Assembly: GCA_027016315.1 (NCBI GenBank)
Contig: JALWAP010000026.1
Coordinates: 1 to 45,035, forward strand
Source of the DNA: Anaerolineae bacterium
GTDB lineage: Bacteria; Chloroflexota; Anaerolineae; S016-19
Direction of reading: 5' to 3'
Length of the DNA stretch: 45,035 nucleotides
A program made the translations under genes and the position numbers. Below are positions 1 through 45,035 of this stretch, one piece after another; position 1 is the first letter of the stretch; each line of letters opens with the position of its first letter. The notes below the pieces were generated by a model. It searched no databases. It had not been told where the DNA came from and worked only from the letters and a program-made list of their open reading frames with translations.

Positions 1-2
1 TC

Positions 3-566
3 ACCAGGGACGATTTGCCCGATGGGGGGGCGCACATTTTCGCACGTACCATAGCCGAGATCAAGCGAATTCAGCCTGGCTGCACCGTGGAGGTGTTGAT
101 TCCCGATTTCAAGGGAGATCCGGACGCCCTGAAGATGGTGATGGACGAGCACCCCGAGGTGCTGAACCACAATGTGGAAACGGTGCCAAGGCTCTACCGT
201 ACCGTGCGGCCGCAGGCAAAATACGAACGTTCTCTAAAGGTGCTGCAAATGGCCCGGGAGATGGACCCCCATGCGCTCACGAAATCCGGCATCATGGTTG
301 GGCTTGGTGAGGAGTGGGACGAGATACTGATGGTTATGGACGACCTGCGGGAGCACGATGTGGACATTCTCACCATAGGCCAGTACCTGCAGCCGAGCCG
401 GTATCACCTGCCGATTTCCAGATACTACACTCCGGAGGAGTTCCAAAAGCTGCATGAAGAAGGCATGAAGCGAGGTTTCCTGTGGGTTGAGTCCGGTCCG
501 TTGGTTCGTTCTTCCTTCCATGCCGGGCAGCAGGTGAGGGAACTGCTGGCTAAGAAGCAGCGGTGA
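3..566 (+). CDS. lipA: Lipoyl synthase, C-terminal part (5' end outside window)
   Basis: Frame is open from the window edge ([14 protein letters not shown]...); LipA-like motifs [49 protein letters not shown]. Confidence 0.95.
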
Positions 567-650
567 GGGCGTCGACCGGGGATGTAACTTGCATTACGCG
601 CTCACTTGGGGTATTTTGTCCGTGATCACGTTCGAGGAGAATCAGGTTCG

Positions 651-1679
651 ATGGAAGGGAGACATGAGCGCAGGAAATCCGACCATTTGCGCATAGCGCT
701 GGAAGAGGAGGTCGGATTTCCGAGGCTCACCACCGGCTTCGAGCGGTTCCGCTTCCTCCACCAGGCATTGCCGGAAGTGGACCTCGAGCGGGTGGATTGT
801 TCCACGGAGTTCTTTGGCAAGAAGCTGCGTACTCCGCTCCTCATTTCGTCGATGACGGGCGGTACTTCCGAGGCGGAGACGGTGAACCTGCGGCTTGCCG
901 AGGCCGCACAGGCCACGGGCGTGGCGATGGGACTCGGATCCCAGCGCGCTGCCGTGGAGGACGCTTCCCTGGAGTATACCTACCGCGTGCGTCGGGTGGC
1001 GCCGGATATCCTGCTGATGGCGAACTTGGGGGCTGTGCAGCTGAATTACGGTTATGGGGTCGACCAAGCCCGTCGCGCCGTTGAGATGGTAGAGGCCGAC
1101 GCTTTGATTTTGCACCTGAACCCGTTGCAGGAGGCGTTGCAGCCCGATGGGGATTGGAACTGGTCTGGTGTGCTGTCCAGGATCGAGGAAATATGTCGCG
1201 CTCTCGATGTCCCGGTCGTGGTGAAGGAAGTGGGCTGGGGCATTTCGGGGAAGGTGGCAAAATGGCTGGCCGACGCGGGGGTGTCGGCGATCGATGTGGC
1301 TGGAGCGGGTGGAACTTCCTGGAGTCAGGTCGAAAGATTCCGTGCTCCGGACGAGCGCTGGGAGCGGCTTGCCGCTTCGTTCGAAGATTGGGGCATCCCG
1401 ACGGCGGAATCGCTGCTGATGGTTCGAGAAGCGGCTCCTGGCGTGCCGGTGATCGCCAGCGGTGGCATCAGGAACGGGATCGACGTGGCGAAGGCTTTGG
1501 CGCTTGGCGCTTCGCTGGCCGGGATGGCGTCGCCGTTTCTGAAGGCGGCTTCGGTTTCGTCCCAGGCTGTGGTCGAGGAGATCGAGCTGATATCGAAACA
1601 GTTGCAGGTGGCGTGTTTTGCTTCCGGCGCAAAGGATGTCGAGGCGCTCAGGGAGCCGGGAAGGCTGTACCGGGTGTGA
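651..1679 (+). CDS. fni: Type 2 isopentenyl-diphosphate delta-isomerase
   Basis: [17 protein letters not shown]..., [75 protein letters not shown]. The ORF extends upstream to 606, but ATG 651 is the more likely start. Confidence 0.93.
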
Positions 1680-1692
1680 TCGGAGAAGCGGA

Positions 1693-2730
1693 ATGGGGCT
1701 AAACGAGCGGTTCGAAAAATACATCCCGATGGTGGAATCGGAGATCAGGGCGGTTTTCGGGGACGTGCCTCCGGAGCTATCCGAGTTCTATGGGATGATG
1801 GAGTATCACCTTGGCTGGCGTGACAGGAATCTGAACCCGGCCAGGGGAAATTCCGGCAAGCGGGTGCGCCCTGTGATACTCCTCACCGTAGCGGAAGCCG
1901 TTGGGGGAGATGCGCAGGATGCTCTCCCGGGGGCGGCCGCTGTCGAACTTTTGCACAATTTCTCTTTGATTCACGACGACATCGAGGATAACAGCCCGAC
2001 CAGACGCCATCGGCCGACCGTCTGGGCTGTCTGGGGTGTGCCGCAAGCGATAAACACCGGTGACGGGATGTATTCCCTCGCTTACAGGGCTTTGTTGAGG
2101 CTCCAGGGAACGGGCGTTCCGGGAGATCGAATACTGCGGGCGATCACCCGGTTCAACGAAACCTGCATCGAGCTGACGGAAGGTCAGTTCCTCGACATGA
2201 GCTTCGAGGAACGAATGTACGTCACCACGGAGGATTACCTGAGGATGGTCGAGGGGAAGACCGCCGCGTTGCTCTCCACGTCCGCATTCCTTGGGGCTTT
2301 GCTCGGCGGTGCCGATGACGAGGTAACCGCCAGATACGCCACCTTCGGGAAGCAACTGGGGATCGCGTTCCAGATAGAAGATGACATCCTCGGTATCTGG
2401 GGCGACGAGGAGAAAACAGGGAAGCCGGCCGCAAGCGACGTCCTCGAAAAGAAGAAAACGCTGCCGATCATTTTTGGCTTGATGAAGGAGTTTGGTGACA
2501 GCGACGATAAGCCACTCACCCGGATTTTCGGGAAAGAGAAAATTACGCCGCAGGAAGCGAAAGAGGCGGCCAGGATTTTGGACGAGTACGGGGCGCGTGC
2601 GTATGCCAACACGCTGGCCGCCGAAGCCCACCAGCTCGCAATGACGGCGTTGGAGAACACAGGCGTTCGAGGTGAGGCGCAGGACGACTTGCGTGCCCTT
2701 GCCGAGAAGCTCTTGGGGAGGGAGTCGTGA
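1693..2730 (+). CDS. Polyprenyl synthetase family protein (short/medium-chain prenyl diphosphate synthase)
   Basis: Aspartate-rich motifs LIHDDIEDNSPTRRHRPT and FQIEDDILGIWGD, GKRVRP, GKPAASDVLEKKKTLP. Start placed at ATG 1693. Confidence 0.93.
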   Translation: MGLNERFEKYIPMVESEIRAVFGDVPPELSEFYGMMEYHLGWRDRNLNPARGNSGKRVRPVILLTVAEAVGGDAQDALPGAAAVELLHNFSLIHDDIEDNSPTRRHRPTVWAVWGVPQAINTGDGMYSLAYRALLRLQGTGVPGDRILRAITRFNETCIELTEGQFLDMSFEERMYVTTEDYLRMVEGKTAALLSTSAFLGALLGGADDEVTARYATFGKQLGIAFQIEDDILGIWGDEEKTGKPAASDVLEKKKTLPIIFGLMKEFGDSDDKPLTRIFGKEKITPQEAKEAARILDEYGARAYANTLAAEAHQLAMTALENTGVRGEAQDDLRALAEKLLGRES

Positions 2731-3623
2731 AGGCACCTTTGGACATTCGCCGGGATTCCGTCGGGAAAGTTGTGTTGTGGCTTCTCGCGGCGTGGTATCC
2801 GGTCGCGGCCCTGGCGATCCCAGCGAGGCATCAAGATATTGCCACCCTTGTAGCCGTCGCCGTGGCTTTGGTGGTGCTTCTCGTTAACGCTATGGCTGAT
2901 TTCGACCTGTGGGGTGTTTCCTCGTGGGGGTTCTTCCTCGGAAGCTGGGTTTCCGGGTTGTGGGCATTGGGTGGTTTCGTCAGGTTGTCGAGTTGGGCTG
3001 TCTATTTTTACCTGGCGGTGCTGGGACTTTCGTTGCCGGTTCTTTTGTGGCAAATGTGGACGATGCGGAAGTCGATCCCCGTCGATTCTTGGGTGGTTCT
3101 GGTGTTGTTTCTGGGGGCGGTTGCTGCCAGCGAATTGGCGATGGTGCCTGCAAAGGTCATCGGGCGTGAGGCTCTGCTTGGGATGCTCTTCTTCGCGAGC
3201 CTGGAGATGTTCGCTGTGACTGCCGGGATGCTCCACGCGGCATCGTGGGGAGCACGGTCTGTAGCCGTTGCTGCCATGGCGGAATTCCTGGTCGCAGTGA
3301 TGCTTCTCGAGCCGGACTACGCTTTGTTCAAGCCGATGGCGAACACCGCGATGTTTGCCATCGAGGCTGTCCCCATCCTGCTGATCCCGGCGATAGCGTA
3401 CTTTTGCCGCTCGGATCAGCGGGCTGCGTGGCTTTCGTGGGCTGTGACTGTGTTGGGAATTGCTGCCGCAGTGGGTTTCGGCGTGGCAAACAAAGGCACC
3501 GATTTCGATACCGTGGAGCGCCTGGTGCTGGTAGCCCTTCCGTGCGTCCTGGCCGCGCTGCTGGCGGTGCGAATCTACCCCGCGCTGCCGAAGAAGGAAG
3601 AGCCGTCGCACACTGTTGGGTGA
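2727..3623 (+). CDS. Multi-pass membrane protein of unknown function
   Basis: GTG start overlaps the stop of the prenyl synthetase (GTGA); many hydrophobic segments; no recognised family. Confidence 0.75.
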   Translation: MKAPLDIRRDSVGKVVLWLLAAWYPVAALAIPARHQDIATLVAVAVALVVLLVNAMADFDLWGVSSWGFFLGSWVSGLWALGGFVRLSSWAVYFYLAVLGLSLPVLLWQMWTMRKSIPVDSWVVLVLFLGAVAASELAMVPAKVIGREALLGMLFFASLEMFAVTAGMLHAASWGARSVAVAAMAEFLVAVMLLEPDYALFKPMANTAMFAIEAVPILLIPAIAYFCRSDQRAAWLSWAVTVLGIAAAVGFGVANKGTDFDTVERLVLVALPCVLAALLAVRIYPALPKKEEPSHTVG

Positions 3624-3692
3624 GGCTGTTCTGCGTCCGTACCCGTGTCGGGAGCACAATTCGCCCCGCGTTTTTCCGAAGTTCTACGAGCC

Positions 3693-5444
3693 ATGAAGTG
3701 CAACAATCTGTGTACATTCGTTTTCGCGTTCTTGCTGGCGCTGGCGGCGCTTTTCCCGGGCGCGGGTAAAGCGTGCGCCGATGGAATCACCATCAGAATC
3801 CTCCACACATCCGACACCCACAGTCATTTCGAACCGACGGCTGATCATCTGGGCGGCGTGGCGCGGAGGCGTGAGCTGGTCAGAGAGATCCGCAGGCAGG
3901 GCGGTAACGTCCTGCTGGTGGATGCCGGAGACGTGTTCCGCGGCACGCTCTATTTCTTCGAATACCGGGGTGAGGCCTGCGCGTGGGTGATGAACCGGAT
4001 TGGCTATGACGCCATGGCGGTCGGAGAACACGAGTTCGACCTGGGCGATTCGGCGCTGGCGCAGTTCGCCGGAGAGGCCAGATTCCCGTTGCTGGCAGCG
4101 AACCTGGGTGTTCCGGCTTCGTCTCCTCTTTCCGGCAAAGTGCTTCCTTACGTCGTGAAGGAATTCGGGGGTCAGAAAGTCGGGATTTTCGGTCTTATCA
4201 CGCCGGACGTAATGCGGGCGAACCGGCTTCCGGGGTTTTCCGTCGGCGATCCGGTAGCCGCGGCAAATCAAACTGTCGCCGGGCTCAGATCGCAGGGGGT
4301 GAACAAAGTCGTATTGCTCTCCCATCTCGGATACGAGCGCGACAAAGCGCTTGCCGCCTCCGTTCAGGGGATCGATGTGATAGTGGGCGGGCATTCACAC
4401 ACGTTGCTGGGAAATTTGCCGGGCTCCGCAGGCCCGTATCCGACGGTGGTTCGGTCGCCTTCCGGAGATCAGGTGCTGGTGGTGGCGTCCGGCAAATGGG
4501 GAGAGTACCTGGGCGATCTCTCGGTTACGTTCGACGATGCGGGGAGGGTCTCGGCTTATTCTGGCGGCCTGTACCCCCTCGATTCCGGCGTCCGGCACGA
4601 TCGTGAGATGTCTGGGATGGTCAAGCGGTTCAAAGCGCCGATCGCCGGGTTCGAGCACACCAGCATCGGGGTTTCGAGCGAGATGCTCGACGGGAGCTAC
4701 TATCGTATCCGGAAGCACGAGACGAACCTGGGGGATGTGATAGCCGATGCCATGAGGTGGAAGATGGCGTCGGACGGCGTGCAGGTGGCATTGATCAACT
4801 CCGGCGCCGTGCGCGCAAGCATCCAGGCCGGGGACGTGTTCCCGTGGCAGGTGCTTTCGGCGCTTCCGTACGGCGACGAGATCGTGGACATGAACCTGAC
4901 CGGCACTCAGCTCCTGGAAGCGCTGGAGATCGGCGTTGGGCAGAGCGGATACGGTTCTGCGGCGCGGTTTCTGGTTCGCGCTGGCAGCGGAGCTGGCGTG
5001 CATGGGCTTGCCCGGCTTCTATACGCTCCGAGTGGCCGGTTTCCCCAGGTCAGCGGTTTGAGGTTCTGGTGGAACCCGCGGCAGCCTTCGGGAGCGCGGA
5101 TCGTGGATGTTCAGGTCTGGAATGGAACCAGGTACGAACCGATCGATCCGGCTGCCACGTACAGGGTCGCTGTGAACAGTTACATCGCGCAAGGAAACGA
5201 TGGATATTCGGTTCTCACGCGCGGGACGGATGTCTATCACACAGAAATCCCGATGACGGATGCCGTGATCGAATACGTTCGGTCGCAGGGGAATTTGCGC
5301 GTGGAAATGGGTAGGATATACTCCACATACGGAACCACCAGCATCCCGGAGGCGTCTACAAAATGGATGGTAATCGCAGGCCTCCTCGTGATCCTGGTGT
5401 ACTCGATGGTGTGGGGTTTTAGGAAATGGAGGAAAGCAAGGTGA
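3693..5444 (+). CDS. 5'-nucleotidase / UshA-like metallophosphatase with signal peptide and C-terminal TM anchor
   Basis: ITIRILHTSDTHSHFEP, LLVDAGDVFRGT, GEHEFDLG, VIVGGHSHTLL, LINSGAVRASIQAGD; C-terminus KWMVIAGLLVILVYSMVWGFRKWRKAR. Confidence 0.92.
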   Translation: MKCNNLCTFVFAFLLALAALFPGAGKACADGITIRILHTSDTHSHFEPTADHLGGVARRRELVREIRRQGGNVLLVDAGDVFRGTLYFFEYRGEACAWVMNRIGYDAMAVGEHEFDLGDSALAQFAGEARFPLLAANLGVPASSPLSGKVLPYVVKEFGGQKVGIFGLITPDVMRANRLPGFSVGDPVAAANQTVAGLRSQGVNKVVLLSHLGYERDKALAASVQGIDVIVGGHSHTLLGNLPGSAGPYPTVVRSPSGDQVLVVASGKWGEYLGDLSVTFDDAGRVSAYSGGLYPLDSGVRHDREMSGMVKRFKAPIAGFEHTSIGVSSEMLDGSYYRIRKHETNLGDVIADAMRWKMASDGVQVALINSGAVRASIQAGDVFPWQVLSALPYGDEIVDMNLTGTQLLEALEIGVGQSGYGSAARFLVRAGSGAGVHGLARLLYAPSGRFPQVSGLRFWWNPRQPSGARIVDVQVWNGTRYEPIDPAATYRVAVNSYIAQGNDGYSVLTRGTDVYHTEIPMTDAVIEYVRSQGNLRVEMGRIYSTYGTTSIPEASTKWMVIAGLLVILVYSMVWGFRKWRKAR

Positions 5445-5737
5445 GCATCCGTGCCGTGGAAGGCGGGGTCGTGGTTTCGGTTCACGTGATCCCGAGATCG
5501 AGAAAGGAAGGGCTTGCAGGCTTCCACGGAGATGCAGTCAAGCTGAAGGTGAGTGCCCCGCCGGTGGAGGGAGCAGCCAACAAAGCCGTGGTCAGGTTCT
5601 TTGCAAAGCTTTTCGGCGTTCCGAAGGGCGATGTGGAAATTCTGAGGGGTGCAACCGGAAGGGAAAAGCAAGTGTTCGTCCGCGGAGTGAAGCTGGAGGA
5701 GGCCGAAGAGATTCTGACCAGAGCTTCAGGAGGCTGA
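5426..5737 (+). CDS. DUF167 / YggU family protein
   Basis: HVIPRSRKEGLAG, VKLKVSAPPVEGAANKAVVRFFAKLFGVPKGDVEILRGATGREKQVFV. A GTG at 5441 is a plausible alternative start. Confidence 0.9.
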   Translation: MEESKVSIRAVEGGVVVSVHVIPRSRKEGLAGFHGDAVKLKVSAPPVEGAANKAVVRFFAKLFGVPKGDVEILRGATGREKQVFVRGVKLEEAEEILTRASGG

Positions 5738-5738
5738 T

Positions 5739-6098
5739 ATGTCGAGGAAAATAGCGGTAGGCATCCTTTTGATCGTGCTGGTTGCGCTCAGCGGATGCGG
5801 CGGTTCGAAGCCAGCGTCCCACGTGGCTTCGGCGAAGGAGGGGCTTACGGTGAAGGAGACTTCGCTGGTCGAAAAGGCCAGGAAAGACCTGGCCAAGCGG
5901 TTGGGCATTTCAGAGGAAAAGATTTCGTTGAAATCCATCGAGTCGGTGGAGTGGCCTGACACAAGCCTCGGCTGCCCGGAAGAGGGAAAGATGTATGCCC
6001 AGGTGGTTCTGCCGGGGTACAAGATCGTGCTGGAGGCAAACGGCAAGTCATACGAATATCACGCTGGCGGAAACGACCTGGTTTTCTGCCAGAAGTGA
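5739..6098 (+). CDS. Small lipoprotein of unknown function
   Basis: Lipobox LVALSGCGG; Cys-containing motif SVEWPDTSLGCPEEGKMYAQVVLPGYKIVLEANGKSYEYH. Confidence 0.8.
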   Translation: MSRKIAVGILLIVLVALSGCGGSKPASHVASAKEGLTVKETSLVEKARKDLAKRLGISEEKISLKSIESVEWPDTSLGCPEEGKMYAQVVLPGYKIVLEANGKSYEYHAGGNDLVFCQK

Positions 6099-6135
6099 AC
6101 TCTGGGGCGGGGACGCAGACTTCGCCCCACCGGAT

Positions 6136-6164
6136 TTGCTCTACGCTGCCCTCGTTGCTATAAT
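6136..6164 (+). promoter_or_regulatory. Sigma70-type promoter for tRNA-Pro
   Basis: TTGCTC (6136-6141), 17-nt spacer, TATAAT (6159-6164), directly upstream of the tRNA. Confidence 0.6.
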
Positions 6165-6176
6165 TTTCAGTGACAT

Positions 6177-6250
6177 CGGGGCGTAGCGCAGTCCGGTAGC
6201 GCACTTGAATGGGGTTCAAGTGGTCGGAGGTTCAAATCCTCTCGCCCCGA
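6177..6250 (+). tRNA. tRNA-Pro (anticodon GGG)
   Basis: Acceptor CGGGGCG/CGCCCCG, D-arm GCGCAGTCCGGTAGCGC, anticodon arm CTTGA-ATGGGGT-TCAAG, T-arm GGAGG-TTCAAAT-CCTCT. CCA not encoded. Confidence 0.95.
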
Positions 6251-6256
6251 CACTAA

Positions 6257-6295
6257 AGAAGCCGATGGCTCCACATGAAGGCCATCGGCTTTCTC
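6257..6295 (+). terminator. Rho-independent-like terminator after tRNA-Pro
   Basis: AGCCGATGGC ... GCCATCGGCTTTCT hairpin just 3' of the tRNA. Confidence 0.75.
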
Positions 6296-6347
6296 ATAGG
6301 CGCAGGCTCTGGGGCCTGCCGATGACGGAGAATGCTGGACGACTGCC

Positions 6348-7853
6348 ATGGGAAGAAAGTCGGAGAAAGTAGAAGTCAACTGGTCTCCGTGCCGGAAGCT
6401 GGATCAGGAGATCCGGGATTTTCTCAAGTATGTGGTTGCCGGGCTCAGGGTTACCACCGACGTGAGCCGTTCCGACATTCTCCTCTATTGCAAGTACCAC
6501 AACTCTCTGGTCGTGTTTGCCCAGGCGATGCCCAATTCCATGGCTCCCCTTTTCCGGGATTTCATCGTAGGGCGCATGGTTTCTCCAAAAGAGGAGCCGA
6601 AGATATGGGAGGCGGTGACGGAAGGGAAGAGCGGCGTGCGACAACTCGAGATACTTCCCGGAACGGCGCCGGTCTACCAGCAGGCAGTTCCTTTGAAGTA
6701 CAAAGGGAAGCACATCCCGGTGGCAGCCGCCATCTACACCAACCTCATCGAGCACGAAAGACAGCGTCACAGGAGCCCCGTTTTCCAGAAAGCCGTGAGA
6801 TGCTTGCAGAGGATGTGCTGTTCCGGGGAGTTGCGCACATGTGGGGAGCTGACCCCATTCACGGAGTGGGATGGCATCCTGTACGTGAACAGCAAACTAA
6901 CGATCAAATACATGAGCGGCGTGGCTATGAACCATTACAGGCGCATCGGCCTGCTGGGGGAATTGGTGGGCCATCGCCTGGTGGAGACCGGAACCAGGGA
7001 TGCCGAGTTGGTGAAGGCCGCTCTATCTGCGGGTAGATGCCTGGAGTACGAGGGGGAAGAAAGCGGTCGGTTGTGGGTGCGCAAGATCGTGCCGATGAAG
7101 TGCCCCGAAATGTTATCCATCTTCAAGAGGATGGAGGCGGGTAGGGAAAGCAGGGGATTCAACGGCGCGTTGATCCTCGTTCACGACGCAACGGAAGAAA
7201 AGCTGAAGGAGAGGGAGATCCAGGTCAAGAACGCCATGATCCAGGAGATCCATCACCGCGTGAAGAACAACCTCCAGACCGTGGCGTCCCTTTTGAGGAT
7301 GCAGCAGAGGCGAGCTCAGAGCCCGGAAACGAAAGAAGCCCTCCAGGAGGCGATAAGCCGCATCCTGAGCATCTCTGCCATCCACGAATATCTTTCCCAT
7401 AGCAGCGGCAGGACCATCAACATCAAGGATGTTCTGAAAAGGATCGTTGGGCAGACCAAGGAGCTCTTGTCCGGGGAGATGCCGATCAAGATATATTTCG
7501 ACGGCGCGGATGTGTACCTGCCTCCCCAGCATACGACGGCCTGTGCCCTCATCGTCAACGAATTGCTCCAGAACGCCATCGAGCATGGGCAGGCTGGAGT
7601 TCCCAAGCCTGGCGAAATAATGGTAGAATTGGAAGACCTTGGCGACGAAGTGCGCATACAGGTGAGGGACAACGGGGTCGGGCTGCCGCCGAATTTCGAT
7701 CCGAGCAAGGTGTCCAGTCTTGGGCTTCAGATCGTAAATTCTCTGACGCAGAACGAACTCAGCGGCACCTTCCGGTTGAGGCGGGAGGGTGACTACACCG
7801 TAGCGGAAATTCGCTTCCCGAAAGCGATTGCAAAGGAGAGAGAAAATGGGTAA
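6348..7853 (+). CDS. Sensor histidine kinase, HisKA_2 / PdtaS-like
   Basis: H-box [27 protein letters not shown]-box [16 protein letters not shown]-box [16 protein letters not shown]. Overlaps/abuts the ANTAR regulator. Confidence 0.93.
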
Positions 7854-8454
7854 GAAGAGGATCGTAATCGCCGACGACGAAACTCTGATCTTGATGGATT
7901 TGAAGGAGATGCTTACCAACCTTGGCTACCTGGTGGTAGGGGAGGCGCGGGACGCGAAGAGTGCCGTCAACCTTGCCCGTGAGCTTCGCCCTGACCTGGT
8001 GATCCTGGACATAAAATTCGAGGGGCAGGATTTCGATGGTATCGATGCCGCGAAAGTGCTGACCGAAGAAAGGATCGCTCCAGTGCTCCTTCTGAGCGCT
8101 TACAGCCAGCAAGACCTGGTGCAACGAGCGTTGGAAGCCGGTGTTGGCGGATATCTGGTGAAGCCGTTCCGTGAAAGCGATCTTCCTCCAGCAATCGAGG
8201 TTGCCATTTCCCGTTTCGAGGAGTTCATGGCGCTCAAGAAAGAGGTCGGCAACCTGAAGCTGGCTTTGGAAACCAGGAAGCTCGTGGACAGGGCTAAGGG
8301 CATCCTGATGGATCAGTACAAAATGACCGAGGCCGAGGCGTTCAGGAAGATACAGAAAATGAGCATGGACACCAGAAAGCCGATGAAGGAAGTCGCGGAA
8401 GCGATAATCATCGCCTACGAAGCTGCCAAGGGAGCCTCGAAGGAAGAGGAGTGA
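7846..8454 (+). CDS. Response regulator with ANTAR RNA-binding domain (PdtaR-like)
   Basis: Receiver IVIADDETLILMDLKEML...LVILDIKF...LVKPFRESDL; ANTAR domain LVDRAKGILMDQYKMTEAEAFRKIQKMSMDTRKPMKEVAEAII. Confidence 0.95.
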   Translation: MGKKRIVIADDETLILMDLKEMLTNLGYLVVGEARDAKSAVNLARELRPDLVILDIKFEGQDFDGIDAAKVLTEERIAPVLLLSAYSQQDLVQRALEAGVGGYLVKPFRESDLPPAIEVAISRFEEFMALKKEVGNLKLALETRKLVDRAKGILMDQYKMTEAEAFRKIQKMSMDTRKPMKEVAEAIIIAYEAAKGASKEEE

Positions 8455-8461
8455 GCAAAAG

Positions 8462-8497
8462 AAAAGGGCGCAAGCATGAAGCTGCGCCCCCATCTTT
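8462..8497. terminator. Bidirectional terminator between convergent genes
   Basis: AAAAGGGCGCA-AGCATGAAGC-TGCGCCCCCATCTTTT; A-tract on one side and T-tract on the other. Confidence 0.75.
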
Positions 8498-8515
8498 TGC
8501 AGAAATGTTGCGGAG

Positions 8516-8806
8516 TCAGAGCGTTACTGCGAATCCCAAGAGGCTGTGCAATATGTTGATCCCGACCAGGGATAGCAGCAAGCTTAAAAACAGTATCCCG
8601 AAGATCACGAGGATGACCGCAAGGGTTATCGCCAGAGCAAAGCCGCAGCCGAATTGGAAGCCATCGGAGAAGGTGAGCCCGACGCTTTCCTCCCCTTCGG
8701 GTGTTGTTACCGGTCCGGGAGGAATTTCTTCCGGTGGGATCTCTGCAATTGCGTCGTCCGGATGAAAATCTGCAAGCTGAGGCTCTTGGTTCAGATGTTC
8801 TTCCAT
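8516..8806 (-). CDS. Small membrane protein, 96 aa, acidic Pro-rich N-terminus and hydrophobic C-terminus
   Basis: MEEHLNQEPQLADFHPDDAIAEIPPEEIPPGPVTTPEG...FALAITLAVILVIFGILFLSLLLSLVGINILHSLLGF; RBS AAGGAG before ATG; good minus-strand promoter upstream. Confidence 0.75.
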   Translation of the reverse strand: MEEHLNQEPQLADFHPDDAIAEIPPEEIPPGPVTTPEGEESVGLTFSDGFQFGCGFALAITLAVILVIFGILFLSLLLSLVGINILHSLLGFAVTL

Positions 8807-8837
8807 TTTGTCTCCTTGCAAAATGAATTCGATTGAA

Positions 8838-8867
8838 ATTATAGCATACAGGGGAAGCACATGACAA
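8838..8867 (-). promoter_or_regulatory. Sigma70-type promoter for the small membrane protein gene
   Basis: On the minus strand: TTGTCA (8867-8862), 18-nt spacer, TATAAT (8843-8838). Confidence 0.6.
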
Positions 8868-9637
8868 AAGGTAAAGGGACAGCGAATCCTGAGGAAATTC
8901 GGAAACTTTCCATACTCATGCCGGTTTACAACGAAAAGAAGACCATCAAGGCGATACTGGCTATCGTCAGAGCGCTCGACGTGATAGTCGACATAGAGCG
9001 CATAGACGATGGTCTGGATACAGAGCGGGTGGTTATGGAGAAGGAAATCATCGTCGTAGACGATGGCTCCACCGACGGCACCCGGGACATCCTCAGGGAA
9101 GAAGAGAAGCGTGGGGACATCAAGGTCTTCTATCACGAGAAGAATATGGGGAAAGGCGCGGCCGTTCGGACGGCGATCCAGCATGCTACGGGCGACGTGA
9201 TGCTGATCCAGGATGCGGACCTGGAGTACGATCCGAAGGATTATCCGAAGCTTTTGAAGCCTATCCTGGAAGGCAAAGCTGCGGTGGTGTACGGCTCCAG
9301 GTTCCTTGGAGGCCCCCGGAAGGCCATGTTCTTCACCCACATGCTTGGGAACAAATTCCTGACTTTCGTGACGAACATCCTCTACGATACCATTTTGAGC
9401 GATATGGAGACATGCTACAAAGCCTTCCGTGCCGATGTAATCAAGAATATCCCGCTTCGGTCACGCGGCTTCGAATTCGAACCGGAGGTAACGGCGAAGG
9501 TGTTGAAGCGTGGCTACAGGATCTACGAAGTCCCCATTTCATACGCGGGCCGGGAGTACAGCGAAGGGAAGAAGATCTCCTGGAAAGACGGCTTCAAGGC
9601 CGTCTGGACGCTGATCAAGTACCGGGTGACGGATTGA
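8861..9637 (+). CDS. Glycosyltransferase family 2 (dolichyl-phosphate mannose synthase-like)
   Basis: [75 protein letters not shown]. Confidence 0.92.
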
Positions 9638-9773
9638 GCTGTGGACGGCGTGCCCAATAGCGGGTTCCGGCGCAGGCATTCATGCGATGCAGGATCGCGA
9701 TGTCGACTTGCGATTTCATCCGTTTTCTGTAGCGGCCGCAGGGTTCGCCCGGGAATTTCCTCTTTGACGTGAA

Positions 9774-11246
9774 ATGTCTTCCTCGAAATCGGCTTTGAAC
9801 CACCTCCCCCGTCGGTTCCGCAAAGAGGCGGTGCTCGTGATTTTCTTGCTGATCGGGTGGGCTTTGAGGGCCTGGGATTGGAACGCTTTTCCGTATCATC
9901 CGGACGAGGCACTCTACGGTTACTGGGCCCGCCTGATCGCCAGCGGCAGGGATCCATGGCTCTTCAGCGTGTACGTGGACAAGCCGCCGCTTTTCATTTA
10001 CGCTCTGGCGGGGGCTTTCAAGCTACTGGGGGTGAGTGAAGCGTCGGCTCGGGTGTTGAACGTTTTCGCCAGTTTCGCGCTCTTGCCGGTTCTGTGGGCA
10101 TTGTTTCGCCGGTGGTTCGACGATACCGTTGCTCTGGCAGCGGTGGTCGTACTTGCGCTGGCTCCATTTGAATTCCTCTTTGCTCCTACAGCGCTCACAG
10201 ACCCGTTCCTTGCGCTGTGGGTTTTTGCTTCTCTTCTGGGTGTCGCTTCGGGGAATTTCTTCGCCGGGGGGCTGGCCGGGGGGCTGGCCTACGCAAGCAA
10301 GCAACAGAGCGTCCTGTTCATCCCGATAGCGCTGTTTGCCATGTTGAAACAGGCCTCCCGCCCGAAAGACTGGCTCGAATTCGTCGCAGGCCTGGGCATC
10401 CCATTTGCCCTGGTGACCTGGTGGGATTCGCTGCGGTGGGCTTTCAGGCCGAGCTTTTGGGACAGGAGCATTGTCACCTATGGTGGGATCTATCTGGAGC
10501 CGGTAGCCAGGTGGGGGAGGAAAGCAATCGAGCTCGGCAGGCTGCTTGGGGATGCTTTCTCGATCTGGCCTGCGGCTGTCGTTGCGGTGGCGCTGCTTTT
10601 GTTCCTGCTGGGCAAGACCACGTCCAGGTGGCGGGGCTGGGATTTCGCTCTGGCATCCTTTTCGGTTGCGTACCTTCTCCTTCACATTGTGGTGAGTTTC
10701 CGCATTTGGGACAGGTACCTGCTGCCGCTCTATCCGCTGCTGGTTCTTTCTGCACTACGTGGGCTTCAGATGTTGGGACGCGATCGTCGGGGCAAGCAGG
10801 TGCGCAGGTTGCTTTTCCTTTTACTGGTTGTTTCCATTGCCGCCGGGATACCGTGGGCGATAGAGGGGAAGCTGCCGGTCGGAGGCGAACACAGGCTGCA
10901 CCAGGGGATAGCGAGCGCGGCCACATTTTTCGAAGAGGAGGCGCCGCCAGGTTCCGTGCTCTATCACCACTGGCTGGGATGGTACTGGGATTATTACCTT
11001 TTCGATGACCGTGTAGACCTCCGGTACTACTTCACCCCCGAGTACCTGGCCGAGAACAGCGAAAAAGTGCTTCCACAGCCTGCGTTCATCGTGATCCCGG
11101 CCTGGGAGACGAAGGAGAGGGCGCCGATAGAGGCTGCCCTGAAGTATCGGGGTTTGAAGCTCCGGCTTTTGAAGCGATTCTATCGAAGGGACGGAAGCCT
11201 TTCGTTTACCCTTTACGAAATCGTCAGACGGGAATCGGCATCCTGA
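9774..11246 (+). CDS. GT39/PMT-like integral membrane glycosyltransferase
   Basis: FPYHPDEALYGYWARLI, VYVDKPPLFIYALAGAFKLLGVSEASARVLNV, multiple TM helices. Confidence 0.85.
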   Translation: MSSSKSALNHLPRRFRKEAVLVIFLLIGWALRAWDWNAFPYHPDEALYGYWARLIASGRDPWLFSVYVDKPPLFIYALAGAFKLLGVSEASARVLNVFASFALLPVLWALFRRWFDDTVALAAVVVLALAPFEFLFAPTALTDPFLALWVFASLLGVASGNFFAGGLAGGLAYASKQQSVLFIPIALFAMLKQASRPKDWLEFVAGLGIPFALVTWWDSLRWAFRPSFWDRSIVTYGGIYLEPVARWGRKAIELGRLLGDAFSIWPAAVVAVALLLFLLGKTTSRWRGWDFALASFSVAYLLLHIVVSFRIWDRYLLPLYPLLVLSALRGLQMLGRDRRGKQVRRLLFLLLVVSIAAGIPWAIEGKLPVGGEHRLHQGIASAATFFEEEAPPGSVLYHHWLGWYWDYYLFDDRVDLRYYFTPEYLAENSEKVLPQPAFIVIPAWETKERAPIEAALKYRGLKLRLLKRFYRRDGSLSFTLYEIVRRESAS

Positions 11247-11274
11247 AACTGCTTCCCCGGTCTTTGTCATTCTG

Positions 11275-11451
11275 AGTAACTCCACAGCGCGCGGTGCTGC
11301 TCAAACGGGAAGAAAACCTGTCGGGAGAGACCGAAAAAGAACGCTAGGACGCGAGGCTGCATAAGGCGCAAAGAATTTTGAAAGTCTTTGCGTCTCGATT
11401 GTCTTCGCGCCTTTGCGTTGACATAACGCCCCCACGGGTGTCTTCTTAGTA
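11275..11451. repeat. ~172-bp hairpin-containing repeat, copy 1
   Basis: Tandem with copy 2 (period 172 bp). Core AACGCTAGGACGCGAGG...GGCGCAAAGAATTTTGAAAGTCTTTGCGTC...CGCGCCTTTGCGTTGACATAAC. Confidence 0.9.
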
Positions 11452-11622
11452 GTCCACAGCGCAATGCGCTACTCAAACGGGAAGAAAACCTGTCGGGAGA
11501 GACTGAAAGGGAACGCCAAGACGCGAGGCTGCATAAGGCGCAAAGAATTTTGAAAGTCTTTGCGTCTCGATTGTCTTCGCGCCTTTGCGTTGACATAACT
11601 CCCCCACGGGTGTTTTCTTAGT
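11449..11622. repeat. ~172-bp hairpin-containing repeat, copy 2
   Basis: Same unit as copy 1: TCCACAGCGCAATGCGCTACTCAAACGGGAAGAAAACCTGTCGGGAGAGACTG...CCCACGGGTGTTTTCTTAGT. Confidence 0.9.
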
Positions 11623-11814
11623 GGGAGCGCAAGCGACGAAGAATCCTGACCAAACCACTACCGCCTCGACTCAGAACGGCGGCTATGACGTGTTCGCTAA
11701 ATGCCACGACCTTGCAGTTGCTCCTACTTTTCCCTGGTGGTACTATTTAGCCGCTGGAAACCATGTTTGCTCCTGGTGGAGAGCAAGGAAGATCGCTTAA
11801 TGAAGGAGGGATCG

Positions 11815-12666
11815 ATGGAGATCAAGAGGATAGGCGTGGTTGGTTGTGGTCAGATGGGGGCCGGCATCGTCGAAGTTGCTGCCAGGACCGGCTTTTTCGT
11901 GACCGTTCGTGAGATTAACGAGGACCTGCTTGCCCGGGGCCTGGAGAGGGTCAAAAAGTCCATGAGCAGGGCTGTCAGCCGGGGCAAGGTTACGGAGGAG
12001 GAAATGGAAGCGGCTATGGGCCGCATCCGCGGAACCGTGGACCTGGCCGAGTTGTCCGATAGCGATCTTGTCATCGAGGCCGCTGTCGAGAACATGAACC
12101 TCAAGAAGGAGATCTTCCAGAGCCTCGACGAACTGTGCGATCCGGAGACCATACTGGCTACCAACACTTCCTCGCTGAGTGTGACCGAGATCGCTGCGGT
12201 GACGAACAGACAGGGCAAGGTTCTCGGCATCCATTTCTTCAACCCCGTTCCTGTGATGAAGCTGGTAGAAATCGTTTCCACCATACTCACCGCTCCTGAG
12301 ACCGTGGCTACGGCGAGGGAAGTGGTGGAGAAAATGGGGAAGACGCCGATCATGGCGAACGATACGCCCGGTTTCATCGTCAACCGGCTTTTGGTTCCGT
12401 ACATCATCGACGCCATACGCGCTTACGAACAAGGCCTTGGCACGAAAGAGGACATCGATACCGGCATGAAGCTTGGAGCCGGTCATCCAATGGGTCCGCT
12501 GGAGCTGGCCGACTACATCGGCCTGGATACCATGCTTTACGTCGCCGAAATCATGTACGAGGAGTTCGGCGAGCCCAGGTTCGCTCCCCCTCCGTTGCTG
12601 AAACGGATGGTGGCCGCAGGGCACCTTGGCAGGAAGTCCGGGCAGGGGTTTTACGATTACAGATGA
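11815..12666 (+). CDS. 3-hydroxyacyl-CoA (3-hydroxybutyryl-CoA) dehydrogenase
   Basis: RIGVVGCGQMGAGIVEVAARTG, IEAAVENMNLKKEIFQSLD, ATNTSSLSVTEIA, GIHFFNPVPVMKLVEIV, DTPGFIVNRLLVPY, GHPMGPLELADYIGLD; RBS AAGGAGGG. Confidence 0.95.
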   Translation: MEIKRIGVVGCGQMGAGIVEVAARTGFFVTVREINEDLLARGLERVKKSMSRAVSRGKVTEEEMEAAMGRIRGTVDLAELSDSDLVIEAAVENMNLKKEIFQSLDELCDPETILATNTSSLSVTEIAAVTNRQGKVLGIHFFNPVPVMKLVEIVSTILTAPETVATAREVVEKMGKTPIMANDTPGFIVNRLLVPYIIDAIRAYEQGLGTKEDIDTGMKLGAGHPMGPLELADYIGLDTMLYVAEIMYEEFGEPRFAPPPLLKRMVAAGHLGRKSGQGFYDYR

Positions 12667-12904
12667 GCTTGATCAGGGCGCCCTCCCGGCTGGAGCGAGC
12701 GCGCTGACATCACGGGCGCAGAGATTGTCAGGTCTTTGCGCCTTGTTTGCTTTGTGCACAGAAACTTCCAGCGCAGCGCCATTGGCCTCGAAGCGGACCG
12801 GCGGCTTGAGGTCGGCATCCCGCTGGAGTCCGGAATCTGTGCTATAATTCACATGATCACGTCCCGCGGAGGTTGCGTGGACGATCCTAATTCGAGGTGG
12901 AAAG

Positions 12905-14047
12905 ATGCGTGAGTTCGTGGATGGAAATACCGCAATCGCGCGCGGAGCCTTGGATGCCGGGTGCAATTTCTACGCCGGTTATCCCATCACTCCGGCGACC
13001 CCAATTCTCCTCTACATGGCTCGAGAACTTCCAAAAGTCGGCGGAATTCTCATCCAGGGAGAGGACGAGATAGCCTCCATCGGCATGTGCATCGGCGCTT
13101 CGCTGGCTGGCGCCCGCCCCTTGACCGCCACCAGCGGCCCTGGGATCAGTCTTTACTCGGAGAACATCGGGCTTGCCATCATGGCCGAAGCGCCGATGGT
13201 CATCGTGGACGTGCAGAGGATGGGGCCTGCCACTGGGGCAGCCACCACCGGCGCTCAAGGCGACGTGCAGTTCGTCAGATGGGGTACCAGTGGCGGGTAT
13301 CCGATAGTCGCGCTGGCCCCCAGCACCGTCCCACAGTGTTACACGTTTACCATGAAGGCGTTCGACATAGCCGAAAGGCTGCGAACCCCGGTTTTCGTCC
13401 TTACCGACAAAGAGCTTTCTTCCGCTATGGCGACCGTGGAGCTCAAGGATTTCCGCAAAGCGGAGGTAGGCAGCAGACCGATGGCTCCTGCGGACGAGCC
13501 GTTCGTTCCCTACAGGTTCGAGACGCCCGAGAGCGTGCCAGCGTTTTCGCCATACGGAGGGCCGCACGTGGTCAGGTATACCACTTCGACCCATGACGAG
13601 TACGGGTATCTCACGAAAGACCCGGAGAAAGTGAACCGGCTCAACCAACACCTCTGGGCCAAGATCGAGGCGAGGCGGGACGAGCTCGAGATGGCGGACG
13701 TGGATCTGGACGAAGGGGCAAGAGTGCTTTTCGTCAGCTATGGGATAACTGCGCAGGCCATGTCGGAAGCGGTCGAGGAAGCGAGGAAATCTGGGGAGGA
13801 AGTATCGTCCTTGACTGTCTACTCCCTCTGGCCCGTGCCGGAGAAGGCCATCCTGGAGGCCGCCTCAGGCGTCGGGAAGATCGTGGTGGCGGAGCTGAAC
13901 CACGGGCAGTACCTGCGGGAAGTCGAGCGGGTGGTCTACCGGCATTCTGCAGAAGCAGGCGTCAAAGCGCCTAAGGTGGTCGGCTTGAACAAGGTCGACG
14001 GCACGTTGATCAGTCCTTCCGAATTTCTGCAGGCGATGGAGGCATGA
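12905..14047 (+). CDS. 2-oxoacid:acceptor (ferredoxin) oxidoreductase subunit alpha
   Basis: FYAGYPITPATPILLYMA, GEDEIASIGMCIGASLAGARPLTATSGPG, MGPATGAATTGAQGDV; KorA/PorA-like. Confidence 0.92.
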   Translation: MREFVDGNTAIARGALDAGCNFYAGYPITPATPILLYMARELPKVGGILIQGEDEIASIGMCIGASLAGARPLTATSGPGISLYSENIGLAIMAEAPMVIVDVQRMGPATGAATTGAQGDVQFVRWGTSGGYPIVALAPSTVPQCYTFTMKAFDIAERLRTPVFVLTDKELSSAMATVELKDFRKAEVGSRPMAPADEPFVPYRFETPESVPAFSPYGGPHVVRYTTSTHDEYGYLTKDPEKVNRLNQHLWAKIEARRDELEMADVDLDEGARVLFVSYGITAQAMSEAVEEARKSGEEVSSLTVYSLWPVPEKAILEAASGVGKIVVAELNHGQYLREVERVVYRHSAEAGVKAPKVVGLNKVDGTLISPSEFLQAMEA

Positions 14048-15369
14048 ACATGGAAGCCATCAAGAGCTACCGAAACGACAGGAAATATCCGTTTTGCCCC
14101 GGATGCGGGCACGCGATGATACTGAACGGGCTGAACGCTGCCTTGGTCAGGCTCCAGCTCGATCCGAAGAAAGTGGTGCTCGTCAGCGATATCGGCTGCA
14201 CCGGGCTGAGCGACCAGTATTTCGTCACCAGCGCCTTCCACGGCCTGCACGGTCGCTCGGTGACTTACGCCACCGGCATCAAGCTCGCGAGACCCGACCT
14301 GCACGTCGTCGTGCTCATCGGCGATGGAGGGGCTGGGATCGGCGGACATCACCTTCTGAACGCTGCCAGGAGGAACATCGGGGTTACGGTCCTGCTCTTC
14401 AACAATTTCAACTTCGGGATGACGGGCGGGGAGCATTCTGTGACCACGCCGCACGATGCCAAGACTTCGACCACACCGCTGGGGAACTACGAATTCCCCC
14501 TGGACGTGGCTTCCACCGTGACGGTGAACGGGGCGAATTTCGTCTGGCGTGGCACCGTGTTCGATCGAGACCTGGGCGACTGGATCGCGCAGGCGATCGT
14601 GCACCCTGGATTTTCCCTGCTGGACATCTGGGACATCTGCACCGCTTATTTCGCTCCGAACAACGGGCTGAACAAACGGACGATGGAAGAGCTTAGGCAG
14701 AAGCTCGGGTGGCCTGCCGGGCTGCTCCACAAAGGTGACCGCCCGGAGTACACTCAGGCGGCAATGGAGAAATGGGGCGCGATGAAGGGCCAGCCGCTGA
14801 GGAAGCCGCTGGCGCTGGAGCCCCGGTTCAAAGCGGCGATCGATCGTAAGTTCCACGTGGTGGTGGCCGGGTCGGCGGGAGGAAGGGTCAGGTCGTCGGC
14901 CAAGATCCTCAGCGTTGCAGGCATCCTTTCCGGGTTGTGGGCTTCGCAGCGTGACGATTACCCGGTCACGGTCAAGACCGGCCATTCGATCTCCGAAGTC
15001 ATCCTTGCCCCTGATCCGATCCGCTATACCGGCATTCCGAAACCGGACGTGCTCCTGCTTTTGTCGGAAGATGGGTACAAGAAAGGCGCGAAATACCTGC
15101 GCAGCATGACGGAAGAGAACTGGCTTTTCACCGTTCCGGCGTTTGCCGATGTGGAGACCAGCGCCCGCAAGGTGGTGTTGGACTTCGCCAGTGCGGGAAT
15201 TCGTGCACCTTCGAGGGAGCTTGCGCTTATGAGCATTGGAGCGATGGTCAAGCGTCTCGGCTTCCTGGAGGTGGATGCCCTGAAGGAGGCAATACGCAAG
15301 TCTCAACGTCCATCGATTGCGGAGGAGAACCTGAAGGTGCTGGAGAAGGGTCTTTCTCTGAAGCTGTGA
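14044..15369 (+). CDS. 2-oxoacid:acceptor oxidoreductase, beta (TPP) subunit fused to a gamma-like domain
   Basis: FCPGCGHAMIL, SDIGCTG, YATGIKLARPDLHVVVLIGDGGAGIGGHH (TPP); C-terminal third FHVVVAGSAGGRVRSSAKILSVAGILSGLWA...HSISEVILAP resembles POR_gamma. ATGA overlap with alpha. Confidence 0.88.
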   Translation: MNMEAIKSYRNDRKYPFCPGCGHAMILNGLNAALVRLQLDPKKVVLVSDIGCTGLSDQYFVTSAFHGLHGRSVTYATGIKLARPDLHVVVLIGDGGAGIGGHHLLNAARRNIGVTVLLFNNFNFGMTGGEHSVTTPHDAKTSTTPLGNYEFPLDVASTVTVNGANFVWRGTVFDRDLGDWIAQAIVHPGFSLLDIWDICTAYFAPNNGLNKRTMEELRQKLGWPAGLLHKGDRPEYTQAAMEKWGAMKGQPLRKPLALEPRFKAAIDRKFHVVVAGSAGGRVRSSAKILSVAGILSGLWASQRDDYPVTVKTGHSISEVILAPDPIRYTGIPKPDVLLLLSEDGYKKGAKYLRSMTEENWLFTVPAFADVETSARKVVLDFASAGIRAPSRELALMSIGAMVKRLGFLEVDALKEAIRKSQRPSIAEENLKVLEKGLSLKL

Positions 15370-15379
15370 GAAGGCGTGC

Positions 15380-15406
15380 CTGCCCGGGGATAGCTCCCCC
15401 GGGCAG
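15380..15406 (+). terminator. Stem-loop after the oxidoreductase operon
   Basis: CTGCCCGGGG-atagct-CCCCCGGGCAG; no clear U-tract. Confidence 0.5.
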
Positions 15407-15449
15407 CCGGATCACACTCCGTGCTGTTGGGCTGGGCTGGTGAGGTGGG

Positions 15450-15761
15450 GTGAGCACTTCAGTGATTGAATTACGAGTTGCGAGAGCCCAAAACGTGCAG
15501 GTAACTGACGATGAGCTGATTGTCGCCCTGGATGATGGGCGAACTATTGTGATGCCGTTGACCTGGTATCCGCGCTTGTTGCATGGGACAAAGGAAGAAC
15601 GGGAGAACTGGCGGTTGATTGGTGCAGGGGAAGGGATCCATTGGCCAGATTTGGATGAGGATATCAGCATTGAGCATCTGTTGGCGGGCGTTCCGTCTGG
15701 AGAAAGTCAAAGGTCGTTACAGAAGTGGCTTTCTGCACGGAGAAAGCAGCGTGCCGCGTGA
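15450..15761 (+). CDS. DUF2442 family protein
   Basis: VQVTDDELIVALDDGRTIVMPLTWYPRLLHGTKEERENWRLIGAGEGIHWPDLDEDISIEHLLAGVPSGES. Confidence 0.85.
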   Translation: MSTSVIELRVARAQNVQVTDDELIVALDDGRTIVMPLTWYPRLLHGTKEERENWRLIGAGEGIHWPDLDEDISIEHLLAGVPSGESQRSLQKWLSARRKQRAA

Positions 15762-15798
15762 ATCGTTATTCAGCTAAAACTCGAGTACAGCAGGCACG

Positions 15799-15855
15799 GC
15801 GTTGCCATGGGCGGGCAGGGGAGTTCTTGCCCGTCGTGTTCATAAATGGCAACGC
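15799..15855. repeat. Nested inverted repeat between convergent genes (possible bidirectional terminator)
   Basis: Outer arms GCGTTGCCAT (15799-15808) / ATGGCAACGC (15846-15855), inner arms CGGGCA...TGCCCG. Confidence 0.65.
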
Positions 15856-15885
15856 TGCGCCACTGACGCTATCGCCGGAGTGTGT

Positions 15886-17397
15886 TTAGGAAAGGTTTTC
15901 CAGGAACTTCACCAGCAACCGGACGCCGAACCCGGTCGCTCCCTTTGGCGTAAGCGGATTCGGCTTATCCGTCCACACGGGACCGGCGATGTCCAGGTGA
16001 GCCCACGGCAGGTCTTCGGCGAATTCCTGCAGGAATAACGCCGCTGTGATCGCGGAAGCCCACCTTCCGCCGCTGTTTTTCACGTCCGCGAAGTCGCTTT
16101 TTATCAGCTCTTTGTACTTCTCGTACATCGGCATCCGCCAAACCGGCTCCGAAACCGATTTCGACGCCTGAGTGATCGACTCTGCGAGCCCTTCTTCCTT
16201 TGTGAAAAGCCCGGCAATTTCCTTGCCCAATGCCACGACGCATCCGCCGGTGAGCGTCGCCAGGTCTATCACGGACTTTGGTTTGTAATTCCTGGAAGCG
16301 TACGAAAGCAGGTCGGCGAGCACCATTCGGCCTTCGGCATCTGTGCTGATCACCTCTATCGTCTTGCCGTTCATGGCTTTCACGACGTCTCCCGGCCGGT
16401 ATGCGTTTCCGTCCGGCATGTTGTACGTGGCCCCGACCAACCCGACCAGGTTCACCGGCAGGCCAAGGCGGGCTGCTGCTTCCAGCGTGCCGATCACCAC
16501 CGCAGCCCCGCCCATGTCGGTCTTCATCCTCCACATCTCTTGAGACGGCTTTATGGAAATGCCACCTGTGTCGAAAGTGATGCCCTTCCCCACCAGCACG
16601 ACCGGGGGCTCCGATCTCTCCGCACCCCGGTACTCGAGCACGATGAACTGCGGTGGATCGTAAGAGCCTTGGGCCACGGCAAGGAAAGCACCCATTCCCA
16701 TTTGCGCCATCTCTTCGCGGCTGTAAACCGTGGCGGACACGGTCTCGAATTTCTCGGCGATCTGCAGGGCCACGCCTGCGAGGTAGGATGGAGATGCAAC
16801 GTTTGGCGGCAGGTTCACCAGGTCTCTCGTCCTGTACACCCCCATGGCGACTGCTTCCGAAGCATGCATCGCTTCCTGGAGCGCAGGGATCTTGCCTCCG
16901 TCCAGTTCCACGATGGATACCGTTTTCAGTTCGCGTCGTTTCGAATCTTCCTTTGACTTCTTGTCCGCATCGAAGCGATACAGGCCCAGCAGGATTCCCT
17001 CGGCGGTCGCCGCTGCTGCCTCTGCGTAGTCCATCCCTCCGGCTCCACCGCCGTGGACTATAGTTGCCATCCTCTCGATTCTCAGATCGCGAGCCCTGGA
17101 AGCCGAGATGGCTGCTGCCTCGCGGACGGTCTGGAGGTCGAAATCTTCCCGCTTCCCGAGCCCCACGATCAGCACTCTCTTCGCCGGGATCGCATCCCGT
17201 GTGTAGAGGAGGGCGGTCTCCAGGCGCTTGCCCTGGAAATCCCCCACCCGAATGACCTCGGAGATCGCGCCATCGAGCGCTTTGTCCACGGCTCCGGTGG
17301 CTCCGGTCGGCGAGGATACTCCCTCGAACAAGTTGACGACTATCAAATCCGAATCCACTCGATCGATGCTACCTTGCACAGCTCGAATTTCGGTCAT
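15886..17397 (-). CDS. pepA: Leucyl aminopeptidase (M17)
   Basis: LVGKGITFDTGGISIKPSQEMWRMKTDMGGAAVVIGTL, STDAEGRMVLADLLSYA, DLATLTGGCVVALG, HLDIAGPVW. Confidence 0.95.
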   Translation of the reverse strand: MTEIRAVQGSIDRVDSDLIVVNLFEGVSSPTGATGAVDKALDGAISEVIRVGDFQGKRLETALLYTRDAIPAKRVLIVGLGKREDFDLQTVREAAAISASRARDLRIERMATIVHGGGAGGMDYAEAAAATAEGILLGLYRFDADKKSKEDSKRRELKTVSIVELDGGKIPALQEAMHASEAVAMGVYRTRDLVNLPPNVASPSYLAGVALQIAEKFETVSATVYSREEMAQMGMGAFLAVAQGSYDPPQFIVLEYRGAERSEPPVVLVGKGITFDTGGISIKPSQEMWRMKTDMGGAAVVIGTLEAAARLGLPVNLVGLVGATYNMPDGNAYRPGDVVKAMNGKTIEVISTDAEGRMVLADLLSYASRNYKPKSVIDLATLTGGCVVALGKEIAGLFTKEEGLAESITQASKSVSEPVWRMPMYEKYKELIKSDFADVKNSGGRWASAITAALFLQEFAEDLPWAHLDIAGPVWTDKPNPLTPKGATGFGVRLLVKFLENLS

Positions 17398-17506
17398 GTT
17401 ACCTCCTTTTCTGTTACGGTTAAGATCGGTACTTCGTGTTCTGAAAGAGCTTTTGCCAGGGTGCTCAACGGATCCCTGGATGCTGGTCGGGTACGCGCTT
17501 GCTTCC

Positions 17507-17686
17507 GAGTAGCTCCACAGCGCAATGCGCTACTCAAACGGGAAGAAAACCTGTCGGGATAGACTGAAAGGAACGCCAAGACGCAAAAGCTGCGTAAGGC
17601 ACAAAGAATCTCGAAAAGTCTTTGCGCCTCACTTGTCTTCACGCTTTTGCGTTGACATAACTCCACCACGGGTGTTTTCTTAGTAG
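17507..17686. repeat. ~172-bp hairpin-containing repeat, copy 3 (dispersed)
   Basis: TCCACAGCGCAATGCGCTACTCAAACGGGAAGAAAACCTGTCGGGATAGACTGAAAGGAACGCCAAGACGC...GTTGACATAACTCCACCACGGGTGTTTTCTTAGTAG. Confidence 0.9.
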
Positions 17687-17719
17687 CTGGTTTGTAACGC
17701 CGATTCCCTCCGGAGGTTT

Positions 17720-18607
17720 TCATTCTGGTTTGCGGAGCACGTAAAGTATCCACTCTTCGGCGTCGCTCAGGTCCAGGCCGCCCCAGGCTTTTTGCACGAA
17801 CTCGAGCTGGAGGCCGGTGGCCTTCGCCATCTTGTCGATCTCCGATGGCGTGTAAACCTGGTCGGCCAGGGTGTATTCGTCGGTCTTGCCGGTTGTCAGA
17901 TCGACGATGTAATACCGCTCGATGGATGCCTGCAGGTTTTCGTCCCAGTGGCGCTCGCCCAGGTGCAGGTATGGCGCATCTCCCCACAACCCGGTATCGT
18001 CCGTGAACCACCAGTTGCTTTCCCCACGATCCACTTTCTCCGGATCGAGCAGCTCGATGGCGAGCCTGCCGCCGGGCTTCAGCGCACCACCGAGTCGCTC
18101 CATCGCTTCGATGGCTCTTTCCCTGGGCATGACGGCAAACTGGCCGTAGAGGAGCAGGGAAGCATCGAAAGAATTCGCGGCCACGGCGGGCCGAAGCACG
18201 TCGGCCAGGTAGAACGCAACGTCGTTTCCCCGGCAGCGCTCGCTGGCGTAGTCGAGGGAAACGGGTGAGATGTCGAATCCGACGACGCTTATCCCCCGAC
18301 GGGCGAACATGCAGGCGTAGAGCCCGGGCCCGCACGTGGCGTCCAGTAGCCGGTCGCCCGGGGAGAGGTGTAAAGCCTCCATGAGGTACCCCACCTGCAG
18401 CTCGATTTCGTTCAGTGGGCGGGAAGCAGCGCCGTGGGTCTGGTCGAGGTGCAGTTGCAGCATCCTGCGGCCGAAATCCGGATCGCTCCAGGGGAAAGTC
18501 TCTCCGTCCACGAAAGGGGTCGGCGGCTGGCGGCGGCGGTATATCCGCCACAGCGACGCCCACAGGTTGCGACCCTTTTCGCAGGAAAAGCCTTCTGCTT
18601 GACTCAT
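17720..18607 (-). CDS. Class I SAM-dependent methyltransferase
   Basis: GDRLLDATCGPGLYACMFARRGISVVGFDISPVSLDYASERC; MerR/ubiE-type Rossmann motif. Confidence 0.88.
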   Translation of the reverse strand: MSQAEGFSCEKGRNLWASLWRIYRRRQPPTPFVDGETFPWSDPDFGRRMLQLHLDQTHGAASRPLNEIELQVGYLMEALHLSPGDRLLDATCGPGLYACMFARRGISVVGFDISPVSLDYASERCRGNDVAFYLADVLRPAVAANSFDASLLLYGQFAVMPRERAIEAMERLGGALKPGGRLAIELLDPEKVDRGESNWWFTDDTGLWGDAPYLHLGERHWDENLQASIERYYIVDLTTGKTDEYTLADQVYTPSEIDKMAKATGLQLEFVQKAWGGLDLSDAEEWILYVLRKPE

Positions 18608-19419
18608 CCTTCCAGCAGCTTCTTGACGCTCGAAAGCGCCCTGGATGCTATCTCCTCGGCATGGAGACCACGATACTTGCTCCCGTTTACCTCGACGCTG
18701 TAGGCTCCGTCGAACCCTATGGACTCCAGGGCATCGACGATGCTCCGAAGATCTACTACGCCTTCACCCGGCAGAAGCTTGTCTGATTCGTCTGCGGCAT
18801 TGGGTGGTGCATCTGCCACCTGAACGAACGCTATCTCGTCGGGAGACATCTCTTTGATCTCTTCGATTGAACCCCCGCCAAGGTGGAAGTGGAACGTATC
18901 CAGCACTATGCCGATCTTTCCCGGGGCTACTTCGTCGATCAGCTTTCTCGCTTCGGTCAGGGTGGAGACCGGAGAGTCCGGGTATCCGGTGAACTCGAAC
19001 GCGAGACTTACCTGCCCGAACAGAGGAGCGATGCTGTGGTAGAGGGAAAGCAGGTCCTTGAGCTTCGCTCTGGATTCGGCTTTTGAAGGCGCTTTGGCGG
19101 GCGGCTTGCCGACAGAGGCCGCGATCCACTTTGCCCCCAGTTTTGCAGCGGAAGAAGCCATCGCATAGCATTGGGATTCGAGGGCAGCTTCGCCTTCCCT
19201 GTCCTGAAAAGGGATGTCGTCGAGCAGGCTGATGGCGTGTGCGGTAACGCCGGATTTCTTCAGGAGCTTGGAAAGGAAAGTGAGGCTGCCGCCTTTCAGC
19301 GCTATCACGAGTTTCTCGTCCCTCAGCTCCACGAAATCGAACCCGGTTTCTCCTGCAATCTTTATGTCGGTCGCGAGGCCGGTATCGGGCAAAGTAACGC
19401 TGCTGATCCCTACGATCAC
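18604..19419 (-). CDS. Sugar phosphate isomerase/epimerase-like TIM barrel (AP_endonuc_2 family)
   Basis: GFDFVELRDEK, LAFEFTGYPDSPVSTLTEARKLIDEVAPGKIGIVLDTFHFHLGG, LPGEGVVDLRSIVDALESIGFDGAYSVEV. Confidence 0.85.
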   Translation of the reverse strand: MIVGISSVTLPDTGLATDIKIAGETGFDFVELRDEKLVIALKGGSLTFLSKLLKKSGVTAHAISLLDDIPFQDREGEAALESQCYAMASSAAKLGAKWIAASVGKPPAKAPSKAESRAKLKDLLSLYHSIAPLFGQVSLAFEFTGYPDSPVSTLTEARKLIDEVAPGKIGIVLDTFHFHLGGGSIEEIKEMSPDEIAFVQVADAPPNAADESDKLLPGEGVVDLRSIVDALESIGFDGAYSVEVNGSKYRGLHAEEIASRALSSVKKLLEG

Positions 19420-19840
19420 CTGCTACCTCCTCTTCAGAGTTTAGATTGCCCTGGTTTGGGCGGTAGTCCGTTTGACATTCTCCCAGTTTTTGGCTGTTTT
19501 AGCAAGGTTTCCCTTCTGGCCTTTGGACACGGGTTCGGGCATGTCGTAGGCTGTAGGGGGCGGCATCCCGAACTCTATGCCAAGGGAAAGTTCGGTGCGT
19601 CTCGAGTGGTGTAAAGTTGCTTGGAGGCTGCGGATTCACTCAGGGGTAGGGGTATCGGGATCGACCGGATAGCGCGCTTCAAGCCTCGAGGGTGTTTGGG
19701 TTCGTCTCTATCTTCGTAGTGTTCATGCAGTTTTGGGAAGCTCGGTAGGAATAAGCCCCTTGTGGAATATATGTGGAGCTATGTTCCTAACAGAGTACGC
19801 GATTATAGAGCGTTACAGTACGTCGTTGAGAGGTTCTTCT

Positions 19841-19869
19841 TTGCCATTGGTGGGGGCGTGTGCTAAAAT
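19841..19869 (+). promoter_or_regulatory. Candidate sigma70 promoter upstream of the large glycosidase-like gene
   Basis: TTGCCA (19841-19846), 17-nt spacer, TAAAAT (19864-19869). Confidence 0.45.
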
Positions 19870-20039
19870 CCTCTGCAGTTTTGGTGGAGAACATGGGAAT
19901 AGTCGCTTTTGGATCGTGCACCAAGAGAAGAACACTATCGTTTGTTCGAAAATCCTCCCGAAGCCTTCGGGAAATTTCCCCGCGTCGATGATCTTCAGGA
20001 AACGCGGGAATTTTACGTCTTGGAGGAGTATCGATAGCA

Positions 20040-23000
20040 ATGGAAAGTGAAAATAGCCGGTTCCTGGAGAGGTTCACCGATTGGTTGGAGAAGAAGGGCG
20101 GTTCCAAGTTCCTTGGGGTGCTGATTCCTGTTTTGTTGATAATCAGTCTGCTCCTTCCCCCCATTTCCCTTGGGGCGAGGGTCGTTTCTGCCGGGTACAG
20201 AAGCATTCCAGCCAAGTCCGGCGGCGGAGTCGCGGACCCCGACGGCACGCAGATTACGTTCCCTGCAGAGGGCCTGAGCGGGAATATCCGCGCCAAGCTT
20301 TCTTCCATCCCACGGGAGGTTTTCCTGAAACGGGAGGATGATAAGGATCTGCGCAAGGCTGCTTCCTCGATCCCTGACACAATTGTGATGAAGAGCCCCC
20401 TGTATCGGCTTTCCATCAAGGGCCCTGCTCCGAAGAAGATCGTGATCTCCGTGCCGATTCCAAACAACTCGGAGCCTTTCGAAACCTTGGACCTGTACGC
20501 GTGGAACGGATCCAAATGGCTTTGGATGCCGAGTAAGCTAATTAAGGAAGACGAGGTTCTCGAATCGCACCTCGGTGCGCCCGTTGAGTACTTCGCCGTA
20601 TTTCAGACGAAACGCCAGCCGCAGATGGCAGGCTTGTTCTGGGGCTCGAAAAGCGGGGTCCCTGCAAAGGGGGCTTCTGTGTTGAGTTACGTCTTCCCTC
20701 TCAGCTACTCCCTTAAAGACGATCAGGGCGACTTGAAGACCGACTTTTCGCCGGACGAGCTTTCCAAAGCTGAGAATGCGTCTTACACCGTCGTTCCGGT
20801 CGTCAGAAACTGGCAGGCCGGCAAGGAAGGTGGGGTGGCGCTGGTTCGAACCGATTTGGTAGATAACACCTTGAAGTCGGAGAAAGCCAGCAAGCAACTG
20901 ATTGGCAACATCGTCGATCTCACGGTGGGTGGTCTGTATCCGGGCGTGGTGCTGGATTTCCGGAATGTCGATGTTAACCTGAGGGGGGAGTTCTCCGCTT
21001 TCGTGAAGTCCCTGGCGGAGGCACTCCACGCCAAGAACAAGCAACTTGCCGTCCGCGTCGATACGCCCAGGCAAATCGCCGAGGACAGGTTCGAGACGGG
21101 TGCGTATGATTGGACGGTGATAGGCGAGGCGGCTGATACGGTCATAGTAGATGCTCCGGTCGATCCTACGGCGTACAAACCGGATGGTCACATGGATCAG
21201 CTTGCTATCTGGAGCGTGGGGCACGTCCAGCGACAGAAATTGCATTTCGTCTTGCCTGGTCGGAGTGTGGAAAGGGCTGGAAACTATTACCTGCTCCTTC
21301 CGTACGAAAAAGCAGTGCTTCCCTTGCTCGGCAAGGTCAAGGTCGAGGGAGACGAAAAGCCGGGGGCACAGGTGACGGTTTCCATGCAGTCTGACCGGAT
21401 CGTCTCTCCGCTTCAACTTGATTCCACTCTGCACCAGAAGTGGTTTGCATACAAGGACAACAGCGGTAACGAGCGCATAGTGTGGCTGGAAGATGCCGAA
21501 AGCCTTCAGTACAAGCTTTCGTTGATCAGCCGCTACAACATCAACGGCATCGATCTCGATAACCTTCCTGGCGGTTCTGGTTCCGATATCCCTGTGTGGA
21601 GCCTTCTGGAAGCTTTCGTCAAGGATAAGCTCGACAAGTTTGCGGTGTCCGAGCCTGTGGAGGTTGTGTTCAAGGTAAAGGACGGGGACAAAGTCGTGGC
21701 GACTGCGAAGGCCAACATTCAGAACCCTAAGGCCACGCTCAAGCTCCCGGACAAGGTGGAAAATGGGTTGAGCGTGGAGGCATCGGTGGCTGTGGGCGAT
21801 GCAGTCGTGAGCGCTCCGGTCTCGGCGAAGCTGGCCGTTGCTGCCTCCCCCGCGCAGGAAAAGCAGAATTCGCCTTCGCCTAATCCTACCCCGTCGCCCA
21901 CGCCGACTCCAGAGGCCTCTTCTTCGCCGGTCTTGACCACGGAAGACCCGATCAACCTCCGATCCGGTCCTGGGACTGCGTATCCCGTCAAGGGGAAGAG
22001 CAAGCCTGGGAAGGAGTACAAAATCGTCGGCAAGAACAAAGATGGCACGTGGTGGCAGATCGAAGTTGATGGGCAGAAGCTTTGGATATCTGCCAAATAC
22101 AGCAAAGCCACCGGCGATCTGACCCAAGTAGCAGTGGTCAAGAACATTCCGAAGCCTCCGGCCCGACCGGTTACCGCTCCGGTGTCCCATGCTGCTGCAG
22201 GCTTCTTCGACTATGGGATTCAGGCCCATATGGTGGACAACAACCAGGCCCCCAGGGTAATGGCGGCGATCAACGACCTGGGATTCCACTGGGTCAAGCA
22301 GCAGGTCGAATGGAAGCGATTCGAGCCGAGCAAAGGCAACTATCAGTGGGGCCCGCTTGATTACATCGTCAATGTGGCACAGCAACACGGCGTGAAGGTG
22401 ATGTTCAGCGTGGCGAAGGCTCCTCGCTGGGCTCGTCCTGCGAACGCGGACTTCAGCGTGGAAGGGCCTCCTTCCAACCCGAAGGACTTCGGGGATTTCA
22501 TGGGCGCTCTGGCGAAGCGGTATTGCGGGCGTGTTGGCGCCGTGGAGGCGTGGAATGAGCAGAACATCAACTACGAGTGGGGTAACGAGCCTCCTGATCC
22601 AGGAAGGTATGTTCAATTGCTTGCCGCCGCATATCGTGCCGTCAAGGCAGCGTGCCCGCAGATGATCGTGATCAGCGGTGCTCTGACCCCTGCGGGTAAC
22701 GTCACCATAGGAGGACAGTGGCGTGCGGTGGACGATGTCAATTACCTGACCGCCATGTACCAGCATGGTCTCAAGAACTACTGCGACGCCGTGGGTGCCC
22801 ACCCAAGCGGCTTCAACGTGGCTCCGTGGGTCCACGGTGGAGCGGAGGCGTGCCAGTTCATCACTCAGCGGCACGCCAGGTTCCGCGGACCGTGCAATTC
22901 GCCGCACCATTCCTGGAGCTTCAGGAGCACCATGGAAATGTACAGGAACGTGATGGTTCGGTTCGGCGATGCGAACAAGCGGATATGGCCTACAGAGTTT

Positions 23001-23252
23001 GGCTGGGCGTCCAGTGATACCCCGGCTCCTGGGTACGAATACGCCGCAGACAATTCGAGGCAGGATCAGGCGGAATGGACTGTCAAGGCGTACCAGATGA
23101 TGAAAGCCTGGGGCTGGGTAGGTGTGGCGTTCCTCTGGAACCTGAACTTTGCTGTTGTCGCTCCTGGTTCTGAGATGGCGCAATGGGGAATCGTGGATCC
23201 GGCATGGAATCCGTATCCGGTGTACCTGGCTCTCAAGAGCATGCCTAAATAA
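20040..23252 (+). CDS. Large multidomain surface protein: N-terminal TM, ZU5-like region, GH18-like TIM-barrel region, P/T/S linker, SH3b domain, C-terminal GH5/GH39-clan-like glycosidase domain
   Basis: [30 protein letters not shown] and [13 protein letters not shown] (GH18-like); [18 protein letters not shown] linker; [40 protein letters not shown] (SH3b); [11 protein letters not shown]...[20 protein letters not shown]...VEAWNEQN...WPTEFGW. Confidence 0.85.
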
Positions 23253-23317
23253 CCAGGAGCTTTCTGCAGGCGCGGAAAGGTGGGTTCTTTTCGCGCTTGC
23301 TTTTTGGAGAGGGAAAG

Positions 23318-24730
23318 ATGAAAAACGTCAAAGCAATGTCTCTGGCAGTCGTGCTGGCAATCTTGGTGAGTTCGTGCACTTTTCCTGCAGGAATCACTCC
23401 CAGGTCCGCGAGCCCTACGGCAAGCGCGACCCCTACCCGCACTGTGACTGTGGTACCATCTCCAACTATGAGGCCTGCTACAGCGACTTTCACGTCGGAG
23501 CCGTCGGCCACTCCGTCGCCAACGCCTGCGCCCACCGATACGGCGACTCCCTCGCCGTCTCCGTCGGCCACCAGCACGAACACCCCAGTGCCTCCGTCGC
23601 CAACGCCGAAGCCTACCGCGGTACCGCCCACGCCCACAACAGTTCCGGCGGGAAATCCTGGAATCCCGTTTGGGGATGTGATGACTTCTCCGGACTATGG
23701 GGTACAGGCGTTTCTGTGGTGGCGTCCTGGCATAGCGGATAGGGACCTGGGGTTGATCAAGGACGCTGGTTTCCGATGGGTCAAACAATGGTTTGCCTGG
23801 AAGGACATAGAGATTGCTCCGGGGAAATATGATTGGTCGCACGCCGATAGGATAGTCAAGCAGGCACACGACGAATTCCAGTTGAAGATTCTGGCGCGCA
23901 CCGATAGAGCTCCGGCGTGGGCTGGCGAGCCTCCCGATGACGCCCAGGCCTATGCCAATTTCCTTCATGCCCTGGCGTCCAGATATCGGGGGAGGATTCA
24001 GGCATATCAGGTGTGGAACGAGCCAAACCTCGCCAGGGAGTGGGGAGGAAAGAGGCCCGACCCTGTTGGTTATGCCAGGATGTTGAGGCTTGCGTATCAG
24101 GCCATCAAGAGCGCCGATCCTAATGCTATTGTGATTAGCGCGGGGATGTCTCCCACTGGCACCAACGATCAGACTGCCATGCCCGATGACCTTTACATCG
24201 AGAAGCTCTACCAGGCTATGGGGAACAACAGCGACGGGTACTTTGATATGCTGGGGGTTCACGCAGCGGGCTACAAGGCTCCGCCTGAGCTCGATCCGGC
24301 GGAGGCGAAAGCCAACAAAGCGCTCTATGGCGGCGAGCGGTTCTTCTGCTTCAGACACGTGGAGGACATTCGTAAGATAATGGTAGCCCATGGAGACGCC
24401 GGAAAGCGAATTGCAATCTTGGAGTTCGGCTGGACCAGCGATAAAGTGCATCCTTCCTACAGCTGGCATGCGGTATCGGAACAACAGAAAGCCGATTACA
24501 TCGTCCGGGCGTTCAAGTGGGCGAAAGAGCATTGGACTCCCTGGATCGCGGTAATGACGTTGATATACATGCCGGATTCCGACTGGACCGAGCAAGATGA
24601 GCAGTACTGGTGGTCTATCACAAGGCCGATGAAGATCAACGAATGGAAACCACTTCCGGCTTACATTGAAGTGTGTGAGTACCTGAATTCCTTGAAAGGA
24701 CAGAGATGTCCTAAGGCTCCAAAGGGCTAA
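23318..24730 (+). CDS. Lipoprotein glycosidase-like protein, paralogous to the C-terminal domain of the preceding gene
   Basis: Lipobox [10 protein letters not shown]; long S/T/P linker; [12 protein letters not shown]...[26 protein letters not shown]...[15 protein letters not shown]...[11 protein letters not shown]. Confidence 0.87.
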
Positions 24731-24746
24731 TGGTTGGGTTTCGGAC

Positions 24747-24775
24747 GGGGGACGGTGGCGGTATTGTCCCCCGTT
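24747..24775 (+). terminator. Stem-loop after the glycosidase gene
   Basis: GGGGGAC-ggtggcggtatt-GTCCCCC; no strong U-tract. Confidence 0.45.
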
Positions 24776-24846
24776 GTGGTATACTTTTGAAGAGTTCGAT
24801 CGGACACGTGGATGTGCCTATGAGGTTTGTTTAGACTTTTGTTCTT

Positions 24847-24875
24847 TTGACATGCGGTTGTATTCTCAATATAAT
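24847..24875 (+). promoter_or_regulatory. Perfect-consensus sigma70 promoter for Liv operon 1
   Basis: TTGACA (24847-24852), exactly 17 nt, TATAAT (24870-24875), 190 nt upstream of the binding-protein ATG. Confidence 0.85.
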
Positions 24876-25065
24876 CTCAGCTTAGGTGCCATCGTGGCAC
24901 TTCTCTGACCTTCGTTGTGCTGACATCGTTTTTGGGTATGGAGGTTTTCTTTAACAGAAATCAAGGATTTGAGGGGGTGATATACCTTGTGTGAAAACCT
25001 TGGGGGTGGGTACCCCGAACCGGAAAACCTCGGATCACAAAATCTTTTGAGGAGGAGGAAGGCGT

Positions 25066-27669
25066 ATGAAGTCCAAGAAGCTGGTTTTTCTGATGAGTGT
25101 CCTTGTGATACTCTCCATGGTTCTGGCTGCATGTGGGCCTAAGGCTACTCCTACGAAGGCTCCTGCGCCGACGGAAGCGCCGGCTGCAACGAAGGCCCCT
25201 GCACCGACGAAGGCTCCGGCGGCTACCAAGGCTCCTGAGCCGACCAAAGCCCCGGTTGCTAAGTTCAAGTGCACCGACAAGCTCGGCTGTGTGGATGTAG
25301 GGCCGGGCGATCCGATCAAGATTGCCATCATGGCTGTGCTCTCCGGCCCGAATGCCTCGCTCGGTGAGGACACGGTGCATGGCGTCGAGATCGCGGTGGA
25401 CGATGTCGGTGGCAAGATTCTCGGCCATCCCATCGAGCTGGACAAAGAGGACTCCCAGTGTTCGCCTGAAGGTGGTCAGGCAGCGGCGCAGAAAGTGGCG
25501 GCTGACAAGAGCATCGTGGGTGTGATTGGGACGAACTGCTCCAGTGCAGCGAAGGTGGCAGCTCCGATCATCTCCGATGCGGGGATGGTGATGATCTCCC
25601 CGTCGAACACAGCTCCTTACCTGACCGATCCAAAGACCCATGTTCCTGGGTACTTGAGGACAGCGCACAACGACCTGTTCCAGGGCTCGCTGGCTGCTGA
25701 GTTTGCGTACAAGGTGCTTGGCAAGAGGAAAGCGGCCACTATCCATGACGGGAGTGTGTACGCGGAGCAGTTGGCGAACGTGTTTGCGGACACGTTCAAG
25801 AAGCTTGGTGGGAAGGTAGTGGCGCAGGAAGCAGTGAACGTAGGGGATACGGACATGAGGCCGGTGCTGACGAGGATAGCGGCGCAGCATCCGGACTTCA
25901 TCTACTATCCGATCTTTGTGGCTGAGGGTGGGTTCATCACCCGGCAGGCGAAGGAAGTAGAGGGGCTGCAGAACGTAGCGCTGATGACGGCAGATGGGTG
26001 CTTCAGTGCGGACTTTGGTAAGGCGGCTGGAGATGCGGCTCTTGGGATGTATCAGAGTGGGCCGTATGTGACTGGTAAAGCCTACCAGGAGTTCTTGAAG
26101 AAGCACAAGGCCAAGTACGGGACGAACCCGCCGAGTGGCTTCCATGCCCATGCGTACGATGCCACCATGCTGCTCATCAATGCCATCAAGAAAGTGGCTG
26201 TCGTCGAGAAAGACGGTACGGTTCACATCCCGCGCCAGGCTTTGCGTGATGCGTTGTTCCACACCAAGGATTACCATGGTCTGACCGGTACGCTTTCGTG
26301 CAACCAGTACGGCGACTGCGCTACCGGTGAGGCGCTGGCAATCTTCCAGGTGACCCAGAAGACTCTGGACACCCTGAAGAAGACCGGCGAGTGGCATCCT
26401 GAGGTGGTCTACACCAAGAGCGGTGGCTTCGTTGGCAACAAGCAGGCTGGTGCCAACGTACCGACCGAGCCCAAGAAGGTGTCCAACTACAAGTGCACCG
26501 ACAAGCTCGGCTGTGTGGAAGTCGCCAAGGGTGATCCGATCAAGATCGCCGTCATGGCTGTGCTCTCCGGCCCGAACGCCTCGCTCGGCGAGGACACGGT
26601 GCACGGCGTCGAGATTGCTGTGGACGACCTGGGCGGCAAGATCTTCGGCCATCCCATCGAACTGGACAAAGAGGACTCCCAGTGCTCGCCTGAAGGTGGT
26701 CAGGCAGCGGCGCAGAAAGTGGCGGCTGACAAGAGCATCGTGGGCGTGATTGGGACGAACTGCTCCAGTGCAGCGAAGGTGGCAGCTCCGATCATCTCCG
26801 ATGCGGGGATGGTAATGATCTCCCCGTCGAACACAGCTCCTTACCTGACCGATCCAAAGACCCATGTTCCTGGGTATCTGAGGACAGCGCACAACGACCT
26901 GTTCCAGGGCTCGCTGGCTGCTGAGTTTGCGTACAAGGCGCTTGGCAAGAGGCGTGCTGCGACGATTCACGATGGTAGTGTGTACGCCGAGCAGTTGGCG
27001 AACGTGTTTGCGGACACGTTCAAGAAGCTTGGTGGGAAGGTAGTGGCGCAGGAAGCAGTGAACGTAGGGGATACGGACATGAGGCCGGTGCTGACGAGGA
27101 TAGCGGCGCAGCATCCGGACTTCATCTACTATCCGATCTTTGTGGCTGAGGGTGGGTTCATCACCCGGCAGGCGAAGGAAGTAGAGGGGCTGCAGAACGT
27201 AGCGCTGATGACGGCAGATGGGTGCTTCAGTGCGGACTTTGGTAAGGCGGCTGGAGATGCGGCTCTTGGGATGTATCAGAGTGGGCCGTATGTGACTGGT
27301 AAAGCCTACCAGGAGTTCTTGAAGAAGCACAAGGCCAAGTACGGGACGAACCCGCCGAGTGGTTTCCATGCCCATGCTTACGATGCCACCATGCTCCTCG
27401 CCAACGCTATCAAGAAAGTGGCGGTGGAGGACGGCAAAGGCACCCTCTACATCCCGCGGCAGGCTTTGCGTGATGCGTTGTTCCACACCAAGGATTACCA
27501 TGGTCTGACCGGTACGCTTTCGTGCAACCAGTACGGCGACTGCGCTACCGGTGAGGCGCTGGCAATCTTCAAGGTAACCCAGAAGACTCTGGATACCCTG
27601 AAGAAGACCGGCGAGTGGCATCCTGAGGTGGTCTACACCAAGTCTGGCGGCCTGGTCGGGAAGCCGTAA
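25066..27669 (+). CDS. Branched-chain amino-acid-type ABC transporter substrate-binding lipoprotein with two tandem near-identical Peripla_BP_6-like domains
   Basis: Lipobox LSMVLAACGP, A/P/T/K linker, then two ~408-aa repeats each starting (F/Y)KCTDKLGCV(D/E)V and containing PIKIA(I/V)MAVLSGPNASLGEDTVHGVEIAVDD. First gene of a liv operon. Confidence 0.95.
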   Translation: MKSKKLVFLMSVLVILSMVLAACGPKATPTKAPAPTEAPAATKAPAPTKAPAATKAPEPTKAPVAKFKCTDKLGCVDVGPGDPIKIAIMAVLSGPNASLGEDTVHGVEIAVDDVGGKILGHPIELDKEDSQCSPEGGQAAAQKVAADKSIVGVIGTNCSSAAKVAAPIISDAGMVMISPSNTAPYLTDPKTHVPGYLRTAHNDLFQGSLAAEFAYKVLGKRKAATIHDGSVYAEQLANVFADTFKKLGGKVVAQEAVNVGDTDMRPVLTRIAAQHPDFIYYPIFVAEGGFITRQAKEVEGLQNVALMTADGCFSADFGKAAGDAALGMYQSGPYVTGKAYQEFLKKHKAKYGTNPPSGFHAHAYDATMLLINAIKKVAVVEKDGTVHIPRQALRDALFHTKDYHGLTGTLSCNQYGDCATGEALAIFQVTQKTLDTLKKTGEWHPEVVYTKSGGFVGNKQAGANVPTEPKKVSNYKCTDKLGCVEVAKGDPIKIAVMAVLSGPNASLGEDTVHGVEIAVDDLGGKIFGHPIELDKEDSQCSPEGGQAAAQKVAADKSIVGVIGTNCSSAAKVAAPIISDAGMVMISPSNTAPYLTDPKTHVPGYLRTAHNDLFQGSLAAEFAYKALGKRRAATIHDGSVYAEQLANVFADTFKKLGGKVVAQEAVNVGDTDMRPVLTRIAAQHPDFIYYPIFVAEGGFITRQAKEVEGLQNVALMTADGCFSADFGKAAGDAALGMYQSGPYVTGKAYQEFLKKHKAKYGTNPPSGFHAHAYDATMLLANAIKKVAVEDGKGTLYIPRQALRDALFHTKDYHGLTGTLSCNQYGDCATGEALAIFKVTQKTLDTLKKTGEWHPEVVYTKSGGLVGKP
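25264..26487 (+). repeat. Intragenic direct repeat, unit 1 (1224 bp)
   Basis: Aligned without gaps at a constant 1224-bp offset to 26488-27666; includes a 371-bp identical block (25768-26138). Confidence 0.95.
26488..27666 (+). repeat. Intragenic direct repeat, unit 2
   Basis: See unit 1; identical block at 26992-27362. Confidence 0.95.
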
Positions 27670-27688
27670 ACGTTTGGTAGACGTTTTA

Positions 27689-27716
27689 GAGGGGGGAGTT
27701 CGTAAGACTCCCCCCT
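27689..27716 (+). promoter_or_regulatory. Intercistronic stem-loop between binding protein and permease genes of Liv operon 1
   Basis: AGGGGGGAGT-tcgtaag-ACTCCCCCCT. Confidence 0.7.
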
Positions 27717-27739
27717 ACCTCGATTTCTACGGAGGGGCT

Positions 27740-28798
27740 ATGTTCGAGAAACTAAAAGGCAAGCTTGACACAACCACTATCACCATGTGGGTGATAGGTT
27801 TACTCGTGACATTCGCCATCATCTACGGTTCTGCCCGCACCTTGATTGCCGGGAAATACACCGGCAGGCAATGGGTCGAGTTTACCGTCTTCGGGTTGGC
27901 ACAAGGCGGTATTTATGCACTTATCGCTCTCGGGTATACGCAGGTGTACGGCATTCTGAAGATGATCAACTTTGCCCATAGCGAGGTCTTCATGAGCGGC
28001 CCGATGATCGGATTCTTCGCTGCCAGAGACCTGGACAAATGGGGGTTCCTCAACGCCCATCCGATCATCAGCTTGCTTATAGTGCTGGTGGTTGCCATGA
28101 CCGTATCCATGACTGTGGCGGTCTTGCTGGAACTAATCGCATACCGCCCGTTGAGGGGCGCCCCCAGGTTGGTCCCGTTGATCACGGCCATCGGCGCATC
28201 GTTCTTCCTTCAGTACTTCTTCAAGGGGTTGTTTGGATCCAACGTCAAAGTATACCCCGATTGGAAGATCTTGAACGGCAAATGGACGATCCTCGGAGCC
28301 CACATCCTCAAAGTGCAGGTCATCGTTTTCATAGCTGCCATCCTGCTGATGGTAGGGCTTTACTCCTTTATGCAGAATACCAAGATCGGTAAGGCGATCC
28401 GAGCTGTTTCCGAGGACAAGGACGCAGCCGCTCTCATGGGGATCGATGTGGATCAGATGATATCTTTCTCATTTGCTTTGGGCGGCATCATGGCTGGTGC
28501 AGGCGGTGTGTTCTACGCTTTGATCTACAAGCAGGTTTTCTTCCTCATGGGCTTCGTCCCCGGCATCAAAGCGTTTACCGCAGCAGTCCTTGGTGGTATT
28601 GGGAACGTACCCGGCGCTATGCTCGGTGGGTTCTTCCTTGGTATTTTCGAAGCCCTCGGCCCTAACCTGTTCCTGGATGGTCTGGGCATTCCTTCTCCAT
28701 ATCAGCTCAAAGACGTCATCGCCTTTACCGTGCTGGTTCTGGTCCTGATCTTCCGACCTACCGGCATCCTTGGCGAGCGTCTTGCGAAACGGGCCTGA
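27740..28798 (+). CDS. livH: Branched-chain amino-acid-type ABC transporter permease (LivH-like), operon 1
   Basis: GLAQGGIYALIALGYTQVYGILKMINFAHSEVFMSG, LELIAYRPLRGAPRLVPLITAIGASFFLQ, GIGNVPGAMLGGFFLGIFEAL. Confidence 0.93.
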   Translation: MFEKLKGKLDTTTITMWVIGLLVTFAIIYGSARTLIAGKYTGRQWVEFTVFGLAQGGIYALIALGYTQVYGILKMINFAHSEVFMSGPMIGFFAARDLDKWGFLNAHPIISLLIVLVVAMTVSMTVAVLLELIAYRPLRGAPRLVPLITAIGASFFLQYFFKGLFGSNVKVYPDWKILNGKWTILGAHILKVQVIVFIAAILLMVGLYSFMQNTKIGKAIRAVSEDKDAAALMGIDVDQMISFSFALGGIMAGAGGVFYALIYKQVFFLMGFVPGIKAFTAAVLGGIGNVPGAMLGGFFLGIFEALGPNLFLDGLGIPSPYQLKDVIAFTVLVLVLIFRPTGILGERLAKRA

Positions 28799-28808
28799 GG
28801 AGGACGAA

Positions 28809-30491
28809 ATGAGCAAACCGCGTACATGGCTTCAGGAAAGTTTGTTCTATTCCTTGATTTCCGGGATAGTCGTAGTCGCGCTCTCGTTGGTCGGAATGGT
28901 GGTTTCCTTCGGTAAAAGGGGGTTCATTAGTTCGTTCATCACCGAAGGCCAGCTGCTTCTGTTCCTTACCATTGCTATTTTCGGCTACCTGGCGGCCAAG
29001 AAGATGGAGAAAAGGAGCATCGCAAAAGCCTCGATCTCCGGCCTTATCATAGGAGTCGTCAGCAGCCTGTTCTTGATAGTGCTGGTGCTTTTGATAGATT
29101 TCAAGCCCCTTGGCCTGCGTTCCATGTTCGTCAACGCTTCGCCAGCTCTGGTAAAGGCGCTTACTTTCGCCAAGAAGAGTGTCTGGTCAGGGTTTGGTTA
29201 CATGCTCCTGTTGAATGCAGTGAGCGGGCTTTTCGGGGCGTTGATCGAAGCGATACCTGGCATATGGGGTAGCTCTCTTGCAAGCGGCACGCTGATCACC
29301 ATATTGGTCGGATTGCTGGCAGACATCTGGAAGACTTTCCTACCCAAGTCGATCAGCAAGTTCTTCTTTGCCGGGAAAGGATTCTCAATCCAGGGATTCG
29401 TCGTCACTCTGGTTGCGGTGGTAGGGTTTATGATTTTCTGGTATTTCTACGGCGACAATGTGAAGAGCGGCTATCAGAGCGTCGAATCCGTGCAGCCTAC
29501 GGCGGTTAAGGCGACCACATGGGTGCTCGGCCTGCTTTTCCTTCTGTTGATGCCGAAGCTCGTCGGCAGCTATCTAAGCGAAGTGCTCGACCTGGTAGGT
29601 CTCTACATAATCATGGGGCTGGGGTTGAACATCGTGGTCGGGTTCGCTGGGATGCTCGACCTGGGGTACGTGGCGTTCTTCGCCATCGGCGCGTACACCA
29701 TGGGTGTGCTCACATCCCAGGAGCTCGGGTTGTTCCACCTGACTTTCTGGGAGGCTTTGCCTTTCTCGATTCTCTTCGCCGTCATCGCCGGGGTGCTTCT
29801 GGGTATTCCTGTTCTCGGTATGCGCGGTGACTATCTGGCCATCGTGACCATGGGGTTTGGTGAGATCATCCGGCTGCTGGTGCTATCCGATGCGCTAAAG
29901 CCGATCCTAGGCGGCGCCCAGGGACTCACGCGCATCGCCAGACCGAAGATAGGACACATCGTGGTCAAGCAGCCAACGCAATTCTACTACCTCATCCTGG
30001 CGGGGATAGTTATAGCTTGGTATGTGGCGAGCGCCTTGAAGGACTCCAAGCTTGGGCGGGCATGGATGGCCATGCGTGAGGACGAGGACGTGGCCCAGGC
30101 CATGGGCATGAACCTGGTGGGAATCAAGCTGCTTGCTTTCGGAACCGGCGCCGCCCTCTCCGGCCTCAGCGGGGCGATCTTCGCCGCCAAGCTGAATTCG
30201 ATGGTGCCTCACAGCTTCAACATCTTGATATCGATCTACGTCTTGAGCCTTATCATCGTCGGCGGTGTCGGCAGCCTGCCCGGCGTGGTGGTCGGTTCGC
30301 TTGCTCTTATCGGCACTCCGGAGCTTCTGCGAGAGTTCGCCGAATACCGCATGATGATCTACGGGGCCGTCCTGGTTGCTATGATGATCTTCATGCCAGA
30401 AGGGCTGTGGCCTGAATCGGCGCGTAAGCGTGAGCTCCATGCAGGCCAGAACGGCGGGGCTGTCGGGGCGAGCGCCGCCGAGGAAGCGTAG
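28809..30491 (+). CDS. livM: Branched-chain amino-acid-type ABC transporter permease (LivM-like) with long N-terminal extension, operon 1
   Basis: GLGLNIVVGFAGMLDLGYVAFFAIGAYTMGVL, GMRGDYLAIVTMGFGEIIRLLVL, ALKDSKLGRAWMAMREDEDVAQAMGMN, GGVGSLPGVVVG. Confidence 0.93.
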   Translation: MSKPRTWLQESLFYSLISGIVVVALSLVGMVVSFGKRGFISSFITEGQLLLFLTIAIFGYLAAKKMEKRSIAKASISGLIIGVVSSLFLIVLVLLIDFKPLGLRSMFVNASPALVKALTFAKKSVWSGFGYMLLLNAVSGLFGALIEAIPGIWGSSLASGTLITILVGLLADIWKTFLPKSISKFFFAGKGFSIQGFVVTLVAVVGFMIFWYFYGDNVKSGYQSVESVQPTAVKATTWVLGLLFLLLMPKLVGSYLSEVLDLVGLYIIMGLGLNIVVGFAGMLDLGYVAFFAIGAYTMGVLTSQELGLFHLTFWEALPFSILFAVIAGVLLGIPVLGMRGDYLAIVTMGFGEIIRLLVLSDALKPILGGAQGLTRIARPKIGHIVVKQPTQFYYLILAGIVIAWYVASALKDSKLGRAWMAMREDEDVAQAMGMNLVGIKLLAFGTGAALSGLSGAIFAAKLNSMVPHSFNILISIYVLSLIIVGGVGSLPGVVVGSLALIGTPELLREFAEYRMMIYGAVLVAMMIFMPEGLWPESARKRELHAGQNGGAVGASAAEEA

Positions 30492-30502
30492 GGAGGAGAG
30501 CG

Positions 30503-31285
30503 ATGGGTATTCTTGAAGTCCACAACGTAGTCAAGCGATTCGGTGGTCTAGTCGCCGTCAACAACGTCAGCCTCGATCTGAAGAAAGGGGAAATATACAG
30601 CGTCATCGGCCCCAACGGTGCTGGCAAGACGACGTTGTTCAACTGCATAACCTGCTTCTACAAAGCGGACGAAGGTGAAATCCTGCTCGAAGGCGAACCT
30701 ATCCATTTTCTCACGCCCGATCGGGTGGCGCAGAAAGGGATAGCGAGGACCTATCAGAACATCCGGCTTTTCTCCAACATGACCGTGCTGGAGAACATCA
30801 TGGTCGGGCGTCATATCCACACCCACTATGGCTACGTGGATGCCCTCTTCCGCTCCCGGAGGAAGAAAAAGGAAGAAGAGAAAACCCTCCAGAAATCACT
30901 GGAGCTGCTGGAATTCGTCGGCCTGAAGGGGAAGGGCGATCTTTTTGCAAAGAACCTGCCCTACGGCGAGCAAAGGCGCCTGGAGATCGCCAGGGCCCTG
31001 GCTCTCGAGCCGAAAGTGCTGTTGCTGGACGAGCCTACGGCGGGCATGAACCCCAGGGAGACCGAAGAAACCATGGAGTTCATCGAACATCTCAGGAGCG
31101 AACTCGGTCTTACCATTCTTCTGATCGAGCACGACATGAAAGTCGTGATGGGTATCTCCGACCGGATTACCGTCATGGACTTCGGTAAAGTCATCGCCGA
31201 AGGTGTGCCGGAGGAAATTCGGAGCAATCCGAGGGTGATCGAGGCTTACCTCGGCCAGGGCGCGGCGGAAGAGATTGGTGCATAG
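30503..31285 (+). CDS. livG: ABC transporter ATP-binding protein (LivG-like), operon 1
   Basis: VIGPNGAGKTTLFN, LPYGEQRRLEIARALALEPKVLLLDEPTAGMNP, LLIEHDMKVVMGI. Confidence 0.95.
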   Translation: MGILEVHNVVKRFGGLVAVNNVSLDLKKGEIYSVIGPNGAGKTTLFNCITCFYKADEGEILLEGEPIHFLTPDRVAQKGIARTYQNIRLFSNMTVLENIMVGRHIHTHYGYVDALFRSRRKKKEEEKTLQKSLELLEFVGLKGKGDLFAKNLPYGEQRRLEIARALALEPKVLLLDEPTAGMNPRETEETMEFIEHLRSELGLTILLIEHDMKVVMGISDRITVMDFGKVIAEGVPEEIRSNPRVIEAYLGQGAAEEIGA

Positions 31286-31294
31286 GGGGGAACG

Positions 31295-32068
31295 ATGAGC
31301 GACAACGGGAAAAACACAACAGAAAAAGTCCTGGATGGGAGAGTATCGAGCTCAGAAAGGATCCTGGAAGTTGAAAACCTGAACGTGTTCTACGGAGCCA
31401 TTCAGGCGTTACATGGAATATCGTTCCACGTGAACAAAGGCGAGATCGTGACCCTGATCGGTGCGAATGGAGCCGGGAAAACCACCACGCTGCGCACCAT
31501 CTCCGGCCTCCAGCGCCCTCATCCTGGCAAAGTAGTTTTCATGGGCGAGGATATCACGTGGGCCAAACCGCACGAGATCGTCAAGAAAGGGATCGTGCAC
31601 GTCCCGGAAGGCAGGCGGATTTTCTCAGCCCTCACCGTGAAAGAAAACCTGGAGATGGGGGCTTTCATCCGTAACGATCCAAAGGCCATCAAAGAGAGCA
31701 TGGAGAAAGTGTTCGAGCACTTTCCGAGGCTGAAGGAGCGGCTGGGGCAGTTGGGCGGGACGCTCTCCGGCGGGGAGCAGCAGATGCTTGCAATCGGCCG
31801 CGCTCTCATGTCTGACCCCAAGCTCTTGCTTCTGGACGAGCCTTCTATGGGGCTTGCTCCGATCCTGGTGGACGAGATTTTCGAGATTCTCCAGGACATC
31901 AACGCCAGGGGCGTAAGTGTCCTCCTGGTGGAGCAGAACGCACGCAAAGCCCTTTCGATCGCCGATCGAGGTTACGTGCTGGAGACCGGTTACATAAACA
32001 TCCAGGGTAATGCCGAGGAGCTATCGAAGAACCCAAGGGTCAAGGAGGCCTACCTCGGCGGGGCATGA
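31295..32068 (+). CDS. livF: ABC transporter ATP-binding protein (LivF-like), operon 1
   Basis: LIGANGAGKTTTLRTISGL, VPEGRRIFSALTVKENLEMGAF, LSGGEQQMLAIGRALMSDPKLLLLDEPSMGLAP. Confidence 0.95.
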   Translation: MSDNGKNTTEKVLDGRVSSSERILEVENLNVFYGAIQALHGISFHVNKGEIVTLIGANGAGKTTTLRTISGLQRPHPGKVVFMGEDITWAKPHEIVKKGIVHVPEGRRIFSALTVKENLEMGAFIRNDPKAIKESMEKVFEHFPRLKERLGQLGGTLSGGEQQMLAIGRALMSDPKLLLLDEPSMGLAPILVDEIFEILQDINARGVSVLLVEQNARKALSIADRGYVLETGYINIQGNAEELSKNPRVKEAYLGGA

Positions 32069-32088
32069 TGTGGTATGTGTTGAGACCG

Positions 32089-32128
32089 GGCGGGCCGGGG
32101 GTTTGGAACCATCGGCCCGCCGTTTGAT
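32089..32128 (+). terminator. Terminator-like hairpin after Liv operon 1
   Basis: GGCGGGCCG-ggggtttggaaccat-CGGCCCGCC followed by GTTTGATTT. Confidence 0.65.
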
Positions 32129-32143
32129 TTGTGGAGGTTTTTG

Positions 32144-33766
32144 ATGGAGGAAAGGCTTGGAATAGTCACCGGAGGTTCTTTCAATTCCGGCCTTACCGTT
32201 CGTCTCGATCCGGAGGTCGATACCGAGAGCCTGAGGATCGGCGATTTCGTCGTGGTGGACGGTGGACGGTTCATGTTCTTCTGCCTCGTATCCGACATAA
32301 GGCTGGAAACCTCCGATATGGGCGTCCAATCCGATCCTCCGATGGGGAAATCGGCGGATTTCGTCCGCAAGGCCATAACCGGTACGTTGACCTACGGCGT
32401 TGTCGAGGTCAAGCCGAGCCTCGCCGTGGAGAAACCATCCGACGAGTTTGTCGACATAACGCTCAAGCCCCAGCCAGCCAGGACGATCCCAATGCACTTT
32501 GCCGTGCTGAAGCGTGCGACCCAGGAGTATCTGGACATGGTTTTCGGAGAGGACGACGGCAAAGGCTCGCTCTTTTACGTCGGGACGCCCCTGACGATGC
32601 CAGACCAGAAAGTTCCGTTCGACCTCGAGAAGCTCATGGAGCGGTCCAACGGCATCTTTGGACAGAGCGGAACTGGCAAAAGCTTCACGACGTTGCTCGT
32701 CCTTTCCGGGATCATCAAGCGGCGAGTCGGCGTTTCGTTGGTCTTCGATATGCACGATGAGTACGCATTCGGGAAGGAATCGGAAGAAAAGAAATGGATT
32801 CAGGGACTCAAGAACCTGTTTCCGACCAGAGTTCAGGTTTGGAGCATCGACGAAGCGGCTGCGAGCCGCAGCGGTCGATCTGTGGATCGGACGATCAAAA
32901 TCGGGTTGAACCAGTTGGAGCCGGAGGACATCCTGCTCCTTGCTCAGGAGCTCAACCTCACCGGAACGACCGAAGCGAACATCGGGCTGCTGCGGGATCA
33001 GTTCAAGGAAAACTGGCTCAAGGAGTTGCTTTCTATGAGTCCAGCCGAACTGGAGGAGTTCGCCCAAAACGTGGGCGCTCATTCCGGTTCCCTGTCTGCT
33101 CTGTGGAGGAAGCTCAAGGACATCCAGCGTCGTCCCTACGTGGTCGACGAGGCCGACTTCAATCAACTGGACGATCTGACTGAGCTGCTGGACAGGGGGA
33201 CCCACGTGATATTGCACTTCGGCAGGCACAGCAGCACGCTGGATTACCTCCTGGTCTCCAACATAGTCACCCGCAGAGTGCGGTCGCTGTACCAGAAGAA
33301 GGTGGAGAAGTACGAGGAGACCAGGGACAAGTCCTATGCGCCCAGACCTCTCATGATCGTCCTGGAGGAAGCTCACAAATTCCTCTCTCCCTCCGTCGCC
33401 CGCCAGACGACGTTCGGCCAGATCGCCAGGGAAATGCGGAAATACCACGTCGTCCTAACGGTGGTGGATCAGCGTCCTTCGGCAATAGACAAAGAAGTGC
33501 TTTCTCAGCTCGGCACCAGGATTACCGGCAAGCTCACGGATGAAAACGACATAGATGCGGTGCTGACTGGAGTCTCCGGCAGGCAGGCGCTGCGTGGGAT
33601 GATCGAGAGCCTGGATACGAAGCGGCAGATCGTGATCGTGGGGCACGCCATACCGATGCCGCTGGCATTGAACACCAGGCCTTACGATGAGACGTTCTGG
33701 GCGGAAATGCGGGAAACGCCGGAGGATAAGCCCGACGTGAACCCGCTCGAAGAGATATTCTCTTGA
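32144..33766 (+). CDS. HerA-like (DUF87) hexameric ATPase
   Basis: N-terminal beta-barrel-like region, Walker A NGIFGQSGTGKSFTTLL, Walker B PLMIVLEEAHKFLS, TTFGQIAREMRKYHVVLTVVDQRPSAIDKEVLSQLGTRITGKLTDENDIDAV. Confidence 0.9.
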   Translation: MEERLGIVTGGSFNSGLTVRLDPEVDTESLRIGDFVVVDGGRFMFFCLVSDIRLETSDMGVQSDPPMGKSADFVRKAITGTLTYGVVEVKPSLAVEKPSDEFVDITLKPQPARTIPMHFAVLKRATQEYLDMVFGEDDGKGSLFYVGTPLTMPDQKVPFDLEKLMERSNGIFGQSGTGKSFTTLLVLSGIIKRRVGVSLVFDMHDEYAFGKESEEKKWIQGLKNLFPTRVQVWSIDEAAASRSGRSVDRTIKIGLNQLEPEDILLLAQELNLTGTTEANIGLLRDQFKENWLKELLSMSPAELEEFAQNVGAHSGSLSALWRKLKDIQRRPYVVDEADFNQLDDLTELLDRGTHVILHFGRHSSTLDYLLVSNIVTRRVRSLYQKKVEKYEETRDKSYAPRPLMIVLEEAHKFLSPSVARQTTFGQIAREMRKYHVVLTVVDQRPSAIDKEVLSQLGTRITGKLTDENDIDAVLTGVSGRQALRGMIESLDTKRQIVIVGHAIPMPLALNTRPYDETFWAEMRETPEDKPDVNPLEEIFS

Positions 33767-33959
33767 ATCGTGATTTTCGCTTTTGCTGTGCTATGTTTTT
33801 CCTGAAAATTCTGGCCCGAGCTAACGCACGGGTGTAGGTTTCTTTCCACTTTCGTTCCCTCTGAAACGTTGTATTCACTGTGGGGGCAGTGTATTTGTTG
33901 TTCTCCACACTCTTTAGCATCACATTATTCCGATGGAATTTGTGGCAACTTAAGGCTTT

Positions 33960-33988
33960 TTGACACATCGACGGCCCGAGAGTATAAT
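33960..33988 (+). promoter_or_regulatory. Perfect-consensus sigma70 promoter for Liv operon 2
   Basis: TTGACA (33960-33965), exactly 17 nt, TATAAT (33983-33988); long leader to ATG 34312. Confidence 0.85.
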
Positions 33989-34256
33989 TGTGCGCGGTGA
34001 TATCGGATCCCAACATTTTTCTCTGCTGGAGCACTTTGGGCAGGGACGATAAGTGTCAGGGGAGGTGATAAGGGCAAGCTACCTTTCCCGTATGCCTGGC
34101 AGGAAGATCGTTGCGTCTGCCGAAACAAGGGGGTGCCCTCTCCTTTGGACTGCTGGACCTGTCGTCTTTTGTGACCATTTCGCGCTGGCTATTGTTCTAC
34201 GTCGTCGAATGGTTGCCGAAAAGTCCTTTCTACGAACTCTTCATGGCTTTCGTGAT

Positions 34257-34277
34257 CGACAGTGATTGGCACTGTCG
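34257..34277 (+). promoter_or_regulatory. Leader stem-loop upstream of Liv operon 2
   Basis: CGACAGTG-attgg-CACTGTCG. Confidence 0.5.
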
Positions 34278-34311
34278 GGATATTTGCAGTAAGGTGTAAA
34301 GGAGGGAGAGT

Positions 34312-35505
34312 ATGTCCGGTAAACAACTGCGAATCTTTCTTCTGTTGGGTCTGCTTCTCTTGGGAGCCGCTCTTGTCCTAAGCGGCTGTAAGGTCGGCTC
34401 CAAAGCCGCGTATGGTGGCGTGATCAAAATCGGGAACGATGCGCCGCTGACCGGCGACATCCCCAAGGTGGGCGAGGAGTCCAAGTATGCCCTGGAGATG
34501 TGGGTCGAGGACATCAAGAAGGCGGGCGGACTGGACGTGGGCGGCGTCAAGTACCAGGTCCAGGTCATCAACGAGGACAACGAGTCCAAGGCCGAATCCG
34601 CCACCGCGGCAGCGCTGAAGCTCATCAACAACGACAAAGTGCTGGCCATCATCGGGCCGTATTCAAGCAAGCAAGCGGTGCCTACCGGCGGCGTCTGCAA
34701 CGAGCACAAGGTTCCTATGATCAGCCCGTGGTCCACGAACCCGCGAACCACGAAGGATCGACCGTGGGTGTTCCGTGGCTGTTTCCTGGATAGCTTCCAG
34801 GGCATGGTGGACGCCAAGTTCGCCAAGGAGGAGCTTGGGGCCAAGAAAGTGGCTGTCCTCTACGACGTGGCCAGCGACTACCCGAAGGGTCTTGCCGAGT
34901 TCTTCAAGAAGGGTGCTGAGAAGGAAGGGCTCCAGGTGGTAGCGTTCGAAAGCTTCACCACCAAGGACAGGGACTTCAGCGCCCAGTTGACGAGGATCAA
35001 GAACTCGGGCGCGGACGTGCTTTTCACCCCGCAATACTACGACGAAGTCCCGCTCATCGTGAAGCAGGCGCATCAGCTTGGCTGGAACAAGCCCATCCTC
35101 GGCAGCGACAGCTGGGGGTCGCCTGAGTTGATGAAACTCTGTGGCGACGACTGTGTGGGCTCTTACTTCAGCACGCACTGGGCCTACTCCGGCGTGAAGG
35201 GCAAGGCCAAGGAGTTCGTGGACAGGTTCTACAAGAAATACGGCTACAAGCCTGGTGATGTGGCCGCACTGACCTGGGATTCTGCTCACATCCTGCAGCA
35301 GGCGATCCAGAACTGCGGCAAGCTGACCGGCAATCTGCAGAAAGACCGCAAGTGCATCCGCGATAACATGGCCAAGATCAAGGAGTACCCTGGCATCACC
35401 GGTAAGATGACCTTTACCGAGCAGGGTGATCCGATCAAGTGCGCCATCATCGTCCACATCAACAAGAAGCACGAATTCCAGTTCTACAAGCAGGTCTGCC
35501 CGTGA
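34312..35505 (+). CDS. Branched-chain amino-acid-type ABC transporter substrate-binding lipoprotein (single domain), operon 2
   Basis: Lipobox AALVLSGCKV; GGVIKIGNDAPLTGDIPKVGEESKYALEMWVEDIKKAGGLDVGG; RBS AAAGGAGGG. Confidence 0.93.
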   Translation: MSGKQLRIFLLLGLLLLGAALVLSGCKVGSKAAYGGVIKIGNDAPLTGDIPKVGEESKYALEMWVEDIKKAGGLDVGGVKYQVQVINEDNESKAESATAAALKLINNDKVLAIIGPYSSKQAVPTGGVCNEHKVPMISPWSTNPRTTKDRPWVFRGCFLDSFQGMVDAKFAKEELGAKKVAVLYDVASDYPKGLAEFFKKGAEKEGLQVVAFESFTTKDRDFSAQLTRIKNSGADVLFTPQYYDEVPLIVKQAHQLGWNKPILGSDSWGSPELMKLCGDDCVGSYFSTHWAYSGVKGKAKEFVDRFYKKYGYKPGDVAALTWDSAHILQQAIQNCGKLTGNLQKDRKCIRDNMAKIKEYPGITGKMTFTEQGDPIKCAIIVHINKKHEFQFYKQVCP

Positions 35506-35516
35506 CGGCATGAGAC

Positions 35517-35539
35517 AGGGGCGGCGAGCAGCCGCCCCT
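35517..35539 (+). promoter_or_regulatory. Intercistronic stem-loop between binding protein and permease genes of Liv operon 2
   Basis: AGGGGCGGC-gagca-GCCGCCCCT. Confidence 0.7.
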
Positions 35540-35556
35540 ACCCTTGGAGGCAAAAC

Positions 35557-36486
35557 ATGACTCAAGTCGCACAACAACTTCTGAATGCTATCCAGTGGGG
35601 AAGCTTTTACGCGTTGATCGCCCTGGGCTATAGCATGGTGTACAGCATCTTGATGCTGTTCAACTTCGCCCACGGCGATATTTTTATGACAGGCTCTTAT
35701 ATCGGCCTTTTCGTGACGTTAGGACTACTGGGTGTTTTCGCGTCGGGGGCGGTGGCGCTCCCCGGTTGGGTGATTTTCATCATTACCTTGCTCCTGACGA
35801 TGCTCTTGACCTCGTTCCTCGGTATACTGCTGGAACTGGTTGCCTACAGGCCGCTGAGGAACGCCCCAAGGGCATCGGCAGCGATCACCGGGTTGATGGT
35901 CGGTATTTTCCTGGAGACCGGCAACCTGGCACTCCTGGGAGCAAGCCGAAAGACTTTCCCCGCTGACAAGCTGATCAAGCAAACAGTTTACAACATTGGT
36001 GGGGTCTACGTGACCAACATCAAGCTGCTGACGATAGCGCTTTCTCTGCTATTGATGCTCTTGCTTCATCTGTTGGTGCAGAAGACGAAGCTCGGGATGG
36101 CGATGCGGGCGATGTCGGTGGACTACGCAATCGTGCCGCTAATGGGTATCCCGATGAACACAGTGATCTCCCTCACGTTTGCCATAGGCTCTGCCCTTGC
36201 CGGTGCAGCGGGCGTGCTGTTTGCGATGGGGTATCCCGTGTTGGAGCCGTACATGGGGATGCTCATTGGGTGGAAGGCGTTCGTGGCAGCGATCCTGGGC
36301 GGGCGCGGTTCCATTATGGGTGCCGCTCTCGGTGGTTACCTGCTCGGGTTCATCGAGATCATCGTGGCTGCGGTCTTCGTCTCCACCTTGAAGGACCCTA
36401 TAGCCTATGGCATCGTGCTGCTGATACTGACGTTCAGACCCCACGGTATATTCGGCGAGCCTTACTCAGCTCACTTGAGAATATGA
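35557..36486 (+). CDS. livH: LivH-like permease, operon 2
   Basis: NAIQWGSFYALIALGYSMVYSILMLFNFAHGDIFMTG, VAYRPLRNAPRASAAITGLMVGIFLE, GGRGSIMGAALGGYLLGFIE. Confidence 0.93.
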   Translation: MTQVAQQLLNAIQWGSFYALIALGYSMVYSILMLFNFAHGDIFMTGSYIGLFVTLGLLGVFASGAVALPGWVIFIITLLLTMLLTSFLGILLELVAYRPLRNAPRASAAITGLMVGIFLETGNLALLGASRKTFPADKLIKQTVYNIGGVYVTNIKLLTIALSLLLMLLLHLLVQKTKLGMAMRAMSVDYAIVPLMGIPMNTVISLTFAIGSALAGAAGVLFAMGYPVLEPYMGMLIGWKAFVAAILGGRGSIMGAALGGYLLGFIEIIVAAVFVSTLKDPIAYGIVLLILTFRPHGIFGEPYSAHLRI

Positions 36487-36502
36487 TCAAGGAGAGTGGC
36501 CT

Positions 36503-37777
36503 GTGAAACTCAAGATGGACAAACTCGTCAAACATCTGCTCAGCATCCATCCCATGGCATGGCTGATAGGCGCTCTGGCGACTGCGCTCGTCGAGTGGTC
36601 TGTCGGGTCGGTGATAGCCTATAGCATCGGGTTGTCCAACGGAGTCCCTCCGGTGTTTGGGCTTTCTCTGATCTTCGGGAAACCGGCGCAAATACCCAGC
36701 GTAATCGTGTACGTCGTCGTAGTCTACTTGATTCCGATGTACGTTGTGGCAAGGCTGCTCTCCGGTGTGGCCGACAAGGTCATGTCCCGCCTGCCGCAAC
36801 TGGCCTCCATCATCGCATACCTTGTCGTGCTTTACGCTGTGATCGAGATATGGGGCTCGTTGGATGACTACAGGCTGATGGTCCTGAAGCTCATTGGCAT
36901 CGGCATCATCCTGACGGTCAGCCTCAACCTTGTGAATGGGTGGATGGGCGAATTCTCGGTTGCGCACGCTGGATTCATGGCAATCGGGGCGTACATCTCT
37001 TCCATCGTGATGGTGTGGGGGTTCGTGAACGACGACGTCTTCGGACCTGCGGTACTCCCGACATCATGGGCGCCGTATGCGTTTCCGTTTGCCTTGATAA
37101 TCGGCGGGATAGCGGCCGCGATCGGGGCTCTCGTGGTGGCGATACCGTCATTCCGAACCCGCGGTGACTACCTGGGCATCATCACGCTGGCGTTCGTGTT
37201 CATCGTTCAGGGTGTCATCAACAACCTGAACTTCATCGGCGGCGCGAGGGGATTCATGCACATGCCTCCGCTCTCGAGCCTGACGTGGGTCTTTATCTGG
37301 ACGCTGCTGGCGCTGTTCACCATCCAGCGGTACGTCAGCTCGACCCTGGGCAAGGCCACCAGCGCCGTCAGGGACAACGAATCGGCAGCCGAGGTGATGA
37401 CCGTCGACACCAGGAAAGTGAAAATGGTCGCGTTCCTGACCAATGCTTTCTGGGCCGGGATTGCCGGTGGTCTCTACGCTCACATGATGGGCTACATCAA
37501 CCCCGGCAACTTCGGCATCGTCATGTCGGTGGAAGTGCTCGCGATGCTCTACCTCGGCGGGCTGAACTCCATAACCGGCTCGGTGGTCGGAGCCGTGTTC
37601 TACCGATTGCTTTCGGAGATACTCCGGCCTCTGGGGTTGTACAAATGGGTGCTCATCCCGGTGTTGCTCATCCTGATCATGATCTACCGCCCGTTTGGCC
37701 TGCTTGGGTTCCAGGAAGTCAAGCTTCCTACCTTTGGACGCAAGAAGGAGGTGGCCCATGCCGCTGATACAGATTAA
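36503..37777 (+). CDS. livM: LivM-like permease, operon 2
   Basis: GIGIILTVSLNLVNGWMGEFSVAHAGFMAIGAYISS, TRGDYLGIITLAFVFIVQGVINNL, GKATSAVRDNESAAEVMTVD. Confidence 0.92.
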   Translation: MKLKMDKLVKHLLSIHPMAWLIGALATALVEWSVGSVIAYSIGLSNGVPPVFGLSLIFGKPAQIPSVIVYVVVVYLIPMYVVARLLSGVADKVMSRLPQLASIIAYLVVLYAVIEIWGSLDDYRLMVLKLIGIGIILTVSLNLVNGWMGEFSVAHAGFMAIGAYISSIVMVWGFVNDDVFGPAVLPTSWAPYAFPFALIIGGIAAAIGALVVAIPSFRTRGDYLGIITLAFVFIVQGVINNLNFIGGARGFMHMPPLSSLTWVFIWTLLALFTIQRYVSSTLGKATSAVRDNESAAEVMTVDTRKVKMVAFLTNAFWAGIAGGLYAHMMGYINPGNFGIVMSVEVLAMLYLGGLNSITGSVVGAVFYRLLSEILRPLGLYKWVLIPVLLILIMIYRPFGLLGFQEVKLPTFGRKKEVAHAADTD

Positions 37778-38525
37778 CCATCTCACTCACTTCTTCGGTG
37801 GCTTGAGAGCAGTCCACGACTTCAACACTACGATCGAGGTGGGGGAACTGAAAGGGCTCATCGGGCCGAACGGCGCCGGGAAGACCACCATCTTCAACCT
37901 CGTGACCGGGGTCTACAAGCCCACTGAAGGGGAAATCATTTTCGACGGAAAGAACATCGTCGGGAAGCGCCCAAACGTCATAAGCACCATGGGCATAGCC
38001 AGGACTTTCCAGAACCTGCGCCTGTGGACGAACATGACGGTGATGGACAATGTGAAGATAGCGGCGTATTCCCGGATCAAATACGGCCTCTTCGGGGCGT
38101 TTCTGGGCGGAAATAGCAGGTACGAAGAGGAGAGGATGCTGGATCAGGAAGCCGAAAAGCTTTTGAAGATGCTCGATATCGAGAAATTCAAGGACTTCAA
38201 GGTTTCCAACCTTCCCTACGGCATCCAGCGTAGGGTGGAGATCGCAAGGGCGCTGATGGTGAGGCCAAAGCTCCTCTTGCTGGACGAACCGGCTGCGGGT
38301 ATGAGCCCGGCGGAGATGCTGGAGATCATGGACGTCATCCGGATGATCCAGACCGAGCTGAACCTCGCCATCTGGCTCATCGAGCACCGGATGAAGATGG
38401 TGATGGAGCTATGTCAGCATATCCAGGTGTTGAACTTCGGCGAGGTGATAGCCGAAGGCCCGCCTGAGGCGATAAAGAACAACCCTGTCGTGATAAAAGC
38501 CTATCTTGGAACGGTGGTGAGCTGA
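37758..38525 (+). CDS. livG: LivG-like ATP-binding protein, operon 2
   Basis: LIGPNGAGKTTIFNLVTGVYKPTEG, LPYGIQRRVEIARALMVRPKLLLLDEPAAGMSP. Start placed at ATG 37758 (overlaps livM). Confidence 0.95.
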   Translation: MPLIQINHLTHFFGGLRAVHDFNTTIEVGELKGLIGPNGAGKTTIFNLVTGVYKPTEGEIIFDGKNIVGKRPNVISTMGIARTFQNLRLWTNMTVMDNVKIAAYSRIKYGLFGAFLGGNSRYEEERMLDQEAEKLLKMLDIEKFKDFKVSNLPYGIQRRVEIARALMVRPKLLLLDEPAAGMSPAEMLEIMDVIRMIQTELNLAIWLIEHRMKMVMELCQHIQVLNFGEVIAEGPPEAIKNNPVVIKAYLGTVVS

Positions 38526-38526
38526 T

Positions 38527-39240
38527 ATGTTACTCAAAGTCGAAAACCTCCAGGTTTCTTATGGCGCCATCAAAGCTGTGCAGGGGATCAGCTTTGAAGT
38601 GGATGAAGGGGAAATCGTCTGCATCATCGGAGCGAATGGCGCGGGGAAGACTTCCACGCTCCGTGCTATCTCTCGGCTGGTGCCGGTTGGCCCCGATACG
38701 AAGATGACGTTCGACGGCAAGAACCTGCTCAATTATCCCGCCCACAAGGTCGTCAGGCAGCTCGGAATCGGGCATGTGCCGGAAGGCCGCAGGCTCTTCG
38801 GTAACCTGACAGTCATGGAGAACTTGATCCTTGCCACTTACGGCCGCAAGGACAAGGAGAACATCCAGAAGGACTTCGAGCTGGTGTTCGACATCTTCCC
38901 CCGGCTTGCAGAGCGCAAGAATCAGAAAGCTGGCACCTTGAGCGGGGGGGAGCAGCAGATGCTGGCCGTCGGGCGGGCGCTGGTGAGCGCCAGGCGGATG
39001 ATGCTGCTGGACGAGCCTTCCATGGGATTGGCTCCGCTTTTGATGCAGGAGATGTTCGAATCGCTGAAGAAGATCAACCAGGAAGGCACCACCATTCTCC
39101 TGGTGGAGCAGAACGCCAACATGGCGCTTCAGTTTGCCCAGCGAGGGTATGTGCTCGAATCCGGGAAGCTGGTTCTCGAAGGCCCCACCAGCGAACTGAT
39201 GGCCAATCCGAAGGTCAAGGAAGCGTACTTGGGAGGCTGA
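38527..39240 (+). CDS. livF: LivF-like ATP-binding protein, operon 2
   Basis: IIGANGAGKTSTLRAISRLV, VPEGRRLFGNLTVMENLILATYGR, LSGGEQQMLAVGRALVSARRMMLLDEPSMGLAP. Confidence 0.95.
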   Translation: MLLKVENLQVSYGAIKAVQGISFEVDEGEIVCIIGANGAGKTSTLRAISRLVPVGPDTKMTFDGKNLLNYPAHKVVRQLGIGHVPEGRRLFGNLTVMENLILATYGRKDKENIQKDFELVFDIFPRLAERKNQKAGTLSGGEQQMLAVGRALVSARRMMLLDEPSMGLAPLLMQEMFESLKKINQEGTTILLVEQNANMALQFAQRGYVLESGKLVLEGPTSELMANPKVKEAYLGG

Positions 39241-39241
39241 T

Positions 39242-40045
39242 TTGCGCCGTCGTTGGTGGTTGGCGCTGGCGGCGATCGCGCTTTCCGTTTTCGCTGTCGC
39301 TTTCATGCTCTCCGTGGAGCGTGGGCGCGAGGAAGCCCCGAAAGGCATGGTTCGAGTGCCTGCAGGGGCTTTTCTCATGGGCAGCGATGGCGGGCGTGCC
39401 GACGAAAAGCCGCCTCATCTGGTGAGCCTTCCCGCCTTCTACATCGACGAATACGAAGTCACCGTCGCACAATACGTTGAGTTCCTGAACCGACTCGGGA
39501 GGCTCTACGGGTGCGATGGTCACAAATGCGCCGACGTGAAATCGGAGAATCCGCAAAGCCACATCCTTGCCGTGGGGAACGGATTCGCTGCGGAGAAAGG
39601 GTTCGAAAACCATCCGGTTACGTGGGTTAGCTGGTATGGGGCCGATGCATACTGCCGGTTCGTGCACAAGCGACTTCCCACGGAGGCGGAGTGGGAGAAA
39701 GCGGCGCGGGGCACGGATGGACGTCGCTATCCGTGGGGAGATAAGTTCGATCCGGAGAAGGCAAACGCCGGAGGCGTGCTCTCCGGGACCACACCCGTCG
39801 GCAGCTATCCCGACGGCAGAAGCCCGTACGGAGCGTTCGACATGGCAGGAAACGTGTGGGAATGGGTTGCCGACTGGTATCACCCGTATCCGGGTAGCGG
39901 GTACACTTCTCCGTTCTTTGGGAAGTACAAAGTCGTGCGCGGAGGCTCGTGGAACCATCCTTACGTCGACGCGAGAACCACCAGCCGTGATTTCGCTTTT
40001 CCGGCGCGTCGCATCCGCGTGGTCGGGTTCAGGTGTGCAAAGTAA
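39242..40045 (+). CDS. SUMF1/FGE-sulfatase-domain protein, N-terminal TM or signal sequence
   Basis: GMVRVPAGAFLMGSDGG, FYIDEYEVTVAQYVEFLN, RLPTEAEWEKAARGTDGRRYPWGD, GAFDMAGNVWEWVADWY, VVRGGSW, VGFRCAK. TTG start after GGGAGG RBS. Confidence 0.88.
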   Translation: MRRRWWLALAAIALSVFAVAFMLSVERGREEAPKGMVRVPAGAFLMGSDGGRADEKPPHLVSLPAFYIDEYEVTVAQYVEFLNRLGRLYGCDGHKCADVKSENPQSHILAVGNGFAAEKGFENHPVTWVSWYGADAYCRFVHKRLPTEAEWEKAARGTDGRRYPWGDKFDPEKANAGGVLSGTTPVGSYPDGRSPYGAFDMAGNVWEWVADWYHPYPGSGYTSPFFGKYKVVRGGSWNHPYVDARTTSRDFAFPARRIRVVGFRCAK

Positions 40046-40137
40046 CCGGCTTCGGTTTGGATGGAGGTGGTATAATCTGCTGGGTTTATGGTGTTTTCTG
40101 GTGTGATGGGACGGATCTGGAGGTGAGAAAGCCGTAG

Positions 40138-41439
40138 ATGCAGCGAGACGGGAATTGGGAGGAAGAGGAGAAAGCTGTACTGGTCGGAGTGGAGCTTCCG
40201 CGGGAGAGGAGCATCTTTGGCGTGGAGGAATCCCTGGACGAACTGGCTGCGCTGGCACGCACAGCCGGGATAAAAGTCGTTGGGCGCTTGAGTCAGCGCT
40301 TGGATAGACCCTACCCAGCCACCCTCATCGGCCCCGGAAAGATCGAGGAACTCAAAGACGAAATCGCCCTGTCCGGGGCTAATGTCGTCATCTTCGACGA
40401 AGAGCTTTCCCCAAGGCAGCAGCGGGAGCTGGAAGAACGGCTTGGGGAGCACGTGAAAGTCATCGACAGAACCACGTTGATTCTGGACATTTTCGCCAAA
40501 CACGCCCACACCAGAGAGGGCGTGCTCCAGGTGAGCCTCGCACAGTACCGCTATCGGCTTCCCCGGTTGACCCGTCAGTGGACGCATCTCAGCAGGCAGA
40601 CGGCCAGGACTGCTGCGGGCGTCGGGCTGCGCGGCCCCGGGGAGACGCAGCTCGAGGTAGACAGGCGGGCCATCCGAAAGCGAATCGCGCACCTGGAGAA
40701 GGAGCTTGAGGAGGTCAGGAAGCAGCGCAGCGTGCACCGTCAGCAGCGGCGTAGGGCTTCGCTCCCGGTTGTGGCGCTCGTGGGGTACACCAACGCCGGT
40801 AAGTCGACCTTGTTGAACGCCCTCGCGGACGCAGGCGTGCTGGTGGCCGACAAACTCTTCGCCACCCTGGACCCGGTAACGCGCCGGATATCCCTGCCCG
40901 GCGGGCGAGAAATCCTCGTCACCGACACCGTTTGGTTCATCCAGAAGCTCCCTCCGACGGTCGTGGCTGCGTTTCGGGCTACGCTTGAGGAAGTGCAGGA
41001 AGCGGACGTGCTCCTCCACGTTGTGGACATAACCCATCCGCACGTCCTGGCGCAGGCGAAAGCGGTCGGCGAAGTGCTGGAGGAACTGGGGGTTACGGAC
41101 AAGCCGATAGTGGTCGCTCTGAACAAAATCGATCTGCTGGACGATCCGGCAGAGGCTCGAAAGGTGGCAAAAGCGTTCCCGAACAGCGTGGCGATATCCG
41201 CAGCGAAAAAAATTGGGCTCGACGACTTACTGGAGCGGCTGAAAAGCACGCTCGAAGCCCAGATGGTGAAAGTGGAAGTGATGGTCCCTTACTCCGATGG
41301 AGAGCTGGTAAGCCTGTTCCACCAGAGAGGGGTCGTGGAAAAGGAGGAGCATACGGGAACGGGCACTGTCATAAAAGGACTGCTCCCTGTATGGTTGCTC
41401 CCGAAGTTCCGCGGTCTGATCCAATCCAAATCAGGGTAG
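40138..41439 (+). CDS. hflX: GTPase HflX
   Basis: VVGRLSQRLDRPYPATLIGPGKIEELK, GVGLRGPGETQLEVDRRAI, GYTNAGKSTLLNAL, NKIDLL. The G3 motif is atypical (DTVW). Confidence 0.95.
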   Translation: MQRDGNWEEEEKAVLVGVELPRERSIFGVEESLDELAALARTAGIKVVGRLSQRLDRPYPATLIGPGKIEELKDEIALSGANVVIFDEELSPRQQRELEERLGEHVKVIDRTTLILDIFAKHAHTREGVLQVSLAQYRYRLPRLTRQWTHLSRQTARTAAGVGLRGPGETQLEVDRRAIRKRIAHLEKELEEVRKQRSVHRQQRRRASLPVVALVGYTNAGKSTLLNALADAGVLVADKLFATLDPVTRRISLPGGREILVTDTVWFIQKLPPTVVAAFRATLEEVQEADVLLHVVDITHPHVLAQAKAVGEVLEELGVTDKPIVVALNKIDLLDDPAEARKVAKAFPNSVAISAAKKIGLDDLLERLKSTLEAQMVKVEVMVPYSDGELVSLFHQRGVVEKEEHTGTGTVIKGLLPVWLLPKFRGLIQSKSG

Positions 41440-41484
41440 GCGACGAACCCTGGCGACAGTCTTAGTGCACGAGGAGGTGTGCAA

Positions 41485-43056
41485 ATGAGAGAGTATGTGG
41501 TACACGAGGTCATCAGGCGGACGCTGATCACCGACCCCGAACAGGAAGTCGTTTCGGGCAAGACCAGGCTTACTTACGCCCAACTCTACGGGCGGGTTCT
41601 GCGGCTTGCCAACAGCCTCAAAGAGATCGGCATCGGCAAAGGGACGGTGGTCGGCGTGCTGGACGTGAACACCAACAGGTTCTTCGAACTTCACTATGCC
41701 CTTTCGATGCTCGGTGCAGTGCTCCACACCATCAATTTCCGCCTTCCGCCGGAGCATTTGGTCTACAGCATGATCCACGCAGGGGACGAATGGATTTTCG
41801 TCTCCGATACCTTCGTGAAGGCTGCTGCGCCCCTGACGGGCAAGTTTCCCAACTGGGTCATCATGAGCGACGATCCAAACTACCCGCTGCCGGAGGACGC
41901 CAAGCGGGCGTACCGGTACGAGGAACTGGTCGGTGGCGGGAAGGAGCAGGAACTGCCGGAGGCGGACGACATCCATGACACGGACATCTTCTCGATTTTC
42001 TACACCACCGGAACCACTGGCAAGCCGAAGGGCATCCGGTACACGCACCGGAGCATCCTGCTGGGTGCGCTGCAACTGTTCCACCATCTGGCACTGCACT
42101 CGTCCGGAGCCCACGCAGGTGCGGAGGACGTGATCATGCCGCTGATTCCGTTCTTCCACATCCACGCGTGGGGCGTGGCGTTCTTCCCGGCCTACGTGGG
42201 CGCCAAGCTGGTGCTCCCCGGCGCCGCTGACCCGGCAACCCAGGTGAAGCTCATCGAGAAGGAGGGCGTGACGTGGATGAACATGGTGCCGACCCAGCTT
42301 CACATGCTGTTGGAGCAGCCTGGATTCGGCAGCGTGAAAGTCCTGACCGGCGGTAGTCCGCTCACGTCCGGGCTCGCGAAGGCAGCAGCGGCACGTGGCG
42401 TGAAATTCAGCCTCATCTACGGCGGCTCCGACCAACTCGGCACCGCGATTTCGGTGGTGCCTCGTGGCGTCGATCCCGAAAGCGAGGAGGCACTGGAGTG
42501 GCTAAGGGCCGGAATGAAGCTCCTACCGATGGTCGAAGTATCTGTCCGGGACGAGGCGGGAAACGAAGTGCCCCACGACGGCAAGACTATCGGCTCCGTC
42601 TGGACGAAGAGCCCGTGGCTGCCGGAGGGTTACTACAAGGAGCCGGAACTCACTAAAGAGAGCTACGTCGACGGCTGGTTCAGAACCGGCGACCTGGGAT
42701 TCTTCTACCCCAACGGCATGCTCTACGTAGCCGGTCGGCAGGGATACGCGGTCAAGAGCGGCGGCGAGTGGATTCCCACGGGGATGCTGGAAGCCGTCCT
42801 CTCCGAGCATCCGGCGGTGGCGCTGGTGGCCGTCATCCCGATGCCGGACGAGCGGTGGGGGCAGCGGCCCATGGCGGTCATCAAGCCGAAGGGCGAGGTG
42901 ACGGAGGACGAACTGCGCCAGTTCATGATGGGCAAAGTCTCCGAGGGGAAGATCGCCAAGTTCTGGATTCCGGACAGGTTCGTCTTTGTGGAGGATATCC
43001 CGCTAACGAGCGCCGGGAAGCTGAACAAAGCGGCGCTGCAAAAACAAATCTCGTGA
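41485..43056 (+). CDS. AMP-binding acyl-CoA ligase (long-chain fatty-acid-CoA ligase-like)
   Basis: SIFYTTGTTGKPKGIRYTHRS, GWFRTGDLGFFYPNGMLYVAGRQGYAVKSGGEWIPTGMLE, TSAGKLNKAALQKQ. Confidence 0.93.
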   Translation: MREYVVHEVIRRTLITDPEQEVVSGKTRLTYAQLYGRVLRLANSLKEIGIGKGTVVGVLDVNTNRFFELHYALSMLGAVLHTINFRLPPEHLVYSMIHAGDEWIFVSDTFVKAAAPLTGKFPNWVIMSDDPNYPLPEDAKRAYRYEELVGGGKEQELPEADDIHDTDIFSIFYTTGTTGKPKGIRYTHRSILLGALQLFHHLALHSSGAHAGAEDVIMPLIPFFHIHAWGVAFFPAYVGAKLVLPGAADPATQVKLIEKEGVTWMNMVPTQLHMLLEQPGFGSVKVLTGGSPLTSGLAKAAAARGVKFSLIYGGSDQLGTAISVVPRGVDPESEEALEWLRAGMKLLPMVEVSVRDEAGNEVPHDGKTIGSVWTKSPWLPEGYYKEPELTKESYVDGWFRTGDLGFFYPNGMLYVAGRQGYAVKSGGEWIPTGMLEAVLSEHPAVALVAVIPMPDERWGQRPMAVIKPKGEVTEDELRQFMMGKVSEGKIAKFWIPDRFVFVEDIPLTSAGKLNKAALQKQIS

Positions 43057-43086
43057 ACCGCCATCGGTTCGCGAACGGAGGATAAG

Positions 43087-44352
43087 ATGTCTACCGAGGC
43101 GATGTTGACGGAAGAGCAGAAAGAACTCAGGGAGAAGGTGCAGGATTTCGTCAAATCGGTTCCGCGCCAGCTTCTGCTGGACATGGATGCGGACAAAGTG
43201 ACGTACCCGCGGGAGTTCCTGGAGGAAGCGGGGAAGCGTGGGCTGCTGGGACTTCGGTTCGACCCGAAATGGGGCGGTGGCGGAGTGCCATGGACTTCGG
43301 AACTGGTGGCGTTAGAGGAGGTCGGCGTGCTGGGGACGGCTCTGGCGTGCCTCTACTCGCTGGTCTCCATCGTTGGCGAGGCGATTCATGTTTTCGGCAC
43401 CGACGACCAGAAGGAGCGATACTTAAAACCGATGACCGCCGGAAAGCTCACCGTGGCCGAAGGGCTCACGGAGCCGCGGGGCGGATCGGACTTCTTCGCC
43501 GCCACCACCAGGGCCCGGCGGGAAGGCGACGTGTTCTACGTCAGCGGGCAGAAGCGGTTCGTCGTCGGGGCGGAAGGCGCAGACCTGTTCCTGATTTACG
43601 GCAAGGTCGAGGGGATCGACGATCCGAAGAAAGCGATGACCGCGTTCCTCATCGAACGCGGGCCCGGTGTAGAGGTGCACCACGTCTACGGGCTGATGGG
43701 CACCCGCGGCGGTGGGACGGGGCGGATCGTCTTCAAGAACGTGCCGGTGCCCATCGAGAACGTGCTGGGCGGCGAAGCCGGAATCGGCAACGGCACGGCT
43801 GTCTTCCACCAGATGATGATCCCGGAGCGGATGACTTCCGCTGGCGGTGCGGTGGGCATGGGCAGGGCGGCCATCGAGGTGGCGGCCCGCTACGCCGACC
43901 GCCGTTACGCTTTCGGCAGAAAGATTCGGCGGTTCGAGGGGGTGAGCTTCAAGATCGCCGATAGCCTCACGCTGCTGGATGCGGCCAGGGCGATGAACCA
44001 CGCCACGGGTGTAGCGGTGGACAGCGGCACGGTGCCCCCAGGCAAGGTGCGCAGGCTCGTCTCCGAGGCGAAGAAGTTCTCCACGGAAGCGGCGTGGACG
44101 GTGGTGAACCACGCCATGCAGATTCTGGGCGGCATCGGGTACACCAACGTCTTCCCCGTGGAGCGGATGCTCCGGGACGTGCGGCTGATCACCATCTGGA
44201 CCGGCACCAACGAGATCATGAACCTGGTGATCCAGCACGAGTTCTACAAGGAGTTCCTAAGCACCCCGCTCAAAGGCCGGGACATCGAGGGAGATGCTGT
44301 GGAAGCGGATGCAGTGGAGGAAAAAGAGTACAACGAGCCAGGGAGCAGGTAG
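43087..44352 (+). CDS. Acyl-CoA dehydrogenase
   Basis: [114 protein letters not shown]. Confidence 0.95.
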
Positions 44353-45035
44353 AAACCTCGTACCCGGCGCGGGGCGAAGCTCCTGCACCGGGTACTCCCT
44401 TGTTGGTACTTTTGCCAGTTCCGAATGACCTGTATCGGACTGGACAATGAATGGCCGGGCTGTTCACATCTCCCAGGGCAACTACCTCCTCCTGGACAGC
44501 TACCACAGCGGCAGGTGTTATCACTGCAGTAAACACAGCTTGGTTGGCCGTTAAACTGTCCATTAGACCAACAACCGCTGGGGTTATTATTCCAATCACT
44601 ACATTGGTGGTGTCCTGAATTATCATCCCATCCGCCAGTGCAACCACCTCCACCTCCGCCGGGTGTTGGTGGTGGGGCGTTGTTGTAGCAGTCGTCATCC
44701 GCCCCCGTGCCCCAGACATGTTCGTGGGGACAGACACCAGTGTGGTCGCCGCCGGTGCAAGGTTCGGAGTAAGCCCCATTGCAGCAGGTCTTGTAAATCT
44801 GGGTGCCGATGGTGCAACCGCCCCGGCTGGCGTCGCAGATGCCCGGCCTCAGGCCGTGTTCGCTGTCGACACAGGAATCGGCCGTCGAGCAGACGCTTTG
44901 GTGCCAGCCGTATTCGTAGGAACATCTATACCCTTTTGGTTCTCCCACACACTCAGCGTTGTAGTAGAAAATCCAAGGGTTCTGGACACAGTCGTCGGCC
45001 GGTTTGGAAAGCCCAGCCCGGTTGCAGTAGTAATC
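44244..45035 (-). CDS. Cys-rich protein of unknown function, C-terminal portion (5' end beyond right edge)
   Basis: Frame open from the window edge ([38 protein letters not shown]...) to 44244; about 23 Cys in the first ~185 visible residues; [11 protein letters not shown] linker. The last ~35 codons are antisense to the acyl-CoA dehydrogenase, so the true 3' end is uncertain. Confidence 0.55.
44360..44395. terminator. Stem-loop between convergent genes
   Basis: GTACCCGG...CCGGGTAC just 3' of the acyl-CoA dehydrogenase stop. Confidence 0.5.

Follow-up and report, generated by a model that had tools for sequence, protein, structure and literature searches.

The YaaH/SleL/YdhD group of GH18 proteins (4s3k, 3cz8) and the protein 5jh8 keep the motif DxxDxDxE, which ends in the catalytic Glu. 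ChiW, a cell-surface chitinase of Paenibacillus (5gzt), is a large surface protein of many domains, GH18 barrels and Ig-like ones among them. Its barrels are active chitinases. PslG of Pseudomonas aeruginosa (GH39; 5bx9, 4zn2) is located at the inner membrane, and E165 and E276 are its key activity residues. The enzyme trims its polysaccharide, and without PslG cells are left in chains that Psl holds together (PMC9075953). The gene pslG is part of an EPS gene cluster. A number of GH18 folds have lost their activity and are reused for binding or inhibition, i.e. XIP-I/CaclXIP, concanavalin B, YKL/Ym1 and SI-CLP, mostly eukaryotic single-domain proteins. XIP from plants, an inactive GH18 fold, binds and inhibits GH10 and GH11 xylanases (PMC3045311).

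The window, a stretch of 45,035 nucleotides from an Anaerolineae bacterium, encodes a 1070-aa protein joining a GH18-like to a GH39-like barrel. Anaerolineae are abundant filamentous bacteria of sludge and sediments, and their cell envelope and matrix are poorly known. The initial annotation did not recognise a named architecture in this combination, and neither Pfam nor NCBIfam nor the literature searched gave one; the papers searched held no account of a pseudo-GH18/GH39 fusion. The following features were assigned.

20040..23252, plus strand: membrane-anchored pseudo-GH18/GH39 fusion protein, 1070 aa (one ORF; full-length homologues)
20094..20168, plus strand: N-terminal TM anchor, aa 19-43, with an LPPIS motif at its end (hydropathy)
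20199..20615, plus strand: beta-sandwich, ZU5-like in outline, aa 54-192 (AF2 strands; PF00791 not significant)
20652..21575, plus strand: GH18/YaaH-like barrel without catalytic Glu, aa 205-512 (profile, AF2, Foldseek)
20961..20963, plus strand: codon of Arg308 at the site of the GH18 catalytic Glu (alignment to 3cz8, 4s3k, 4q6t and 5jh8; relatives)
21651..21839, plus strand: Ig-like beta domain, aa 538-600 (AF2 model; weak Big_8 match, E 0.12)
21843..21935, plus strand: Pro/Thr/Ser linker, aa 602-632 (sequence; pLDDT <50 at 602-627)
21939..22115, plus strand: SH3b domain, aa 634-692, optional within the family (PF08239)
22197..23249, plus strand: PslG-like GH39 catalytic domain, aa 720-1070, with the codons of E840 (22557-22559) and E986 (22995-22997) (profile, Foldseek, alignment)
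23266..23300, plus strand: 15-bp hairpin followed by a T-run, between the fused and companion genes (such sites in the region are near chance, 6 vs 5.2)
23297..24730, plus strand: companion gene, 477 aa, a putative lipoprotein (LVSSC lipobox) with a P/T/S linker and a second GH39 domain with both Glu (sequence, domain HMMs)

The ATG of the 1070-aa ORF is preceded by GGAGGAG, and full-length homologues with 35-64% identity establish the ORF as real. The order TM, beta-sandwich, GH18/YaaH-like barrel, Ig-like domain, P/T/S linker, SH3b and GH39, read initially from the letters, was largely borne out by profile searches, AF2 and Foldseek. A phmmer search against the PDB assigned aa 270-505 to GH18/YdhD, and aa 741-882 and 979-1067 to PslG. 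The TM segment holds a hydrophobic stretch from aa 24 on; under a strict pattern, its LPPIS motif recurs in 65 of 89 fused proteins and in 9/18 stand-alone relatives. SH3b is matched by PF08239 (SH3_3) at aa 638-688 (E 7.9e-10, 39.2 bits against a gathering score of 27), and the linker is apparent in the sequence, with pLDDT <50 at aa 602-627. The Ig-like segment is a beta domain in the AF2 model, its Big_8 match being weak (E 0.12). The ZU5 label did not hold: PF00791 matches one of eight members at E=0.18 and not the window protein, for which AF2 models a beta-rich domain. The AF2 model of the full protein (pTM 0.54) does not give a fixed arrangement of the domains, so that any scaffold geometry is speculative.

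The N-terminal barrel has its nearest relatives in fold and sequence in 5jh8 and the YaaH/SleL/YdhD group. Profile matches were obtained to 5jh8 (3e-33), YdhD 3cz8 (7e-27) and SleL 4s3k. AF2 modelled aa 46-600 from a 20-row alignment with pLDDT 91, and Foldseek returned 5jh8 (1.4e-20), SleL and YdhD in an E range of 1e-17 to 1e-20. The (beta/alpha)8 barrel proposed for the middle region was thus recovered. A C-terminal stretch, Y.y.d..G..r.VW.E.a.S...K, is common to the barrel and these proteins. They keep DxxDxDxE, whereas this family carries Arg or another residue for the Glu and has its barrel joined to a TM segment, a beta-sandwich, an Ig-like domain and GH39. In profile alignments, Arg308 falls on the catalytic Glu of 5jh8, 3cz8, 4q6t and 4s3k. 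At this site, Glu was found in none of 108 non-redundant relatives, which have Arg (67), Gln (14), Leu (8), His (4), one Asp and others. True GH18s of the same phylum, eight controls in all, kept the Glu in 8/8. The beta6 Tyr (M-x-Y-D) is Pro373 in the window protein and Tyr in just 4/111 members, while the last Asp of DxxDxDxE is retained in 86/111; a conserved substitute carboxylate was not found in the barrel. All 111 pseudo members lie on one side of a branch in the ML tree (midpoint rooting), forming one clade with support 100/99. With the Glu at 0/108 and the beta6 Tyr mostly lost, an active chitinase barrel was rejected, and to judge from the sequences the barrel looks dead, a pseudoenzyme. 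The Glu loss presumably occurred independently of that in other inactive GH18 proteins, from which the Anaerolineae protein differs as a bacterial, membrane-anchored, multi-domain form. The "two glycosidase-like barrels" of the initial annotation are both present as folds, the first one being devoid of its catalytic Glu family-wide; only the second barrel therefore likely acts as a glycosidase.

Pfam gave weak clan-A glycosidase matches for the C-terminal third, and PF01229 matches only 4/20 members of the family. Profile searches with the GH39 domain yielded PslG (6.6e-29), 5jvk (6.3e-17) and GH39 xylosidases (1e-9). PslG (Foldseek, 1.5e-18) and other GH39 enzymes are the closest solved relatives. 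E840, which follows an Asn as an acid/base Glu does (NE motif), corresponds to E165 of PslG, and E986, at the site of the nucleophile, to E276; both are unchanged in 20/20 rows of the alignment. The two Glu residues singled out at first reading were hence the correct ones for a GH39-type catalytic domain, which in the window protein is apparently an intact polysaccharide-cutting enzyme. Both Glu are present in 80 of 86 fused proteins with readable sites. The other six (L137, L138, L142, L145, L147, L149) belong without exception to family f4 of the class and have the nucleophile Glu replaced by Ala (TEFGW to TALGY or VALGY). By their residues, both barrels of the f4 protein look dead, and the adjacent separate GH39 genes look intact. 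The likeness to PslG thus comprises the GH39-type barrel with both catalytic Glu aligned and a site at or near the inner membrane, predicted for the window protein from its TM segment. Identity is about 20%, and PslG is without pseudo-GH18 barrel, Ig or SH3b. ChiW, which resembles the protein in its multi-domain surface layout, has no GH39 and no TM anchor of this kind.

The window protein was matched in 41/41 genomes searched, its own and 40 relatives, in at least eight of them essentially full-length. When 20 aligned N-terminal halves served as query (E<=1e-35), a homologue of the N-terminal half was found in 241 of 298 sampled Anaerolineae genomes and in 159/190 good-quality ones, usually once per genome. 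Domain HMMs detected TM, beta-sandwich, GH18-like, Ig-like, optional SH3b and GH39 domains in nearly all complete members. SH3b occurs in 14 of 59 fused proteins from named loci, the window protein included, and forms lacking it are otherwise the same. Full-length homologues in many genomes rule out a one-off chimera or misassembly; the word "chimeric", initially applied to the protein, is misleading for an architecture that is old, class-wide, mostly present once per genome and accompanied by a GH39 gene. The fused protein is better seen as a conserved part of the envelope. Among 400 genomes drawn evenly from the phylum, strong matches came chiefly from Anaerolineae. Outside the class, a few families had strong matches, some had shorter stand-alone relatives, and the rest were mostly partial; the eight partial matches examined were true GH18s. 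When about 85,000 species genomes were scanned with a peptide pattern derived from the family, 66 loci came up, all with Chloroflexota titles and mostly Anaerolineae; absence outside Chloroflexota is not proven by this, as the pattern is biased towards the family. A plasmid collection gave weak matches to the GH39 part only and none to most of the protein.

Stand-alone proteins, mostly of 550-640 aa, consist of TM and pseudo-barrel without GH39 and occur in other families and classes of the phylum. In the ML tree they cluster together and, with midpoint rooting, form the sister group of the fused proteins. Of 12 genomes with such proteins, 9 lack any GH39 match at 1e-5. The pseudo-barrel core thus probably has a role independent of GH39. 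Stand-alone genes (L117-L128, L105) often lie beside RsmD-, CoaD-, GreA- and LysS-like genes, and several immediately follow a gene for an HtrA-like protease, all of these neighbours being named from a reading of their sequences.

The companion GH39 gene is located 44 bp downstream of the fused gene, the ATG at 23318 being the likely true start. Its product carries a signal peptide with a lipobox Cys (VLAILVSSC); among orthologues, some show the lipobox pattern and others a plain hydrophobic segment. The hairpin at 23266..23300 is a possible terminator or attenuator. One or two same-strand GH39 genes follow downstream in 40 of 59 fused loci (named loci), a count including three loci where the fused protein itself comes next, as another full-length copy; several of the rest stop at contig ends. 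Both Glu are kept in 88/90 separate GH39 domains. Only GH39 genes recur beside the fused form, no other gene family being widespread across loci, and a pslG-like EPS-cluster gene is not supported. L101, L102 and L104 encode a pseudo-barrel protein without GH39 domain, with two separate GH39 genes directly downstream. Simple gene fission was rejected for these loci, since their relative L106 keeps a fused GH39 domain and has both separate genes as well, which makes it more likely that the fused domain was lost. Tandem same-strand pairs of the full-length fused protein were observed at L070 (4595-10844), L072 (4759-10805) and L074 (4611-10832). The source genome holds nine GH39 matches, i.e. several paralogues. 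One other GH39 protein of this genome (L155, 1103-2878, G000:C27) carries an N-terminal WYVVKPGNTLSQISHRY, which reads like a LysM motif.

We lean towards a membrane-tethered retaining endo-glycosidase that would act outside the cell membrane on a polysaccharide of the cell's own envelope or matrix, the dead barrel serving for binding or as a scaffold. The TM segment would hold the protein at the membrane, and beta-sandwich, dead barrel and Ig domain would form a stalk, of which the barrel would bind a glycan or partner without cutting. SH3b would bind the wall. On its long linker, the GH39 domain would trim a beta-linked polysaccharide, with E840 as acid/base and E986 as nucleophile, together with the co-encoded lipoprotein GH39. 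The role in the wall or exopolysaccharide suggested in the initial annotation is plausible; the safest wording is a conserved glycosidase of the envelope, putatively anchored in the membrane, whose GH18 module is non-catalytic. By analogy with PslG, the preferred inference for Anaerolineae is that a polymer of the envelope or sheath would be trimmed in a comparable way. We favour housekeeping envelope or sheath remodelling over a PslG-like coupling to one EPS gene cluster, because the locus is without conserved EPS-synthesis neighbours. Usually single-copy and found in about 80% of sampled class genomes, the protein offers a good handle on such remodelling. The long-conserved dead GH18 barrel, joined to or beside apparently live GH39s, is a testable bacterial pseudo-glycosidase with a retained job.

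The dead barrel may instead be a regulator or inhibitor-type module over its own and neighbouring GH39 enzymes, the membrane protein being mainly a scaffold and the separate GH39s doing the cutting. XIP makes this a serious rival, as it demonstrates that a GH18 barrel without activity is able to bind another glycosidase (PMC3045311), although we consider it unlikely. It would accommodate the six f4 proteins with E to A exchange beside intact GH39 genes, as well as L101, L102 and L104, where the pseudo-barrel precedes two GH39 genes. Catalysis in cis is, given the f4 proteins, not the universally conserved trait. However, nine of the twelve genomes with stand-alone pseudo-barrels have no GH39 match, so that GH39 cannot be the sole partner, and AF2 predicts no fixed contact between the barrels. 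The wider form of the idea is more doubtful still: a pseudo-chitinase barrel, membrane-held in most class members, acting in trans as regulator or scaffold for GH39 hydrolases, with one lineage having become a double pseudoenzyme beside intact GH39s. If true, it would be an independently evolved bacterial counterpart of the inactive GH18s that bind other glycosidases.

Anaerolineae are often heterotrophs, and a secreted-type enzyme that degrades external polysaccharides for food (necromass, plant or algal glycans) and uses the barrel as a carbohydrate-binding stalk would agree with this general knowledge, with the frequency of SH3b and P/T/S linkers among secreted hydrolases and with the GH39 paralogues per genome (nine matches in the source genome). 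We regard it as improbable: sugar transporter or utilisation genes are not conserved beside the fused gene across loci, and the usual single copy class-wide fits housekeeping better than a niche enzyme. A bifunctional enzyme, in which the GH18-like barrel is catalytic via a migrated residue, could draw on the intact fold and the last motif Asp in 86/111 members; it is highly improbable, since Glu was never found and is mostly replaced by Arg, the beta6 Tyr is mostly lost, and the search for a conserved replacement carboxylate came up empty.

Further downstream in the window, an 867-aa lipoprotein-like ORF (25066-27669, plus strand) encodes two tandem Peripla_BP_6 domains of the branched-chain amino-acid type. 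Its halves are 94% identical over 1121 nt, so that either the ORF was duplicated internally not long ago or the repeat is an artefact of assembly. A perfect TTGACA-17-TATAAT promoter-like site (24847-24875, plus strand) is located about 190 bp upstream of this ORF.
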